Positions 1 to 64,000 of a stretch of 64,000 nucleotides of DNA are shown in pieces. The notes under the pieces are model-generated. The model saw nothing but the letters and a program-made list of their open reading frames with translations, was not told the origin of the DNA and ran no database searches. The position numbers and the translations under genes were made by a program. The first letter of the stretch is position 1. Each line of letters starts with the position of its first letter. Source of the stretch: Urbifossiella limnaea (GTDB lineage Bacteria > Planctomycetota > Planctomycetia > Gemmatales > Gemmataceae); contig NZ_CP036273.1 of the NCBI RefSeq assembly GCF_007747215.1, positions 4,324,322 through 4,388,321 of the forward strand. The letters are read 5' to 3'.

Positions 1-2
1 AC

Positions 3-407
3 GAAGCTCGAAAAGCAGTCCCGGAGCCAGACACTCTTTTCCCCGACGACGATGAGATGGGACTGTTTCAGAGCCGATGCATCGAACTCGCTATGCTCCA
101 CACGCACCGGATCGTGTTCGGTACTGTCGGGGACCACGGCATTTTCTTCACCCGGCGCACCAGTGCCGACGGCGGCGGCGGTTACATCGTGTCAGCCTAC
201 CCGGTGACCGGCCCGATCGACATCTGCGGGGCCGGGGACAGTTGTTCGGCGGGGATCACGTCGGCGGTGGTCAGCGGGCTGACGCACGAGCAGGCGGCGG
301 CGTTCGGCAACCTCGTCGCTTCGATCACCATCCAACAAATCGGCGTCACCGGGACCGCCACGCCGGCGCAAGTCCGTGCCCGCTGGCGAGAAGTGAGCAA
401 CTCCTGA
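3..407 (+). CDS. PfkB-family carbohydrate kinase, 3' part only
   Basis: This is the C-terminal part of a ribokinase/PfkB-family sugar or nucleoside kinase, which transfers the ATP gamma-phosphate to a sugar hydroxyl in the cytoplasm. The frame is open to the left window edge, so the 5' end is missing; an ATG at 57 lies inside the domain and is not the true start. The family signature ICGAGDSCSAG is visible near bases 222-254; its Asp is the catalytic base and the preceding Gly-Ala-Gly forms the anion hole. The C-terminal helix and strand (NLVASITIQQIGVTGTATP) are also typical. The substrate cannot be deduced from this fragment. The next gene on the same strand begins about 165 bases downstream. 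Confidence 0.85.
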   Translation, partial: EARKAVPEPDTLFPDDDEMGLFQSRCIELAMLHTHRIVFGTVGDHGIFFTRRTSADGGGGYIVSAYPVTGPIDICGAGDSCSAGITSAVVSGLTHEQAAAFGNLVASITIQQIGVTGTATPAQVRARWREVSNS

Positions 408-458
408 CCGCGCCCTCGCCCCAACACTCTTTTGTGGCATCGACTCAATTCGTGCCTC

Positions 459-477
459 GACCCCCCCGGGGGGGGTG
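459..477. repeat. G/C palindrome upstream of the LarA-like gene
   Basis: A run of seven C followed by eight G, bounded by A and T, forms a perfect self-complementary block in the 165-base gap between the PfkB gene and the LarA-like gene. It could terminate the kinase transcript, but there is no loop and no T-run. I see nothing else in this gap. Confidence 0.4.
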
Positions 478-572
478 CCGTACACACAATGCGCCACGCC
501 AGAATGTGCCGCCCTACCCCGCCTCCGTCACGCGGGCTAAACTGCCGTCACCCGCTCCCCCGAGGCCCGGCC

Positions 573-1874
573 GTGGACATTCCGCTGGTTCAGCTCGTTC
601 GTCAGACCGCCCCGCAACCGCAACTCGCCGACGTGGCCGCCGCCGTCCGCCGGGCGTGGCTCGACAGCACGACCGCCGCCCGCATCAAGCCCGGCATGCG
701 CGTCGGCGTCGGCTGCGGCAGCCGCGGCATCCGCAACTACCTGCTCATCGCCAAAGCCACGATCGACGCCCTGAAGGAACTGGGGGCGAAGCCTGTGGTC
801 ATCGCCGCGATGGGCTCGCACGGCGGGGCCAACGCCGCCGGCCAGCGCGAACTCCTCGCCGGCTACGACATTGACGAGGCCCACCTCGGCGTGCCCGTGC
901 TCACCGACATGGACGCGGCGAATATCGGCACCAACAGCTGGGGCCAGCCGGTGTGGTGGGACAAGAACGCGCTGGCGTGCGACGCCGTGGTGACGGTGTC
1001 GCGGGTGAAGCCGCACACGGACTTCCGCGGGGCGTTCGAGAGCGGCGTGGTGAAGATGCTGGTGATCGGCTTCGGCAAGCGGCACGGGGCCGACCAGGTC
1101 CACAGCTTTGGCACCCGCGGCCTGCGCGACATGATGCCGGAGTCGTGCAAAGTGATCCTCGACAAGACGCCGTTCGTCGGCGGGCTGGCGATCCTGGAGA
1201 ACGCGAACGAGGAGACGGCGAAGGTCGAGGTGATCGACCGCGCCGACCTGTTCGACCGCGAGCCGGTGCTGCTGGAGGAGGCGCGGCGGATCATGGGCCG
1301 GCTGCCGTTCCCGGCGTTCGACGTGCTGGTGGTCGGCGAGTGCGGGAAGAACTACAGCGGCGCCGGGATGGACCCGAACGTGGTGGGCCGGATGCTGATC
1401 GAGGCGAGCCCGGAGGCCGAGACGAACAACCCGCGGGTGACGCGGATGGCGGTGCTGGACGTGTCGCCGGAGAGCCACGGCAACGGCACCGGCATCGGCA
1501 TCGCCGACCTGACGACGGACCGCGCCCTGGCGTCGATCGACCAGGTGCCGTTCCGCATGAACAACCTGACGGCGCGGTTCCTGTGGCGGAGCAAGCTGCC
1601 GATCGCGTTCCCGACCGACCGCGAAGTGATCGCCGCATCCGTGGAGACGTGCTGGCAGCCGGTGCAGGAGCAGGTGAAGTTCGCGGTGATCCCGAACACG
1701 CTGGAGGTGGTGGAGTTGTGGGCGTCTCCGGCGCTCGCGGCCGAGGCGGCGGGCCACCCGCACCTGGAACTGGTGGGGAGCCCGCGCCCGCTGCCGTTCG
1801 ACGCCGCGGGCAACTTGCGGCAGGAGGAGCTGTTCCCGCACAGTGTCCGCGGACGGCGGACGGCGGGGCACTGA
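573..1874 (+). CDS. LarA-like (DUF2088) nickel-pincer racemase/epimerase homologue
   Basis: 433 residues from a GTG at 573; the frame opens further upstream (ATG 432), but that extension is low-complexity and unlike the family. The protein resembles the lactate racemase LarA/DUF2088 superfamily, whose members racemise or epimerise hydroxy acids with a nickel-pincer nucleotide cofactor. Candidate cofactor and catalytic positions are His83 in MGSHGG, His148 in KPHTDFRG, Lys161 in SGVVKML and His171 in GKRHG. By analogy with LarA, a lysine binds the pincer cofactor and histidines catalyse proton transfer. No larB, larC or larE is present in the window to supply cofactor, so the substrate and even cofactor use are open. 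It may instead be one of the non-racemase DUF2088 proteins common in planctomycetes. Confidence 0.7.
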   Translation: MDIPLVQLVRQTAPQPQLADVAAAVRRAWLDSTTAARIKPGMRVGVGCGSRGIRNYLLIAKATIDALKELGAKPVVIAAMGSHGGANAAGQRELLAGYDIDEAHLGVPVLTDMDAANIGTNSWGQPVWWDKNALACDAVVTVSRVKPHTDFRGAFESGVVKMLVIGFGKRHGADQVHSFGTRGLRDMMPESCKVILDKTPFVGGLAILENANEETAKVEVIDRADLFDREPVLLEEARRIMGRLPFPAFDVLVVGECGKNYSGAGMDPNVVGRMLIEASPEAETNNPRVTRMAVLDVSPESHGNGTGIGIADLTTDRALASIDQVPFRMNNLTARFLWRSKLPIAFPTDREVIAASVETCWQPVQEQVKFAVIPNTLEVVELWASPALAAEAAGHPHLELVGSPRPLPFDAAGNLRQEELFPHSVRGRRTAGH

Positions 1875-1898
1875 CCCCCGCCGTTCACCCGTAGCGGC

Positions 1899-2540
1899 TC
1901 AGCGGCGCGGGCCGCGGTGCAGGTCGTCGCGGAGGCGTTCGAGTTCGTCGATGATGCGGTTGAGGCGCTGCTCCAGGTCGGCGGGGGCGGCGTTGTCCGG
2001 CCCGCGCCCCTGAGTGGCAGGCGGACCGAACCCGCCGAACGCCGGCCCCTTACCCATGCCGCCCGGGCCGCCGAACGGCGGGTTCGGCCCGCCCTTGCCG
2101 AAGCCGGGGCCGCCGAAGCCCTGACCGCCAAACCCGGGACCGCCGAAGCCCGGCCCGCCGAACCCGCCACCCATGGGACCGGGACCACGCCCACCGTCCT
2201 TCGGGGCCGGACCCCGGTCGCCATCCTTCGGACCCGGGCCACGCCCGAGGTCCTTCGGGGCCGGGCCACGGTCTTCGCCCTTCGGCCGCGGCATCGGGGC
2301 CACCTCACGACCTTCCTTCTTCGCACCGGCCTCGGGCCGACGGTCGCCGTCGCGGTTCAGCCGGGCTTCCAACTCGCGGACCTGCGCCCGCAGCCGCTCG
2401 ACCTCCGCTTGCAGGTCACGGCCGGCGTCGGCCTTCGGCCGGTCCGGCGGCGTCGGCCGCGGCTGCGCCGGGCGGTCCTGAGCAGCGGCGGTCGCGGCCA
2501 GCGCCAGCCCGCACACCAGGGAGAGGATTCGCGTCATCAT
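1899..2540 (-). CDS. exported glycine-rich coiled-coil protein, unknown function
   Basis: 213 residues with an N-terminal signal peptide (MTRILSLVCGLALAATAAAQ). A short heptad-rich segment follows at about residues 40-65 (LQAEVERLRAQVRELEARL), then charged PKDGDRGP-type repeats, a phenylalanine-glycine repeat block (GFGGPG units, about residues 120-165) and a terminal amphipathic helix (DLEQRLNRIIDELERLRDDL). The layout, two short coiled coils flanking a flexible Gly/Pro linker, suggests an extracytoplasmic oligomer or envelope-associated protein. I recognise no catalytic domain. It stands alone, convergent with the LarA-like gene (25 bases between stops). The codon repeats make other reading frames look open, but only this frame has a signal sequence. 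Confidence 0.65.
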   Translation of the reverse strand: MMTRILSLVCGLALAATAAAQDRPAQPRPTPPDRPKADAGRDLQAEVERLRAQVRELEARLNRDGDRRPEAGAKKEGREVAPMPRPKGEDRGPAPKDLGRGPGPKDGDRGPAPKDGGRGPGPMGGGFGGPGFGGPGFGGQGFGGPGFGKGGPNPPFGGPGGMGKGPAFGGFGPPATQGRGPDNAAPADLEQRLNRIIDELERLRDDLHRGPRR

Positions 2541-2633
2541 CGCCTCCAGTTCGTCGGGGCCGGAGTGCGGCCCCGTACAGCTTGAAACGTAATTGATTCT
2601 GGTAGGCGACCGATGAATTGCGGGTGAGTGAGT

Positions 2634-3041
2634 TCAGCCGACCAACCGGTCCCGGTGCCGGCGGGCGAGGTCGAGAAGCGGTTGAAGGGCGGCCCGGGGC
2701 GAGGGATCGCTCAGTGCGGACAGGTCCGTTTCGAGTGCGGTCACGGCCGCGGCCCGGTCGGCGACAACCTTTGAGAGCAGGTAGCGAACTGCAACGCAGT
2801 TCAAGTCGGTGAAAACGGCCGGGAACGCGTACGACTGCGGCACCGCGATTCGGTTCGCTTCCAGAACCGCACCCAACACGTCCCGCGCGGCGGCGGCTTC
2901 GTCCGCTGCCCGAAACAGGTCTTCACGTAGTTTGCGGGCTGGGCCTGCGGCGTGCGGCGCGGCAGAGCGGGCGTAGCGGAGCAGCGACACGCCTTCGCGG
3001 CGGTAGACGTCCTGAAGGCGGGCGGCGTCGGTCGGGGTCAT
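2634..3041 (-). CDS. small uncharacterised protein translationally coupled to nuoN
   Basis: 135 residues, start ATG at 3041 overlapping the nuoN TGA in an ATGA arrangement, so translation is probably coupled to nuoN. The sequence is mostly alpha-helical with Arg/Ala-rich surfaces and no membrane segment or signal peptide, so it should be cytoplasmic. I recognise no domain. Its position directly behind a complex I membrane subunit raises the possibility of an assembly or stability role, but this rests only on neighbourhood. The frame continues open far upstream through nuoN; that part is an antisense-like shadow and is not included. Confidence 0.6.
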   Translation of the reverse strand: MTPTDAARLQDVYRREGVSLLRYARSAAPHAAGPARKLREDLFRAADEAAAARDVLGAVLEANRIAVPQSYAFPAVFTDLNCVAVRYLLSKVVADRAAAVTALETDLSALSDPSPRAALQPLLDLARRHRDRLVG

Positions 3042-4612
3042 CGCGTCGGCACCCCCGGCGTGGCCGGCCTGGCGATCGCCGTCGCGGCACCGTCGGCCGC
3101 GGTGGTCAGCGGGTTCCACACGACGCCGAGGGCGATTACGCCCGCCGCCAGTGCCACAAGCAGAAGTGACGCCGGCCAACCCGTTGCGACGGGTGGGCTT
3201 TCGGGAGCGTCGTCCAGCACCATCGCGCGGACCACCTTCAAGTAGTAGACGGCGCTCACTGCCGTGTTCACGGCGCCGACCGCCAGGAACACGCCGAACG
3301 CGGTGCCGAGCCAGCCGGGGGCGCTGCGGGCGGCGTCGTACACGGCCGCGAACACCTGGAACTTTCCGGCAAAGCCCGCGAGCGGCGGGAAGCCCAGCAG
3401 CGAGAACAGGAATACCGCCATCGCCACCGCCGCGACCGGCGACCGCCACGCCAACCCGCGGACTGCCGCCACGTCCTCGGAACCGGTCGCGTTCCTCACA
3501 ACGGCCACCACGGCGAACGCCCCCAGGTTCATCAGCAGGTACGCCACCAGGTAGTACAGCACCGCCGACGCCGCCCCGGCGGTCAGCGCCGCCAGCCCGA
3601 GCAGCATGTACCCGGCGTGGGCGATCGTGCTGTACGCGAGCAACCGCTTCAGGTCGGTCTGCGCGAACGCGGCCAGGTTGCCGAACGTCACCGTCATCGC
3701 GCCGACGACACCCAGGCCGACGCCGAGCGTTCGCGGCACCAGCCACGGGTCGGGGCAACTCGCGTGGAACGAGTATACGAGCCGGGCCGTCAACGCCACC
3801 GCGGCCGCCTTCGACGCCACCGACAGGAACCCGGCAACTTCGGCGGCCGCACCGGCGAACACGTCCGGGCACCAGAAGTGGAACGGGACCGCGGCCAGCT
3901 TGAAGCCCAGGCCGACGAGCGTCAGCGCCACGCCGGCCAGTAGCACCGGGTCGAATCCGCCCTCCCCCGCGAGGCGGGCCCCGGCACCGGCCGCCACGTC
4001 CGGCAGGTAGCCGGTGCCGAACGTTCCGGCCGTCAAGCTGATGCCGTACAGCATGACGCCACTCGCCCCCGCGCCGAACACCACGTACTTGAGCGCCGCC
4101 TCACCGCCGGTGCGGCGCCCCTTCAGGAACCCGGCCAGGGCGTAGCTCGGCAGGCTGGCCATCTCCACGGCGATGAACGCCATCAGTAGGTGGTTCGACG
4201 CTGCCATCAGCATCATGCCGAGAGCACCGCCGAGCACCAGAGCGTAGAAGTCGGCCGAATCTTCCGCGTCGGGCAGGCCGGTGACGCGGGTCAGCAGCAC
4301 GGTGAGAGTCGCCGCCGCGAGGACGACGATACGCACGTACCCGGCGAACGGGTCGGCCACCAACATTCCGGCGAAGTAGGCGCCCTGTCGCGCCGAGCCG
4401 GTGGCCTCCGGGAAGCCGGCGACTGCGGCGAATAGAGCAACCGCCAGCACTGCGACCGCCAGGCCGCCGAGGTGGCTGCGGTCGAGGAGGCGTACGAGGC
4501 GGGCGAGCAGCAACGCGACCACGCCGGCGGCGACGAGGAGTTCCGGGATGAACCGGACGAGGTCGTCGCCGAGTGCGTCCTGGAGGCCGTCGAGCCGGGG
4601 GCGGGTGAACAT
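3038..4612 (-). CDS. nuoN: NADH-quinone oxidoreductase subunit N
   Basis: 524 residues, close to the usual length, with about fourteen hydrophobic segments of the Mrp/NuoL-M-N antiporter-like family. It is a proton-pumping membrane subunit of respiratory complex I. Diagnostic stretches are the broken-helix region around GFKLAAVPFHFWCPDVFAGA (the lysine and HFW motif are conserved in NuoN), the AFAQTDLKRLLAYSTIAHAG segment and LLGFPPLAGFAGKF. The usual neighbours nuoL and nuoM are not next to it: upstream is a divergent DUF1080 gene 130 bases away, so the subunit is encoded apart from the main nuo operon or at its broken end. A small unknown gene overlaps its stop. Confidence 0.93.
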   Translation of the reverse strand: MFTRPRLDGLQDALGDDLVRFIPELLVAAGVVALLLARLVRLLDRSHLGGLAVAVLAVALFAAVAGFPEATGSARQGAYFAGMLVADPFAGYVRIVVLAAATLTVLLTRVTGLPDAEDSADFYALVLGGALGMMLMAASNHLLMAFIAVEMASLPSYALAGFLKGRRTGGEAALKYVVFGAGASGVMLYGISLTAGTFGTGYLPDVAAGAGARLAGEGGFDPVLLAGVALTLVGLGFKLAAVPFHFWCPDVFAGAAAEVAGFLSVASKAAAVALTARLVYSFHASCPDPWLVPRTLGVGLGVVGAMTVTFGNLAAFAQTDLKRLLAYSTIAHAGYMLLGLAALTAGAASAVLYYLVAYLLMNLGAFAVVAVVRNATGSEDVAAVRGLAWRSPVAAVAMAVFLFSLLGFPPLAGFAGKFQVFAAVYDAARSAPGWLGTAFGVFLAVGAVNTAVSAVYYLKVVRAMVLDDAPESPPVATGWPASLLLVALAAGVIALGVVWNPLTTAADGAATAIARPATPGVPTR

Positions 4613-4742
4613 CGCGGGGCGGCCACCTGGTAGGGTGGGGATAGCCTACCTGCCGCCGACGGCCGGGGAAAGGGCCAACCCCTTCTCCCGCCCGCGCCGC
4701 CATGGTACGCTTCTCCCGTCCCGCCCTCCGTGAGCCCGCCCC

Positions 4743-5297
4743 ATGCGCCTCATCCTCTGTGCCGCTGTCGCAACCGTACTGGTCGCAGCACCCGCTGGTG
4801 CCGACGACTTCGCCCCCGAGCCGGGATTCAAGATGCTCCTGAGCGGCAAGGACTTCGCCGGATGGAAGGCGAAGGCGGCGAAGGGCGGCGAGCCGCTCGA
4901 GGGGAAGGCCGAAGCCTTTAAGGGGCGATTCAAGTTCAACAAGGACGGCGGACTCGTCATCGACCCGGCCGTGAAGGGCGACGTGCGGATCGAGACGGTT
5001 CAGGAGTTCACGAAGGAGACGGTCATCCGCTTCGACTTCCTCCCGGGTGCCGGCTGCAACAACGACCTGTTCTTTCTCGGGAGCAAGTTCGACATCAACC
5101 CGACGCAACTGAAGATGGTGAAGGTCGGCGAGTGGAACGCGATGGACATCACCGCCTCGGGCGGCACGACGACGTTCAAAATCAACGGCGAAACGGCGCG
5201 ATCGGACAAAGCAAAGACCGCGAAGAGCACGTTGGAGTTTCGGGCCGAGTTCGGGTCGATGGAGGTCCGCCGGTTGAGGGCCAAAACGGGCGGCTAG
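4743..5297 (+). CDS. exported DUF1080 (3-keto-disaccharide hydrolase-like) domain protein
   Basis: 184 residues: signal peptide (residues 1-20, ending in PAGA) followed by a single DUF1080 jelly-roll domain. Landmarks are MLLSGKDFAGWKAK at the start of the domain, GCNNDLFFLGSKFDI in the middle and the closing strand LEFRAEFGSMEVRRLRA. DUF1080 proteins are concanavalin-like folds; some hydrolyse 3-keto-disaccharides in the periplasm, many are uncharacterised. The TAG stop shares the tetranucleotide CTAG with the stop of the convergent FHA gene. Divergent from nuoN, whose start is 130 bases away. Confidence 0.85.
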   Translation: MRLILCAAVATVLVAAPAGADDFAPEPGFKMLLSGKDFAGWKAKAAKGGEPLEGKAEAFKGRFKFNKDGGLVIDPAVKGDVRIETVQEFTKETVIRFDFLPGAGCNNDLFFLGSKFDINPTQLKMVKVGEWNAMDITASGGTTTFKINGETARSDKAKTAKSTLEFRAEFGSMEVRRLRAKTGG

Positions 5298-5686
5298 TCC
5301 GTCGGCGTGTGCTGCTCCTCGTACACGTCCGGCAGCGCGTTTCGGCGGACCGGGGCGGCGCTGCTCCCGGCGGCGGCCTCCGCGGCCAGGGCCGCGTCGA
5401 GGTCGGCGCCGAACAGCACGCGGTACTTCAAGTTGGCAAACCCGACGGAGTCGTTCGGCAGTAGCGCCGCCCGCCGCACCCGCTGACCGTTCACCCGGGT
5501 GCCGTTCGTGCTGCCGAGGTCGCGCAGGAGCAGCAGCCCGTCGGTCTTCACCACCACGCAGTGGTACTTCGAGACACTCTTGTGCTCGACGCGGACGTCG
5601 CAGTCCGCGCCGCGGCCGACGACGGAAAGGTCTTTGGTCAGGTCGATCGGCGGGCCGCCGTCGGCAGGAACCAGTCGGGCACGCAT
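5294..5686 (-). CDS. FHA-domain protein
   Basis: 130 residues from ATG 5686, nearly all one forkhead-associated domain, which binds phosphothreonine peptides. The binding signature is complete: Gly-Arg at 24-25 (VVGRGADCD), Ser39-x-x-His42 (SVSKYH), and Asn61-Gly-Thr with Asn66-Gly (STNGTRVNGQ). A 30-residue acidic/alanine tail follows. It is the last gene of an operon after kdsA and a lipoprotein (80 bases behind the lipoprotein stop), so it may sense Ser/Thr-kinase signalling at the envelope. No kinase is encoded nearby. Its stop overlaps that of the convergent DUF1080 gene at CTAG. Confidence 0.9.
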   Translation of the reverse strand: MRARLVPADGGPPIDLTKDLSVVGRGADCDVRVEHKSVSKYHCVVVKTDGLLLLRDLGSTNGTRVNGQRVRRAALLPNDSVGFANLKYRVLFGADLDAALAAEAAAGSSAAPVRRNALPDVYEEQHTPTD

Positions 5687-5766
5687 CGGGGTCCGCTCGC
5701 ACGGCGGTCGGGGATACACGATTGTTCCCGCACGGCGGTCGCCGCACAAGGGTTGAAGCGCCGTGG

Positions 5767-7638
5767 TCAGCGGGGCTTGGGAGCCAGAGCGTCGGCCCGC
5801 GCTGCCAGGGTGCGGGCGTGCGTGGTTCGTGCTTCCAACCCCGGCAGATTCGCGGACTGGTCCAGGAACGAACGCCACGTGTTCGCCGCCTCCGCCCAGG
5901 CGTCCGCGGCCGTCGACTTCGCGCGGCCGGCGTCCGCCCCCGTCACCTTGTCGGCTCGCAGTTGCTTCCGCTCCGCCTCTTCGTGCTTGGCGAGCGCCAA
6001 CAGGTACGACGCCTCCGCGAACCCCAGCCGCGCCGTGATCCGCGCGACCAACGCCGACGCCACCGGGGCCGTCACCCGCCAGAACTCTTCCACCGCCGCG
6101 CGGGCCGACACCACGGCCGGGTCCGTGGGCGGCACCGGGCGCACCTGGTTCGGGTCGGGGTACTCGGCCCGCCGCAACTCGCCGTAGACCCGGTTTGCCT
6201 CCTTGACCCACTCCTCCAGCAACTCGGCGGTCACGTTCTTGACTTGCTCCTGCGCGCGGCCGTAACCGTCCTGCCGGTCGGTCAGCAGCTTGGCCGCGTC
6301 CTGGAGTTGGCCGCGCTGGATGCGCTCGAGCGGGCTCGGCGGCGCCACGAACGCCTGCTCGTAGCCGTACCCGGCGCCGTTGATCAATCGGTCGGTGATG
6401 CCGGGGTACATGATGCCGGGCGGCAGCAGGTCGCGGCCCTGGATCAGCTCGCGGATCGGCAGGCGTGAGTTCTTGTACAGCTGCAAGATCTGCTGTTGCG
6501 GCGGGCGGGTGTCGGTGCCACCGTCGTCGGTGGGGAGGAACCACGCGAGCACACGCGGGTAAGCCGGCCCCTCGCCCGGCGGGTTCCAGACTTTCACATC
6601 GGGAACTCCGGGCCCGGCAGGCGGCGCGGCCGCGAACCGGTCGCGGACGGCCTTCAAATCCACCGCCAGGTGGACGCCGGTGTCCGCCTTCACACGCTCT
6701 TCCAGCGTCGCCATCCGTGGGGCGAGCGCCGGCAGCGGCGCGGTCAGGTACACGATCGCTTGCTTGACCGCGTCCGCGGGCACCTTCCACGTCGAATCTT
6801 TGGCCTCGGCCCACGGTTTGAGCAAGTCCGGGTTGGCCTTCAGCTGCGCAAGTGTGGCGGGGAACGTGCGGCCGGCGGTCGGGTCGAACAAGAGCACTTC
6901 GGCCCCCGCGCGCACGGCCACGGCCCAGAACGGGCCGGCGGGGAGTTCCTTGGCGTCGGCCCACGGCGGTGAGGTGCCGATCGACTTAGTCGCGGCGTCG
7001 GGCGGGCCGACGAGCCCCGCGTCGAGGCCGAGTTGCTGGAACACGGCCAGCGCGACAGTGGCCCGTTCCAGCGCGGTGCCCCAGCCTCGGCGGAGGACGT
7101 AGGACGGCGGCACGGCGTTGACGAACCGGCCGTCGTCGGTGACCCAAGGGCGGACGTACACCTGCCGGCACACCCAGCTGAAAGCGGCCTTCGCCTGCTC
7201 GGCAGGTGGCAGGCCGACGGGGTCGATGGCGCGGGCCGCGTCGCGGAAGTACATGCACTCGGCGACGTAGGCAGCGTCGCCGCCGGTGTACCCCGACGGG
7301 CGGACGACCGTAATGTCGTCGGGCGTCAGCCTGACCAGTGCGGTCAGTTCCTTTTCGGCTTCGGCGGAGAGCGCGGGGGCCCCGGGCACGTCAGGCCGAG
7401 CGGCCAGTTCCTCGGCGAGCTTGTTGAGCGCCGCGCGAACGCCGGCCGGGTCGGGCTCCTTCGCCAGCCGCTTGGCCGCCGTCTCCCACGGGTCGGACTT
7501 CGCCGCCGCGGAACCTTTCGCGTCCTTGTCGGAGCTCGGCCCGGGCTTCGGGCATCCGGTGAGCACCACCGCGGACATCGCCAGGGCGACGAGTGCCCCC
7601 GACGACAGGAGAGCGTAGAAGCGGCCGGACCGGTTCAT
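5767..7638 (-). CDS. lipoprotein with degenerate transglutaminase-like domain
   Basis: 623 residues. A lipoprotein signal ends in the lipobox LTGC with Cys29, so the mature protein should be membrane-anchored. Residues about 145-260 look like a transglutaminase-like fold: a helix ([13 protein letters not shown]), the segment [20 protein letters not shown] that matches the GxC..A..L...LG helix, and the strand [20 protein letters not shown] that matches the HxW and DPT strands. The nucleophile Cys and the His appear to be replaced, while the Asp-Pro-Thr remains, so it is probably not catalytic. The C-terminal half is helical and charged. It overlaps kdsA by ATGA (7635-7638), so the two are co-translated. 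Confidence 0.7.
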
Positions 7639-8483
7639 GAAGGCGGACCCGTGGGGGCGTCGGCGAGTGCGGCCCGGATGCGGAGGCAGGAGCGGACCAG
7701 CGTTTCCAGGTCGGCGAGCGGGACCATGTTCGGCCCGTCGCTGGGGGCGGTGTCGGGCGTCGGGTGCGTCTCCACGAACACCCCGTCGCACCCGGCGGCG
7801 ACGGCGGCGCGGGCGAGGACCGGCACCATCGTGCGGTCGCCGCCGGTGCGGTCACCGAGTGCGCCCGGAGTCTGTACGCTGTGGGTGGCGTCGAAGATCA
7901 CCGGGGCGCCGGTTTGCTGCATCCACGGCACGCTGCGCATGTCGTTCACCAGCAGCCCGTAGCCGAACGTGGTGCCGCGCTCGGTGAGGAGCACGCGGCG
8001 GTTGCCGACCTCGGCCAGCTTGGCGACGACGTTCTTCATGTCCCACGGGGCCATGAACTGCCCCTTCTTCACGTTAACGACCCGGCCGGTCTTGCCGCAC
8101 GCTTCCAGCAGGTCGGTCTGCCGGGCGAGGAACGCGGGGACTTGCAGGATTTCGCACACCTCGGCCGCGGGCTCGGCCTGGGCGGCTTCGTGGATGTCGG
8201 TGGTGACGGGGAGGCCGGTTTCCTTCCGAACGGCGTCAAGGATCGCGAGGCCGTCGTGAAGGCCGACGCCGCGGAAGGACTTGCCGGACGAACGGTTGGC
8301 CTTGTCGAACGACGCCTTGAAGACGAGTTGCAGCCCGAGCCGGTCGGCTAGCTGTTTGAGGCGGGCGGCGACGCCGAGGGTGAAGTCGCGGCTCTCGATG
8401 ACACACGGGCCGCAGACCCACAGTAGCGGGCTGCCGGCGCCGACGGTGTAGGGGCCGACTGTCACCGGCTGAACCGCGGCCAT
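7635..8483 (-). CDS. kdsA: 3-deoxy-8-phosphooctulonate (KDO-8-phosphate) synthase
   Basis: 282 residues from ATG 8483 (the frame is open further upstream but unlike the family). It condenses phosphoenolpyruvate with arabinose 5-phosphate to KDO-8-phosphate, the first committed step of the lipopolysaccharide inner-core sugar KDO, in the cytoplasm. Family motifs are all present: [50 protein letters not shown] and [11 protein letters not shown]. The Asn in CGPCVIES...KANRSS and the absence of an obvious metal-binding Cys in the active loop cannot be judged without structure. It heads a three-gene operon with a lipoprotein and an FHA protein. Presence of kdsA implies an LPS-type outer membrane. 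Confidence 0.96.
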
Positions 8484-8543
8484 GCGGGGTGCCTCCGTGC
8501 GCGGGGCGCTAACCCCGTCAGGATAGGGTGGGTAAGGGTGAAT

Positions 8544-8601
8544 GGCTTCGCCGCGTGCGGCGTTGCAGCGTCGATGGTGCAACGCCGCACGCGGCGAAGC
8601 C
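8544..8601. repeat. 24-bp perfect palindromic repeat, copy 1
   Basis: Two 24-base arms (8544-8567 and 8578-8601) are exactly complementary around a 10-base loop. The core is CCGCGTGCGGCG and its complement. It lies between the VWA gene stop (8610) and kdsA (start 8483) and could end transcription of the cassette. A second, diverged copy lies at 13629-13668, so this is a dispersed REP-like element and not only a terminator. Confidence 0.8.
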
Positions 8602-8609
8602 CCGAGCCC

Positions 8610-10109
8610 CTACGGCCGGCTCATGCCCACGAAGCTGCCGTCGTTCTCGCGGGCCAGCGCCCACAGGAACGCCCCCAGGTCGGGGCTCTCGTAGTAGAAG
8701 CCGATCGAGTGGATGCGGATGCGGCTCGCCGCGGACGGGTTCCACGTCGAGCGCAACTTGTCGCGGATGAACCGGCCCATGATCTCGGCCTGCCGCGTCT
8801 CCTCCAGCGGCGGCACCGCAGCCACCTGTGCAGGCGTCAGGCCGGGGCCGATGTTCGGCAGGCCGTCCGAGAACAGGTAAATGGTGTCGAGGCCGCGCGG
8901 CCGCAGCCCGAACGCCAGGTCGAACCCGGCGTGCATGTTCGTGCCGTCGGCCGGCCTGATGCGGCCGAGCGCCTCGCGCACCTCGGCCACGCTCTTCTCG
9001 CCGTCGTACCGCCGCCACTCGCCGCTCCCCAGCAGCCAGCGAGCGTCCTTCGAGAAGACGATGACCTGGTACTGCTGGATGGTCGGCACGCTCCGCATGA
9101 CGCGGGCGATGGTGTCGCACACGTTCGGCCACTTCATCGGCGCCGCGGTGTTGCTGTCGGTCTTCTCCATGCTCCCGGACGTGTCCACCAGGAACACCAC
9201 GTTCCGACCGGTCATCGAGATGCCGGCGAACCGCTTCTCGTCGTTCGGGTCGAGCTTGTTCGTCTTGTCCGCGAGCTTGGCCTTCTCCCCTTGCAGGTCG
9301 ATGATGGTGGCGTTCGCCTCGTCGAGTTGCTTCCGCATGTCGCGGATCTGCCCGCGGGCGGCGAGCAGGTCGGTGTCCGCCTTGCTGGCCGCCGCCTTCG
9401 CCGCGGCCGCGTCGGTGGCGGCTTTCTCGGCCGCAGTGCGGGTCGAACTCAGGTCCGCGGCCGACTTCGACGCCATCGCCTTCGCGTCCGCCGCGGACGA
9501 CGCCAGCCGCGCGTCCAGGTCGGCGAGCGTCACCTTCAACTCGGCCGCGCGACGTTCGAGGGCGACGCGCTCCTCCTCCGTGGTGCGGACGAGGCGGGCC
9601 AAATCTTCGGCGACGGCGGCAGACGCGGCGGCCTTGCGGGCGAGCCCCTCGGCCTCTTTCTGCTTGCGGCGCAGCTGCAGGTCGGCGTCGTCGGCCTCCT
9701 TGCGGGCAAGGATCAGGTCGTTGGCGGTGGCGTCGAGCTTCTTCTCGGTGGCGTTCAGCGCCAGCTTCGTGGCGTCGAGCAACTCTTGCGCGGACTTCGC
9801 CTCGTCGCGCGCGATGCCGAGGTTGCGGGCAAGGTCCGCCTTCTCGACGCGGACAGCCCCGAGTTCCTTGGTAAGCGTCTTCACCTCGGAGTTCAGCCGA
9901 AGCTTCGTGGAGTCGAGGTTGGTGAGCGCCAGCTTCAGGTCGTCGCGGACGCGCGAAAGGTCGGCGAAGGCGGCCTGCGCGGCGGTGGTCTGCTCCGTCG
10001 CCTGGCGCGTGTTGAGGAGCCACAGCAGGGTGACGCAGCCGAGGGCGCAGCAGAACACGTCGAGCATCCACATGCTGACGAGGGTGGGCTGCTTGTGCCG
10101 GACGCGCAT
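8610..10109 (-). CDS. membrane-anchored coiled-coil VWA-domain protein (TolR/MotB-like N-terminus)
   Basis: 499 residues in three parts. Residues 10-32 are one transmembrane helix entered by Asp17 (MWMLDVFCCALGCVTLLWLL), which resembles the proton-accepting Asp at the start of the MotB/TolR/ExbD helix. Residues 36-285 are a long, nearly unbroken coiled coil rich in Ala, Lys, Glu and Asp. Residues 303-495 are a von Willebrand factor A domain with a complete metal-ion-dependent adhesion site: DTSGS at 309-313, Thr390 in DGTNMH and FSDG near 413-416. It is therefore a single-span protein whose VWA head is held far from the membrane. It is the third gene behind a TolQ/ExbB-type channel and an actin/Hsp70-like protein, with a 21-base gap to the latter. 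Function is not known; I infer a proton-motive-force-driven complex. Confidence 0.8.
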   Translation of the reverse strand: MRVRHKQPTLVSMWMLDVFCCALGCVTLLWLLNTRQATEQTTAAQAAFADLSRVRDDLKLALTNLDSTKLRLNSEVKTLTKELGAVRVEKADLARNLGIARDEAKSAQELLDATKLALNATEKKLDATANDLILARKEADDADLQLRRKQKEAEGLARKAAASAAVAEDLARLVRTTEEERVALERRAAELKVTLADLDARLASSAADAKAMASKSAADLSSTRTAAEKAATDAAAAKAAASKADTDLLAARGQIRDMRKQLDEANATIIDLQGEKAKLADKTNKLDPNDEKRFAGISMTGRNVVFLVDTSGSMEKTDSNTAAPMKWPNVCDTIARVMRSVPTIQQYQVIVFSKDARWLLGSGEWRRYDGEKSVAEVREALGRIRPADGTNMHAGFDLAFGLRPRGLDTIYLFSDGLPNIGPGLTPAQVAAVPPLEETRQAEIMGRFIRDKLRSTWNPSAASRIRIHSIGFYYESPDLGAFLWALARENDGSFVGMSRP

Positions 10110-10130
10110 CGGGGTGGCTCCGCGGGGCGG

Positions 10131-11345
10131 CTAGCGGTTCGTGGACGACCGCGGGGCGGCGGCCGCGACATCGGCGGGAAGTGGGAGCGAGCCGTCGAGG
10201 TGGGAGCGCGGCAGCTCGCCGGCCGCCCAGCGCGGCACGAGCGCGGCCGCCGCGTGCGCCACCGCCCCCGGCGGCAGCACTTCCACGGCCGTCCCCTCGG
10301 GCGTGTGCAGGTGGAGAGCACGGCCGAAGCCCGGCAACCGGCCGGCGGCGTGCGTCAGCCACACGACCCGCGGCGGCGACGGCACCCCAGACGCCGTGAC
10401 GAACTCGCGGACCGTCTCGGCGGCGGAACGTGCCAGCGCCGCGGTGTGCTGCTCGAAGTCCTCGGCCGGCTCGGCCAGGTCCTGGTACCAGTGGCCGATG
10501 CGGGCCGACAGCGTCGCCGTGCCGGCGGTGCGGTAGCTGTCCAGCGTGACGTCGAGTTGTTCGTACAGCGCCTGCTCGGCCTCGGCGGAGTCGCGCGGGT
10601 CGCGGCGGCACAGGCGGACGCAGCGGTCAGAGACGCCGTCGATGAGTCGGTCCATCCACGGCTTGAGTCCGGCCTGCGGCCAGTGCGCCGCGGCCGCCAC
10701 CTTCGCCGCAGCCCGGTCCACCTGCACCACCGTCGCCGTGAGGGCGAACTCGTCGGCGTCGATGACGACCGCGGCCCCCGGGCCGGTGGCGCCGGGGCGG
10801 AGCGGGATGACGTTGCCGTCGGCGGTGGTGCCGGGGCGGCCGCTCAGGACGGAACCGGCCCGATGAACGGCGACCGCGAGCGCGGCGGCGGCGGTCCCCT
10901 TCAGCGGCAATTTGGCCTTGGCTGCAAGCGCGGCCAACTTCACCGCCTGCGGCGCCGTCAGGTACGACGGCAGGACGAGCCCGGCGGCCTCGGTCTCGGC
11001 GGCGACCGTCGCGCCGACCTTGGCCAGGGCGAGTTCGACGAGCGTGTCGGCGGTGAGGGAGTGCCGCCCGGCGGGGAACTCGCGCGGCTGCCCGATGGCG
11101 GGGAGGAACCCGGTGGCGACCGCGTGCGCGGCCGCGCGCCGCAGCGCCGCACCGGCGTGGCCGACTTCGGGCGTGCGGCGGTCGCCGGCGACGGCGAGCA
11201 CGAGTTCTTCGCCGGGGTCGTCGAGGACCAGGACGCGGACCTTGCCGCCGCCGACGGACACGGCGCGGGCGCGCGACGCCGTCAGGTCGATCCCGACGAC
11301 GCGGGACTTGTCGTGAACAGGAGCCGGCTTTCGGGACCAGAGCAT
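10131..11345 (-). CDS. actin/Hsp70-superfamily ATPase-like protein
   Basis: 404 residues from ATG 11345 (a TTG at 11366 is an alternative). The N-terminus RVVGIDLTASRARAVSV matches the phosphate-1 loop of the Hsp70/actin/sugar-kinase fold, and AAVVIDADEFALTATVVQV near residues 192-210 looks like the phosphate-2 region; GVPSPPRVVWLTHAAGRLPG near 345 is placed like the adenosine motif. It lacks an obvious Hsp70 substrate-binding domain, so it is nearer to a stand-alone actin-like ATPase module. It is cytoplasmic (no signal peptide). It lies between a TolQ/ExbB-type channel gene and a VWA gene on the same strand. The assignment to this fold is by motif pattern; a search against Hsp70/FtsA/MreB profiles would decide it. 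Confidence 0.6.
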   Translation of the reverse strand: MLWSRKPAPVHDKSRVVGIDLTASRARAVSVGGGKVRVLVLDDPGEELVLAVAGDRRTPEVGHAGAALRRAAAHAVATGFLPAIGQPREFPAGRHSLTADTLVELALAKVGATVAAETEAAGLVLPSYLTAPQAVKLAALAAKAKLPLKGTAAAALAVAVHRAGSVLSGRPGTTADGNVIPLRPGATGPGAAVVIDADEFALTATVVQVDRAAAKVAAAAHWPQAGLKPWMDRLIDGVSDRCVRLCRRDPRDSAEAEQALYEQLDVTLDSYRTAGTATLSARIGHWYQDLAEPAEDFEQHTAALARSAAETVREFVTASGVPSPPRVVWLTHAAGRLPGFGRALHLHTPEGTAVEVLPPGAVAHAAAALVPRWAAGELPRSHLDGSLPLPADVAAAAPRSSTNR

Positions 11346-11435
11346 CGGGGGTCGCCCGTGGGTCAACGTCCAACGCAGGCCGCCTACGCCGCGCGGGGTT
11401 CCACCCCGGGCTACACGCCGTCGCCCCTCCGGGGC
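11346..11435. repeat. GC-rich inverted-repeat spacer inside the cassette
   Basis: The 90-base gap between the channel gene and the actin-like gene holds nested inverted repeats: CCCGGG at 11406 and again near 11445 flank a small hairpin CCCCTCCGGGG. It may attenuate or stabilise the message between the first and second cassette genes. No open frame fits. Confidence 0.35.
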
Positions 11436-12221
11436 TCAACCCGGGTCGTAGAGCCGGAGTAACAGGTGTTCCTGGCAGTACTCTTGAGCGTCCACGACGA
11501 GCGTTTCCTCCGCCCGCTGGACGGTGTGGACGATGTACATCAGCACCAGGCTCAGCAGCAGCGCCACAAGTGTGCAGTCGAACGCGATCTTCAGCTGGTC
11601 GGTCGCCTGGCGGGTGAAGTCGGCCATGCCCACGTCGGTGACGCCGGCCATGCCGAACGCCCCTGCCAGCCCGCGGACCGTACCCACGAAGCCGATCGCC
11701 GGGATCGCCCACGCCAGGTAGTGGACGGTCCCCATCGTGCTGACGAGCCGGCTCGTCTCAACGTCGGCCTGACTGCGGACTACCTCCGCCACGTCCGGTG
11801 CCGACTTCGAGATGGCGTACTTACCGAGCCCGAGGCGGATCATGTTCGCCAGGATGAACGGCCGGCGGCCGGTCACGTGCTCGACCTTGCGGGCCAGAGG
11901 GCGGGCGTCCTCCGGCAGGATGCGGGCGCCTTCCTCGTCGGGGAGGAGGCCGAAGCCGAACGCCGACCGCTGCCGCCACACCTCGCGGTAGCGGCTCTGG
12001 AGGATCAGCGCCGCCCACACGAACGCCACGTAACAGAGCACCTGCTCGGGGCCGAGGAACAGCGCCCGCAGCCGCTCCGGCGTCCACTTCGCGGCGAAGT
12101 CCTCGCGGGTCTCGCCGCCGGCGAGGTGCCACAGCGGCACCACCGCGCCGCCGACGACGGCCAGCGCCAGCACCAGCAGCAGCCACTCGCGGGCCGGGCG
12201 GTGCGAGGCCGGAATGGTCAT
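11436..12221 (-). CDS. MotA/TolQ/ExbB-family proton channel protein
   Basis: 261 residues with transmembrane helices near 14-34, 60-78, 165-190 and 210-232. The last two carry the family signature: WAIPAIGFVGTVRGLAGAFG (the P-x-x-GFxGTVxG loop of TolQ/ExbB) and FDCTLVALLLSLVLMYIVH (the T-x-V-A/T-L helix). Such proteins form pentamers around a dimer of a TolR/ExbD/MotB partner and use proton flow to do mechanical work. No separate tolR/exbD gene is present; the third gene of the cassette has a single helix with an Asp in the right place and is the likely partner. First gene of the cassette; divergent from the VCBS gene. Confidence 0.87.
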   Translation of the reverse strand: MTIPASHRPAREWLLLVLALAVVGGAVVPLWHLAGGETREDFAAKWTPERLRALFLGPEQVLCYVAFVWAALILQSRYREVWRQRSAFGFGLLPDEEGARILPEDARPLARKVEHVTGRRPFILANMIRLGLGKYAISKSAPDVAEVVRSQADVETSRLVSTMGTVHYLAWAIPAIGFVGTVRGLAGAFGMAGVTDVGMADFTRQATDQLKIAFDCTLVALLLSLVLMYIVHTVQRAEETLVVDAQEYCQEHLLLRLYDPG

Positions 12222-12408
12222 GCGTCGTCCTTCCGCGGCGGGGCCGGTGCCAACCCCACCATTGTCCCGATCCGTGCGGCCCGGTCAACCCGGGCGACCG
12301 CCCCGAGCCGTCTCGGACGCCGCCCGGGGTGACGGCGAGTGCCTCATGGGTAAACTGGGGGGCACGCCTGAATCCTGTCAACCCTAGTTCACACCCCAGG
12401 GTGTTCGC

Positions 12409-13620
12409 ATGCGGGCCGCTGGTATTCTCCTCCCCGGGCTGGTCGCCGCGGCAATCTGTAACGCCGGCGCGGCCGCCCCCGCCCCGCTCCGCTTCCGCAC
12501 GCAGGAGATCGACGCCAAACTCGCCATCGGCTACTGCGTCCTCACCGCCGACCTGAACGGTGACGCGAAGCCCGACATCCTCGTCGTCGACAAGGAGAAG
12601 GTGGTCTGGTATGAGAACCCGACGTGGAAGAAGCGCGTGATCCTCGACGGCAAGAGCCGCCCGGACAACGTCTCGGCCGCGGTGCTCGACATCGACGGCG
12701 ACGGGCACCTTGACGTGGTGCTTGGGGCAGCGTGGCGGCCGTTCGACACCGCGAACCCCGGCACGCTACAGTGGCTGAAGCGCGGCAAGAGCCTCGACGA
12801 CGAGTGGACGATGTTCCCCATCCCGTGCGACGAGCCGACCGTGCACCGCGTGCGCGCCTTCGACATCGATGGCGACGGAAAACCCGAAATCGTTCACGTG
12901 CCACTGATGGGCCGAGACGCGACGCAGAAGGGGAACTGGCTCGACGGCCGGCCGGTGCGGGTGATGGCGTACAAGGTGCCGGCCGAGCCGGAGAAGGCTG
13001 AGCGGTGGAAGGCCGAGGTACTGTTCGACGAGTTACACGTGATGCACAACTTCGCCCCGGTGCCGGCCCGCGGCGGCAACGACATCCTGGTGACCAGCTA
13101 CGAGGGCGTGTACCGCCTGACGCGCGGCCAGCCGAAGTGGCTCGCCGCGAAGGTGGGCGCGGGGAACCAGGCGACGCCTGCGGGTAACCGCGGGGCGAGC
13201 GAGATCAAGCTCGGCAAGCTCGGCAGTGGCCCCGTCATCGGTACGATCGAGCCGTGGCACGGGAACCAGGTCGTGACGTACACGAAGGGTCGTGGCGAAC
13301 TGTGGGACCGGCACGTCGTGGACGAGAAGCTGAAGTGGGGCCATGGGGTCGCCTTCGCCGACCTGGACGGCGTGCCCGGCGACGAACTCGTCATCGGCGT
13401 CCGTGACAACCCCAAGGCCGGCGAGGCGTTCACCGAGAAGGCGGGCGTTCGGGTCTACACGCACGGCGCGGGCGGGTGGTCGCGGCAACTCGTGGACGAG
13501 GGCGGCGTGGCGGTCGAAGACCTGACGACGGCCGACCTGGACGGCGACGGGAAGGTGGACATCGTCGCCTGTGGCCGGGCCACCAAGAACGTGCGGATTT
13601 ACTGGAATCAGGGGCGGTGA
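12409..13620 (+). CDS. exported FG-GAP/VCBS-repeat protein
   Basis: 403 residues: signal peptide (residues 1-23) then a beta-propeller built from VCBS/FG-GAP repeats. Calcium-binding loops are easy to see: DLNGDAKPDILV, DIDGDGHLDVVL, DIDGDGKPEIVH, DLDGVPGDELVIG and DLDGDGKVDIVA. Each follows the D-x-D-x-D-G pattern. Proteins of this type are common in planctomycetes and act at the cell surface; the ligand is unknown. ATG 12409 is chosen because the signal peptide follows directly. It is divergent from the ExbB-type gene (187 bases between starts) and is followed by the second copy of the palindromic repeat. Confidence 0.88.
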   Translation: MRAAGILLPGLVAAAICNAGAAAPAPLRFRTQEIDAKLAIGYCVLTADLNGDAKPDILVVDKEKVVWYENPTWKKRVILDGKSRPDNVSAAVLDIDGDGHLDVVLGAAWRPFDTANPGTLQWLKRGKSLDDEWTMFPIPCDEPTVHRVRAFDIDGDGKPEIVHVPLMGRDATQKGNWLDGRPVRVMAYKVPAEPEKAERWKAEVLFDELHVMHNFAPVPARGGNDILVTSYEGVYRLTRGQPKWLAAKVGAGNQATPAGNRGASEIKLGKLGSGPVIGTIEPWHGNQVVTYTKGRGELWDRHVVDEKLKWGHGVAFADLDGVPGDELVIGVRDNPKAGEAFTEKAGVRVYTHGAGGWSRQLVDEGGVAVEDLTTADLDGDGKVDIVACGRATKNVRIYWNQGR

Positions 13621-13628
13621 TCGTTTCA

Positions 13629-13668
13629 CCGCGTGCGGCGATGCGCCGCAGTGCAACGCCGCACGCGG
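13629..13668. repeat. palindromic repeat, copy 2
   Basis: Arms CCGCGTGCGGCG (13629-13640) and CGCCGCACGCGG (13657-13668) pair perfectly. The right flank shares the run TGCAACGCCGCACGCGGC with the copy at 8544-8601, while the inner part of the left arm has diverged. It starts eight bases after the VCBS stop. The 190 bases between it and the next gene hold a terminator-like hairpin and a short minus-strand coding-like stretch I cannot assign. Confidence 0.7.
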
Positions 13669-13823
13669 CAACGGAACTCAGACGGGTTACGAGAACCCCC
13701 GGACCCGCAGGCCGGGCGCCTCCAGGCCGAGCCAATCCGCCAGCCGGTCCTCCCCGCGAGCCAACCTCACCCTGGTGAGGCTGCCGCTCTAATCGCTGGA
13801 CGCGAGCCCGGGCCGCCGGAACA

Positions 13824-13856
13824 AGCCGGCCGCCGGGAGTGCCCCGGCGGCCGGCT
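13824..13856 (-). terminator. strong hairpin downstream of the RbfA-like gene
   Basis: A 14-base perfect stem (AGCCGGCCGCCGGG with its complement) around loop AGTGC, four bases after the RbfA-like stop codon. No T-run follows, so this is a GC-rich stem-type terminator or mRNA end-protector. Confidence 0.6.
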
Positions 13857-13860
13857 GAGG

Positions 13861-14262
13861 TCACACGACTTCGAACACCAGTTCTGGGGCGTGCCGGCGG
13901 TTCACCACCGCCGCGACTTCACCCCGTAGCCGGCCCGCGGCGCGGGCCAACCCGGCTTCCGCCGCCGTTCGACTGATGCTGCCGTCAGCTGGCAGCATCG
14001 TCGTAACCCGCAGTCGACCCGTGTGAGGGGCCGGGGTCACGTACGCCACGGTCAGTGGCTGCACGACCGGGTCGGCGCACCCGCCGACCGCTGCGTGCAA
14101 TACCTCCGCCACCTGCCTACACAACTGGTGGGCCTTGCGGCCGGCCCCTCTCGGGGCGTTCCACGGCTTTCGGTGCCAGTCCTTCGGGTCGGTCCCGTCC
14201 TCGGGGCCAAGCTCATCCGTCACGTCCGCCCACTCTACGGGCGGACCGAATCCGCGACTCAT
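13861..14262 (-). CDS. RbfA-like ribosome-binding factor
   Basis: 133 residues from ATG 14262, preceded at a good distance by AGGAAG. RbfA binds the 30S subunit and helps 16S rRNA maturation. The C-terminal 95 residues follow the RbfA KH-like order: helix RKAHQLCRQVAEVLHAAVGG, strand LTVAYVTPAPHTGRLRVTTML, then SISRTAAEAGLARAAGRLRGEVAAVVN and the closing strand APELVFEV. The N-terminal 38 residues (MSRGFGPPVEWADVTDELG) are acidic and not part of classical RbfA. Similarity is moderate, and the infB/truB neighbours usual for rbfA are absent, so it may be a second, lineage-specific member. Confidence 0.6.
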   Translation of the reverse strand: MSRGFGPPVEWADVTDELGPEDGTDPKDWHRKPWNAPRGAGRKAHQLCRQVAEVLHAAVGGCADPVVQPLTVAYVTPAPHTGRLRVTTMLPADGSISRTAAEAGLARAAGRLRGEVAAVVNRRHAPELVFEVV

Positions 14263-14428
14263 CGGTCTTGCTTCCTGGAACAAGGTGTGTGAATTGACGC
14301 CGCGACACGGGTTCCGTTGCACTCGGTCGCACGGGTCACCTCCTTCCGGGTATGAGATCAGAGAACGACGAACCTCCCGCAGCGCGGGTTCGCGCCGGTT
14401 GCCGAAGAATCGTGGTGAGGCGGTCGAA

Positions 14429-15187
14429 CTAGCGGCGGCAGTGGCCGGCAACCGGGCCGCGGTATGTGCAAACGTCGATGGGGTACTGTTTGAGCGCCAG
14501 TTGCGGGAGCAGCCAGTCGTGCGTCGTCAGCGGGTCGATGGGCGCGGGCGAGTTCATGACGCGGCGCACGAGCCGGGCGGACGCCGGCTGCCCGTAGAGG
14601 AACAGCGGGTACCCCACGCGCGAGATCTCGGGGTCCATGTCCGTGATGGAGTGGATGCAGTCGCAGCCGGCTCCGGTCCGCCCGGCTTCGCCCCACGAGT
14701 CGATGCACTGGTACCCGACCGCGCCGGACTCCATGAACGACTTCTGCACCCGAAACCGGTAAGCGAACCGGTGCCACACCTCGTACGGGCCCCAGAGGGC
14801 CACGTCTTGTTTCGTGTCGAGCATGGCCCGCATCGTCTCGTGCAGGCCGTAGTTGCGCCCCGGCACGGTCTTCCGGCTCAGCGCCTGAATCGGCATCTCG
14901 ACGGGGAGCCAACTGATGGTCTCCTCGCCGACGCGCGGCGGGCCGCCGGGAACGTCGGTCGTGGTGACCAGCGTCGCCCAGGTGTGGGTGTACGCCGGGT
15001 TGCGGCTCGGCTTGTCGGAGCCGAAAACGATGAGGTAGTGCCGCACCCCGGGCTGTGGCTCGAGAGCGGCGAGTTCGGCCGGGCTGATGTGAGACGCGGG
15101 CGTCGGCGGCTGGACGGCGAAGAGTGCGCACCCGACCGCCGGCAGCGACAGCCCGAAAAGCACGGCGATGCGGGCGGAGTCGGTCAT
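14429..15187 (-). CDS. exported protein of unknown function
   Basis: 252 residues from ATG 15187, with a hydrophobic N-terminus ending in VGCALFA that could be a lipoprotein signal (Cys19). The mature part is soluble and contains several Cys (CIDSWGEAGRTGAGCDCIHS, CTYRGPVAGHC) and a run of aromatic residues around WGPYEVWHRFAYRFRV. I recognise no family. The gene is divergent from the aminotransferase gene and followed, 165 bases downstream, by the RbfA-like gene on the same strand. Confidence 0.65.
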   Translation of the reverse strand: MTDSARIAVLFGLSLPAVGCALFAVQPPTPASHISPAELAALEPQPGVRHYLIVFGSDKPSRNPAYTHTWATLVTTTDVPGGPPRVGEETISWLPVEMPIQALSRKTVPGRNYGLHETMRAMLDTKQDVALWGPYEVWHRFAYRFRVQKSFMESGAVGYQCIDSWGEAGRTGAGCDCIHSITDMDPEISRVGYPLFLYGQPASARLVRRVMNSPAPIDPLTTHDWLLPQLALKQYPIDVCTYRGPVAGHCRR

Positions 15188-15341
15188 GCGGCCTCGCGGG
15201 GACGGGTCATCGGGCGTTATCGGCACCGCCCGCCCGGTCACTCCAGTTTCCCAGTCCTGGGAAGGGTGCGAACCCGGCCGGTCGATGCGCGCGTCCTTAG
15301 AATGAGTCCGTTCGCCTCCCCACATTAGGACGCAATCGCTG

Positions 15342-16478
15342 ATGAAGCCCCGCCTGTTCACCCCCGGCCCGACCCCGGTTCCCGAGGAGACGCTGTTAGA
15401 ACTGGCACGACCGGTCACCTACCACCGATCCGCCGAGGCCAAGGCCATCCTCGCCGAGGTCACCGAAGACCTGAAGTACGTCTTCCGCACGGCCAACCCG
15501 GTGTTCACCCTCACCAGTTCCGGCACCGGCGGGATGGAGGCGGCCGTCTCGAGTTGCCTCGCTGCGGGCGAGAAGGTCATCCTCCTCACGGCCGGCCGGT
15601 GGGGCGAGCGGTGGCGCGGCGTCCTGAAGGCGCACGGGGCGAACATCGTCGCCGTCGAGGTGCCCTACGGCAAGGCCGTGACGCCTGAAATGGCCGAGGC
15701 GGCGGTGAAGGCCAACCCGGACGCAAAGGCCGTCTTCGCCACGCTCAGCGAAACGAGCACCGGCGTCGGCCACGACGTCGCGGCGTTCGGAAAGATCGTC
15801 GCCCCGACCGAGGCGCTGCTGATCGTGGACGGCATCAGCGGTCTCGGTGCGATGGAGTGCCGGGTGGACGAGTGGAACATCGACGTGTGCGTGACCGGCT
15901 CGCAGAAGGCGCTGATGCTGCCGCCGGGGCTGGCGTTCGTCAGCGTCAGCGACAAGGCGTGGAAGAAGATGGACGCCACGCCGGTGCGGAACTTCTACTT
16001 CGACCTGCGCCGCTACCGCAAGAGCCAGCTGGAGAGCGACACGCCGTTCACACCGGCCAACACGTTGATCCGCGCCCAGCGGGCGAGCCTGAAGCGGATC
16101 CGCACCGAGGGGATCGAAAACCTGTGGGCGCGGCACGAGCGGATCGCCAAGGCCGCCCGCGCGGCGGTGAGGGCGATGGGGCTGCAAAACTTCGCCGAGC
16201 GGCCGAACAGCGCCCTGACGGTGATTTCCGTCCCGGCCGGTGTCGACGGCAGCGGGACCCTGAAGAAGCTGGAGAAGCAGTACGGCTACAAGCTGGCGGA
16301 CGGCCAGGACGCGATGAAGGGGAAGATTTGGCGGCTGAGTCACATGGGCTACACCGACGCCTTCGAAGTGCTCGGCGCGATCAGCGCACTTGAACTGGTT
16401 CTGGCCGAAGGCGGGTTCAATCTGCAGATCGGCTCCGGCGTCGCCGCCTTCCAGCAGGCCTACGCCGCAGGAAAGTAA
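15342..16478 (+). CDS. class-V PLP aminotransferase (serine/alanine-glyoxylate type)
   Basis: 378 residues, usual length for the family. It belongs to fold-type I PLP enzymes of the AGXT/SgaA group that transfer amino groups from serine or alanine to glyoxylate or pyruvate. Visible active-site elements: TPGPTPVP at the start, SSGTGGMEAA (cofactor phosphate site), SETSTG at 136-141, Asp163 in VDGISGLGA, and the Schiff-base lysine Lys189 in TGSQKALMLPPGL. The family was long mis-annotated as a hydrogenase small subunit. Starts 154 bases from the divergent exported protein gene. Nothing nearby fixes the amino donor, so serine-pyruvate, serine-glyoxylate and alanine-glyoxylate activities are all possible. 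Confidence 0.88.
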   Translation: MKPRLFTPGPTPVPEETLLELARPVTYHRSAEAKAILAEVTEDLKYVFRTANPVFTLTSSGTGGMEAAVSSCLAAGEKVILLTAGRWGERWRGVLKAHGANIVAVEVPYGKAVTPEMAEAAVKANPDAKAVFATLSETSTGVGHDVAAFGKIVAPTEALLIVDGISGLGAMECRVDEWNIDVCVTGSQKALMLPPGLAFVSVSDKAWKKMDATPVRNFYFDLRRYRKSQLESDTPFTPANTLIRAQRASLKRIRTEGIENLWARHERIAKAARAAVRAMGLQNFAERPNSALTVISVPAGVDGSGTLKKLEKQYGYKLADGQDAMKGKIWRLSHMGYTDAFEVLGAISALELVLAEGGFNLQIGSGVAAFQQAYAAGK

Positions 16479-16493
16479 TCCGCCGGGCGAGCT

Positions 16494-16559
16494 GGGGGTG
16501 TCAGACACCCCCGGCTTCATGCGGCGCGTACGATCTGAATCCGGGGGCGACGCCCCCGG
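16494..16559. repeat. two consecutive GC palindromes
   Basis: GGGGGTGTC/GACACCCCC (16494-16512) and CCGGGGGCG/CGCCCCCGG (16541-16559) each have only one unpaired base between arms. They fill the 87-base gap between the aminotransferase and the release-factor-like gene and may serve as terminator or as REP-like sites. Confidence 0.5.
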
Positions 16560-16565
16560 CTCGCC

Positions 16566-17102
16566 ATGCCACGCCCCCCCCGCTCCACCTGGGCCGCCCT
16601 GACGCCCGATCAACTCCTCGCGCAGTGCGAGGTCGACACGTACCGCGCCAGCGGGCCCGGGGGGCAGAAACGGAACAAGACTAGCTCCGCCGTCCGCCTT
16701 CGTCACCCGCCGACCGGGCTGCTCGTTATCGCCGAAGAATCGAGGTCGCAGCACGAAAACAAGGCCCGCGCCCTCGACCGCCTCGGCCAGGCCCTTTACC
16801 TCCACCTCCGCGATGGGATGCCGCCCGACCTTACGCCCGAGACCGTGGCCGAACTGCGCGACTACGCTGCCGCCCGCGACCGCACCGGCCGCCTGTCACT
16901 GGGCCGCAAAGACCCGCGGTTCTGGCCGGCGGTCGGTGTCGTTCTCGACCTACTCGCGGCGACGGGGGCGCGCGTCGCCGAGACGGCATCGCTGCTCGGC
17001 GTCTCGACCGGAAACCTGATTGACTTCTTGCAGACCGATCCGAAGGTGTGGCAGGTGGCGAACCAACTCCGGGCGGCGGCGGGGCGGAAACCGCTGAAGT
17101 AG
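16566..17102 (+). CDS. release-factor-like GGQ protein with helical C-terminal extension
   Basis: 178 residues. Residues 15-80 are a class-I release-factor catalytic domain: YRASGPGGQKRNKTSSAVRL holds the Gly32-Gly33-Gln34 motif that hydrolyses peptidyl-tRNA in the ribosomal A-site. There is no codon-recognition domain, so it resembles ArfB/ICT1-type rescue factors and not RF1/RF2. Instead of the short basic ArfB tail, it has about 90 more residues, a basic stretch (GRLSLGRKDPRFW) and a helical domain (VLDLLAATGARVAETASLLGVSTGNLIDFL) that looks like a helix-turn-helix. It may rescue stalled ribosomes or act on ribosomes in a lineage-specific way. GC-rich palindromes precede it. Confidence 0.8.
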   Translation: MPRPPRSTWAALTPDQLLAQCEVDTYRASGPGGQKRNKTSSAVRLRHPPTGLLVIAEESRSQHENKARALDRLGQALYLHLRDGMPPDLTPETVAELRDYAAARDRTGRLSLGRKDPRFWPAVGVVLDLLAATGARVAETASLLGVSTGNLIDFLQTDPKVWQVANQLRAAAGRKPLK

Positions 17103-17216
17103 TGGACAGGGGGCAGTTGACAGAGGACAGTAAGTCGGAACAGCGTACGCGGGAGTCGCGGGTGGGTATCATGCCCTCTGCCGGACTGTCCTCCGTCCAC
17201 CGTCCACGACGTGCTG

Positions 17217-17699
17217 ATGCCCCCACCCGGGTTTTCGTGGGTCGACCGGCCCCGCCTCGCCGCTCTCGCCCGGCCGGACACGGCCGAGGACCTCCGCTGG
17301 CTCCGCCGCAACGGCGTCGAAGTGCTCATCTCGCTCACCGAGGAGCCCCTGCCGCGGCGCTGGGTGAACGAAGCCGGGCTACTCGCCGTCAGCGTACCCG
17401 TCCCCGACTTCGAGGCCCCAACCGACCGTCAGCTCGACCACATCCTCGACGCCATTCTAAAAGCCCACCGCACCGGGATGGGCGTGGCCGTCCACTGCGC
17501 CGCTGGCCTCGGCCGCACCGGCACCGTACTCGCGGCGTACCTCGTCGCCGGCGGCGAGGAGCCGCGGTCGGCACTGGCACGGGTGCGGGAACTCCGGCCT
17601 GGTTCGGTGGAAACGGCCGACCAGGAGCGGGCCGTCGAGGCCTACGCCCGGCGGCGGGCCGGTGGCTCGCCGCCGGTCAGCGACCCGGAACCTCGGTGA
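17217..17699 (+). CDS. dual-specificity protein phosphatase
   Basis: 160 residues from ATG 17217 (GTG at 17211 is an alternative). A compact cysteine-based phosphatase: the P-loop HCAAGLGRTG holds nucleophile Cys94 and Arg100, and Asp64 in PVPDFEAPT is the likely general acid. The N-terminal GFSWVDRPRLAALARP is typical of atypical DUSPs. Substrate could be phosphotyrosine, phosphothreonine, a phosphoinositide or a nucleotide. Its 3' end overlaps the convergent GT-C-like gene by 23 bases. Confidence 0.85.
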   Translation: MPPPGFSWVDRPRLAALARPDTAEDLRWLRRNGVEVLISLTEEPLPRRWVNEAGLLAVSVPVPDFEAPTDRQLDHILDAILKAHRTGMGVAVHCAAGLGRTGTVLAAYLVAGGEEPRSALARVRELRPGSVETADQERAVEAYARRRAGGSPPVSDPEPR

Positions 17700-19989
17700 A
17701 GGTGACATCCGTCAGGTCGTAGTGGATCGGCTGCGTGGTGCCCGTGATCAGGTCGGGCGGCCCCTCCGACCGAACGCGCACGGTGTGCCGGCCGGGCGGG
17801 ATTTCCAGGCGGAACGTGCGGCGGAGTTGCTCCGAAGGCCGGTCCTTCTGTTCGCCGTGGAAGGTGAACACGTCGTCCAGTGGGCCGGGGCCGTCGGGCC
17901 GGTTCTGCCACGTTAGCGCCGGGGCGCCCGCCAGTGTGACCCGGAAGGGGCCGGGGTGGATGGACGAAAACGTGGCGGTCAGCTCGAACGTCCGGGTGCG
18001 GTCGGACGGGTTCACGATCTGGAACGCCGCCGAGCGGTAGCCCTGGCGGTGCAAGTTCTCCTGCCCCCACGGCAGGCTCGACGGGAAGCCGCGGATGAAG
18101 CACAGCGCCACGTAGTCGCGCTCCCGCTCCGCCTCGCGGTCGAGGTACGCCGGGTCTTTCGCCCGCAGCCAATCGCGGAACGGCCGCAGGTCGAGGAACA
18201 CCTGCCGGCCGTCCTTGTGAACGATTTGGGGCAGTTGCACCCCCTGCGGGACCGCCTTGCGGACCTCCTGCACCACGCCGTTCGCCTCGGCCTGCGACCC
18301 GTACCCGCGGCCGTCCACGAACAGGCCGTCGAAGCCGCCGGCCACCACCCGAACCACCCGCCGCTGCGGATCGTCGGCCGCGACGCTCCGCAGCCACTCG
18401 TCCGTCTCGCGGAACTTGATCGCCCCGTAGCTCGACACGAGCGTCGCGGTGTGGACGTAGAAGCGGGCGTGCTCGTAAGCCCGCAGTTCGTGCAGTCGCG
18501 GCACCTCGGGGAACGGCATGTACGGGAGACAGAACACCCGCGCCCCAGGCGCCGCCTCCTCGACCCGGGCGAAGAACTCGCGGTCGTTGCGGAACCGACC
18601 AGCCTGCTTCTCGACCTGCTCGACCACGTACTGCGAGAACCACGGCGCCGGCGTCTGGTCGGCGACGCCGAGCGCGACCAGCCCCACGGCCGCGGCCACG
18701 CGGTAGCGGCGGGCGCCGGGCCGGTCGAGGAGCCGGCCGTCGAGCCACCACAGCGGCGCCAGCAGGCACAGGAACGCCATGTAGATGCTGAACCGATTCG
18801 GGCAGCGAATTTGGTCGAAGACGAGGAGGTTGAACACCGCCGAGAACCCGCCGATCGTGGCGTAGAGGAGCATGAACAGCGTGAGGACCGCGAGCGGGCG
18901 GTACGGCCAGCCGAGCCGGTTCGGGACCACCAGCACGCCAAGCAACCCGAGGAAGCCGACGGAGGCGACCGCACCGAGCGAGGCGCAGGCGTTCTCATTG
19001 TTCAGCTCGAAGGTGCCGGTGTACGCCGCCTTCGCCCGGCGGAACGCGAAGACGTGGTGGGCGTCGATCGGCAGGATCAGGTGCGCGATCTTCATCCCGT
19101 AGAGTTCACTGTCCTGCGGGAACCGCTCGGTCACCGCGGTCCGGTCGTGGCGAAGGACGTGGGCGATGGCCGGGGCATGGTTCAACACGCCGAACACGAC
19201 GACGAGCCCGGTCAGTAGCGCGGCGGACGCCGCAGTACGCCACGTGCGGTGGACGATCCACCCGTAGCAACCTGCGGCGCAGTAGAGGGCACAGGCGAAG
19301 AAGGCGTAGTACGCCCCGGCCGACGCCGTGGCCGCGGCCAGCAGTACCTGCCACCCGGTCGCGCGGGTCTTCAGCGCCAGCGCGTAGGAACCGTCCGGCC
19401 GGCGGGTGAAGAACGGCAACTCGCCCTTGCACAGGGCCAGCGCCGGCAGCCACGTCAGCGGGATGACCCAGTACGCCGCGAGGAAGTAGTGGAACTCGCC
19501 GCGGAGGTAGTGGTACGGCTGGAAGGCGTAGAGGATGCCGCCCGCGCACGCGAAGGGGTGCGTCAGGCCCAGCCGCCGGAACGCCCACATGGCCGTCACT
19601 GCCGTCAGCGGCCACGTCAGCAGGTGGTAGAGGTTGAACACCAGCACCGCGTCGGACGTGAACCGGCCGATGAGCCACACGACCGCGAAGTGGAGGTGGT
19701 CGACGACGGGAAAGTCGTACAGCTCGTACCGGCCGGGGAAGCCCATCCGGCTGATTTCCCAGTGGTGCCCGTTCTCGACCGTGGCCTTCACCATCGGCAG
19801 GATGAGGAGCACGTCTAGGTCGTAGTCGAGCGGCTCGCGCAGATTGAGCCGGTCGACTCGGTAGCCGGCGGCGATGAGGACGGTGGAGGCGACGGCGGCC
19901 AGAACGTACCAGCCGACGCGGACGCGGCGGGACGGGAGCGGTATCCGTTCGGCCGGGGCGGGAGGGTCGGCCGGGGTGGACTCGCCCAT
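17677..19989 (-). CDS. GT-C-like polytopic membrane protein, putative glycosyltransferase
   Basis: 770 residues from ATG 19989. About eleven transmembrane helices fill residues 25-455; the first periplasmic loop holds acidic residues (DYDLDVLLILPMVKATVENGHHW), in the place of the acidic catalytic motif of GT-C glycosyltransferases that use polyprenyl-phosphate sugars. The C-terminal third (about 480-770) is soluble and presumably periplasmic, ending in beta-sandwich-like strands (FELTATFSSIHPGPFRVTLAG). This layout fits envelope glycosylation enzymes or YfhO-like proteins; the donor and acceptor are unknown. It is divergent from the SDR gene (75 bases between starts). Confidence 0.6.
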   Translation of the reverse strand: MGESTPADPPAPAERIPLPSRRVRVGWYVLAAVASTVLIAAGYRVDRLNLREPLDYDLDVLLILPMVKATVENGHHWEISRMGFPGRYELYDFPVVDHLHFAVVWLIGRFTSDAVLVFNLYHLLTWPLTAVTAMWAFRRLGLTHPFACAGGILYAFQPYHYLRGEFHYFLAAYWVIPLTWLPALALCKGELPFFTRRPDGSYALALKTRATGWQVLLAAATASAGAYYAFFACALYCAAGCYGWIVHRTWRTAASAALLTGLVVVFGVLNHAPAIAHVLRHDRTAVTERFPQDSELYGMKIAHLILPIDAHHVFAFRRAKAAYTGTFELNNENACASLGAVASVGFLGLLGVLVVPNRLGWPYRPLAVLTLFMLLYATIGGFSAVFNLLVFDQIRCPNRFSIYMAFLCLLAPLWWLDGRLLDRPGARRYRVAAAVGLVALGVADQTPAPWFSQYVVEQVEKQAGRFRNDREFFARVEEAAPGARVFCLPYMPFPEVPRLHELRAYEHARFYVHTATLVSSYGAIKFRETDEWLRSVAADDPQRRVVRVVAGGFDGLFVDGRGYGSQAEANGVVQEVRKAVPQGVQLPQIVHKDGRQVFLDLRPFRDWLRAKDPAYLDREAERERDYVALCFIRGFPSSLPWGQENLHRQGYRSAAFQIVNPSDRTRTFELTATFSSIHPGPFRVTLAGAPALTWQNRPDGPGPLDDVFTFHGEQKDRPSEQLRRTFRLEIPPGRHTVRVRSEGPPDLITGTTQPIHYDLTDVTFTEVPGR

Positions 19990-20064
19990 CGGTCGGGATA
20001 CCCTGTTGGCAGCGGGCACGGGGGTACGACGACCCGCCCCGCCCGGACTCACCGAAAGAGATAC

Positions 20065-20928
20065 GTGACCCTACCCGCCCCGGCACCCCCCGCCGCCGAC
20101 GCCCTCGTCGTTGGCTGCGGCTATCTGGGCCGCCGCGTTGCCGCCCGGTGGGTCGCGGCCGGTCGGCGCGTCGCCGCCGTCACCCGACGCAACACCGCCG
20201 AGCTGCGTGCGTTGGGCGTCGAGCCCGTGATCGCCGACGTGACCGACCCGGCCAGCCTCACCGCCGTGCCCCGCGCCGCGGTCGTGCTCTACGCCGTCGG
20301 AATGGACCGCGCCGCCGGCCACACCATGCGCGACGTGTACGTCGGCGGCCTGCGGAACGTCCTGGCGGCGCTGCCGGCCGCCAGCCGGTTCGTGTACGTG
20401 TCCAGCACCAGCGTCTACGGCCAAACCGACGGCGGATTCGTGGACGAAGCTAGCCCGACGGAGCCGACCGAGGAAGCCGGCCGCGTCGTCCTCGACGCCG
20501 AGCGACTGCTGCACGCGCGCCAACGCGACGCGATCGTGCTTCGGCTCGCGGGGCTGTACGGCCCCGACCGGCTGTTGCGGAAGCAGCCCATCCTCAGGGG
20601 CGAACCGCTGGTCGGCGACGCGGACCGGTGGCTGAATCTCGTCCACGTCGAGGACGCCGCCGACGCCGTGGTCGCGGCCGTGGACCGAGCCGATCTGGGG
20701 GCGACGTACACGATCGCCGACGACGGACCGACCCGGCGGCGGACGTTCTACACGCTCCTTGCCGAGTTGCTAAACGCCCCGCCGGCCGCGTTCGACGAGC
20801 GGCCCGAACCCGACGTGCCGAACCGCCGCATCCTTAACAAGCGGGCGCGAGCTGAGATCGGCTGGGCGCCACGCTTCCCGAGCTTTCGCGAAGGCCTCCC
20901 CGCCGCCGTCCGCGAGTCCCGCCCGTAA
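20065..20928 (+). CDS. extended SDR-family NAD(P)-dependent epimerase/dehydratase
   Basis: 287 residues from GTG 20065. The N-terminal Rossmann motif is VVGCGYLGRRVA (G-x-G-x-x-G); the active-site strand is RFVYVSSTSVYGQT, with Ser and Tyr present but without the usual Y-x-x-x-K lysine four residues on, as in the YeeZ-type subgroup. The substrate-binding part includes LRLAGLYGPDRLL and DRWLNLVHVEDAADAV. It probably reduces or epimerises a nucleotide sugar or related small molecule. It is followed 11 bases later by a DUF1080 gene, so the two may be co-transcribed. Confidence 0.82.
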   Translation: MTLPAPAPPAADALVVGCGYLGRRVAARWVAAGRRVAAVTRRNTAELRALGVEPVIADVTDPASLTAVPRAAVVLYAVGMDRAAGHTMRDVYVGGLRNVLAALPAASRFVYVSSTSVYGQTDGGFVDEASPTEPTEEAGRVVLDAERLLHARQRDAIVLRLAGLYGPDRLLRKQPILRGEPLVGDADRWLNLVHVEDAADAVVAAVDRADLGATYTIADDGPTRRRTFYTLLAELLNAPPAAFDERPEPDVPNRRILNKRARAEIGWAPRFPSFREGLPAAVRESRP

Positions 20929-20939
20929 CCGGAGCCGCC

Positions 20940-22019
20940 ATGCGTACCACGCTCTCCGTCGCCCTGTTGCTCGCGTTCGCCGGCCCGGTTGCAGCCCAGC
21001 CGAAGGCCGCGAGCCTCACCCCGCAGGAGATCGCCGACGGCTGGCTGATGCTGTTCGACGGCGAATCGACGTTCGGTTGGAAGATCGACGGCGCCGCCGA
21101 GGTTCAGGATGGCACCCTGATTCTCGGGAAGGGGAAGAAGACGGTCGCGTACCCGACCAGCCGATTCGGGAACGCGTTCGAGTACGAGATACAAGCGGCC
21201 GGCACCGGTTCAGTGAGTAGCCCGAAAGAGCGGGTCGAGTTCGAGTCCGACCCGGTCACGGGGTGGCGCACGGTGACGTATCGCCGCACGGACACCGGCG
21301 TCGGCATGGGCTCCAGCGGCCCGGGTTCGGTGCGCGGCATGAGCCAGAAAACGGACCGCCCTGAACTCGCTGCCGCCCCGTTCGTGATCGAGACTGACGG
21401 GACAACGCCCGTTCGGGTCCGCGCCGCGAAGCTAAAGCCGGGCGGGACGACATCTCTCTTCAACGGCAAGGACCTCGCCGGGTGGACAGTAAATACCGCC
21501 GACCCCAAGCGGGCCGCGTCGAAGTTCGAGGTGCCGAAGGACGGGGAGTTGGGGGTCAAGAACGGGCCGGGCGACCTGAAGACGGACCGGGTGTTCGGCG
21601 ACTTCTTGTTCCAGATGGAGTGCAAGAGTAACGGCAAGTGGCTCAACAGCGGGGTGTTCTTCCGCTGCGTCCCGGACCAGTACCAGAACGGCTACGAGGC
21701 CCAGATTCAGAACGCCTACCTCGGCGACGACCGCACCAAGCCGCTCGACTTCGGCACCGGGGCGATCTATCGGCGGGTCGCGGCGCGGAAGGTGGTGAGC
21801 AACGACCACCAGTGGTTCACTCTCACCGTGCTCGCTGACGGGGCGCACATCGCGACGTGGGTGAACGGCTACCAGACGGTGGACTGGACCGACGACCGCA
21901 AGTCGAACGACAACCCGCGGCAGGGGCTGCGGACCGCCGCGGGTCACCTGTCGATCCAAGGGCACGACCCGACGACGGACCTGCTGTTCCGCCGGCTGCG
22001 CGTGGCGGAGCTTCGCTAG
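20940..22019 (+). CDS. exported protein with tandem DUF1080 domains
   Basis: 359 residues with a signal peptide (1-20). A first, weak DUF1080 half begins at WLMLFDGESTFGWKID and is interrupted by a Gly/Ser-rich segment; a second, full domain begins at SLFNGKDLAGWTVN (about residue 175) and carries the family landmarks LNSGVFFRCVPDQYQNGYEAQIQ and GHLSIQGHDPTTDLLFRRLRV. DUF1080 proteins are periplasmic or surface jelly-rolls, some acting as 3-keto-disaccharide hydrolases. The first half probably has a structural or binding role. Its TAG stop shares CTAG with the convergent gene. Confidence 0.87.
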   Translation: MRTTLSVALLLAFAGPVAAQPKAASLTPQEIADGWLMLFDGESTFGWKIDGAAEVQDGTLILGKGKKTVAYPTSRFGNAFEYEIQAAGTGSVSSPKERVEFESDPVTGWRTVTYRRTDTGVGMGSSGPGSVRGMSQKTDRPELAAAPFVIETDGTTPVRVRAAKLKPGGTTSLFNGKDLAGWTVNTADPKRAASKFEVPKDGELGVKNGPGDLKTDRVFGDFLFQMECKSNGKWLNSGVFFRCVPDQYQNGYEAQIQNAYLGDDRTKPLDFGTGAIYRRVAARKVVSNDHQWFTLTVLADGAHIATWVNGYQTVDWTDDRKSNDNPRQGLRTAAGHLSIQGHDPTTDLLFRRLRVAELR

Positions 22020-23290
22020 CGCAGGCCCGTCAGCGCCGCGAACAGGAACGGCTCGAACCGGATGAACTCCAACGGAAGGCTGAACGAGTCATGCACGTCG
22101 ATGCGGACCGTCCGGCCGGCGTCGCGAGTGTAGGTCAGGTTCGGGAAGAAGTGGCTACACAGTTCGTGGGCGTTCGGCACGAGTCCCACCTCGGTCGGGT
22201 TGAACTCTGAGCTGTTGCGCTCGCTGAACTGCCCGGTCTGGCTGAGGAACAGCGGCGCGACCGTGCAGATGTTCTTCACCACCGACTCCGGCCGGCAGAA
22301 CTGCAACCCCACCGCGTCCGACGGCATCGTGGTCAGCCGCGCGCCCGTCTCGGAGTCGGGTGACCACATCGGTAGGCGACCGGCGTGGCGGAGGGCGAAG
22401 CCCTGCACGCACTGCGGCGTACCACCGATGACGAACAAGTCGCCGCTCACGGCGCAGGTCGGCGTCACCACGCCGAACTCGCGGTTGTAAATCTCGCGGG
22501 TGTCGACTTCGGCCACGACCCGCTTGCGAATCTTGGTTCGGCCGCCGGCCAAATTCTCGACGCCGCGGGTCAGTTGGTCGGCCGCGGCCCGCACCTTCGC
22601 CGCGTCCTTGACCGACACGCATACCACCTGCCCGAACACGCTCAGCCCCTCCGTCGGCGACTGGTACAGGCACAGCCTGTCACCGAGGTACGGCATCAGG
22701 TCGGTGCCGAGGTTTAGGCCGAGCGTGTTCGTCAGTTCGCGATCCAGTTCCTGACGACGACGCTGTCGCGCGGCAGCGAGGACTTTAGTTTCGTCGCTAC
22801 GGTCGTCGGGGGCGTCGATCACGTCGAACGAGGTGAGGGCCGAGTCGTAGGTGGCGGCGGAGTCGAGCCGCAGGAGGCGGAAGCGGCTCACGTCCGTCGG
22901 CAGCGGCGGAAGGTGGGCAAGCGTCACGGGCGCGGCGACGATCACGCCCTTGTCGAGGAGCAGGGCGAGAATCTGTTCCGCGGCCTTCAGGTCGGCGTGG
23001 ACGGCCTTCAACTCGTCGGGCGATTTCCCTTCCAGTAGCGGCCCCGCGAGCAGGTCGTTGCCGAGCATCATGGGGAGGTGTGCGAGCAGGGCGCGGGCCG
23101 AGTCGCCGGTCGGGCCGCGGAGCGCGGAGCCGAGGGCGGAGCCGTCGTAAGCGGCCTTGTGGGCGGTGACGCCGTCCCAGCGGACGAACAACTGCGTGAT
23201 CGGCGAGCGGAGCTTTCCAGGCTCCTGGGCGCGGGCCGCACCAGCGTAGGCAAACAGGAGTAGGGCGACCGCGGGGGCCAGGCGGGGCAT
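22016..23290 (-). CDS. exported protein of unknown function, planctomycete type
   Basis: 424 residues with a signal peptide (ending ARAQ). The mature part alternates helices and strands (LRLDSAATYDSALTSFDVIDA, GTDLMPYLGDRLCLYQSP, FGVVTPTCAVSGDLFVIGG, GLFVIGGTPQCV-like segment) in an order that recalls DUF3352-type exported proteins, but I cannot prove it. It follows the broken DUF1501 gene by 66 bases on the same strand and may have formed an operon with it. It is intact, in contrast to its upstream partners. Convergent with the DUF1080 tandem protein, sharing CTAG. Confidence 0.6.
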   Translation of the reverse strand: MPRLAPAVALLLFAYAGAARAQEPGKLRSPITQLFVRWDGVTAHKAAYDGSALGSALRGPTGDSARALLAHLPMMLGNDLLAGPLLEGKSPDELKAVHADLKAAEQILALLLDKGVIVAAPVTLAHLPPLPTDVSRFRLLRLDSAATYDSALTSFDVIDAPDDRSDETKVLAAARQRRRQELDRELTNTLGLNLGTDLMPYLGDRLCLYQSPTEGLSVFGQVVCVSVKDAAKVRAAADQLTRGVENLAGGRTKIRKRVVAEVDTREIYNREFGVVTPTCAVSGDLFVIGGTPQCVQGFALRHAGRLPMWSPDSETGARLTTMPSDAVGLQFCRPESVVKNICTVAPLFLSQTGQFSERNSSEFNPTEVGLVPNAHELCSHFFPNLTYTRDAGRTVRIDVHDSFSLPLEFIRFEPFLFAALTGLR

Positions 23291-23356
23291 GGTGCGGGCT
23301 CCAGATGTGGGGAGGCGATTGCCCGGGGACGGTGGCCCCCCGGGCCTGGTGGAGCG

Positions 23357-24731
23357 CTACTTCTTTGGCGCGGGCGGCGGTGGGTGCGTCGGGGACCGCC
23401 GGCGCGTCGAACACCTCGGCCGTCCGGGTCCGCGCCGCGGTGCCCGGCCGCGGGGGTGGCGCCGCGCCAGCCGGGGCGGCCGGCTTCGCCTTGTCGATTA
23501 GCGGCAGCGGCTCGAACACTTGGCCCAACACCAGCCGGCTCTCGACGCCAAGCCACTGGTCCAACAGCGTGGCGTACACCCCGTCGGAAGTCTGTGTGGA
23601 AGCGGACGTTGCCGTCCACCAGGTCGTCGAGCTTCGGGTGACGGCCGACGAGCCCGGCGGCCACCTTCGGCCCGGCCACGAATAGGTTCGGGCCGCTGCC
23701 GTGGTCGGTGCCGCGGCTGCCGTTCTGCTTCACCCGCCGGCCGAACTCGGAGTACGTCATCAGCACCACCCGCCCGGCCTCGGTGCCGAGCAGGCCGAAG
23801 AACTGGTCGACCGCGCCCGACACCTCCTGCAACAGCTCGGTGTGCATGTCGGCCTGCGACGAGTGCGTGTCCAACCCAGCGATCGAGGCGTAGTAGATGC
23901 GGGTGCCGAGCCCCTTCTGGATCAGCCGGGCGATCAGGTTCAATTTGCCGCTCAGTGTGGTGAGTTCGTTCGGGGTCGGCTGGTCAAAGCGGCGCGGCTG
24001 GGTGTTGGTGTTCGGCTGGATGTCGCGCAGTGCCTCTTCGATCTTCTGAATGCTCGTGTAGGTTTGCAGCTGCCGGCGGCGGACGAACGCGGTCAGGTCG
24101 CCGCCGTCGTTGCCGCCGTTCAGGTCTTCGATGAGTCGGCGGCGCGGGGCCGCGTTGCCGGTGAGTTGCAGCCGGAAGCTCGCCCGGTCGGCCAGGCTGA
24201 TGACGCCGCCGTCGGCGCCGCTGAGCGCGACCGGCAGCCGGTCCTGGCCGACGAACATGCCGGGGACGCCGGCCTCGCGGGCGCGCATGGCCGGGATCCT
24301 GCGGCCGAACCAGCCGGTGTTCGGGACGCGGCCGGGGTCGGCGAGCTGCCAGATGTCCATGCTCTCGAAGTGCGACCGGTCCGGGTTCGGGTAGCCGACG
24401 CCCTGCACGACCGCGAGTTGCTTCTGGTCGTAGAAGTTCTTCAGTTCGGTGAGCCGTGGGTGGAAGCCGTGGTAGTCGTCGATCCGCAGCACCTCTCGGC
24501 GGGTCAGGCCGAGCATCGTGCAGGCGCGGTGGTACAGGTCGTCGCCGTAGGGGGCGATCGTGTTCAGCCCGTCGTTCCCGCCGGCCAGCTCGACCACGAC
24601 GAGGATGGTGTCCTTGTCCGCGGCCGGGGTTGCGCGGCGGCCCGCGCCAGGAATTCGGGGACGACGGGGCCGGCGGCCAGGAGCGCGGAGCCGCCGAGGG
24701 TGCGGCCAAGGAAGTCGCGGCGGTGATGCAT
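23357..24731 (-). pseudogene. DUF1501 protein gene, frameshifted
   Basis: Reading from ATG 24731 (MHHRRDFLGRTLGGSALLAA, a Tat-like signal), the DUF1501 (sulfatase-like, S-layer-associated in planctomycetes) protein runs to about 24630. Frame then changes by one base at the G-run 24626-24629, where VVVELAGGNDGLNTIAPYG continues. It runs intact through DLYHRACTML, SHFESMDIWQ and LDTHSSQADM to FHTDFR. A second one-base shift at the C-run 23579-23582 moves it to VYATLLDQWLGVESRLVLG. A third probable shift near 23375-23390 would give the ending PPPAPKK and the TAG at 23357-23359. Shifts at homopolymers could be sequencing errors, but the upstream DUF1800 gene also has stop codons, which favours real decay. 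Confidence 0.75.
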
Positions 24732-24770
24732 GGCGGGGGCTCCGAGTGACGCCGCGAGCGGCGGAAGAGG

Positions 24771-26463
24771 TAGTTCAGTTGGAATTCGGGCAGGCACATC
24801 ACCGCGTGCAGCGCCTCGCGAACACGCGATCGGAACGCCGGCGCGTCCTCGATCGCGGTGCCGCTAAGGAACGTCTCGACCTTCCGCCGCGCCGTGGCTG
24901 GCGGCGGCTTGCCGAACAGGGCGTCACCCATCCGCGTCACTACCTCGGCGACGCTCGTCGGCTTCGGCTCGAACAGCGTCAGCGTCGGGTCGAGCCGCGG
25001 GTCCATCGGCACGACCCGACGCGCCGGGGATCAGCAAGCCGACGGCGCCGCCCGGCGGCACGACGGCGCCGAAGATCGTGAGGTGATCGACCCCACCCGG
25101 GTCGGTGGCGATCTTCGAACCGTACACCGCTGCCGCACCGAGCGCCGCTGCCGCCGGTTGGGCGATAACCTCGACCGCCACTGCTTCGGCGACCGCCGCG
25201 TCTTTCGGCGTAAGCGGCAACCCCTCTGGTTCGACCTGCTGCCGGACCGAGCGGCGGGGCCACGCACCAAGCGCTACCGTCTCGGCGAAGTTGTTCCGCG
25301 CGAGCAACATGGCGCTGGTCGGCCAGTCGGTGCCGGTCCGCCAGCCCTTCACGCTCGGCGGGGCGAACAGCACCTGCCCCATCTTTGCCAGGGGGTCGAT
25401 CAACTCACCGAGTGGCACCCGGTCCGGCGTCACCGCCCGCACCGCCCCCACCGCGTACTCCACCGGCCAAATCACCCGCCGGCGGTAGGCGTGCGCCGAG
25501 AAGAACAGCCGCGATCCGAGCATCGTCCGCACCAACTCCGCGACGTCGTAGTCGCCGCGGCGGAAGCGGTCCTCAAGCGGCGCGAGCAGCGCCCGCGGCG
25601 CCGGCGTCTCGCTGACGAGGAAGGCGTACAGGTTGCCGACCAGGAAGCGGGCGCACGCCGGGTGGTCGCCAAGCAGCCGGAGCACGTCGTCGCCACCTCA
25701 GTTGCCGGCGCAGCCGAAGTTCGTCCTCGAGCCGTCGTCGTGAAGGTCGCGGTTGAACTCGAACGCCGTCTGGTCCGTGGTGTGGTGCCAGCCGGTGAAC
25801 GCGCGGGCGGCCTCCTGCACGTCCTTCTCGGTGTAGTTGCCGACGCCGAGGCTGAAGAGTTCCATCACCTCTCGGGCGTAGTTCTCGTTCGGGGCGCCTT
25901 TCACATTCTGGTTCGAGTCGAGCCAGATGAGCATCGCCGGGTCGCGGCTCATCTCCAGCAGGAACGGCCGGAACCGGCCGAGCGCGAACCGCCGCAGGGT
26001 GGGGTTCTGGTCGAACATCAGGCGGATGGAGCCGACCTTGGCGTAGCTCGTGGCGAAGTGGTTGTGCCAGAACAGCGTCAACCTCTCGCGCAGCGGGTGG
26101 CCGCCTTCGAGGATGGTGTACATAGGCACCAGGCGCGGACCGGGACCGCCGGATCGACGGGGGTGTTGTTGAAGTCGGAGCCGAGGCGGATGCGGGTGCC
26201 GTCGAGGCGGTAGCGGCCGGCGTCCTCACACATGGCCAGCCGCTCGGCGGCGTCCGGCTCGCCGACTAACAGGCGGTCGAGGGTGCGCGAGAAACCGTCG
26301 GCGAGGGCGCGGGCGGTGTTGGTGGGGGCGGGGCCGAACGCGGCGCGGCGGCGAGGTGGGCGACGGCCTTGAGGTACCTCGCCTCGGCGGCCTACGGCGC
26401 CCACGGCTGCGAGGCGTCGGCGGGATCGACCTTCGCCAGTTCAGCCGGCAGCGGGGCGGGCAT
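24771..26463 (-). pseudogene. DUF1800 protein gene with stops and frameshifts
   Basis: Begins at ATG 26463 (MPAPLPAELAKVDPADASQP). A TAG at 26392-26394 ends codon 24. After a frame change near 26340-26360 the family continues with RRAAFGPAPTNTARALADGF. A one-base loss near 26131-26135 changes frame inside the WW-x-Y-x-M region, then LRERLTLFWHNHFATSYAKVG and YAREVMELFSLGVGNYTE are intact. A TGA at 25698-25700 interrupts GN-stop-GGDDVLRLLGDHPA in frame, most simply a Trp codon turned into stop. Another shift near 25010-25025 leads to the C-terminal part. The order of conserved blocks is that of the DUF1800 partner always found next to DUF1501 in planctomycetes. At least five lesions make it a pseudogene. 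Confidence 0.8.
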
Positions 26464-26534
26464 GGTGCCTCACCGGGGTGGGAACCGCGAGTGCCGCATA
26501 CCCCGCAACCGCAGATCGGTTCAAGGTGCGACGG

Positions 26535-27242
26535 CTATTTCCCGGCCTTCGCCTTCTGCTCCGCCTCCTTGACGTACTTCTCCGGGTTAGCCTTGAACTC
26601 GTCCCGGCAGCCGGAGCAGCAGACGAAGTAGTCCTTGCCCATGAACGTCACCCTCGACGTGCCAAGTCCGCCGCTGACGACACATTCCGGCCCTGTCGGC
26701 ACGGCTGCGAACGGAACTCCCTCCTTGGTGGCCCCGACCTGGTACTTCTTCCCGTAGGCCAGCGTCGAACCGACGGGCCGTGTCTCGAATCGATACAGGT
26801 GGCGGTTGTGGTGCAGCAGGCTGAACACCAGTTGCTGCTCCTCTTTCGCGTCACCGTCGAGCCGGTGAAAGGTCAGTGTCTTGTCGGTGAGCTTGCCGCC
26901 GAATCGGATCGTGGCCTTGTCGGTCGTTGTGAGGGTGAGGCGGTACGGCCACGGGGTTTCGTTTGAGAATCGCACTTCCCCGCTCTCGAAGTACTTGCTC
27001 TTGCTGAAAGTGATACCCAGCCAAGCATCTTGCCTCGAGAAGGACCACCCCCAGGTGACGCCTTCTGTCCATATGCCAGCAGCGCGCTCCTCTTTCGACA
27101 CACCCTCCGGATAGCCGGTCCCCTTCCAGGTTCCGACCAGGACGTTCAACGGCTGTAAACCCTCACGTGCGCTCAACATCGGCGCCGGTGGCTGTGCAGA
27201 AATCGCCAGAATGGCAGTTATTAGGACAGACCAGATGCGCAT
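26535..27242 (-). CDS. exported YHS-domain protein
   Basis: 235 residues with an N-terminal signal peptide. Residues about 30-180 form a lipocalin-like or DUF-type beta domain (LNVLVGTWKGTGYPEG, TIRFGGKLTDKTLTFHRLDG). Residues 185-228 are a YHS domain: Cys187, the turn VTFMGKDYFVCCSGC with Cys208, Cys209 and Cys212, then FKANPEKYV. YHS domains often bind metal (copper or heavy metals) and sit in exported planctomycete proteins. Function unknown; no operon partner. Confidence 0.85.
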   Translation of the reverse strand: MRIWSVLITAILAISAQPPAPMLSAREGLQPLNVLVGTWKGTGYPEGVSKEERAAGIWTEGVTWGWSFSRQDAWLGITFSKSKYFESGEVRFSNETPWPYRLTLTTTDKATIRFGGKLTDKTLTFHRLDGDAKEEQQLVFSLLHHNRHLYRFETRPVGSTLAYGKKYQVGATKEGVPFAAVPTGPECVVSGGLGTSRVTFMGKDYFVCCSGCRDEFKANPEKYVKEAEQKAKAGK

Positions 27243-27353
27243 GACTTAACCCAGTCCGACGGGCCACGGTGAGTCCGTTTCAGTCTCAGCCAGAACGACG
27301 CACGACGGGTGTGATTTCAACGTGAAGATCGAACCGGTGCCCGGCACAAAGCC

Positions 27354-27380
27354 GTAAACCCACCGTGCGGGTGGGTTTAC
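27354..27380. terminator. hairpin downstream of csrA
   Basis: Stem GTAAACCCACC with complement around GTGCG, about 45 bases after the csrA stop. It is less GC-rich than the surroundings and lies at the end of the csrA unit, so it most likely terminates csrA. Confidence 0.55.
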
Positions 27381-27424
27381 AGTGCCCAAACGGGCCGAAG
27401 AGGCGTGTACAACCGCGTTCTCCG

Positions 27425-27769
27425 TTAGCGGGGCTTGCGGACGCGCGGTTGGCCGATCGGCACCGCCTCGGCTGCGGTCGGGGCGGGGACGTGCTCGGCG
27501 ATGCGGTTGTGCAGCTTCGACGAAGTCTCGCCCGCCGCAACGATCGTCGGACTGACCCCGTCGGTCGTGACCCCCTGCGCCACAGCGTGGAGCACGTCGG
27601 TGGCTTGCTCCTGTTGGATTTTCTCGAAGATTTCCTGGCGGTCGACGCGGACGTTGTCCGGTGCCTCGATGCCGATCTTAACGCGGCCGGGGCCGATGTT
27701 GACGACGGTGAGGCGGATGTTCCCGGCGATTACGATCTGTTCGCCGGCGCGACGTGTGAGAACGAGCAT
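27425..27769 (-). CDS. csrA: carbon storage regulator CsrA with C-terminal extension
   Basis: 114 residues from ATG 27769, preceded by a strong GGAGG. Residues 1-60 are a complete CsrA: MLVLTRRAGEQIVIAGNIRL, VNIGPGRVKIGIEAPDNVRV with the RNA-binding Arg/Val/Arg surface, and VDRQEIFEKIQ. CsrA homodimers bind GGA in mRNA leaders and repress or stabilise messages. Typical CsrA is about 61-70 residues; this one has a further 50, rich in Ala, Val, Pro and charged residues (HAVAQGVTTDGVSPT, ending PRVRKPR), with a basic tail that could add RNA contacts. Divergent from a receiver-only regulator, 308 bases apart. Confidence 0.93.
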   Translation of the reverse strand: MLVLTRRAGEQIVIAGNIRLTVVNIGPGRVKIGIEAPDNVRVDRQEIFEKIQQEQATDVLHAVAQGVTTDGVSPTIVAAGETSSKLHNRIAEHVPAPTAAEAVPIGQPRVRKPR

Positions 27770-28077
27770 GTGATCCTCCCTGATGTAGCCGGTGCGGCGG
27801 GGTGGGCTGACCGCGAACCGCGGGCCGCCAGTCCTTCGGCGCTCCGTCTGACTGATATTACGCCACAACCGGGTCGAAATTCCGACAGAATCGGCAGATT
27901 TCTTAAAGTCCCAGTTGCCGCTCACATCACATGCAACCCGCGCGCCAAGACGAGAATTCATCCCCACTGAGCGCACGGGTGGTACGCGGCTTGCCCCCCA
28001 GCTGGAGCCGGGATACCCCCACCAATCGCGCCCGAGTATCATTCTCCGGGCCCGACCTGAAGAACGCGGATGACTTT
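27770..28077. other. 308-base intergenic region between csrA and the response regulator
   Basis: This gap should hold the promoters of the divergent csrA and response-regulator genes. I can see the csrA ribosome-binding site (GGGAGG just right of its ATG) but no clear -35/-10 pair. A GGA-containing leader that CsrA itself could bind is possible; no other feature is visible. Confidence 0.4.
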
Positions 28078-28533
28078 GTGACGACGACTTCACCTACACC
28101 TGCCGCGCTGGCCGACACCGGCGGGTTGGTTCTCGCGCCCCCCACATCCCACGTGCCACTCCGCGTGTTGTGCGTAGACGACAACCAGGACGCCGCAGAC
28201 TCACTCGGAGCGTTGCTGCGGCTGGTCGGATTCGACGCGCGCGTGTGCCACGATGCCGCAACGGCGCTCACGGTCGCTGCGGCGTTCTCGCCCGAGGCCT
28301 GCGTACTGGACATCACCATGCCGGGGATGGACGGTTGTGAGTTGGCCGCACTGATGCGGGCGCGCGACGCCGGGCTCTACCTCGTCGCGGTGACGGCGCT
28401 GGGCGACGAGGAAGCCGTGGCCCGAACTGAGGTCGCCGGATTCGATCTGCACTTCGTGAAACCGGTCGCCCCGCAGCAACTGATCGACGCCTTGTTCGCA
28501 TTCGAGCAGCGGGCACGCTGGAGCGACGACTAA
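28078..28533 (+). CDS. receiver-only response regulator
   Basis: 151 residues from GTG 28078; the frame is open further upstream, so the exact start is uncertain. It is one REC domain: acidic pair Asp34-Asp35 (LCVDDNQDAADSLGALLRL), phosphoacceptor Asp78 (VLDITMPGMDG), the Thr/Ala of AVTALGDEE and the conserved Lys in FVKPVAP. No output domain, so it would act by protein contacts, as CheY- or Spo0F-like proteins do. No kinase gene is nearby. The TAA stop is made by the left end of the inserted IS630: the ancestral stop was TAG, shared with the convergent EboE-like gene. Confidence 0.85.
   Translation: MTTTSPTPAALADTGGLVLAPPTSHVPLRVLCVDDNQDAADSLGALLRLVGFDARVCHDAATALTVAAAFSPEACVLDITMPGMDGCELAALMRARDAGLYLVAVTALGDEEAVARTEVAGFDLHFVKPVAPQQLIDALFAFEQRARWSDD
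28531..28532. repeat. left TA target duplication of the IS630 element
   Basis: The dinucleotide TA precedes the left inverted repeat. The same TA follows the right repeat at 30995-30996. TA duplication is the rule for IS630/Tc1 elements. Confidence 0.8.
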
Positions 28534-28553
28534 GCAGGTCCGCAGAAGTTCTT

Positions 28554-29014
28554 TCACAAGACGTTCCCCAACCAGAAGTCGTCAGAGAAGACGCCGGCGG
28601 TCTTCAAGGCCCACGCGGGTGACTGGGTCTCCAGGTAGCCGATGAATCGCTCGACCTGCTCCTCCAGGGTGGCGTACTGCTTGTCGGCACTCACCACGTC
28701 CTTGGCCTGGCCCCACAACGTGTCCATCGGGTTGAGCTGGAGTGCCCGCTTGGGCAGCCACAGCAACTCGAACCCGAACTCGTCGGCCAGCCGGACCGAC
28801 CCCTTGGCCGTATGGCTCGGGTCCTCGTCCAGCAGCATCGCCACGTGCCAGCCCCGGTAGGAGCTGCGCACCACCCGCAGGAACGCCTGGAAGTCGGCCG
28901 CCCGCTGGTGCTCCCGGGGCACCAACAGGCGGTGGCCGGTCCGCAGGTTCATCGCCCCGAAGACCACCCGCCGGCCGTTCCGCCCGCAGAGGAGAACCTC
29001 CTTGGGCTGGCCCC
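28554..29014 (-). pseudogene. IS630 transposase, C-terminal half
   Basis: C-terminal part of a DDE transposase of the IS630/Tc1 superfamily. It resumes at about GGQPKEVLLCGRNGRRVVFGAMN and contains the second catalytic Asp (AMLLDEDPSHTAKG) and the third acidic position as Asp in LQLNPMDTLWGQAKD (the family usually has Glu or Asp there). The stop is at 28554. It is separated from its N-terminal half by the ISAs1 element. The frame through the ISAs1 left end is open, but that part is not transposase. Confidence 0.85.
29006..29014 (+). repeat. 9-bp target duplication of ISAs1, left copy
   Basis: GCTGGCCCC immediately left of the ISAs1 end. The right copy, GCCGGCCCC at 30326-30334, differs by one base. 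Length fits the 8-10 base duplication known for this family. Confidence 0.7.
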
Positions 29015-30325
29015 CACGGCCAGCGCGCATAACTGGGCAATCTGGGGGGCATTGCGCGAGGGGCCGCATCGGCGTACACCAGGGCCTGGGGCCGGGGCCG
29101 TCGGGCCACACGACCGTCGGGGGCATCCCGGCACCGCCCCGCTCACCGAGGGGCCACCGGCATGGCGACCACGAGGGTCAACGTCGAAGCCATCGGCTCC
29201 TACTTCGAGTCGTTGTCCGACCCCCGGCACGTCCGCAACCGGAAGCACCTCCTGGTTGACGTCGTGGTGATCGCCGTGTGCGGCCTGGTGTGCGGGTGCG
29301 ACGGCCCGACCGCCATCCACCGGTGGGCCGCCAACCGCCGGGATTGGCCCGACGAGTTCCTCACGCTGCCCAACGGCGTCCCCTCACGGGATTGCATCCG
29401 CCGGGTGCTGATCGCCCTCCAGCCCGAGGCTTTCCAGCGCTGCTTCCAGGAGTGGATCGCCGACGCCCTGGCACCCGCCGGGGGCGGCCCCGGCCGCCTG
29501 GTCGCCATCGACGGCAAGACGCTCCGGCGGTCCCACGATGCGGCCAACGGGCTGGGTCCGCTGCACGTCGTCAGCGCCTGGGCGAGCGAGCACGGGGTCG
29601 CGTTGGGCCAGGTCGCGACCGAGGAGAAGTCGAACGAGATCACTGCCATCCCCGTCCTGCTGAAGCAGATCGAGCTCGCCAGGGCCGTGGTCACGATCGA
29701 CGCGATGGGGTGCCAGAAGGACGTCGCGCGGGACGTCGTGGCCGGCGGCGGGGACTTCGTGATCGCCGTGAAGGACAACCAGCCGAAGCTCGCCGAGGCC
29801 ATCGGGTCGGTCGTCGAGAAGCACCTGGACGGCGAACTGGAGGCACGCAAGCGCCGGCGCCACGAGACCGACGAGCGCGGGCACGGCCGGCGTGACGAGC
29901 GGTTCTACTTCGTGGCCCAGGTGCCGCCGGATTTTGCGGCCCGAGCGGAGTGGCCGTGGGTCAAGGCCGTCGGCACGGCGGTGCGGGTCACCACGCACGC
30001 CGACGGGACCCAGAGCGACGAGGTGCGGTACGACATGCTGAGCCGGTTCCTGAGCGGCAAACGCTTCGGGGAGGCGGTTCGGGCGCACTGGGGCATCGAG
30101 TCGATGCACTGGGTCTTGGACGTGACGTTCCGCGAGGACGAGAGCCGGACGCGCGAGCGGGTGCTGGCGAACAACTTGAGTTGGCTCCGGCGGTTCGCCG
30201 TCACGCTACTGAAGCGGCATCCCATCAAGGACAGCATCCGGGGGAAGATGATTCGCTGCCTGATGAATACACAGTTCCTCGACGAAGTCCTGACATTACC
30301 AGCAGTCTGATACGCGCTGACCGTG
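29015..30325 (+). mobile_element. ISAs1-family insertion sequence inside IS630
   Basis: 1,311 bases. Ends form an imperfect inverted repeat: CACGGCCAGCGCGCAT at the left and, as complement, CACGGTCAGCGCGTAT at the right. It carries one intact transposase and split the IS630 transposase, so it arrived later. The near-match between duplications shows that the insertion is not brand new or that one base mutated. Confidence 0.82.
29162..30310 (+). CDS. ISAs1-family transposase
   Basis: 382 residues, family length. It has the N-terminal H-repeat-associated domain (DPRHVRNRKHLLVDVVVIAVCGLVCG), the first catalytic Asp in VAIDGKTLRRS, the second in VTIDAMGCQKD, and the YREK-like Glu region HWGIESMHWVLDVTFREDESR. 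All catalytic parts are present and there is no frameshift, so the element may still be active. ATG 29162 is the only good start; upstream is the IS left end. Confidence 0.94.
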   Translation: MATTRVNVEAIGSYFESLSDPRHVRNRKHLLVDVVVIAVCGLVCGCDGPTAIHRWAANRRDWPDEFLTLPNGVPSRDCIRRVLIALQPEAFQRCFQEWIADALAPAGGGPGRLVAIDGKTLRRSHDAANGLGPLHVVSAWASEHGVALGQVATEEKSNEITAIPVLLKQIELARAVVTIDAMGCQKDVARDVVAGGGDFVIAVKDNQPKLAEAIGSVVEKHLDGELEARKRRRHETDERGHGRRDERFYFVAQVPPDFAARAEWPWVKAVGTAVRVTTHADGTQSDEVRYDMLSRFLSGKRFGEAVRAHWGIESMHWVLDVTFREDESRTRERVLANNLSWLRRFAVTLLKRHPIKDSIRGKMIRCLMNTQFLDEVLTLPAV

Positions 30326-30334
30326 GCCGGCCCC

Positions 30335-30931
30335 GGGGCGACCAGGCGGACCGCAGCGGCGGGAACAGCAGCAGGTCGGTCTCGTCCTCCGCCAGGACGA
30401 CGCTACGTGCCGGCAGTCGCCGGATGTGCCGCAGGATGCGCCTCTATTTTTCCCCCCGAACTCGGGGTCCGGGTCGAGGGTGTAGCGGGACCGCTTCCAG
30501 CTGTACCTCATCCGCTGCAACTCCCGCCGGAGGGCGTCGTCGGAGAACGGCCGGCCGGTGCGGCGGGTCAGGTGCTCGCGGAGCAACGGGACGGTCCACT
30601 GGGCGGCGAAGTAGCCCACCTCCTGGGGAGAGCGGCCCAGGAGTTCGCGGAGCAACTCCCGGTCCGACGGGGTCAGCAGGCGGGGCCGCCCGGACCGGTC
30701 GCGGTCGGCGAGGGCCGCCGGGGCGTGGTCACGGCCGTAGGTCGCGACCCAGTGGTAGACCGCCCGGAGTGTGACCCGGAGCCGGCCGGCGACGGAGGCG
30801 ACCGGTTCCCCATCGGCGACCCCCAGGACCGCGAGGGTGCGGCGGTACACGCGGGCATCGCGGGTGGAGCGGAGTTGCTGTCCCAGGTGCCGTCGTTGCC
30901 AGTACGTCAGCGTCAAGGCGTCCACGGCCAT
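30335..30931 (-). pseudogene. IS630 transposase, N-terminal half with a frameshift
   Basis: Start ATG 30931. Residues 1-155 carry the helix-turn-helix DNA-binding half (RRTLAVLGVADGEPVASVAG, TLRAVYHWVATYG, PFSDDALRRELQRM). The conserved catalytic strand RILRHIRRLPARSVVLAEDE, with the first catalytic Asp, lies in another frame, reached after a change near 30440-30455, at a run of G and A (GGGGGGAAAAATAG on the minus strand). A stop lies in the -1 frame exactly there, so programmed -1 shifting does not explain it; a mutation is more likely. The gene ends at the ISAs1 insertion. Confidence 0.8.
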
Positions 30932-30966
30932 CCTCCCCTACCCGGGAGGCTACCACGATAGGGCCG

Positions 30967-30994
30967 CTTGCGAAAGAACTTCTGCGGACCTGCT
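30967..30994 (-). repeat. right terminal inverted repeat of IS630
   Basis: Read as complement from 30994 it starts AGCAGGTCCGCAGAAG and matches 28533-28560 with one mismatch. It supplies the TAA stop of the EboE-like gene to its right. Confidence 0.85.
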
Positions 30995-32151
30995 TAGTCC
31001 GCCCGGCTCCAATCCTCGACCGCCGTCAACTCGCGGACGAGTCCGGCCACCAAATCGATCGCCCCGCCCGGCAGCACCTCCCACGTGTACGTCTCGACCT
31101 CGACGTGCGGCGCCTCCGGTAGTTCGGCCACGGCGGCGAGGCACTCGCGGACGGCGGGCTTGGTAGTGCAGAGTGGGCCGAGTTGGTCGGCGTCGACGGG
31201 GACGTGGAAGTGGACTCGCCATGCGGCTGCGTCACGGAAGGCCGGCGGCGGGTCGGTGCAGAGGGCGTCGGTCAGGTCGGCGGCCGCCGCTACGACACCG
31301 CCGGGGCCGCCGGCGAACACCTGGTGCAGGTAGCGAGGCTCGGCGTAGGTGCGAAGCACCTCGCGGCCGGCGACGTTCGTTCCGGGGTTCTTCAGCTCGA
31401 TCGCGCAGCTGACCTGGACCTTGTTCACACGCACGCCGGCCCGCGCGAGCGTACGGACCGCCTCCCCCGCGTCCTCGAACTCGACGGCCTGATGACACAC
31501 GTCGTAACAGACGCCGACGTGCTCGCGCACGAGTTTCTCGTCCGAGTCGGCCGCGGCCCACAGCGTCTCAAAGAACTCGATCGTTTCGGCCGTAGTTTCT
31601 AGCAGGCAAAACGGCTCGGGTTCGATCGCCACGCGGATTGTGCGCCCGGTGCGCTCGCGCAACTCGCGAAGGTGACGCGCAACGCCGACGAGGTTGCGAG
31701 CGCAAGCGGAACGAAAATCCGCGGTGTGGTCGAAGCCTTTGAAGCCGAGCGGCAGCGTCGAAATACTGCCGTCCTCACCCGGCGGCAGGAGCACGGCCAG
31801 CACCGCGGCACACTTCCGCGTGTAGTCGGCGCGCTCGGGCGCTCCCCAGTCGGGGCGGTAGACCTGTTCTTTGACGCGGGCGGCGTGGAAGTCGCCGTAG
31901 GGGAACGCGTTGAGGGTGTAACACGGCAGTCGGCGGGCGGCGAGTTGCGCGGCGAATTCCAGCAACCGATCAGGCGACGCGAGCAGTTCATCGACGACCG
32001 GCCGGGCAAGCCACAACCCCGCGGCGACCGGCCGGCCGAGCGCCTCGCGCACCGGAAGCGTGTACTGATCGAGTCCGGCGAGCACGTCGGCTACGGAGCG
32101 ACCGGGGTGAACGTTGGTACAATACCCGATTGGGCGGGCAGACAAGGCCAT
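30994..32151 (-). CDS. EboE-like xylose-isomerase-type TIM-barrel protein
   Basis: 385 residues from ATG 32151. The start LSARPIGYCTNVHPGRSVAD and the middle (TLNAFPYGDFHAARVKEQVY, GFKGFDHTADFRSACARNLVG, VAIEPEPFCLLETTAETIEF, VGVCYDVCHQAVEFE) follow the EboE group of AP-endonuclease-2/xylose-isomerase-like barrels, with His and Glu residues typical of the metal site. Ebo proteins take part in moving a metabolite to the periplasm in bacteria and algae, often as an eboA-F cluster; here no other ebo gene is next to it. It is convergent with the receiver gene and both now end in TAA made by the inserted IS630. The ebo name is an inference from the N-terminus. Confidence 0.6.
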   Translation of the reverse strand: MALSARPIGYCTNVHPGRSVADVLAGLDQYTLPVREALGRPVAAGLWLARPVVDELLASPDRLLEFAAQLAARRLPCYTLNAFPYGDFHAARVKEQVYRPDWGAPERADYTRKCAAVLAVLLPPGEDGSISTLPLGFKGFDHTADFRSACARNLVGVARHLRELRERTGRTIRVAIEPEPFCLLETTAETIEFFETLWAAADSDEKLVREHVGVCYDVCHQAVEFEDAGEAVRTLARAGVRVNKVQVSCAIELKNPGTNVAGREVLRTYAEPRYLHQVFAGGPGGVVAAAADLTDALCTDPPPAFRDAAAWRVHFHVPVDADQLGPLCTTKPAVRECLAAVAELPEAPHVEVETYTWEVLPGGAIDLVAGLVRELTAVEDWSRAD

Positions 32152-32268
32152 GCATGGTCCTCGGCGGGAACCGCCATTCTACCGCGTTCGGAACGAGCGT
32201 AATGGCGGCCCAAAAACGATGGCAGGTGCGACCATCCTGAGATCCGCGAGTCACCGACCGTAGGCGGG

Positions 32269-33795
32269 TCACTTCTTACCCGCCTCGCGGCGGAAGTCCT
32301 GCTCCAGAAAGGTCAGCCCCTCCACGTCGCCGTTCGTGCCCAGGCGAAACCGCACGTCCAGTGTCGTCCGGTCGAACGACACCACTTCATCGCGCGGCTC
32401 CACTGGCACCGCGGTGAACGTGTCGAAGTGGTAGTGGTCGAGCCGCAACGCCAGTCGGCCCCAGCGGAGCATCAGTTTGCCGTCGGCCTCCGCCACCACC
32501 GCAGTGCCGTAGGCGCGGTCTTCGTACCGGCCCGCGTATTTCTCCGGGGCAAGCGACGGCTTTGTGTCCTTCTTCTGTTCTTTGTCGCGCTTCACCCGGG
32601 CGTTAATGACGTTCAGTTCCGCGAGGGCGAAGCCCTCCTTGTGGAACTTCACCCAGTCCTCCAAGGGCAGGCCCAGCGCCCGGTCGAGCACGGACTTCGT
32701 TACGACCTCGGGCAGGGCCGATGGGCGGAGGTTACACGCCACGAACACGCCGAGCTTCTTTTCCGGGATCATCATGCACTGCGCCCGGAAGCCGGTCAGC
32801 GTGCCGCCGTGCGACACGCACTTGTGCCCGCGGTAGTCGTGAACGAACCAGCCGAGGCCGTAGCTGGCGTACGCCGTGCTCTTGGCCGGGAAGAACGGCG
32901 CGAACGCCCCGTCCGTCTTCACCACCATCTGCGGGCTGTGCATCTCCTTCAACTGCCGGGCAGGGATGACGTCCTTGTCGCCGAGCTTCCCGCCGGCGAG
33001 CTGTGCCCGTAGCCAGTTGCCCATGTCGCGGGCGGTCGAGTTGATGCAGCCGGCCCCGCCGGCGTGGTCGATGTCGTCCCAGATGATCGGCGTGATCGAC
33101 CTGTCGAACCCGCGGTAGTGCGGCGTGGCGTGATCGGCCGCGGCCTGCCCGGCCTTCGCCGTCCCGCTCGTGGACGCCATGCCGAGCGGGTCGAACAGTC
33201 GGGCTTTCGCGGCGGCCGCCCAGTCGGAGCCGTTCAGCTTCCCGGCCACGACCCCGGCCGTGGTGAATGGTACGTTCGCGTACTCCCACGTCGAGCGGAA
33301 CGACGTCGACGACTTGGCCCGGCCCCAGCGGCGGATCAGGTCCGACGTGTCGGCGGTATACGCGACCCACAGCATGTCGTGCCGCGGCATCCCGGTGCGG
33401 TGCGAGAGGAGGTCGCGAAACGTGACCTCACGGTCGGCCAGCGGGTCGGAGAGGCGGAACAGGTCGAGGTGGTCGGAGACGCGGTCGTCCCACTTCAGCT
33501 TGCCGGCGTCCACGAGCTGCGCCAGCAGCGCCGCGGTGAACGGCTTCGAGCACGACGCGATCGGGAAGACGGTGTCGGGCGTGACGGCCGCGTCCCCGCC
33601 GAGCCGGCGGACGCCGTAGCCCTTCAGGTGGATCACCTTGTCGTCCTTCACCACCACGACCGCGGCACCGGGTGCCTGGAACTCCTTGAGTGCCGACTCG
33701 ACGACGGCGTCGACGTCCTTGGCCTCGAGCACCGGCTCGGCCGCCGCGGCGCGGACCGGGGCGAGGGCGAGGACGAGCGCGAACAGGCTGCGCAT
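32269..33795 (-). CDS. exported serine hydrolase, class-C beta-lactamase fold
   Basis: 508 residues with a signal peptide (1-20). The three beta-lactamase/transpeptidase motifs are present: Ser81-Cys-Ser-Lys84 (PIASCSKPFT), Tyr172-Ala-Asn174 (WEYANVPFT) and the His-Gly-Gly of CVSHGGTLTGF. The C-terminal 110 residues after KKDTKPSLAPEKYAGRYEDR form a DUF3471-like beta domain. Such proteins are esterases or D-amino-acid/peptide hydrolases more often than antibiotic-resistance enzymes. It is periplasmic. Divergent from a methyltransferase gene. Confidence 0.9.
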   Translation of the reverse strand: MRSLFALVLALAPVRAAAAEPVLEAKDVDAVVESALKEFQAPGAAVVVVKDDKVIHLKGYGVRRLGGDAAVTPDTVFPIASCSKPFTAALLAQLVDAGKLKWDDRVSDHLDLFRLSDPLADREVTFRDLLSHRTGMPRHDMLWVAYTADTSDLIRRWGRAKSSTSFRSTWEYANVPFTTAGVVAGKLNGSDWAAAAKARLFDPLGMASTSGTAKAGQAAADHATPHYRGFDRSITPIIWDDIDHAGGAGCINSTARDMGNWLRAQLAGGKLGDKDVIPARQLKEMHSPQMVVKTDGAFAPFFPAKSTAYASYGLGWFVHDYRGHKCVSHGGTLTGFRAQCMMIPEKKLGVFVACNLRPSALPEVVTKSVLDRALGLPLEDWVKFHKEGFALAELNVINARVKRDKEQKKDTKPSLAPEKYAGRYEDRAYGTAVVAEADGKLMLRWGRLALRLDHYHFDTFTAVPVEPRDEVVSFDRTTLDVRFRLGTNGDVEGLTFLEQDFRREAGKK

Positions 33796-33922
33796 GGCGG
33801 GCTCCGGGTGTGGCGTCTCGCCGCCAGTTTACCGCGGCGTGGGGTGCGACGCGATTCGCACTTCGGGTTGCCGGGGTAGTCGTCAAGCGGGTACGCTCCG
33901 TGGTCACCGGAGGGGGAGCACG

Positions 33923-34678
33923 ATGGCGACGGACTACGCTCAGGAGCGGGCTTTCTTCGACCGGGTGGCGTCGGCCACCACCGTGACGCCGATGAGCCGC
34001 GACGTCCTGGAGAGGTACGCGGCCCCGCGGCACCCGCACCTGTTCGCCAAGGAACTGATGTTCCGCCTGGCCGGCGACCTCCGCGGCAAGCGCGTCCTCG
34101 AAGTCGGCTGCGGCGAGGGCGTGGCGTCCGTGCAGCTCGCGTACTGCGGGGCCGCCGTGGACGCCGTCGACATCTCGCCCGTGTCAATCGACGTGGCCCG
34201 CCGCCGGGCCGACACAAACGCTCAGGACGTGACCTTCCGCGTAGCCGACGTCACGCGCGAGGACTTGGCCGATCCCGGCACCTATGACGTGGTGTGGTGC
34301 GACCTTATCCTCCACCACTTAACCGATTCACTCGGCGCGGTCATGGACGGCGTGTGGCGCTGGCTCAGGCCCGGCGGCGTCTTCATCGCCCGCGAACCCG
34401 TCGCATACGCCGGCTGGCTGAAAGCACTGCGCGGGCTGGTGCCCGTGGCGGTGGACGCGACCGACGACGAGCAGCCACTCCGCGACGCGGAGTTCGATGT
34501 GATCCGGCAGCGCTTTCCGGATCTGAAGCGGCGTTACTTCCGCATCCTGGCGCGAGCCGACCGCATGGGTGCGGGCCTACCGCTGCTGCGCGGATTAGCC
34601 CGTATGGACAACGCTCTGCTCACGCTACCCGGCACACAAGGGCTCGCCGGTAATGTTGTGGTGTGGGGCACCAAATGA
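33923..34678 (+). CDS. class-I SAM-dependent methyltransferase
   Basis: 251 residues from ATG 33923, preceded by GGAGGGGGAG. Motif I is RVLEVGCGEGVASVQLA, the acidic end of strand 2 is AVDAVDISP, motif II/post-I is FRVADVTRED, and the core ends with YDVVWCDLILHHL. It looks like a small-molecule methyltransferase; the substrate is not deducible. A longer open frame upstream has no support. It ends 48 bases from the convergent metalloprotease stop, with a hairpin between. Confidence 0.88.
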   Translation: MATDYAQERAFFDRVASATTVTPMSRDVLERYAAPRHPHLFAKELMFRLAGDLRGKRVLEVGCGEGVASVQLAYCGAAVDAVDISPVSIDVARRRADTNAQDVTFRVADVTREDLADPGTYDVVWCDLILHHLTDSLGAVMDGVWRWLRPGGVFIAREPVAYAGWLKALRGLVPVAVDATDDEQPLRDAEFDVIRQRFPDLKRRYFRILARADRMGAGLPLLRGLARMDNALLTLPGTQGLAGNVVVWGTK

Positions 34679-34681
34679 CGA

Positions 34682-34709
34682 AAGCCCGGGGACGGCTGTC
34701 CCCGGGCTT
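34682..34709. terminator. bidirectional hairpin terminator
   Basis: A 12-base perfect stem (AAGCCCGGGGAC and its complement) with the tetraloop GGCT, between the stops of the convergent methyltransferase and metalloprotease genes. AAAG and CTTC flank it. It can serve both. Confidence 0.8.
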
Positions 34710-34726
34710 CGCCCGTGGTCACGCGC

Positions 34727-37231
34727 TTACTGTTTGCCCTTCAGGATGTCGCGGACCTCGGCCAGCGCGTCCTCAAGGTGGGCGGCCGTCGAGGCGTCCT
34801 TCGCTTTTGGCGCGGCCGCGGCCAGCTGCGTCTCCAGCCGCCGGAGAGCGACCCGACCCACAGCCCGCAACTCGCTCGCCCGGGGCGCAGTGTCGCCGAT
34901 CAGCGGCAACTTCGGGGCCGGTCCCGTCGTCGCTGGGCCGGCAGCCGGGGCGTCCACGAACTCCTTCTTCAGCACTTCGATGTACCCCCGCTGCAGCTGC
35001 CGTCGGAGCGGGTCGATCTTCGGGTCGGCCGCCTTCAGCTCGCTGAAGATGCCGTCCTGCAACTCGTTCACCAGCCGGCTCGCGGTGTACGCCTTGTCCC
35101 CGTCCTGGAGTTCGGCGTCGAACAGCCGGGCCAAGCGGGTCGAGGCCAGCAGCGATCCCAGCAGCGCCCGCTGCTGGGAGGCCACGTCCGAGGCCACGCC
35201 CGTGTAGCGGAACTGGTTCACCACCTTCGGGTCGATGATCTTCGTCGGCGTGGTGAAGGCGTTGTCGAGCAGGAATTTCACCGCCGCGGCCTGCTTGTCG
35301 GCCGGGACGCGGACGAACGTGATGTCGCCGCGGCCGGCCAGCGTGCGGTTCTCGACCACGCCGCCGACCTGCTTGGCGACGGCGCTCAGCCACCGGCTGC
35401 GGTGCCCGAGCACTTCCTTGTACGTATCCTCCAGTAGCTTGTAGTCCTCGCCCTTCGTGGTGGTCGCCTTCACGAGGTGGTCCATCACCCGGTCGAGGTT
35501 CTTCAGCCCCATCGCCGTGGCCCCGATCGGGTCGCTGCCGATGTTCTCGGTCAGCACCGTGGGGTCCACCTGGCTCGGGCCGTCTTCGCCGCCAAAGCGG
35601 AGGAACGGGTCTTCGATCTGCTTCGCGGCCCACTCGTCGAGCTTGGCCCGCTCGGCCTCGGGCGACGACGCCTCGGGGATCGGCCGGTAGCCCCAGTTGA
35701 TGGCGAAGAAGTCGTACGGCGCCATCACCGGGATCAGCGACTTGACGCCGTCCTCGGGCTGGGCCACGTAGTTGTAGCGGCCGTAGGACATGATCGACGC
35801 CACGCTGCCGTTCTTCGCGGTGAACGCCGGGTCGCGCAGCTGCGCGATGCTGTACGCCTGGCTCGCCCGGTGGTTGTGCCGCAGCCCGAGCGTGTGCCCG
35901 ACCTCGTGCGCGGCGACGTACCGGATCAGCTCGCCGGTCAGGTCTTGCGGCAGCGGCAGCTGGCGGGCCTTCGCGTCCACCCCGCTGCACTGCACGAAGT
36001 ACCACATCTGCGTGAGCTTGGCGATGTCGTGCCAGAAGACGATGTGCGACGAGATGATCTCGCCGCTCCGCGGGTCGTGGACGTGCGGCCCCATCGCGTT
36101 GGCGACCGGCTCAGCCACCCACCGGATGACGGAGTGCCGGGCGTCCTCGGGGTCCCAGTTCGGGTCCTCGGCCGGGGTCGGGGCGTCCTTGCAGACGATG
36201 GCATTCTTGAACCCGGCCTTCTCGAACACCGGCTTCCAGTCCTCGACGCCCTTCTTCAGGTACGGCCGCCACTGCTCCGGCACTTCTCGGCTGAGGTAAA
36301 ACGTGATCGGCTTGACCGGCTCGCTGACCTCGGCCGCGGGGTCCTTCTTCTCCAGCCGGTAGCGGGTGATGAACTCGCGGCCTTCGGCCCACCCGCGCGG
36401 GTGCGAGTAGTCGGTGAACGACTCGGTGAAGTAGCCGACGCGCGGGTCGAAGTAGCGCCCCATCATCGGCGTCTCCGGCAGCATCACGAGGCTCTGGTGG
36501 ACGAGCGCCGTGGTGCTCTTGCCGCCACCGCCACCGCCCAGCGGGCTGCCGAGCCCACCGCCACCGCCGCCGCGGAACGTCAGCAGCGACCGGGCCTCGA
36601 TATTCATCGGGAACGCCTTCACGTCACTGATGTACGACCGGAGTTCGTCGATCCCGCTGCCGCCGCCGCCGGCACGCGACAGCGAAAGGTCAGCCAGGCC
36701 GCTGAGGAAGAGGTTCGTGACCGTGATGACGGCCGACCGGTCCTTCCCCTCGGCCTCGACGTTGAACATGGCGATGATGCTGTCGGTGCTGCTGGCCTCG
36801 ACGGCGGCCTGGACGGCCTTGCCGGTGGCCCGCTTTTTAAAGCCGACCTTCCAGAGGTAGACCTTGTTGCCGCGGCGCTCCCACTTCAGCACCTCGTCGC
36901 CGAGGCCGGCGCCGCCCCAGCTGCTGCCGCCCGGACCTTTGGCCACCTCGGCCTGCCAGAGCATCAGCTTGCCGAAGGCGTCCTGTGGGATCTCAAACAT
37001 CACCTTCTCGCCGATCTGGTGGACGGCGAAAACGCCCGCCTGCGTCTTCGTTTCCTTGGTGACGACCTCGTCGTACTTCTTGAGGTCGCCGGACTTGGGC
37101 GGGGTGAACGGCGTCTTGCCCTTCGGCGGCCCGTCGGTGGGGGGGCCACCCTTTTTCTCTTGCGAGTAAGCCGCCGGGAGCAATGCCGTCATCGCCGCCA
37201 CGACCGCCGCGAACAGGAGCCGCGCAGTCAT
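34727..37231 (-). CDS. exported zinc-dependent metalloprotease (metzincin type, DUF5117/DUF4953-like)
   Basis: 834 residues from ATG 37231 with a signal peptide (ending AAYSQ). The zinc motif AAHEVGHTLGLRHNH, with three His of HExxHxxGxxH, and the Met-turn SIMSYGRYNY are clear in the centre (about residues 460-525). The N-terminal part holds a propeptide-like region and a Gly/Ser-rich loop (GGGGGGLGSPLGGGGGG), and WGYRPIPEASSP follows the Met-turn. The C-terminal 250 residues are helical. This is the secreted DUF5117-DUF4953 type common in Bacteroidetes and planctomycetes. No partner gene. Confidence 0.9.
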   Translation of the reverse strand: MTARLLFAAVVAAMTALLPAAYSQEKKGGPPTDGPPKGKTPFTPPKSGDLKKYDEVVTKETKTQAGVFAVHQIGEKVMFEIPQDAFGKLMLWQAEVAKGPGGSSWGGAGLGDEVLKWERRGNKVYLWKVGFKKRATGKAVQAAVEASSTDSIIAMFNVEAEGKDRSAVITVTNLFLSGLADLSLSRAGGGGSGIDELRSYISDVKAFPMNIEARSLLTFRGGGGGGLGSPLGGGGGGKSTTALVHQSLVMLPETPMMGRYFDPRVGYFTESFTDYSHPRGWAEGREFITRYRLEKKDPAAEVSEPVKPITFYLSREVPEQWRPYLKKGVEDWKPVFEKAGFKNAIVCKDAPTPAEDPNWDPEDARHSVIRWVAEPVANAMGPHVHDPRSGEIISSHIVFWHDIAKLTQMWYFVQCSGVDAKARQLPLPQDLTGELIRYVAAHEVGHTLGLRHNHRASQAYSIAQLRDPAFTAKNGSVASIMSYGRYNYVAQPEDGVKSLIPVMAPYDFFAINWGYRPIPEASSPEAERAKLDEWAAKQIEDPFLRFGGEDGPSQVDPTVLTENIGSDPIGATAMGLKNLDRVMDHLVKATTTKGEDYKLLEDTYKEVLGHRSRWLSAVAKQVGGVVENRTLAGRGDITFVRVPADKQAAAVKFLLDNAFTTPTKIIDPKVVNQFRYTGVASDVASQQRALLGSLLASTRLARLFDAELQDGDKAYTASRLVNELQDGIFSELKAADPKIDPLRRQLQRGYIEVLKKEFVDAPAAGPATTGPAPKLPLIGDTAPRASELRAVGRVALRRLETQLAAAAPKAKDASTAAHLEDALAEVRDILKGKQ

Positions 37232-37362
37232 ACCGCCTCGTAGGGGTAGAGAAGGATTGAGGGCTGGGGAGACTGGGGACATTGTAGCGGCTGAGAGAAG
37301 CGGTACCACTTACGAACACGCGGAGCGGTGCGCCGACTGCCGTTACGACCGGCGTAACCCGC

Positions 37363-37974
37363 TCATCCGCCCCGCACTACCTCTATCATCGCGGCCCGGA
37401 CCGCCTCGGCGCCCTCGGAGCGAAGTCGATCGAGCCACGGCCAGTCGGCGAAGCCGTCGAGCAGAACGCGACGCCGGGCCGGGTCGCTGACCGTCACAAA
37501 CACCTGGCCACGGACCTCGTTGAGGAGTTCAACCCACGCCTCAAAAGTGGCGTCGAACTGATCGGCGAGTTGGTCGCGGACGCGCCGGGCGAGTGCGGGT
37601 GAGGCGCCGCCGGTGGCGACGGCGAGCGTCAGCCGACCGGCCGCGTGGACGGCGGGGAGCGTGAAGTCGCCGTCGGTCGGGTTTGTGGCGGAGTTCACCC
37701 AGATGCCGCGGGTTCGACCGTCGGCGACGACCCGGGCGTTGACCTCGGGAGTTGCGCAGGCGAACACCAGCGCCGCACCGCTGAGCTGGTGCGGAGCATA
37801 ATTCTCACACCGTATTGCGAGGCCGGGTACTCCCGTGACCGAGCTGACGGCGGGATCCACGACGACGACGTGCGCCCCCGCCGCCGCCGCGGTCGCCGCC
37901 TTACGCCGGCCAACGGCCCCGTATCCGACGACGACCACCGTCCGGCCAGCCAGGTCAAGCGTCACCGGGAACAT
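37363..37974 (-). CDS. siroheme synthase N-terminal-type precorrin-2 dehydrogenase
   Basis: 203 residues from ATG 37974, which has GGAGG at the right distance (a GTG at 37986 is an alternative). It is a Met8/CysG-N-type enzyme that oxidises precorrin-2 to sirohydrochlorin with NAD and may insert iron, for siroheme of nitrite and sulfite reductases. Motifs: VVVVGYGAVGRRKA (NAD site), FACATPEVNARVV, IWVNSATNPTDGDFTLPAV and ATGGASPALARRVRDQL, the helix near the chelatase active site. No methyltransferase (cobA) is fused or adjacent. Divergent from the WD40 gene, 44 bases apart. Confidence 0.9.
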   Translation of the reverse strand: MFPVTLDLAGRTVVVVGYGAVGRRKAATAAAAGAHVVVVDPAVSSVTGVPGLAIRCENYAPHQLSGAALVFACATPEVNARVVADGRTRGIWVNSATNPTDGDFTLPAVHAAGRLTLAVATGGASPALARRVRDQLADQFDATFEAWVELLNEVRGQVFVTVSDPARRRVLLDGFADWPWLDRLRSEGAEAVRAAMIEVVRGG

Positions 37975-38018
37975 GGTGCCCTCCACGCATATCCTAGCCG
38001 GTGAACGGGAGGACCGCC

Positions 38019-39194
38019 GTGCGTCGCGTTAGCCTGATGCTCGTCCCCGCGATGCTCGTCTGCGGCATCGTCGCGGCGACCCTGTGGCAGCTCTTCCAGG
38101 TACCCGTCACCGGACCGGCCGCCCCGGAGGTGGCTGTCTGGAAAGAACGACTCGACGAGGTGCCAGTCGAGATCGAGCACCGGCCTGGGAGCGAGCCGTT
38201 CCAGGCGTCGCACGGGGCGGACGGGCTTACCGTGCGTCGCGGCAGCGACCGGTTCGAGTTACGCCACCGAATACCGTTCGTGAACGGCACCGCCTTCCCG
38301 TCGCCCACGGACGGCCAGACCGTGCGCTGGAACCTCGACGGCCCGCTTCTGATCGGCGGCCGGCCGGTCGCGCAACACCGTTTCCAGCCACAGCCGCTCG
38401 ACGCCACGCCCATGGAGTTGATGTGGGACATCAAGAATCCCTCGGACGCGCCGCGCGACTCGCTCTCGGCCGTCTGGTCGCGGGCCGGCCGCGTCCTGGT
38501 GACGGCCCACGGCGACGGCGTGATCCGCGTGTGGGACGTGGACAAGGGTACGGTCCGTACCGCAATCGAGCCGCCGGCGCCGACCGACGGCCGCAAGCGC
38601 TGGGGGTTCAAGGCGGCAGTGTCGCCGGACGGCAAGACTGTCGCCGCGGCTAACGTGCAGGCGGCGGCGGTGACGCTTTGGGAGGCCGACACGGGGAAGC
38701 TGCTCGCCACGCTTACCGAGCCGGGCGGAAAGGTGACAGGCCTACGGTTCATGAGCGACCGGACGCTCAGCGAGGATCGCGAGGGCAAGAGGTATTTCCG
38801 CGACCTGACGGGCGACCGGGCGATGGTGCAGGAGATCGGCTCGGCCGAGCCGTGGGTGACGGCCGAGACTGTGGACGGCCGTCTACAGGCCATGTCCGAT
38901 AGCAAGTCGCTGACGCTCAGTGATGTGACTGGAGGGATGCATCACTTGCTGTGGCGGCCGCGGCCGGCGCCGGCGACCGCCTTGGTCTTCTTCGCCGACG
39001 GAAAGACGCTCGCCGTCGGCGCCGCGGACGGCCTGCGACTTTACGACACGGAGACGCGCCGCGAGCGCGGCTGGATTCAGACGCTCAGCATCCGATCGCT
39101 CGCCGTCTCCGCCGACGGGGCGTTCCTGGCGGCGGCAATGGAGCACGGGCCGGCGGTGCTGCTGTGGCGGACCGCAGACCTGCAACCGCGATGA
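38019..39194 (+). CDS. membrane-anchored WD40-repeat protein
   Basis: 391 residues from GTG 38019, which has GGGAGG seven bases before it; GTG 38001 is upstream in frame. A signal anchor (residues 5-25, LMLVPAMLVCGIVAATLWQL) is followed by WD40-like repeats: SAVWSRAGRVLVTAHGDGVI with RVWDVDKG, AAVSPDGKTVAAANVQAAAV with TLWEADTG, ALVFFADGKTLAVGAADGLR with LYDTETR, and SLAVSADGAFLAAAMEHGPA with VLLWRTAD. It should form a beta-propeller at the membrane or in the periplasm. Ligand unknown. Confidence 0.8.
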   Translation: MRRVSLMLVPAMLVCGIVAATLWQLFQVPVTGPAAPEVAVWKERLDEVPVEIEHRPGSEPFQASHGADGLTVRRGSDRFELRHRIPFVNGTAFPSPTDGQTVRWNLDGPLLIGGRPVAQHRFQPQPLDATPMELMWDIKNPSDAPRDSLSAVWSRAGRVLVTAHGDGVIRVWDVDKGTVRTAIEPPAPTDGRKRWGFKAAVSPDGKTVAAANVQAAAVTLWEADTGKLLATLTEPGGKVTGLRFMSDRTLSEDREGKRYFRDLTGDRAMVQEIGSAEPWVTAETVDGRLQAMSDSKSLTLSDVTGGMHHLLWRPRPAPATALVFFADGKTLAVGAADGLRLYDTETRRERGWIQTLSIRSLAVSADGAFLAAAMEHGPAVLLWRTADLQPR

Positions 39195-39209
39195 TTCTCA
39201 TCCGGATTT

Positions 39210-39246
39210 TTGTTTCCGCGGAGCGTGGGCCGGGTCGCGGAAACAA
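39210..39246. terminator. bidirectional hairpin between convergent genes
   Basis: Stem TTGTTTCCGCG (39210-39220) and complement (39236-39246) with a 15-base loop, preceded by GGATTTT. It separates the WD40 gene (+) and the oxidoreductase gene (-), whose stops are 122 bases apart. Confidence 0.7.
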
Positions 39247-39316
39247 GTGCATCCGCGAGAGCAACCGCCCGACTCGTAGCAACTCTCGACGGGAATAAGC
39301 CTTGCGGCAGCCCGCA

Positions 39317-40852
39317 TCATCCCGCAGGATCGCGGCCGTTCTTCCACGACCCGGCCAGCTTCTGATCGGCAGGCGGGAACAGTGTGCGGCCGGAGTCTGA
39401 ACCGGACCATCCGGCGATCGTCCCCGGCGGCGTCCGACCCGCGCTGCGCTTGACCCAGCGCTCGGCCCAGTCGCCGCTCGCTGCCGCCACCTCCCGGCGC
39501 TCACGGTCCCAGTACACGGGCGCGTTACCGGCCCAGACGCTTGCCTCGGCCATCGCGCACACCGTCGCCCCGACCGCGGCCAGGTCCGGCGGGCAGAACG
39601 TCGATTGCCGTCGCGCACCCACGCACTCCAGGAAATTCTCCCACAGCGCTTCCGTCTCGTTCCGCGGCGGCTCGACCGTCACCACACTCGTCGGCTCCGG
39701 CGACCGCGGAGAGCGGGCCGGGTAGCTGGCGCCGCGGTGCGGGTCGTCACGGAACAACTGGAAACCGCCGCGGACGAACCGCAGCGCCCCGAGCCGGCCG
39801 CGAACGAGCTCGTCCGTCGGGAAACCGCTCACGGTCGCGGCCGTCGCCACGAGTTGCAGGCCCTCGTCGTAGTCGGCGACGACCGTCGCCACGTCCGGGA
39901 CGCTGCGGCCGTCGGCTTCGAGCACGATGCCGCCGCCGGCGGTCACGCGTGCCGGCTCGCGCACGCCGAGCGCCGCGACCATGTGCGTAACGGGATGGCA
40001 CAGTAAGTCGGAGAGCGGGCCGCCGCTCAGCTCGCGAACGCAGCGCCACTGCGCGAACGCGGCGCGGTCGAACGGCAGTTCCTTCGGCGACGGGCCGAGC
40101 GGCTTCCCGGCGAACTCCACGCGGTGCCCGAGAAACCGGTCCCAGTCGACCGTCCGCGGCGTCATCTCGCGCGCCAGGCGGTAGTAGCGCCACTGGCCGC
40201 GGGCGTCGTTGCGGAAGGCACCGGTCTGGGCGTGGCCGACGTGGCCGAGGGTGCCGGTACGGATCGCGTCGAAGGCCCGGACCCACACCGCGTCGGCCAT
40301 CCCCTGAACGCCGACGGTGACGACGCGGCCGGTGTGCCGCCAGGCGTCCACGACTGCCACGGCTTCCTCGGCGCGGCGCACGAACGGCGCTTCGACCAGC
40401 ACGTCCTTGCCGGCGCGGACGGCGTCGACGGTCATCTTGCCGTGCCAGTGGTCGGGCGTGGCGATCACCACCACATCGACATCGGCGCGGTCCAGGACGC
40501 GGCGGTAATCCTTGGTGACGCGGCCGGCGTCGGCGGGGTCGAGGCCGAACTTGCGGGCTGAGGGGTAAAGCCCTTGCGAGTACTTGCGGCGCGTCGTCTT
40601 GCCGCCGAAGACCACGTCGTACTCGTCGTCGAGGCCGTCCCACACGTCGCACACGGCGACGGGGACGACGCCCTTCCCTTCGCGCGCGAAGCGGGCCACG
40701 AGGTCGATGTGGGCCTGGGCGCGGCCGCCGCACCCGACGAAGCCGACGCGCAGCCGGTCGTTGCTACCGGCGACGGCGGCGTAGCTGCTCGCGGGGAGCG
40801 ACAGGGTGGCGGCAGTGCCGAGGAACTTGCGACGGTCGAGCGGGGGTGCCAT
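39317..40852 (-). CDS. Gfo/Idh/MocA-family oxidoreductase, exported (Tat)
   Basis: 511 residues. The N-terminus LDRRKFLGTAATLSLPASSYA is a twin-arginine signal, typical of planctomycete members. The NAD(P) fold starts LRVGFVGCGGRAQAHID; VVIATPDHWHGKMTVDAVRAG follows and the cofactor loop reads VLVEAPFVRRAEEA, where Ala replaces the Lys of the usual EKP motif. The substrate domain holds DWDRFLGHR and LSGGPLSDLLCHPVTHMVAAL, with the expected Asp and His. Exported Gfo/Idh proteins probably act on glycans with a tightly bound cofactor. The missing EKP Lys lowers confidence that it is a standard dehydrogenase. Confidence 0.88.
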   Translation of the reverse strand: MAPPLDRRKFLGTAATLSLPASSYAAVAGSNDRLRVGFVGCGGRAQAHIDLVARFAREGKGVVPVAVCDVWDGLDDEYDVVFGGKTTRRKYSQGLYPSARKFGLDPADAGRVTKDYRRVLDRADVDVVVIATPDHWHGKMTVDAVRAGKDVLVEAPFVRRAEEAVAVVDAWRHTGRVVTVGVQGMADAVWVRAFDAIRTGTLGHVGHAQTGAFRNDARGQWRYYRLAREMTPRTVDWDRFLGHRVEFAGKPLGPSPKELPFDRAAFAQWRCVRELSGGPLSDLLCHPVTHMVAALGVREPARVTAGGGIVLEADGRSVPDVATVVADYDEGLQLVATAATVSGFPTDELVRGRLGALRFVRGGFQLFRDDPHRGASYPARSPRSPEPTSVVTVEPPRNETEALWENFLECVGARRQSTFCPPDLAAVGATVCAMAEASVWAGNAPVYWDRERREVAAASGDWAERWVKRSAGRTPPGTIAGWSGSDSGRTLFPPADQKLAGSWKNGRDPAG

Positions 40853-41042
40853 GCGGTCAGGTACTCGAGTTCGGTTGCCGCTCGCAGCTTCACGCCGGGC
40901 GGCGCAACCTGTTGGCCTACCGGTTCTGACAACGCACGCCCCGGAGTAGTTCCCATCTTACTCGAACCGACGGCTCGCCGCCGTGCGCCAAACCACTAAG
41001 ATTGGTCTGGTTTGCGCCCCGCACCCCGAACCCCACCCGGAA

Positions 41043-42149
<1,107 letters not shown>

Positions 42150-42188
42150 GCCGGTTTCGCCGCCCGCGGTGTCGCGAGCGGCGTTCAG

Positions 42189-43466
42189 TCACTTCTTCGC
42201 CGGAGGCCCAGGGTCGTACGCCGGGATCGGGTGCTTCGCCTCCCACTCGGCCCACTTCCGCTGCGCCCGGTCGCGGTCCTCATCGGCCATGAATGCGTAC
42301 GTCGGGTACGGGTTCTGGACCGGGTTCAGGTTCGCCCCGGGGGCCGTCTGGAACCCGTACTCGTGCAGGTTCTGACCCGTCTCGGCGATCAGCAGCGCCA
42401 GTGCCACGTCGCGCAGCTGGCAGTTCGCCTGGATCGGTTGGCCGTTGGGGTTCTGCCCCAGATACACCGCCCCGACCAGCGTCTCGTTCTTCAACTGGGC
42501 CTTCAGGAACGGGTGCTCGGCCTTCTTGTTCCGCTGCACCAGGAACGTCAACGACTGCCCGCGGGACATGCCCTGCACGCCGTCGGCCGTCGCCGCCCGC
42601 CGCAGGATCGGGGTCATGTCCCTCACCTGACTGAGGTTCGGGTACGTGTTCACCAACTGACTCAAATCCTCCGGGCTGCTGCGGGTGTCGACCCACCGCA
42701 GCAACAGCTTCTTGTAGGCCTCGCCGTGCGCGTGGCCGGTCGGGTTCGTAGCGACCTGCAACGACTGAGGCTTCTGCGCCAGCATGGCTCCGTTGATGAA
42801 CGTGAACGGCCCCGCCCGCGGGATGTCCGCCGAGGGGATCACCGTCTCGCCGAACAGCACGGTGGCGATGTCGGCGAGCGTCGGCTGCTTCGGCTGCGGG
42901 ATGGGGCCGAACCCAACGCGGCCGAAGGCGTTCGGCTGCTCCGCCAGGTACACCGCCAGCCGCCGGTTGCCGACGGCGATGCCGCCCTCCCGCTTCGACC
43001 CGGCGACGGCCGTCAGCACTTCGCGGTTTTCGGGCGCCTTCATCAGCTCGGCGAAGAGCGCCCGGCTCGGGCGGTCATTACCGACCTGCTCGCGGAACTG
43101 GTCCCAGCCCGGCAGGTCGTGAGTTTTCTTGCCGTCGGCGTCGGCGACGAAGGCGTCGATGCGGAGCTGCAGGTCGGCGGCTTCGGCCCGCGGCAAGAGG
43201 CGCGCGGCGCGGGCGCGGACTTCGTAGTCCGGCGACCCGGCCACGGCTTCTAGTAGCGCCGGGCGGGCGGCGCGTCCGAGCTTGGCGAGTTCGGCCGAAG
43301 CCTCCTCGCGGGCCTGGTACGACGGGCTGCCGAGTTGCCGGACCAGCAGCCGGGCCTTCGCCAGTTGCTCGGCCGGAATGTCGACCGCGGGCGCGGGCTC
43401 GTCGGCGCGGCCGGTCCCCACGACCGCCGCGCCCGCCACCACCAGCACCGCCCACAGCCGAGGCAT
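42189..43466 (-). CDS. exported HEAT-like repeat protein, paralogue 2
   Basis: 425 residues from ATG 43466 (the frame is open far upstream, but that part lies over the paralogue gene). Signal peptide (1-21), then two HEAT-type helices (ARLLVRQLGSPSYQAREEAS, KLGRAARPALLEAVAGS, YEVRARAARLLPRAEAADLQ). The block KKTHDLPGWDQFREQVGND matches KFEHDLPGWGEFLQVTAG of the upstream paralogue, and the C-terminus shares QLRDVALALLIAETGQNLHEYGF with QLRDIALASAILLTEQDPTEYGY. No enzyme motif. It follows its paralogue after 17 bases, so both probably arose by tandem duplication and are co-expressed. Confidence 0.75.
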   Translation of the reverse strand: MPRLWAVLVVAGAAVVGTGRADEPAPAVDIPAEQLAKARLLVRQLGSPSYQAREEASAELAKLGRAARPALLEAVAGSPDYEVRARAARLLPRAEAADLQLRIDAFVADADGKKTHDLPGWDQFREQVGNDRPSRALFAELMKAPENREVLTAVAGSKREGGIAVGNRRLAVYLAEQPNAFGRVGFGPIPQPKQPTLADIATVLFGETVIPSADIPRAGPFTFINGAMLAQKPQSLQVATNPTGHAHGEAYKKLLLRWVDTRSSPEDLSQLVNTYPNLSQVRDMTPILRRAATADGVQGMSRGQSLTFLVQRNKKAEHPFLKAQLKNETLVGAVYLGQNPNGQPIQANCQLRDVALALLIAETGQNLHEYGFQTAPGANLNPVQNPYPTYAFMADEDRDRAQRKWAEWEAKHPIPAYDPGPPAKK

Positions 43467-43483
43467 GGGAAACTCCGGGAGTG

Positions 43484-44698
43484 CTACCGAAGCTGACCGA
43501 AGTCGGGGTTCGCCGCCCGCCACGTCGTCCACTTCGCGAACGCCGCCGCCCGCCGGTCCGCGGGGAGCGTCCACAGCGTGTAATTGTAGCGGGCCGTCCG
43601 CTGCGGGTTGTTCGACAGCTCGTACCCGTACTCGGTCGGGTCTTGCTCCGTCAGCAGGATGGCTGAGGCGAGGGCGATGTCGCGCAGTTGAACCACCTTC
43701 GTGGCTGCCTGGGGTGGGACCGGGGCGGCGAGCGGCGCCGCTACCACGACCCCGACCGAGCGCACGACCGACTCGTCCTTGAACGTCGCTTCCAGCGCCG
43801 GCAGGAACTTCGGGTTGCCGGACTTGGCGACGTGCATGGCCGCCTGCGCCTTGTTGAGCGCGGTGACGCCTGCCGTCTGCAGCATCCGGGCGCCCAGGTC
43901 GGCGACCTCTGGCAGTTCCAGCGCCGTACCCACCGACAGCGCCTGCATCATGACCGTTGCGTCGTCGCGGCTGGCGACCCACTTGCCGGCGATGGTGCGG
44001 TACACCCGGGCCTCGCGGCCGCCGCCGTTCACCGCCGTGGCGAACCCGGGCATGGTGAACACGATCACGCTGCTCGTGGTCCGCGGGATGTGCTTCGAGG
44101 GGATCCGCGACTCGGCCAGCATCAGCGCCAGCAGTTCGACCACGGGCGGCTCCTGCACCTGGCCGGTGCGCGTGCCGGTGAGTCGCCGCTGGTAAATCTC
44201 CTGCTTCCGGGCGGCGATGCGGGCGCCGAGGTCTTGCGGCGCCAGGTCGGTCATCACCAACTCGCGGCCCACGGGATTGCTGACGATCTCGGCGAACACC
44301 GTCCGCGCCGCGGGGCCGCACCCGGCGGTGACCTGCAGGAACTCGCCCCAGCCCGGCAAGTCGTGCTCAAACTTTCCGGCCTCGTCGGCGACGAACACCG
44401 CGAGCCGGGCCTGAACGTCGTCGGCGCGGGCGCGCGGGTAGAGCGCCTGGCAGCGGGCGCGGACCTCGGCGCTGGCGTGCTTTGTGATCCCCTCGGCCAG
44501 CGCCGGCACGGCCCGGCGGCCCATCGCCGACAGTTCTTCTTGTGCCTTCTCGCGGTCGTCGAACCGCGGGCTGCCGAGCTTTTCGACGAGAGCCGCGGCC
44601 CGGGCCTGCTCGGCCGGCGGCACCGCGAGGTGCTTGGGGTCCGGATCGACCGGCGGGGCGGCGGGTGCGATGGCTGCGGTGAGGACGAGCCCGAGCAT
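43484..44698 (-). CDS. exported HEAT-like repeat protein, paralogue 1
   Basis: 404 residues from ATG 44698, with a signal peptide (MLGLVLTAAIAPAAPP). N-terminal HEAT-like helices (ALVEKLGSPRFDDREKAQEE, AMGRRAVPALAEGITKHA, EVRARCQALYPRARADDVQA) precede the shared HDLPGWGEF block and the C-terminal QLRDIALASAILLTEQDPTEY block also found in paralogue 2. Between them are helical and Gly-rich segments (FTMPGFATAVNGGGREARVY, AMHVAKSGNPKFLPALEATF). I see no active site; HEAT-like exported proteins often bind peptides or cofactors. 109 bases downstream of hpnE on the same strand. Confidence 0.75.
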   Translation of the reverse strand: MLGLVLTAAIAPAAPPVDPDPKHLAVPPAEQARAAALVEKLGSPRFDDREKAQEELSAMGRRAVPALAEGITKHASAEVRARCQALYPRARADDVQARLAVFVADEAGKFEHDLPGWGEFLQVTAGCGPAARTVFAEIVSNPVGRELVMTDLAPQDLGARIAARKQEIYQRRLTGTRTGQVQEPPVVELLALMLAESRIPSKHIPRTTSSVIVFTMPGFATAVNGGGREARVYRTIAGKWVASRDDATVMMQALSVGTALELPEVADLGARMLQTAGVTALNKAQAAMHVAKSGNPKFLPALEATFKDESVVRSVGVVVAAPLAAPVPPQAATKVVQLRDIALASAILLTEQDPTEYGYELSNNPQRTARYNYTLWTLPADRRAAAFAKWTTWRAANPDFGQLR

Positions 44699-44807
44699 GA
44701 GTGGAGCCCCGGGGGAGGCGTACCGGTCGTACCTATTGTGACGCGCCGGCCCGCGGAGTTCCAGTGTCCTGTCGTCGTCATCGGCGCGGGCGTGGGAAAA
44801 ACTTGCG

Positions 44808-46187
44808 TCAGCCGCCGAGATCGGGCCGTAGCAGCCGCTCGGGGCGCCCGGCCCGCGCCAGAATCGCCTCCGCGGCGAGATACCCGCTGCGGACGGCACC
44901 CTCCATCGTGGCCGGCCAGCCGGTGTCGGTCCAGTCGCCGGCCAGGGCGAGGTTCGGCACCGGTGTCGCCTGCGGCGGGCGCAACCGATCCACGCCGGGC
45001 ACGGCGCTGAACGTCGCGGTGTGCTCCGTCACCACCTTCGAGCGCAGCAGCGTCGCCCGGGCCACCGAGGGGAACACGCGGGCGAGTTCCTCGCCGATTC
45101 GCGTCTGAATCTCGTCGCGGCCGAGCCCCTTGAGAGGCCGGGCGGCGCTCACCACGACTTGCAGGTAGAACTCGCCGGGAGCCACTTCGCCGCGGGAAAA
45201 CACCCACTGGCCGAGGCAATCGACCAGCACCGCGTGCGGTAAGTCGAGCGGCGGCCGGTCGTACCACAGGTGCACGCTCGTGATCGGCGACGGGGCCAGT
45301 TCCTTCGCCCCGGCGAAGAACGGGTCGGCGGCCAGTTCCGGCGGCAGCAGGTCGGGCACGCGGTCGAACGGGGCGGCGAGCACGAACCAGTCGGCTTCGC
45401 GGCGCGAGCCGTCGCGCAGCTCGACGCCCGACACGGCCCCTGTCAGCCGCTTCACGCCACAGTTCTCCACCACCTCGACGCCGTATCGGTCGAGCCACGC
45501 CCGCAGTTCCGCGTCGTAGAACCGGCCGAGCGGCACCGCCGGGACGTGGACGGTGAAGCCGTCGCGGTGGCGGACGAACCCGTCGCGGAACACCTTGCGG
45601 GCGTACCGCAGGCCGACGCGGTCCACAGTCTCGTTCAGGGCGCTGACCAGCACCACGCCCCAGAAGCGGTCGATGGTGCGATCCGTCTGCCGGTGCGCCA
45701 GGAGCCACTCGCGCAGTGGCGGGTCGGCGTCCGGCCGTTCGCTCAGCAGCGCCAGCAGCCCCCACGCCACGCGCAGCTTCTCGACCGGCGTGAGGTAGTG
45801 CGCCCCGAGCAGAGCCCGCCCGAGGTGGAACGGCGCCGGCCACGGGTCGGCCTTGAACACGCTCCGCCGCCTGTCCGGCGTGACGAACGTGAGCCGCGGC
45901 TGCGGGGCGAGGAGGTGTTCGACGCCGATCGTGCGGCAGAAGTGCGTGAAGTTGGTGCAGCAGCCCATGCTGACGTGCTGGCAGGCGTCGACGAGTTGGC
46001 CCGTGGCGGGGTCGGTGAACGACCCGGCGCGGCCGCCGAGCCGCGGTCGCGCTTCGAGGACCGTGACGCGGAAGCCGCGGGGCGCAAGCCCGACCGCCGC
46101 CGCCAGCCCCGCCAGCCCGCCGCCGACCACAATCACACGCTCCAAGTCACACTCCGACGCCGCGGTTGGGCTACCGTTTTGCTCCAT
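44808..46187 (-). CDS. hpnE: hydroxysqualene dehydroxylase (HpnE-type FAD amine-oxidase-fold protein)
   Basis: 459 residues from ATG 46187. The FAD-binding start is VIVVGGGLAGLAAAVGLA followed by VTVLEARPRLGGRAGSF, a strong HpnE/phytoene-desaturase-like signature. Later blocks VDACQHVSMGCCTNFTHFCR, TSVHLWYDRPPLDLPHAVLV and the C-terminal NLALAGDWTDTGWPATMEGA are typical of HpnE, which reduces hydroxysqualene to squalene with FAD. This serves squalene/hopanoid or sterol synthesis. hpnC and hpnD are not adjacent in this window. Divergent from glgA (43 bases), followed by two exported HEAT-like proteins. Confidence 0.85.
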   Translation of the reverse strand: MEQNGSPTAASECDLERVIVVGGGLAGLAAAVGLAPRGFRVTVLEARPRLGGRAGSFTDPATGQLVDACQHVSMGCCTNFTHFCRTIGVEHLLAPQPRLTFVTPDRRRSVFKADPWPAPFHLGRALLGAHYLTPVEKLRVAWGLLALLSERPDADPPLREWLLAHRQTDRTIDRFWGVVLVSALNETVDRVGLRYARKVFRDGFVRHRDGFTVHVPAVPLGRFYDAELRAWLDRYGVEVVENCGVKRLTGAVSGVELRDGSRREADWFVLAAPFDRVPDLLPPELAADPFFAGAKELAPSPITSVHLWYDRPPLDLPHAVLVDCLGQWVFSRGEVAPGEFYLQVVVSAARPLKGLGRDEIQTRIGEELARVFPSVARATLLRSKVVTEHTATFSAVPGVDRLRPPQATPVPNLALAGDWTDTGWPATMEGAVRSGYLAAEAILARAGRPERLLRPDLGG

Positions 46188-46230
46188 CCTACGTATAGTT
46201 CGGGTGGTTCGCTCCAGCGGGGAGACAGCC

Positions 46231-47739
46231 GTGGGTGGGTTGCGGATTCTCGTCGCGTCGTCCGAGGTGGCCGGGCTCGCCAAAACGGGCGGCCTCGCCG
46301 ACGTGGCTGCGTCCCTTCCACGGGCACTGGCGGGCCGCGGGCATCAGGTCGCCGTCGTCATGCCGTACTACGCGGCCGTCCGCCGCACCGGCACGCCGGT
46401 CGAAAAGACCGGCATCGCCCTCCCCGTCCCCCTCGGCGGTCGCACCCTGGCCTGCCGGCTGCTGCGCACCCGGCTGCCGAACTCGGACGTACCCGTCTAC
46501 CTGGTCGAGCACCCCCCGTTCTTCGAGCGCGACGACGGGCCCGGCCGCGGCCTGTACCAGCAAGGGATGCCCGGCGGCTACAAGGCCGACTACCCGGACA
46601 ACGCCGAGCGGTTCACGTTCTTCAGCCGGGCCGTCCTCGAAGCCGTGCCGTTCCTCGGGTTCACACCCGACGTCATCCACGCCAACGACTGGCAGACCGG
46701 CCTCGTGCCCGTGTTCCTCAACGAGGCCTACCGCACGAAGCCCGCCTACAAGCACGTCCGCTCGCTGTTCACGATCCACAACATCGCCTATCAGGGCACG
46801 TTCGGGCCCGAGGTGATGAAGCTCACGGGCCTGCCCGGGTGGCTGCTCAACCCCGGACAGTTGGAGTTCCACGGCTACCTGAACTTCCTCAAGGCCGGCA
46901 TTGTGTTCGCCGACGCGGTGAACACCGTGAGCCCGACCTACGCCCGCGAGATCACCACGCCCGACTTCGGCTGCGGGCTCGACGGGCTTCTCCGCGGCGT
47001 GAGTGGCAAGTTGAGCGGCATCGTTAACGGCTGCGACTACGCCGACTGGGACCCGGCCAACGACCGGCACATCGCGGCGAAGTACACCGCCGACACGGTG
47101 ACCGCCGGGAAGGCGGCCTGCAAGGCGGACCTGCAGAAGCGGTTCAACTTGCCGCAGAAACCCGACGTGCCGGTACTCGGCATGGTCGCCCGACTCGTGA
47201 GTCAGAAGGGCGTCGATTTGGTGCTGAGTGCCGCGCCCGGGTTCCTCGACCTGGGCTGCCAGCTCGTATTCCTCGGCGACGGCGACCCGGAGTACCACGA
47301 CGAGTTGAACGACTTCAAGGCACGCCACCCGGACAAGGTCGGCGTCTTCCTCGGCTTCAACGAGGGGCTGGCGCACGCGGTGGAGGCGGGCTCCGACTTG
47401 TTCCTCATGCCGAGCCGCTACGAGCCGTGCGGGCTGAACCAGCTGTACAGCCTCCGCTACGGCACGGCGCCGGTGGTCCGCGCGACCGGGGGCCTGGCCG
47501 ACACCGTCGTCAACGCCACGGAGGAGCACCTGAAAGCCGGCACGGCGACGGGCTTCTCGTTCGGCGAGTTCTCCGCACGGGCACTGTACGAAACGGTGAA
47601 GTGGGCGCTGTCGCTGTACCGGACGCGGCCGGCGGACTTCGCGCAGGTGGTGCGGACGGCGATGGCTCAGGACTGGGGCTGGGACCGCAGTGCGGCCGAG
47701 TACGAGGCGCTGTACCGTAAGGTGAGCCGGGTGGGGTGA
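46231..47739 (+). CDS. glgA: glycogen (starch) synthase, ADP-glucose type
   Basis: 502 residues from GTG 46231, with GGGGAGA six bases upstream; the open frame further left overlaps hpnE. It is a GT5 retaining transferase adding glucose from ADP-glucose to glycogen. Diagnostic are VAGLAKTGGLADVAASLPRA (the K-x-G-G-L donor-binding loop), VIHANDWQTGLVPVFL, TIHNIAYQGTFGPEVMKL, LGMVARLVSQKGVDLVL, and the C-terminal EPCGLNQLYSLRYGTAPVVR with the catalytic Glu. Length is a little above the E. coli enzyme. No other glg gene is present here. Confidence 0.96.
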   Translation: MGGLRILVASSEVAGLAKTGGLADVAASLPRALAGRGHQVAVVMPYYAAVRRTGTPVEKTGIALPVPLGGRTLACRLLRTRLPNSDVPVYLVEHPPFFERDDGPGRGLYQQGMPGGYKADYPDNAERFTFFSRAVLEAVPFLGFTPDVIHANDWQTGLVPVFLNEAYRTKPAYKHVRSLFTIHNIAYQGTFGPEVMKLTGLPGWLLNPGQLEFHGYLNFLKAGIVFADAVNTVSPTYAREITTPDFGCGLDGLLRGVSGKLSGIVNGCDYADWDPANDRHIAAKYTADTVTAGKAACKADLQKRFNLPQKPDVPVLGMVARLVSQKGVDLVLSAAPGFLDLGCQLVFLGDGDPEYHDELNDFKARHPDKVGVFLGFNEGLAHAVEAGSDLFLMPSRYEPCGLNQLYSLRYGTAPVVRATGGLADTVVNATEEHLKAGTATGFSFGEFSARALYETVKWALSLYRTRPADFAQVVRTAMAQDWGWDRSAAEYEALYRKVSRVG

Positions 47740-47750
47740 CGCGTCCGGGA

Positions 47751-49301
47751 TCACGACAGGAGTCCGCTCGCGCGTAACGCCGCCGTTACCGCACCGACGG
47801 CGTCCGCGTCGCCGTCGGTCGTCACGGCCAGGGTGTCCGCCCCCCCGATTTCCCACTCACCGAGTTGCTTCAAGTACGTCTGCCACGTCGCGTCAGATGC
47901 GTCTCCCGTCCGGGCCGCGAGTCGTTCCCGCACCGTCTCCGGCCGCGCCTCACACACAACGCCCAGTACCGGCACCCGCCACGTGCGCGCGAGTTCGACC
48001 ACCGCCCGCCGGCGGGCCGCGGCGCGGAACGTGGCGTCCAGCAGTACCCGCTTCCCCTCGAAGAGCAGCGCGTCGGCCCGCTTCAGACACTCGGCATAAG
48101 TCCGCTCCGTGTGCGCGGGGTCGTACAGTCCTGCGCCGCCGCGTTCGGTCTCGCGCAGGCCCGAGAGTTCCTTCCGGACCACGTCCGCGCGAATCACCTC
48201 GAACCCGGCTGCCGCCGCGACCCGCCTTGCGAGGTGGCTCTTGCCCGTTCCCGACAGCCCGCCGACGAAGAGCAGGGCCGGGCGGCTGGCGGGTTCGTCC
48301 AGCACGCCGAGCGCGAGGAGCCAGTGGCCGCGCGCCCGCGCCGCCGCCGCGACCCGGTCGGCGGCCGGAACCTCCGGCTCGGCCCACTCCATGCCCTCCA
48401 CTTTCGCCCGTACGACCGCCCGGTACGCGACGTAGAACGGCAGCACGGCCGCAAGCTCGCGGTCGCCCGACGCGCGGACGTAGGCGCGCTCCAGGTCGGC
48501 CGCCAGGTCGGGCCGGTGGTGGAAGCGGAAGTCCATGAGAAGAAACGCCAGGTCGGCGGCCGGGTCGGCGTGGCGGAAGCGGGAACTGAACTCGATACAG
48601 TCGATGGCGAACGGCCGGCCGTCGGGGTGGGAGTAGACGTGATCGAGGTGCAGGTCGCCGTGCGTGTCCCGCGGTATACCGCGGGCAGCCCGCGCGTCGA
48701 TCAGCGGACGCAGCCGGTCGAGCCACCCGTCGGTCTGCTCGCGGAGGCGGGTAAAGACTGCCGGGCTGACCGTGCCTCCGACGTGGGCCACAGTTTGGGC
48801 GAAGTTGTCGCGGGCGTTCGCGGCGACGACCTCGAACCGGCCGCCGACCGCGACCTCCGGCCCGCCCGCGGCGGTGCGGTGGAAGTCGGCCAGGAACGCG
48901 GCCAGGCGTTCCACGTCCGCCGGCCCGACTTCGTCGCGGCGCAGTCGGTCGAGGAGCGATGTTCCCTCCGGCAGCCGGACCATCTTCACCGCCCACTCGA
49001 CGGGTTCGCCGTCGCCTTCGACGCGGAGCCGGCCGCCGGCCGCGGTCACAGGCACCACACCGAGGTAGACGTGCGGCGCGAGCCGGCGGTTGAGGCGGAC
49101 CTCCTCCTCGCAGAAGTGCCGCCGCCGGTCCGGGGTGGAAAAGTCGAGGAAGCCGAAGTTCACCGGCTTCTTCACCTTATAGACGAATTCACCCGCAAGG
49201 AATACGGCGGAAATGTGCGTCTGCCGCACCTCGACGCAGTCGGGCGGCTCGGGGTAGGCTGCCGGGTCGGCAAGGCCGACGAGGAGGTCGGCTAGGGTCA
49301 T
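47751..49301 (-). CDS. fusion of aminoglycoside-phosphotransferase-like kinase and P-loop kinase
   Basis: 516 residues, two enzymes in one chain. Residues 1-330 are an APH-like kinase: catalytic loop HGDLHLDH (214-221) and Asp234 in FAIDCIEFSSRF, with the N-lobe beginning FVYKVKKPVNFGFLDF. Residues 340-516 are a P-loop kinase with Walker A GGLSGTGKS (347-355) and an AAA/zeta-toxin-like order. Such two-domain proteins are widespread in bacteria, with substrate unknown; it is not a proven resistance gene. It is convergent with glgA, stops 11 bases apart, and the tRNA-Ser gene lies 64 bases beyond its start. Confidence 0.85.
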   Translation of the reverse strand: MTLADLLVGLADPAAYPEPPDCVEVRQTHISAVFLAGEFVYKVKKPVNFGFLDFSTPDRRRHFCEEEVRLNRRLAPHVYLGVVPVTAAGGRLRVEGDGEPVEWAVKMVRLPEGTSLLDRLRRDEVGPADVERLAAFLADFHRTAAGGPEVAVGGRFEVVAANARDNFAQTVAHVGGTVSPAVFTRLREQTDGWLDRLRPLIDARAARGIPRDTHGDLHLDHVYSHPDGRPFAIDCIEFSSRFRHADPAADLAFLLMDFRFHHRPDLAADLERAYVRASGDRELAAVLPFYVAYRAVVRAKVEGMEWAEPEVPAADRVAAAARARGHWLLALGVLDEPASRPALLFVGGLSGTGKSHLARRVAAAAGFEVIRADVVRKELSGLRETERGGAGLYDPAHTERTYAECLKRADALLFEGKRVLLDATFRAAARRRAVVELARTWRVPVLGVVCEARPETVRERLAARTGDASDATWQTYLKQLGEWEIGGADTLAVTTDGDADAVGAVTAALRASGLLS

Positions 49302-49365
49302 CGGCAGGAACCCGCCCGTGGCGACTGTACGGCCCGCGCTGCGGGTGCTAAACTAGTGGTGCCAC

Positions 49366-49452
49366 GGAGAGGTGGCAGAGTGGTTGAATGCGTCAGTCTC
49401 GAAAACTGATTTACCCGCAAGGGTAACGAGGGTTCGAATCCCTCCCTCTCCG
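49366..49452 (+). tRNA. tRNA-Ser (anticodon CGA)
   Basis: 87 bases with a seven-pair acceptor stem (GGAGAGG with CCTCTCC), anticodon stem TCAGT/ACTGA around CTCGAAA giving anticodon CGA, a long serine-type variable arm (TTTACCCGCAAGGGTAAC) and a T-arm GAGGG TTCGAAT CCCTC. The discriminator is G. No CCA is encoded. A tyrosine recombinase gene starts 132 bases downstream, so the 3' end is a likely integration site. Confidence 0.95.
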
Positions 49453-49480
49453 CTTTCATGTCCGTGTGCTGACGGGCTCG

Positions 49481-49572
49481 TGACGCAAAGGCTTTATAAG
49501 CAACATCCTGCGTCACGGCTCCCCCGACGATCTCCCCCGCCTGGTGCACGTTTGGTGCACAAAGCGTGCACC
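49481..49572. promoter_or_regulatory. inverted repeats in the integrase leader
   Basis: TGACGCA (49481-49487) and TGCGTCA (49509-49515) flank the AT-rich GCTTTATAAGC, which could be a -10 region. Further on, GGTGCACG (49543), GGTGCAC (49554) and GCGTGCACC (49564-49572) form nested inverted and direct repeats ending just before the integrase ribosome-binding site. They look like operator or recombinase arm sites. Confidence 0.5.
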
Positions 49573-49584
49573 GGGGGGAGTTCC

Positions 49585-50916
49585 GTGCCGCCGAAAAAGT
49601 CCCAACCCTCTCCGCGGTTCCGCGTCGGCAAGGTCAGTGTGTACGAGCACCACGGGGCGTGGTGGGTGTACTACCGCGACGACACCGGGCCGCACCGCAA
49701 GAAGGTCGCCGCCACCCGCGACCAGGCCGAACAGGTGGCCGCCCGGGTCAACTCGCAGCTCGCCAGCAACGAACCGACCCTGCTGACGTTCACGCCGATC
49801 GCTGTGGCCGAGCTGCGCAAGCAGTTCCTCGACTACCACGAACACGTCCTGCACTCCTCGGTCGGCACGCTCAAGCGTTACCGTTCCGCCACCCAGCATC
49901 TCGACGACTTCGTCCGCACCCTGCCTAAGCCGCCGCACGCCCACGACCTCAAGGTGGAGGCGTTCGCCGCCTACCTGCGGCGGGTCGAGGTCGCCCCGAA
50001 CGGCCACCAGAACACTGCGAAGCGAAAGCTGCTCACGAAGGGCGTGCAATACGTCCTGGAGACGTGCCGGACGATGTTCACGTACGCGGTGAAACGCCGC
50101 CACCTACCGCCCTACGCCGGAAATCCGTTCTCCGAGCTGCCCCTCGACAAAATGCGGATCGAGGACGCCAAGCCGATCTTCGTCTTCACCGCCGACACCG
50201 AGATGAAGTTCTTGGCGGCGTGTTCGGCGTGGGCGTTCCCGATCAACTTCACGCTCGCCAAGACGGGGCTGCGGGTCGGCGAACTGGTCCACCTGCTGAT
50301 CGAGGATGTGGACTTGGCCGGCGGATGGTTGCACGTCCACAACAAGGTCGAGCTGGGGTGGCGGGTGAAGACCGGCCAGGAGCGCACAGTCCCGCTCTTG
50401 GCCGAGATGGTGGCGGTGATCCGGGCGGTGATCGGCAAGCGAACCTGCGGCCCGGTGTTCTTGCGCGAGCGGCTGCGCGACCGGAAGCCGGTTGTTGTCG
50501 GCGACCGGCGCGAACTGGAGAAGGTGCTCCGCAACCGGCGGGCGGGCGAGGCCCGGCCGCTCACCAGGACCGAGGAGGCCGGGCTGGCGAAGAAGCTGTG
50601 GTGGGACGCCGGGGCGGTGAAGGCGGACAAGATCCGGCAGGTGTTCGGCCGGGTCACGGCCGCGATCGGGCACCCGGACTCGACCTGTCCGAAGTCGTGG
50701 CGTCACACGTTCGCTACCCTGCTCCAGGACGGGAACGTGGACCCGCTGATCCGCCAGCAGGTGATGGGCCACAAGCCGACGCTCAACGGCGGCCTGGGCA
50801 TGACCGCGAATTACACCCACACCCGGCCGGAGACCCGCAAGGAGCAGGTCGAACGGGCACTCCGGCGGTGGTCGGGGTCGCTGGCCTACGCTCTGGAACG
50901 CCTCGGCCCGGTGTGA
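49585..50916 (+). CDS. tyrosine recombinase/integrase
   Basis: 443 residues from GTG 49585, directly after a strong GGGGGGAG. The frame is open through the tRNA, but that part is not protein. Residues about 75-170 are the SAM-like core-binding domain (LRKQFLDYHEHVLHSSVGTL), and 195-420 the catalytic domain: Arg230 (KTGLRVGELVH), Lys370-Ser-Trp-Arg373-His374, His396 (QVMGHKP) and nucleophile Tyr410 (ANYTHT). The first His of the H-x-x-R box is Lys here. It probably moves an island into and out of the tRNA-Ser gene. A 14-base-pair hairpin follows. Confidence 0.9.
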   Translation: MPPKKSQPSPRFRVGKVSVYEHHGAWWVYYRDDTGPHRKKVAATRDQAEQVAARVNSQLASNEPTLLTFTPIAVAELRKQFLDYHEHVLHSSVGTLKRYRSATQHLDDFVRTLPKPPHAHDLKVEAFAAYLRRVEVAPNGHQNTAKRKLLTKGVQYVLETCRTMFTYAVKRRHLPPYAGNPFSELPLDKMRIEDAKPIFVFTADTEMKFLAACSAWAFPINFTLAKTGLRVGELVHLLIEDVDLAGGWLHVHNKVELGWRVKTGQERTVPLLAEMVAVIRAVIGKRTCGPVFLRERLRDRKPVVVGDRRELEKVLRNRRAGEARPLTRTEEAGLAKKLWWDAGAVKADKIRQVFGRVTAAIGHPDSTCPKSWRHTFATLLQDGNVDPLIRQQVMGHKPTLNGGLGMTANYTHTRPETRKEQVERALRRWSGSLAYALERLGPV

Positions 50917-50927
50917 AATCGTCTGGT

Positions 50928-50960
50928 CGTGGGCCGGGCGAGAGTTTCGCCCGGCCCACG
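50928..50960 (+). terminator. integrase terminator hairpin
   Basis: Perfect 14-base arms (CGTGGGCCGGGCGA and complement) around GAGTT, 12 bases after the integrase stop. Confidence 0.75.
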
Positions 50961-50992
50961 GTCACCTCCCGTCGACTCGATCCGCATCGAAG

Positions 50993-51430
50993 ATGTCGGA
51001 GGCCCCCGTGCTGTTGGTCGTGGTGGACACGAACCTGTTCGTCGCCGCCGGATTCAACCCGAATAGCCACTCGGCCCGCATCCTGAACGCAATCCGGGCA
51101 GGCACCGTGCGGCTGGTGTGGGACGAGGCCACCCGGCGGGAGACGGAGTACATCGTCGGCAAGATCCCGCCGCTCCGAGGCACCGACCTGTCTGCGTTCT
51201 TCTACCCCGACGCTCGGCACGACGGGCCGACCGACCCCCACCAGTTCGGACACATCCCCGACCCGGCCGACCGCAAGTTCGCCGCCCTGGCCGCGGCCTC
51301 CGGGGCGGTTCTGATCACCAGCGACCGCCACCTCCTGGACAGCCGACCGCACAGCGGGCTCGTAGTCCTCACGCCGGGCGAGTTCGTCGAGCGGATGGGC
51401 CGGGAACGGAACGACCATCAGCCGGACTGA
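50993..51430 (+). CDS. PIN-domain nuclease-like protein
   Basis: 145 residues, one PIN domain. The four acidic residues expected for metal binding are visible: Asp12 (VVDTNLFVAA), Glu50 (WDEATRRETEYI), Asp93 (PDPADRKFAAL) and Asp111 (LITSDRHLLD). PIN proteins of this size are usually RNases and VapC-like toxins. No antitoxin-like gene precedes or follows it, unlike a VapBC module, so it could be a solitary or chromosomal PIN protein. It lies between the integrase and the uncharacterised minus-strand gene. Confidence 0.88.
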   Translation: MSEAPVLLVVVDTNLFVAAGFNPNSHSARILNAIRAGTVRLVWDEATRRETEYIVGKIPPLRGTDLSAFFYPDARHDGPTDPHQFGHIPDPADRKFAALAAASGAVLITSDRHLLDSRPHSGLVVLTPGEFVERMGRERNDHQPD

Positions 51431-51583
51431 CCGGCGCGACCCGCGAGCCGCTCGATCCCGACGCGGTGGTGGACAACTCCGGGGGCTCGGCCAGGGTCCA
51501 TCACAAAAAGTGGTTTTTGGATTATCGGCCGTCGGGGTGTTGCGAATGGTGGGGAGTCGACGGTCTCGCCGGAGCCCAGCCCA

Positions 51584-52147
51584 TTACGGCTCGCCGACGG
51601 TCGGCCAACTCCCCTCCGCGAAGCACTTCACAAGGGCGGCGTGCGACAGCGGCGACGACAGGTCGTCCACGTCCCCGTTCGTCTCGTAGTCCAGCAGCAC
51701 GACCGTCCGGTCCCTCGCGGACTCCCGAAGCTGCCCGACCTCGGCCACCAGTCGGTTCTCCAGCACCCACCGATACGCCGGCAGGTAGATCGCGTACCGG
51801 GCGTCCCGGTAGCCGAGCAGCACGTCGCTCCCGACCCCGTGCCGGTGGCCCCGAACCGCTCCGCGGCTCCGGCCCGACCGCTTGATCCCCCGCATGGTGG
51901 TGATCCGCCACTTCGACAGGTCGATGTCCTCCCGCTCGAACACCTTGAGCCCCTGCCACAGCCCCTCGACCGACGCGGCCGTCTGGTCCTGGGTGTTCGG
52001 GATGGGGATGCCGCCGTGCGGGTAGAACGGGCTGAACCGGACCCACGGCTCCGGCCCCTTCGAGGTCACGTCGACGACCACGGCACCCGGCCACCGCTTC
52101 TCAATTGTCGCCGGACTGACCCTTCGGCTCTCGACGGCGATGGGCAT
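51584..52147 (-). CDS. uncharacterised cytoplasmic protein (DUF6939/NADAR-like)
   Basis: 187 residues from ATG 52147. A central block (WVRFSPFYPHGGIPIPNTQD, ASVEGLWQGLKVFEREDIDL, SKWRITTMRGIKRSGRSRGA) resembles the DUF6939 type and recalls the SVE...W...K pattern of NADAR/YbiA domains, which cleave ADP-ribose derivatives. The resemblance is by eye and tentative. The C-terminal half has WVLENRLVAEVGQLRESARD and VLLDYETNGDVDDLSSPLSH, a helix followed by acidic residues. No signal or membrane segment. It sits alone in the island, and nothing nearby supports a function. Confidence 0.6.
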   Translation of the reverse strand: MPIAVESRRVSPATIEKRWPGAVVVDVTSKGPEPWVRFSPFYPHGGIPIPNTQDQTAASVEGLWQGLKVFEREDIDLSKWRITTMRGIKRSGRSRGAVRGHRHGVGSDVLLGYRDARYAIYLPAYRWVLENRLVAEVGQLRESARDRTVVLLDYETNGDVDDLSSPLSHAALVKCFAEGSWPTVGEP

Positions 52148-52459
52148 GGGCTCCCCTTGGTCGGAAGTGGTGGGTGTTACCCGGTCATGCGAACGGCCGC
52201 CATGTCGGTAGCCGCCGGAACCTCCCAGCTGCGGCCGACGTGGGCGTGTGGGCGAGTTGCCGGACGGGCCGGAAGGAGGTGACTGACGCCCGCGGGTAGG
52301 TGGACGAGCGGGCAACCGGCTGCGGGAATTTGCAGACGTTCTGTACGCCCGGTTCCTCGCCCTCGGCGGTCGGCCGATCGGGCGGAGGAGCCGGCCCGAG
52401 TCCGGCGGCGGCTCGCCCGCGGCGAGCAACGAACAGCCCGAGGTGGGCCGGGGCCATCC
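52148..52459. other. 312-base non-coding gap
   Basis: Between the start of the uncharacterised gene and the stop of the sialidase-like gene. GC-rich, with some direct and inverted GC words, but no gene, terminator with T-run or recognised repeat. Confidence 0.4.
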
Positions 52460-53482
52460 CTACTTCGCCACGCGGTCCCGTTCGACCTTCAGGAAGTGGA
52501 CGGTCGAGCCGCTCAGGTAGACCGTCCCGACGTGCCGGTCGTCGAGCGGGACGGTGCGAGCCGAGTAGTACCGGGCCGCCACCGGCGTGTCCGGCAGCAG
52601 CGTCACGGGCTCCGCGGCCCACGTCCTGCCGTCGTCGGCCGAGGCGGTGTACCGCAGCCCCTTGTTCGCCGTGCCGACCCCCCAGGTGACCAGCACCCGC
52701 CCGTCGGGCAGCGGCGTCAGGTAGCGGCCCTCGGCGTTGTCCCCGTCCGGCGGGACCGGGAAGCCCTTCACCTCCTCCCACGTCTTCCCGCCGTCCGACG
52801 AACGCAGGAACACCGGCCCCATCGCCAGCAGCGTCCCCTTCACCGTCCGGGCGATCTGCTGGAACGCGTGAGCCTTCCCGTCCGGGCCGACCACCGGGAA
52901 GGCGTCGAGTTTGCCCGCCTTCGGGTCGTACGCCCGTGGCGGGCCGGTCCGCAGGGGCAGCAGCCACCGACCGTCCAGCGGCAGGACGTTGTGCCGCACC
53001 GCCCCCAGGTGCTTGCCGTCCGCCGGCCCGATCACCCGCTGGTCGGACCAGGTCTTCCCGCCGTCGTCGCTCAGGGTGTAGAGCAAGGCCCGCTCGTAGT
53101 ACCCGTCCTTCGCCTGGTCGGCGGCGATGTAGTTCCAGGTGACCAGCACCCGCCCGTCCGGGAGCGTGTCGGCCGTCCCCGGGTACACCTCGAACTTCTT
53201 CACCTCGCGGATCGAGTCCGGCCGCTTTGCCGTGGTCGGGATCGGCTCGGGCGTCTCCCAGGTCGTGCCGCCGTCGGTCGAGCGGGTCCGCATGAGCACA
53301 TTCTGTCCCTTGTACACGACGACCAGGGTGCCGTCCGGGGTGCGGCAGACGGACGGGTGGACGTGTCCGCCGGCCTTCGGCGACGCAGCGACCACGGCCG
53401 GGCGGTCCTCGGCCGCACGGCCGACCGAGACGAGGACGAGGAGGCAGACGGCCGCGAGTGAGTGGCGGGGGCGTGGGGGCAT
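52460..53482 (-). CDS. exported sialidase-like BNR-repeat protein
   Basis: 340 residues from ATG 53482, with a signal peptide (1-23, SLAAVCLLVLVSVGRA). It is a six-bladed sialidase-type propeller with four Asp boxes: STDGGTTW, SDDGGKTW, SSDGGKTW and SADDGRTW. Sialidases cleave terminal sialic acids; many planctomycete members have unknown specificity. An Arg triad is plausible but cannot be placed surely by eye (VHPSVCRTPDG near the start has the first Arg-like position). It follows, 68 bases later, the SASA-sialidase fusion on the same strand and is probably co-transcribed with it. Confidence 0.85.
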   Translation of the reverse strand: MPPRPRHSLAAVCLLVLVSVGRAAEDRPAVVAASPKAGGHVHPSVCRTPDGTLVVVYKGQNVLMRTRSTDGGTTWETPEPIPTTAKRPDSIREVKKFEVYPGTADTLPDGRVLVTWNYIAADQAKDGYYERALLYTLSDDGGKTWSDQRVIGPADGKHLGAVRHNVLPLDGRWLLPLRTGPPRAYDPKAGKLDAFPVVGPDGKAHAFQQIARTVKGTLLAMGPVFLRSSDGGKTWEEVKGFPVPPDGDNAEGRYLTPLPDGRVLVTWGVGTANKGLRYTASADDGRTWAAEPVTLLPDTPVAARYYSARTVPLDDRHVGTVYLSGSTVHFLKVERDRVAK

Positions 53483-53550
53483 GATCGCTCCGGTGCCGCG
53501 GTGGGACGGGGGCCAGAGTACCACGACCCCGACAGACGCACCACCCGCCG

Positions 53551-55485
53551 CTACTTCCGGTCTCGGGCCATCCGGTCGAGTTCGTCGAGCTTCAGCCGGA
53601 CGCTGACGACGTACGGCGGCTCGTCCTTCGCCCAGTGCCCGTAGGTGGTGGTCACGATCGTCCCGTCCGGCAGCACCTCGACCCCCGGGTACGCGCAGTC
53701 CGCCCCCTTGTGGTTGTCCATCAGCCGCACCCGGTACTGCCCCTCCCGGCCCTTGGCAATGTCGTCGTACGTGCCGACCCACGCCACCCAGTCGCCCTTC
53801 GTCGGGCTGTCCAGGGTAGTGTCCCGGAACGACACGAACAGCCGGCCGTCCGGGGCGTACTTCGCGGTGTGCCGGTCCCCGGTCAGCGACCCCGGTAACT
53901 CCCGCGGCTCCGTCCACGTCTTCCCCTCGTCGTCCGAAAAGATCACGTGCGAGTTCTTCCGCCGGCTGTTCTCCCGCAGCAGCACCGCCAGTTGCTTGCC
54001 GCCGGGCGAGCGGACGCATCCGGGCTCGCACAGGTGGACCGCCGACGACCGGAACACCGGCTCCGGCGTCGACCACGTCAGCCCGCCGTCGGTGGAGAAC
54101 GTCTTGTACAGGGTGAACTCGGCCGGCTTCTTCGGGGCCGGCTCGGCGGCGAAGAACCGGCCGTCGTCGTGGAACATGGCCAGGTAGTGGCCGGGCGTCT
54201 TCAGCCCCTCGACGAACCCCATGACCACGATCCCGCCCCACTCCCCCGCTGGCTTGAGGTCGCCCCACGTCCGGCCGTCGTCCTCGCTCACTGCCAGCCG
54301 GGCCGGGTGCAGCCCGGACCACACGATCAACCGCTTCGTCCCCGCCGCGTCCACGACCCGGTGGATGGTCGGCACCTCTTTGCTGGTGACCCACGACGCC
54401 GGGACCGGCAGCCGGTCGGACCACGTCTTCCCGCCGTCGGTGCTCTTCTTGTAGACGATCGCCCCCCTGCCGTGCCCCTTCGGGTAGACGCAGAGGATCG
54501 TCTTGCCGTCCTCCAGCAGCACCGTCGTCGGGTGTCCGAGGTACTGGCCGGGCTCCCGGTCCACCACCACCTGCCGGCCGGTCTGACCGCTCAGGTCGAG
54601 GAGCGGTACGGAATAACCTCGGGGCGAGACGCCCGCGGCGGGTGGGACACCAGCGGGGCCGATCGCCTTCGCCATGCCGGCGGCGAACCGCTCGCCCAGC
54701 TCGATCTGGCTGGCGGCGTCGAAGTGCGTCCCGCCGTCGAACGTCCTCAGCATGTCGGCTGGCACGAAGAACACGCCCTTGACCTTCTCCGCGGTAGACT
54801 TCTGCGCCGCCCGCACGGCGTCCCGCTTGCCGTTGTCGAACACCTCGCCGACGCCGAACGGCAGGTCCGCCGCCCCGAAGTCGGTCCGCACCCGGGCGAC
54901 GAACGCGGTGAGCAGCTTTTCGTACTCCGCGGCGGGCAGGCCCGCGTCGCTCTCGCCCTGGTGCCAGATCATGCCTCGCAGGGTGTACGTGTGGCCCTTC
55001 TCCTTGAGTTCCTGAAGTGACTTCTTCGTGAAGTCGAGGAACGCCGGGTACAGCCGGCCCTTCACCTCCGGGCTCCAGTCCTTCGCCAGACTCGTGCCGC
55101 CCTCGGCGAACTTGATGAGCGCGACCTTCTTACCCTTGAGGTGGTCGGCCATGCCGCGGCCGAAGGACACCTCCGGCCCGAACGTGCCGCTCGGCAGCTT
55201 CGTCGGCCGGGCCTTACCGGGGGCGACGCTCCAGCCGGGTCGCAGCGGCTTGAACCCGTCGCTCGTCAGCACCGGCCCGCGGAGCGTCGAGCACGAGTAG
55301 GCGGTCAGCACGTCGTTCTGGGGATTCGCCCACCTAGCCAGCGGCCCGGCCAACTCGGACGCCTTGCCGCGACCGTCACAGTTCGACTGCCCGGCGACGA
55401 GGAACACCTCGTAATGGTCCGCACGGGCCGGGGCGTCGCCGAGCAGGGTGACGCCGCACACGACCGCCCACATCGTCGTTCGCAT
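53551..55485 (-). CDS. fusion of sialate O-acetylesterase (SASA) and sialidase-like domains
   Basis: 644 residues with a signal peptide (1-22). Residues 24-280 are a SASA carbohydrate-esterase domain: nucleophile Ser34 in VAGQSNCDGRG, oxyanion block GGTSLAKDW, HQGESD at 175-180 and the catalytic His in GGTHFDAASQ. Residues 285-644 are a sialidase-type propeller with four Asp boxes (STDGGKTW, SEDDGRTW, STDGGLTW, SDDEGKTW). The pair could remove acetyl groups from sialic acid and then release the sugar; the second BNR protein downstream fits that. SASA also serves other acetylated glycans such as acetyl-xylan, so sialic acid is an inference. Confidence 0.9.
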   Translation of the reverse strand: MRTTMWAVVCGVTLLGDAPARADHYEVFLVAGQSNCDGRGKASELAGPLARWANPQNDVLTAYSCSTLRGPVLTSDGFKPLRPGWSVAPGKARPTKLPSGTFGPEVSFGRGMADHLKGKKVALIKFAEGGTSLAKDWSPEVKGRLYPAFLDFTKKSLQELKEKGHTYTLRGMIWHQGESDAGLPAAEYEKLLTAFVARVRTDFGAADLPFGVGEVFDNGKRDAVRAAQKSTAEKVKGVFFVPADMLRTFDGGTHFDAASQIELGERFAAGMAKAIGPAGVPPAAGVSPRGYSVPLLDLSGQTGRQVVVDREPGQYLGHPTTVLLEDGKTILCVYPKGHGRGAIVYKKSTDGGKTWSDRLPVPASWVTSKEVPTIHRVVDAAGTKRLIVWSGLHPARLAVSEDDGRTWGDLKPAGEWGGIVVMGFVEGLKTPGHYLAMFHDDGRFFAAEPAPKKPAEFTLYKTFSTDGGLTWSTPEPVFRSSAVHLCEPGCVRSPGGKQLAVLLRENSRRKNSHVIFSDDEGKTWTEPRELPGSLTGDRHTAKYAPDGRLFVSFRDTTLDSPTKGDWVAWVGTYDDIAKGREGQYRVRLMDNHKGADCAYPGVEVLPDGTIVTTTYGHWAKDEPPYVVSVRLKLDELDRMARDRK

Positions 55486-55712
55486 GATCAGTTACTCCGA
55501 GAGGCCGAAACGTCCGCGGGTGACGGCCGGCAAGATACCCGATCCGGCCGCCGTTCGCACCCGTCCGTCCCGGGGTGCCCCCCACCTTTCCGGCCCCGGC
55601 CCTTGACCCCGGGGCGTGGTACGGGCCGGACCATCCCCGCGTCGACGGCGGAGCAGCCCCCGGTCGATCCGCGATCCGGGGGTGGCGGTCGCCGGTGTAC
55701 GGGATCTCACGG

Positions 55713-55718
55713 ACTAGA
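55713..55718 (+). repeat. 6-bp target duplication of IS1380, left copy
   Basis: ACTAGA directly left of the element. The same six bases follow the right end at 57576-57581. Confidence 0.8.
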
Positions 55719-57575
55719 CCTTAACGAAGCGTGATCTCAGCCGCGTTGATTGGTCTGCTTCTCAAAATGCTTGAAATCCTCGGCCGTTTCCAGGGTTTGT
55801 GGGAGTAGCTGCTTCCCCTTCGCCCGGAATCCACCGAGGAGTTCAAGTGAAGCCCATCTTCCGCTCGTGGTTCCGCTCCCGCAAGTCCCGGATCGAGCGC
55901 CGACTCGACACGACACGCGACACCGCCACCCACCGCCCCGTGCTCTCGGCTCGCCCCCTCGACTACGACGTGTCGCGCCGCGACCGGGCCATCGCCCACG
56001 GCGGCATCGGGCTCATCCACACCCTCGCCCGGGAGGTCGGGCTACCCCGGGCCATCGACGACCGCCTGCACCTGCTCAAGGTGCACCTCCCCTACCACGA
56101 GTCCGACCACGTCCTCAACATCGCCTACAACGCGCTGTGCCACGGGACCTGCCTCCAGGACATCGACCTGCGGCGCAACGACGACGCCTTCCTCGACGCC
56201 CTCGGGGCGCGACGCATCCCGGACCCGACCACCGCCGGCGACTTCTGCCGACGCTTCACGGCCGCGGACCTCGACACGCTCCAGGACGCCATCGACGTAG
56301 CCCGACGGAACGTCTGGGCCGAGCAGCCCGCGTCGTTCTTCGACCGGGCCACGCTCGACATGGACGGCACGCTCGTCGCGACCACCGGGGCCTGCAAGGC
56401 CGGCATGGACATCGCCTACGACGGCACGTGGGGCTACCACCCCCTCGTCGTGACCCTGGCCGAGACCGGCGAGGTGCTGCGGCTGGTGAACCGGCCCGGC
56501 AACCGGCCCTCGCACGAGGGGGCCGCCGGCCAGGTCGATCGAGCCATTCTGCTCTGCCTGCGGGCCGGCTTCCGCCGCATCGTCCTCCGCGGCGACACCG
56601 ACTTCTCGCAGACCGAGCACCTCGACCGCTGGCACGCCCTCCCGTGGGTCCGCTTCGTCTTCGGCTACGACGCCCGGCCCAACCTCCGTGCGGAAGCCGA
56701 GGACGTGCCGGCTTCCCAGTGGAAACCGTTGCGTCGCCCGCCGTGCTACGACGTGAAGACGCGGCCCCGCACACGGCCCGAGGCCGTGAAGGATCGCATC
56801 GTCCGCGAGCGTGGCTTCGAGGTCTTACGGCTCAAGTCCGAGGAGGTCGCCGAGTTCGACTACCAGCCGACCGCGTGTGCCAACACCTTCCGCATGGTCG
56901 TGGTCCGCAAGCACATCTCGCGTGAGAAGGGGGAGCAGGTGCTGTTCCCCGAGGTGCGGTACTTCTTCTACCTCACCAACGACCGGGACCTCACCGCCGC
57001 GGAGGTGGTGTTCGAGGCCAACGCCCGGTGCGACCAGGAGAACCTGCTGGCCCAGTTGCACGGCGGCACGCACGCCCTCGCCGCGCCGGTGGACGCCCTG
57101 GTCAGCAACGGGGCGTGGATGGTGATGACGGCCCTGGCGTGGACGTTGAAGGCGTGGTGGGCGTTGCTGCTGCCGGAGTCGCCGGGCCGGTGGCAGGAGC
57201 ACCACCGGGCGGAGAAGATGCGCGTGCTGCGGATGGAGTTCAGGACGTTCGTGAACGCCTTCGTGACGATCCCGTGTCAGGTGCTCCAGACCAGCCGTCG
57301 CGTGGTGTTGCGACTGCTGGGCTGGAACCCGTACCTGATGACGTTCTTCCGCCTGGTGACACGGCTGCGTCAGTGAAGGTTCGTCATCGAAGTCGGGATC
57401 CGGATGTCCCGATCCGTGCGCACGCCGAGAGCGACACGCAGGAAGGAGAAGCGGGCGGATGACGTGAGAATCGCGTGGCGAGGCGGAACCAAGAGGGCTC
57501 CGCACGGTGAGGGTGTCGCTTCATCGAAGCGCGATCGACTCCGCAACAGACGGCCCAGGTCTCGCTTGTTTAAGG
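55719..57575 (+). mobile_element. IS1380-family insertion sequence
   Basis: 1,857 bases. Left end CCTTAACGAAGCG; the right end read as complement is CCTTAAACAAGCG, an imperfect inverted repeat that continues further. Exact ACTAGA duplications border both ends. It holds one intact transposase. Confidence 0.85.
55847..57376 (+). CDS. IS1380-family transposase
   Basis: 509 residues from GTG 55847, preceded by GAGGAG; the frame is open to 55799. It belongs to the IS1380/IS4-type DDE transposases. The N-terminal DNA-binding half has HGGIGLIHTLAREVGLPRAI, catalytic Asp1 is in ATLDMDGTLVATTG, Asp2 in VLRGDTDFSQTEH, and the Glu region is NARCDQENLLAQLHGGTHAL, with a transmembrane-like C-terminus. 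The catalytic triad is complete and there is no stop, so it may be active. The element stands between the sialidase pair and the frameshifted gene. Confidence 0.92.
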   Translation: MKPIFRSWFRSRKSRIERRLDTTRDTATHRPVLSARPLDYDVSRRDRAIAHGGIGLIHTLAREVGLPRAIDDRLHLLKVHLPYHESDHVLNIAYNALCHGTCLQDIDLRRNDDAFLDALGARRIPDPTTAGDFCRRFTAADLDTLQDAIDVARRNVWAEQPASFFDRATLDMDGTLVATTGACKAGMDIAYDGTWGYHPLVVTLAETGEVLRLVNRPGNRPSHEGAAGQVDRAILLCLRAGFRRIVLRGDTDFSQTEHLDRWHALPWVRFVFGYDARPNLRAEAEDVPASQWKPLRRPPCYDVKTRPRTRPEAVKDRIVRERGFEVLRLKSEEVAEFDYQPTACANTFRMVVVRKHISREKGEQVLFPEVRYFFYLTNDRDLTAAEVVFEANARCDQENLLAQLHGGTHALAAPVDALVSNGAWMVMTALAWTLKAWWALLLPESPGRWQEHHRAEKMRVLRMEFRTFVNAFVTIPCQVLQTSRRVVLRLLGWNPYLMTFFRLVTRLRQ

Positions 57576-57581
57576 ACTAGA
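57576..57581 (+). repeat. 6-bp target duplication of IS1380, right copy
   Basis: ACTAGA right after the element end. An ATG follows at once at 57582, the possible start of the frameshifted gene. Confidence 0.8.
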
Positions 57582-58225
57582 ATGACGGCCCCGGCACACA
57601 GACAAGGGAACACGGCAGTGGTCGACTCGTACACCTTCGCGGTCGACGTGTTCCGAACCGTTTGTGACCGGCTCTCGGCGAAGGCTGCCGACCTGCGGTT
57701 GATGGTCGAGACCGGCTCGTCGTTCGAGGAGTGGCTCACCTGGGAGGCGTTCCTGGCCTGCAAGCTCCGGCAGGCGGACTACCCGTTCTGCGAGGTCGCG
57801 GCCAAGCCTACGTACGCCAGCGAGAACGTGGCGGACGACGGCGGCGACGCCGACCAGATCTTCGGCGACCTGCGGGTCGGCGGCCCCGAGGATGGGGCCG
57901 ATCACTGCTGGGTGTTCGCCGAGTTCGCGCTGCTGCACGACGGCAACCGCGCCGGCGGGAAGCGGCTGTGGAAGATCGAGGCGAACGCGGACAAGCTGAA
58001 GCGGCTGGGGTGGAAGCGGTCCGCGGCCCTGCTGGTCGTGGTGGAGCGAGCCGGAGCGACGTGCCGACCGAGTGGGCCGACGGCCTGGCGGGATGTGCCA
58101 TCTGGAACCGGCTCGCTCTGACCGATCCGGTTGTCATCGCTCTGTCCGGCGGAGGCTCCGTCGTGGTCAAGGCGTTCGACATCAAGCGAGACCCGGGCGA
58201 CACCCTTACCTCGAAGCCACGCTAA
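57582..58225 (+). pseudogene. frameshifted gene of unknown function, possible nuclease-like
   Basis: Starts at ATG 57582 (or GTG 57618), directly behind the IS1380 target duplication. A long frame (VVDSYTFAVDVFRTVCDRLS, SFEEWLTWEAFLACKLRQAD, WVFAEFALLHDGNRAGGKRL) ends when the natural continuation, DVPTEWADGLAGCAIWNRLA and VVVKAFDIKRDPGDTLTSKP, moves by one base near 58055-58062, to a stop at 58225. The layout of acidic residues (WEAFL...FGDLRVGG...VFAEFALL) recalls PD-(D/E)xK nucleases but lacks the usual Lys. It lies 62 bases before the PLD-type gene on the same strand, and both could belong to one system that has lost a partner. Confidence 0.55.
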
Positions 58226-58287
58226 GTCAGTTCGTCCGACCGCGCGATCAGCGGATAATCTCTTGCAACCCCACCGGCGGCGCAACC

Positions 58288-59343
58288 ATGCCCGTCAAGC
58301 TGCTGTACCACAAACTAGACGGGGCGGTCTCCCCCTTCGACAAGGCCGTCGAGTCGATCTCTGCGCAGACGCCGCTGCGGATCACCTGCCCGTACCTTTC
58401 TCTCGGATACTTGCAGGGGATGCTGCGGACGCCGGACTGGCAGTTGCTTACCGATGTCGAGGAGTGGCTACGGACCCAAAGCAGTTTGCAGCGGGAACGC
58501 ATCGTCGCCTTCTTGCGGGCGAATCGCCCCCGCGTCCGGCACTACCCCCGGTTGCACGCGAAGGTCGTGATCGGCTCGTCCTCAGCCATGCTCGGTTCGG
58601 CGAACCTGACCGACGCCGGGATCAGGCAGCGGGTCGAGGTGTCCATCCTGTTCACCAGCGAACCCGAAGTGGAGGAACTGATCGAATGGTTCGACGCCAC
58701 CTGGAAGCAGGCTCCTCCCCTCGACAAGGAGCAGATGCGCCGGATCGTCCGTTTCGCCAACTCGCTTCCGACCCAACCCGTAGTCGTGGAAACGCCACCG
58801 CCCGCGATTTCGCCACCCCTCCACAACCCTCCTGCCCCGCTGACGAGGCGCGCGAAGTCCATCCCGCCTTCGGGCGGCGACCTCTACGTCAACTTCGGCC
58901 ACGAACCCGGCTGGCGGGAGTGGGAGGACGCGCGGCAGTACGGCTTCGTCTGCGCCGGCGGGGGCAACGTGTTCTCGGCCCCGCTCTTCGGGTTGAACCT
59001 CGGAGACCGGATTTGGGTGTACGCCCCGAGGTACGGGTACGTCGGCGTGGGGCGGGTTGCGGGCAGTCCGAAACTGGCGAAGGACTTTCAAGTCAGTCTG
59101 CCGGGAGGAAAGACCGAATCGCTCGACAACGTGCTCGGCCCCTACGCGAACGACAAGAATGATGACCCGAATGAGGCAGAACACTTCGTTGCGGTGCGGT
59201 GGCTCGACACGCGGCCGATCTCGACGGCGTACCGGAGGAAGGGTCTGTACTCTAACCGGAACATCGTCACCCACCCGGACAAGGTCCTCTGGCCGAAAAC
59301 GCTGAAGTACCTCGTGAGGCAGTTCCCGAACTGCGACGACTAA
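58288..59343 (+). CDS. PLD nuclease-like protein with C-terminal PUA/EVE-like region
   Basis: 351 residues from ATG 58288 (no strong ribosome-binding site). Residues 1-160 are a phospholipase-D-type nuclease: His90-x-Lys92 (RLHAKVVIGSS) then SANLTDAG at 104-111, the single HxK...SAN motif of stand-alone PLD nucleases such as BfiI or NucA. One PLD motif implies a dimer. Residues 160-195 are a Pro-rich linker. Residues 197-345 (YVNFGHEPGWREWEDARQYG, FSAPLFGLNLGDRIWVYAPR, YGYVGVGRVAG, HFVAVRWLD) are laid out like a PUA/EVE-type nucleic-acid reader. That would suit a restriction-like enzyme that recognises modified DNA. Inference only; it could be a DNA-repair protein. Confidence 0.7.
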   Translation: MPVKLLYHKLDGAVSPFDKAVESISAQTPLRITCPYLSLGYLQGMLRTPDWQLLTDVEEWLRTQSSLQRERIVAFLRANRPRVRHYPRLHAKVVIGSSSAMLGSANLTDAGIRQRVEVSILFTSEPEVEELIEWFDATWKQAPPLDKEQMRRIVRFANSLPTQPVVVETPPPAISPPLHNPPAPLTRRAKSIPPSGGDLYVNFGHEPGWREWEDARQYGFVCAGGGNVFSAPLFGLNLGDRIWVYAPRYGYVGVGRVAGSPKLAKDFQVSLPGGKTESLDNVLGPYANDKNDDPNEAEHFVAVRWLDTRPISTAYRRKGLYSNRNIVTHPDKVLWPKTLKYLVRQFPNCDD

Positions 59344-59538
59344 CTTGGCTCCTTGTCCTTCTCAGTTCGGCCAATGATCTTGCCGAAACCCACAGGTCCA
59401 GAAAGGCCTTGGTAGCCGGCACCCCGGCAGGCCCTCGGCGTTCACCTCGAAGTCGCCCCCGCACAGGTTCACGCCGCGACTGCGTCTGCACAACCTGTTC
59501 GCCCGATCCGGCACTCGGACGGGATGACGGAGCCGCCG

Positions 59539-61575
59539 TCACCGGACGACCACGGCGGCCGGCGGGCTCCAGTGCCCGCAGCGGCCCGTCTGGTCCCGCC
59601 AACGGGCGCGGACGCGGTACTCGCCCGGTTCCTTGAACACGTCGGCGGGGATGTCGATGTCCGCCCCCGTCGCGGCGTCCGCCCGCCAGTGCTCGGCGAG
59701 TTCGTACCAGCCCCGCTTCCCGACTCGGCCGACCCGCCACTCCAGGGCCGCCGCCCCGGCCCCGGCGGGCGACGCGAAGGCCGACGCCCGGAACCGCTGC
59801 GGCCCGCCCTCCACCCGGGCCACCGCCGGCGTCCCGGGGATGCGGTCGTCCTTCGCCTCGTGGGCCAGATACCCCCACCCGTACCCCCGCTGGTCGCCGT
59901 CGTTCGGGGCGTAGGTCTTCGCCGGCCGGCTGTCCGTGCAGAACTCGACCACGTACCGCCGGAACCCCGCGAAGTCGTTCGTCGCCAGGGTCCGCGTCCA
60001 CCGCCCGCCGAAGTGCTCGGCCGCCGCCGGGTTGACGTAGTACGACCCCTTCTGGTTCATCCGCGGGTGCCGGTTCCACACCGCCTCGTCGAGCCGGGGC
60101 CAGTCGACCGCGTGCCCGGCGGGCGTCAACGCTGCCGCGAGGTCGGCCGCGAGTTGCCCGACCTGCCCACCCCGGTCGCCGGCGTCCGCCGCAAACAGGT
60201 CGAGGATTTCGCGGCCCCGGTTGCGGTACTCGACGGCGATCCGCGGGTGGCGGAGGCAGCCGACCGCGTCGACGTGCCCGGGCTGGTGGTGCCGCGGGAC
60301 GAACATCATGTCGTTGTCCCACGGGATCGGTGCCCACCGGCCGTCGGGGCGGCGGTAGTACCCGTGGTTGCCGTCCGGCCGCAGGTCCACGTTCCCGAGC
60401 AGCCGGTTCAGCGCGTGGAAGCTGTAGTACGCCGGCAGGTCGAGGTTCGCCCGCCACCAGGCTTCCGCCGGGTTCGCCCGCATCCCGGCCCGGAACGCCT
60501 CCCACGTCTTGTCGGCGTCGGCCATCCCCTTCGGCGTGTGCTTGATCCCGCTCTGGGTGCTGACGGTCAGCCCGTCCGGGAGCCGGCGGTCGGCGAGCAG
60601 GGCCGGGTTCATGTTGCCGAGGGCCACGTACACGCCCCACAGGTCGCCGGTGTACTGGTCCCCGGCTTTCACTTCTTCGGCCCGATCGACCACGCGCCAC
60701 TGGACCCACGTCGCCGGGGGGCTGGGCACCCCCGCGAGGCGGTACGCCCGCATCGACAGCACCTCGTCCAGCCCGGCGATGCCGCGGAGGACCGGCAGGT
60801 ACGGCGTCGACCCGCCGGGATTGAGGTCCAGGCTCCCCACCGGGGCCGGGAACGGCACCCCGGCGTGGTCGGCGAACGGCAGGAGGCGGCCCGGGTTGAA
60901 CTTCAGCCCCCACTTGTTCTTGCCGGCGATGTGGGCACTCCCCTGCCCGCGGCTGCGGTACTGGACGTGGTCGTAGACGACGCCGCGGTAGACGATCGTG
61001 CCCAGCTGCGGTTGTTGGTGGGCGCTGCCGTCCCACTGGCTCCGGGCCACGTCCTCGGCGCGGGCCAGCAGGTGGAGGGGTTGCAGGGTGCCGAGGAAGT
61101 CGGCGGGGAACGTCAGCGGCGGGGTCTTGCCCGGGTCGCGGGTGCCGGTCCACGCGGCCGGGCCGGCGTCGCACCACCAGGCGAAGTTCGGGCAGGCGTC
61201 GTCGGTCGCGGGCAGCTGCGTCTTCGCGCCGGCCCGGTCGGTCGCCACGACGCGGTAGCGGACGAGCCAGCGGTGCTGCTGGAACGACGCCGGGACGCGG
61301 ACGCTGAACTCGCCGTCGCCGGCCTTGGCGTCCCCGTCCGTGCCGTCGTCGCGCATCGGCAGATCGACCCAGTCCTTCTCGTACGCGGGGTCCGTCTTGC
61401 GGACGTACTTCCCGGGGGCGACGGCCTGGAGCCGCAGGACCGCCTTGGCCGTGCCCGGCGCCAGGCGCGCGGTGACCAGGACGGGCTCGCCGGGCTTCGG
61501 CTGGGCGGGCGAGTGAGTCGCCGCGGGAGCCGTCGACGGCGCGAGGACCACCACGAGTAGGGCAAGTCGGCGCAT
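59539..61575 (-). CDS. exported CotH-kinase-family protein
   Basis: 678 residues from ATG 61575, with a signal peptide (1-19). A beta-sandwich-like region (residues 25-120) precedes the CotH core. The kinase-like signature is YRSRGQGSAHIAGKNKWGLK (N-lobe Lys), LPAYYSFHALNRLLGNVDL and PWDNDMMF, in which the acidic pair probably binds metal. CotH proteins are atypical protein kinases that phosphorylate spore coat or surface proteins; planctomycetes carry many exported ones of unknown role. The C-terminus is a fibronectin-like beta domain (EYRVRARWRDQTGRCGHWSP). Divergent from the DUF4886 gene. Confidence 0.85.
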   Translation of the reverse strand: MRRLALLVVVLAPSTAPAATHSPAQPKPGEPVLVTARLAPGTAKAVLRLQAVAPGKYVRKTDPAYEKDWVDLPMRDDGTDGDAKAGDGEFSVRVPASFQQHRWLVRYRVVATDRAGAKTQLPATDDACPNFAWWCDAGPAAWTGTRDPGKTPPLTFPADFLGTLQPLHLLARAEDVARSQWDGSAHQQPQLGTIVYRGVVYDHVQYRSRGQGSAHIAGKNKWGLKFNPGRLLPFADHAGVPFPAPVGSLDLNPGGSTPYLPVLRGIAGLDEVLSMRAYRLAGVPSPPATWVQWRVVDRAEEVKAGDQYTGDLWGVYVALGNMNPALLADRRLPDGLTVSTQSGIKHTPKGMADADKTWEAFRAGMRANPAEAWWRANLDLPAYYSFHALNRLLGNVDLRPDGNHGYYRRPDGRWAPIPWDNDMMFVPRHHQPGHVDAVGCLRHPRIAVEYRNRGREILDLFAADAGDRGGQVGQLAADLAAALTPAGHAVDWPRLDEAVWNRHPRMNQKGSYYVNPAAAEHFGGRWTRTLATNDFAGFRRYVVEFCTDSRPAKTYAPNDGDQRGYGWGYLAHEAKDDRIPGTPAVARVEGGPQRFRASAFASPAGAGAAALEWRVGRVGKRGWYELAEHWRADAATGADIDIPADVFKEPGEYRVRARWRDQTGRCGHWSPPAAVVVR

Positions 61576-61724
61576 CAGTCTCGTCCCCGTGGTGTGCCGC
61601 CCCGGCCGGAGCCGCGCGCTTTGTAGCGACCGCGGGAACCGGGAGCAACGGCGGACGGTTGGTACGACCCGCCCGTCCGCGATAGGGTAATCCTCGACAT
61701 CTCCACGCCGCCGGAGTTCCACCG

Positions 61725-62633
61725 ATGCTCACCCGCCGCTTCGCCGCGCTGCTGCTGCTCGGACTCGCGCTGCTGCCGCCGGTCGTGACCGCGCAGGGGC
61801 AGCCGAAGACCGTCCGGCTCCTTACCGTCGGCAACAGCTTCTCCGAGAACGCGACCAAGTACCTCGACAAGATCGTCGGGGCCGACGGGAACAAGCTGAT
61901 TCACCACCGCTGCGTGATCGGCGGCAGCGGGCCGGACCAGCACCTGGCGAAGGTCGCCGCGCACGAGAAGAACCCGACGGACAAGGCCGGGCTGTACGGC
62001 ACCGGGAAGAGCCTCAAGCAGGAACTCGCCGCCGAGAAGTGGGACGTGATCACCGTCCAGCAGGCGAGCATCCGCAGCCACGACGCCTCGACGTACCGGC
62101 CGGGCATGCGGGAGCTGTACGCCTTTATCAAGAAGCACGCCCCGGCCAGCGAGGTGGTGATCCACCAGACGTGGGCGTACCGCGTGGACGACCCGCGGTT
62201 CAGCGGGAGGGCCGAGCCGAAGACCCAGAAGGCGATGTACGACGGGCTGTCGGACGCCTACCGCACGATCGCCAAGGAACTCGGCGTCCACTACATCCCG
62301 GTCGGGGATGCGTTCTACGCCGCGGACACCGACCCGAACTGGGGGTACAAGCCGGACGCGATGTTCGACGTGAAGACGGCGACGCACCCGACCTTGCCCG
62401 AGCAAAAGCACTCGCTCCACATCGGCTGGCGGTGGGAGAACGACAAGTCGGCCCTGAAGATGGACGGCCACCACGCCAGCCCCGCCGGCGAGTACCTCGG
62501 GGGGTTGGTCTTCTACGAGTTCCTGTACGGCCGGAGTGCGGTCGGCAACACGTTCCGCCCGTCGGGCGTGGGCGAGGAGTTCGCCCGCTTCTTACAGGAC
62601 ACCGCGCACAAGGTGGTTGAGCGGGTGAACTGA
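61725..62633 (+). CDS. exported DUF4886/SGNH-like hydrolase
   Basis: 302 residues from ATG 61725, with a signal peptide (1-23, ending VTAQ). The SGNH-type block I is LTVGNSFSENATKYL with Ser38 as the likely nucleophile; the second conserved block is VIGGSGPDQHL, the third VITVQQASIRSH, and the C-terminal DGHHAS carries the catalytic His and Asp. It would act on esters or glycans outside the cell. It is divergent from the CotH gene (149 bases), and its stop is 66 bases before the remnant of an isomerase-type gene on the other strand. Confidence 0.88.
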   Translation: MLTRRFAALLLLGLALLPPVVTAQGQPKTVRLLTVGNSFSENATKYLDKIVGADGNKLIHHRCVIGGSGPDQHLAKVAAHEKNPTDKAGLYGTGKSLKQELAAEKWDVITVQQASIRSHDASTYRPGMRELYAFIKKHAPASEVVIHQTWAYRVDDPRFSGRAEPKTQKAMYDGLSDAYRTIAKELGVHYIPVGDAFYAADTDPNWGYKPDAMFDVKTATHPTLPEQKHSLHIGWRWENDKSALKMDGHHASPAGEYLGGLVFYEFLYGRSAVGNTFRPSGVGEEFARFLQDTAHKVVERVN

Positions 62634-62699
62634 AATCCGGTGATCCGCGCGTACCGGGGGTGATCGCGGACGGTTCCCGCCCTTCCCGCGGTCGAGGTG

Positions 62700-62890
62700 T
62701 CAGGCCATCACCGACACCGTGCCGAGGACGGGCGTCCCGAGCCGCTCGTCCCCCTCGACCCGGATGTCGGGGAACAGCCGCCGGGCCTCGTCGGGCGTGC
62801 GGCGTTTCGTCACCAGCCGCCAGGCCGTGTCCGCGTCCATCGTGACCGTACTCGCCGGCGGCCCGGCGGCCCCCGGCTCCTGCCGCCACC
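62700..62890 (-). pseudogene. 3' remnant of a maleylpyruvate-isomerase/DinB-type gene
   Basis: Only the last 45-60 residues are recognisable, ending MDADTAWRLVTKRRTPDEAR and DIRVEGDERLGTPVLGTVSV then stop. This is the C-terminal pattern of mycothiol-dependent maleylpyruvate isomerase-like proteins (sterol-carrier-like tail). To the right, where the 5' part should be, the sequence loses the family and no start is present. It is therefore a truncated relic, probably left by a rearrangement within the island. Confidence 0.6.
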
Positions 62891-63300
62891 CTCGACGCCG
62901 ACCGGCTGATTCGGCTGGCCCTTTTACCGTCTGGCAGCGTCGACCGGTAAGTCTTACACGTGCTGCGGGTGGCCTCCTTTTCACCCCGACGGCCGGGGCT
63001 TTATCCGGTAAGTGGTTGCGCCGACCGGCCGGGCAAATCCCGCGAACGGCACGGCCGCTGCTTTACACCCTCCCGTCGAGCCATCCCCCTGGAATCGACA
63101 GGGCCTTCCCCCGGGCCTGCTCCCCCCTGTCCCGTCTTCCCCGACGGGTTCCCAGATCCAGAAGCCCGGCAACCTCCCCCGGTTGCCGGGCTCTTCTCGT
63201 TCCCCGCCGCCCCCCCTGCGGACGGGCCGCCGCCCCGCCGGTAAGACGAACCCACCGACTCCGGGCGGGTCGCACCGTCGCCCGACCAGGAGAGACGCGC
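62867..63300. other. 434-base region with few features before the desaturase gene
   Basis: Contains the end of the isomerase-type remnant, a strong hairpin at 63164-63191 and a GC-poor stretch near 62945-62965. No other gene is visible. The promoter of the desaturase gene must lie in its last 100 bases. Confidence 0.5.
63164..63191. terminator. GC-rich hairpin terminator
   Basis: Stem GCCCGGCAACC with complement (63181-63191) and loop TCCCCC, followed by CTCTTCTCGTT. It could terminate transcription arriving from the left or attenuate the desaturase gene. Confidence 0.65.
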
Positions 63301-64000
63301 GTGGGGATCGACAGCCTGACCCGTGCCGCTCAGGGGGCCGTCGGGTCCACGCTCTCCGAGTTGGTCTGGTACACGCTCGCGGCGTCCGCCGCCTACCTGT
63401 TCTTCTACGTCGCCTTCCGCACCCGCCTCCGCCACCGCCGGGCGTCGCCCCGCGACCCGCACGCGGGCCAGATCCGCCGGGAGGTCGCCCACTCCCTCCG
63501 CAGCATCCTCGTCTTCGGGGTCGTCACCCTCTTCGTGCTGCTCGCCGCCCGGGCCGGGTGGACCCGCCTCTACGGCCGGGTCGAGCAGTACGGGTGGCCG
63601 TGGTTCTTCGCCAGCATCGCGGTGATGGTCGTCGTCCACGACGCATACTTCTACTGGACCCACCGGTTGATGCACCACCCCCGGGTGTTCCGCCTCGTCC
63701 ACCGCGCCCACCACCGGTCGACCAGCCCGACCCCGTGGGCCGCCTACGCGTTCGGCCCGGTCGAGGCGGTCGTCCAGGCCGGGATCGGCCCGCTCGTCGT
63801 GTTCACCATCCCGACGCACGGAGCCGCGTTCGCCGCGTTCATGGCCTGGCAGATCGGGTTCAACGTGCTCGGCCACTGCGGGTACGAGATCTTCCCCCGG
63901 TGGTTCCTGCGGACCCCGCTCGGGTGGGTGCTCAACTCGGTGACCCACCACGCCCAGCACCACGAGGCGTTCCGGGCCAACTACGGGCTGTACTTCAACG
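63301..64000 (+). CDS. fatty-acid hydroxylase/sterol-desaturase-family membrane protein, 3' end missing
   Basis: Open to the right window edge, 233 codons seen. GTG 63301 is the start, preceded by CAGGAGAG. Two or three hydrophobic segments (SELVWYTLAASAAYLFFYVA, SILVFGVVTLFVLLAA) precede the di-iron histidine clusters: HDAYFYWTHRLMHH, HRAHHRS and THHAQHHEAF. These are the His boxes of the ERG3/FA-hydroxylase family, membrane-bound oxygenases that hydroxylate or desaturate lipids. The enclosing helix pair is typical. The substrate (sterol, hopanoid or fatty acid) cannot be told. A hairpin lies 110 bases upstream. Confidence 0.9.
   Translation, partial: MGIDSLTRAAQGAVGSTLSELVWYTLAASAAYLFFYVAFRTRLRHRRASPRDPHAGQIRREVAHSLRSILVFGVVTLFVLLAARAGWTRLYGRVEQYGWPWFFASIAVMVVVHDAYFYWTHRLMHHPRVFRLVHRAHHRSTSPTPWAAYAFGPVEAVVQAGIGPLVVFTIPTHGAAFAAFMAWQIGFNVLGHCGYEIFPRWFLRTPLGWVLNSVTHHAQHHEAFRANYGLYFN

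Follow-up and report, generated by a model that had tools for sequence, protein, structure and literature searches.

The window, a stretch of 64,000 nucleotides from Urbifossiella limnaea, carries three minus-strand genes in a row, with gaps of 90 bases between the channel and middle genes and of 21 bases between the middle and VWA genes; these open reading frames (Table 1) were found as the earlier note on this DNA had described them. All three genes share one reading frame, where only a TGA and a TAG separate them. The encoded proteins are a MotA/ExbB-type channel subunit, a protein consisting of an Hsp70 nucleotide-binding domain (NBD), and a membrane-anchored VWA protein, below collectively referred to as the trio. 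The host genome is a single contig of 7.80 Mb with four matches to Pfam MotA_ExbB, among which the channel of the trio is the weakest.

Table 1. Positions of the trio genes and of their main features in the window
Feature	Coordinates	Strand	Description and basis
Channel gene	11436..12221	-	261 aa; Pfam MotA_ExbB, E 3.7e-8, and hydropathy
Channel Thr181 codon	11679..11681	-	Equivalent of the first ExbB pore threonine; aligned with the ExbB of the same genome
Channel Thr217 codon	11571..11573	-	Equivalent of the second ExbB pore threonine; aligned with the ExbB of the same genome
Middle gene (pseudo-Hsp70)	10131..11345	-	404 aa; Hsp70 NBD only; profile, model, residue table
VWA gene (putative axle)	8610..10109	-	499 aa; VWA_2, E 2.4e-11, model, 40-member alignment
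Transmembrane (putative transpore) helix of the VWA protein, residues 14-32	10014..10070	-	Hydropathy
Asp17 codon of the VWA protein	10059-10061	-	40/40 in the alignment
Helical arm of the VWA protein, residues 33-285	9255..10013	-	AF2 secondary structure; low-confidence break at ~203-223
VWA head, residues 300-499, complete MIDAS	8613..9212	-	Pfam, alignment, AF2 model

The channel scores 33.6 bits against Pfam MotA_ExbB (PF01618), above the cut-off of 22.9 bits, and its hydropathy peaks (residues 13-31, 56-74, ~164-187, and 212-230) suggest about four transmembrane helices in a MotA-like layout. The motif GFVGTVRG, which had served to assign this protein to the TolQ/ExbB/MotA type, occupies residues 177-184 and contains Thr181; together with the Pfam match, it bears this assignment out. 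A second threonine, Thr217, lies within AFDCTLVAL. Both align with the two threonines of an ExbB from the same genome and are strongly conserved among 40 diverse members of the family (Thr181 in 39 of the 40, Thr217 in all). The channel profile retrieved no match from PDB sequences at E 0.1.

The VWA protein has one transmembrane helix by hydropathy, preceded by a basic N-terminus, which by the positive-inside rule would place the arm and head in the periplasm. Asp17 is seen in all 40 diverse family members, in a motif resembling M-x-DV-x-CCALGC, and Asp is retained in 131 of 131 motif matches of the wider VWA set (duplicates included); three VWA proteins of f46 fall outside the motif pattern and still read SF[IL]DALTCGLGA (f46, f58, and f30 are our labels for other planctomycete families). 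The SHLS motif is absent from this helix throughout the alignment of 40. In the AF2 model, helices span residues 11-202 and 224-285, and a confidently predicted VWA head starts at residue ~300. The PDB search gave coiled-coil matches for the arm, the best structural neighbours of the model are VWA domains, e.g., those of ANTXR2 and the LapA adhesin, and MIDAS residues D309, S311, S313, T390, and D415 are invariant in the 40 relatives. The architecture read earlier from the sequence (one transmembrane helix with Asp17, a long coiled coil, and a VWA head with a complete MIDAS) is hence recovered from hydropathy, the AF2 model, and the VWA_2 match.

The VWA protein has no profile match to ExbD (PF02472), and a PF02472 search of the genome reveals no ExbD-family gene near the trio: its four matches fall at two other loci, each also holding ExbB-like genes. 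The earlier note's remark that a partner gene of this type is missing beside the trio is borne out for the ExbD family, and its proposal that the VWA protein acts as the TolR/ExbD/MotB-like partner is strengthened by the invariant Asp, by the adjacency in the absence of ExbD, and by channel-VWA pairs in other planctomycete families. Alternatively, the VWA protein might be a TolA/TonB-like side transducer outside the pentamer, the axle being an ExbD/TolR protein from another locus, and in this respect the four ExbD proteins of the genome and the side-transducer role proposed for another vWA family of the PVC group (PMC12204202) are of relevance. We regard this as unlikely, given the invariant Asp at the start of the VWA helix, the lack of SHLS, and the location of all four ExbD genes at loci that have ExbB-like genes of their own.

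The middle protein of the window taken alone has no Pfam, NCBIfam, or PADLOC match, and Pfam HSP70 is matched individually by 8 of the 38 members of its family. The family profile retrieves DnaK/Hsp70 chains from PDB (best E 5.3e-17), and the AF2 model (pLDDT 90.5, pTM 0.89) resembles Hsp70 NBDs with Z ~34 and rmsd 2.6-3.1 over ~340 residues. The profile search suggested in the earlier note thus points to Hsp70 and not to another fold. The Hsp70/actin fold named there holds, while the phosphate-loop motifs, also named there, are degenerate. The equivalent of DnaK K70 is Leu in 36 of the 38 middle proteins; that of E171 is mostly Ala, Ser, or Thr; that of G196 is Asp in all 38; that of T199 is Ala in 33; and that of D201 is Thr or Ser. 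The GG of the adenosine motif is lost, the P1 Asp is retained in 28 of the 38, and the same catalytic loops are lost in the homologues from f46 and Gammaproteobacteria. The Hsp70 substrate-binding domain is absent: the protein ends approximately where the NBD does, structural matches spanning residues 13-377 of 404. It combines an NBD fold with lost catalytic residues and no substrate domain, and is therefore called pseudo-Hsp70 here.

Judging from these residues, ATP hydrolysis by the middle protein is very unlikely; nucleotide binding may persist. The earlier note's view of an ATPase fold as the regulator needs this correction, the catalytic residues being replaced in all lineages examined. 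An active, ATP-driven regulator of the Hsp70/actin type, or a chaperone of the motor, would agree with the NBD fold (Z ~34) and with the P1 Asp; however, the replacement of five DnaK positions, the lost GG of the adenosine motif, the missing substrate domain, and the recurrence of the same losses in f46 and Gammaproteobacteria make such a role improbable.

Eleven of the 38 pseudo-Hsp70s carry a C-terminal FHA domain. As this domain occurs in several genera, phosphothreonine signalling may gate the pseudo-Hsp70. In one genus (loci L097 and L284), a full-length channel continues in frame into the pseudo-Hsp70, the fused protein having 674 aa; this is the only sound channel-Hsp70 fusion seen. A second candidate, at L103, was rejected: its channel lacks the residues after ~163, probably due to a frameshift or an assembly fault.

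Of 95 genomes of the family Gemmataceae, 92 have a match to the channel (in a few, to a second paralogue only), 83 to the middle protein, and 85 to the VWA protein. By gene order in the fetched loci, many of which come from metagenome bins, the trio is contiguous at 69 of the 71 Gemmatales loci with room for it; the script counted 67, and two more (L231 and L247) were missed only through an ORF starting upstream. Two loci are true exceptions: at L233, the VWA gene sits on a different contig, and in genome G099 (L198), all three genes are retained but dispersed, the channel, middle, and VWA genes being on contigs C50, C36, and C32, respectively. Two genera (genomes G059 and G069-G071) lack all three trio genes; in two of these genomes, the profile of the middle-protein family hit nothing but frames of ordinary DnaK size, and these weakly.

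The flanking genes served as controls: of 47 loci compared, none is accompanied by a homologue of the downstream kdsA-like gene, and 14 are accompanied by one of the upstream FG-GAP gene. When the neighbourhoods were clustered, no other gene emerged as a partner shared by most loci. The conserved unit is the trio, not the neighbouring genes; nearly all bacteria of the Gemmata family carry it, and its conservation is far beyond chance. Co-occurrence in other planctomycetes, named beforehand as a check, is thus observed both as contiguity and as joint loss. Such co-conservation would also fit a complex whose VWA helix stays outside the pore.

In a tree of 46 channels, all VWA-partnered channels form one clade (98/91); inside it, the channels of Gemmatales, f46, and Gammaproteobacteria, all accompanied by a pseudo-Hsp70, form a clade (96/90), with f58 and f30 outside. 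The loci of f46 and Gammaproteobacteria are larger, encoding a TPR membrane protein, a PEGA plus FGE-type protein, the channel, the pseudo-Hsp70, and two VWA proteins, whereas Gemmatales have a single vWA gene. The Gemmatales trio, in which a single VWA protein has a long arm, may hence have arisen by reduction, gain in the other lineages being equally possible. At the f58 and f30 loci, the VWA gene directly follows the channel and the middle gene is absent; the pseudo-Hsp70 is therefore not required by every VWA motor.

Just upstream of the f58 version lie genes for a Ser/Thr kinase and an FHA-trypsin protein. These genes, as well as the FHA domains of 11 pseudo-Hsp70s, would suit a fixed sensor, in which the channel homologue serves as an anchor and the VWA head signals the state of the envelope via the channel to the pseudo-Hsp70/FHA protein. 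A mere anchor would have no need of the ion-path Asp and threonines, all of which are conserved, and we consider a sensor of this kind rather unlikely.

Instead, the trio probably constitutes an inner-membrane, ion-driven TPH-vWA motor, with the VWA protein as an axle in a channel pentamer and the pseudo-Hsp70 as a scaffold or clutch. In this motor, channel subunits would assemble into a pentamer of the TolQ/ExbB kind, whose pore would hold the Asp17 helices of two VWA proteins as the axle (a 5:2-type arrangement). Ions passing Asp17 and channel threonines 181 and 217 would turn or work the axle; the motion would be transmitted along the helical arm of ~250 residues into the periplasm, to the metal-dependent VWA head, which would grip a partner in the envelope (cell wall, outer membrane, or surface layer). 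The pseudo-Hsp70 would be cytoplasmic and docked on the channel, acting as a scaffold or clutch rather than as an ATPase. As parts of this model, we infer the contact between channel and helix, the stoichiometry, rotation, the ion, the ligand of the head, docking, regulation, and function. More tentatively, the trio could represent a distinct branch of ion-driven rotary motors, in which a catalytically dead Hsp70 NBD is a standing subunit docked to the channel on its cytoplasmic side, either a scaffold or a phosphothreonine-controlled clutch, and the axle ends in a metal-dependent adhesion head; we see this as possible, though short of probable.

The trio adds a third conserved part to the newly proposed vWA-axle motors, for which cultured members of Gemmatales (Gemmata, Zavarzinella, Limnoglobus) offer a test case. 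If the model is true, a relative of Hsp70 has been recruited as part of a motor, and an envelope machine that is nearly universal in its family has come to light in bacteria with unusually folded membranes, where force-coupling systems are hardly known.

Compared with ExbB-ExbD and TolQ-TolR, the trio shares the channel family (PF01618), the threonine positions, and an Asp that starts the partner helix, but in its partner protein a long arm with a VWA head takes the place of the ExbD/TolR domain, and there is no TonB/TolA-like gene. The middle protein has the whole NBD fold of Hsp70/DnaK, but neither its catalytic residues nor its substrate-binding domain. Cytoplasmic proteins of the actin/Hsp70 superfold serve as scaffolds for membrane machines in the case of GspL and PilM; the likeness to the pseudo-Hsp70 is one of role only, as both the subfamily and the machine differ. 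The Zorya pair ZorAB belongs to the same motor superfamily as the trio, and the channel weakly matches PADLOC ZorA2. As this match is marginal (E 0.0063), no ZorB, ZorC, ZorD, or ZorE model of PADLOC matches the trio, and the trio is a near-universal core gene set of a family, unlike a mobile defence cassette, the difference from Zorya noted earlier is upheld; a Zorya-like anti-phage system is very improbable and was rejected.

Among the open-access papers searched, we found none combining channel, VWA, and Hsp70-like components, and the Tuwongella proteome paper does not mention the trio proteins in its main text. The closest known systems are the TPH-vWA motors (PMC12204202; Mol Biol Evol, 2025): for a second family of vWA proteins, insertion of the Asp-bearing transpore helix into TolQ-like pentamers lacking TolR/ExbD has been proposed, with AF3 models; these proteins, from Proteobacteria and Verrucomicrobia, mostly form heterologous pairs, and neither Hsp70 nor DnaK is mentioned in the main text of that paper. 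The trio shares with them a vWA gene adjacent to a TolQ-like gene (in Gemmatales, with the pseudo-Hsp70 gene in between), the helix Asp without SHLS, the pore threonines, and the absence of a PF02472 gene from the locus. The gammaproteobacterial relatives carry the described heterologous vWA pair, and, judging from architecture, their loci seem to belong to the same family as the Idiomarina example of that paper. In contrast, this predominant, yet not universal, pair is absent from Gemmatales. Their single vWA gene encodes a protein with a much longer helical arm, and between it and the channel gene lies the pseudo-Hsp70 gene, which one genus has fused to the channel. The earlier suggestion of a family of its own is thereby weakened: the idea of a vWA-axle motor is known, while the pseudo-Hsp70, along with its channel fusion and its connection to FHA domains, and the Gemmatales version with a single long-armed VWA protein appear to be unreported. 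We place the trio in the TPH-vWA motor class as a genuine variant, marked by a conserved pseudo-Hsp70 as a putative subunit.

Channels of the second planctomycete channel family (loci L207–L213) are followed by coiled-coil partners with a helix similar to that of the VWA protein of the trio (channel, pseudo-Hsp70, and VWA genes), but with Ala or Ser at the position of the conserved Asp17 (FPFLAVLLCAMGAL); their C-terminal parts differ from that of the VWA protein. An additional partner at L207 has the Asp (SFLDILANLVG). Taken together, the Ala/Ser-helix partners and this Asp-bearing partner suggest, from their sequences, mixed axles (helices proposed to occupy the channel pore) in this family. 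Two differing Asp-helix partners (FQDII... and LELLLDTICNTFGG...), both lacking a VWA head, follow the channel in family f3 (L300–L302) and apparently form another axle pair.

A homologue of the FG-GAP/beta-propeller gene adjoins the trio in 14 of the 47 compared loci. The pseudo-Hsp70 of the window has no FHA domain; a small FHA-domain-like ORF lies on the same strand as the trio, about 3 kb downstream.

Features of the second channel family and of the trio surroundings in the window
Feature	Location	Strand	Remarks
Second channel paralogue	loci L207–L213		open frames about 450–690 aa
FG-GAP/beta-propeller gene	window 12409–13620	+	divergent, upstream of channel
FHA-domain-like small ORF	window about 5294–5690	-	by eye, GRGADCDVRVEHKSVSKYHCVV...GSTNGTRVNG

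In genome G066 (L133 and L288 being one locus), a second VWA gene, without the Asp-helix motif, is found immediately downstream of the trio. The system is larger in Gammaproteobacteria (L290, L291) and family f46 (L297–L299), where it has two VWA genes and also encodes TPR and PEGA+FGE-type membrane proteins. In family f58 (L201, L203), genes for a Ser/Thr kinase and an FHA-trypsin protein immediately precede the channel–VWA pair.
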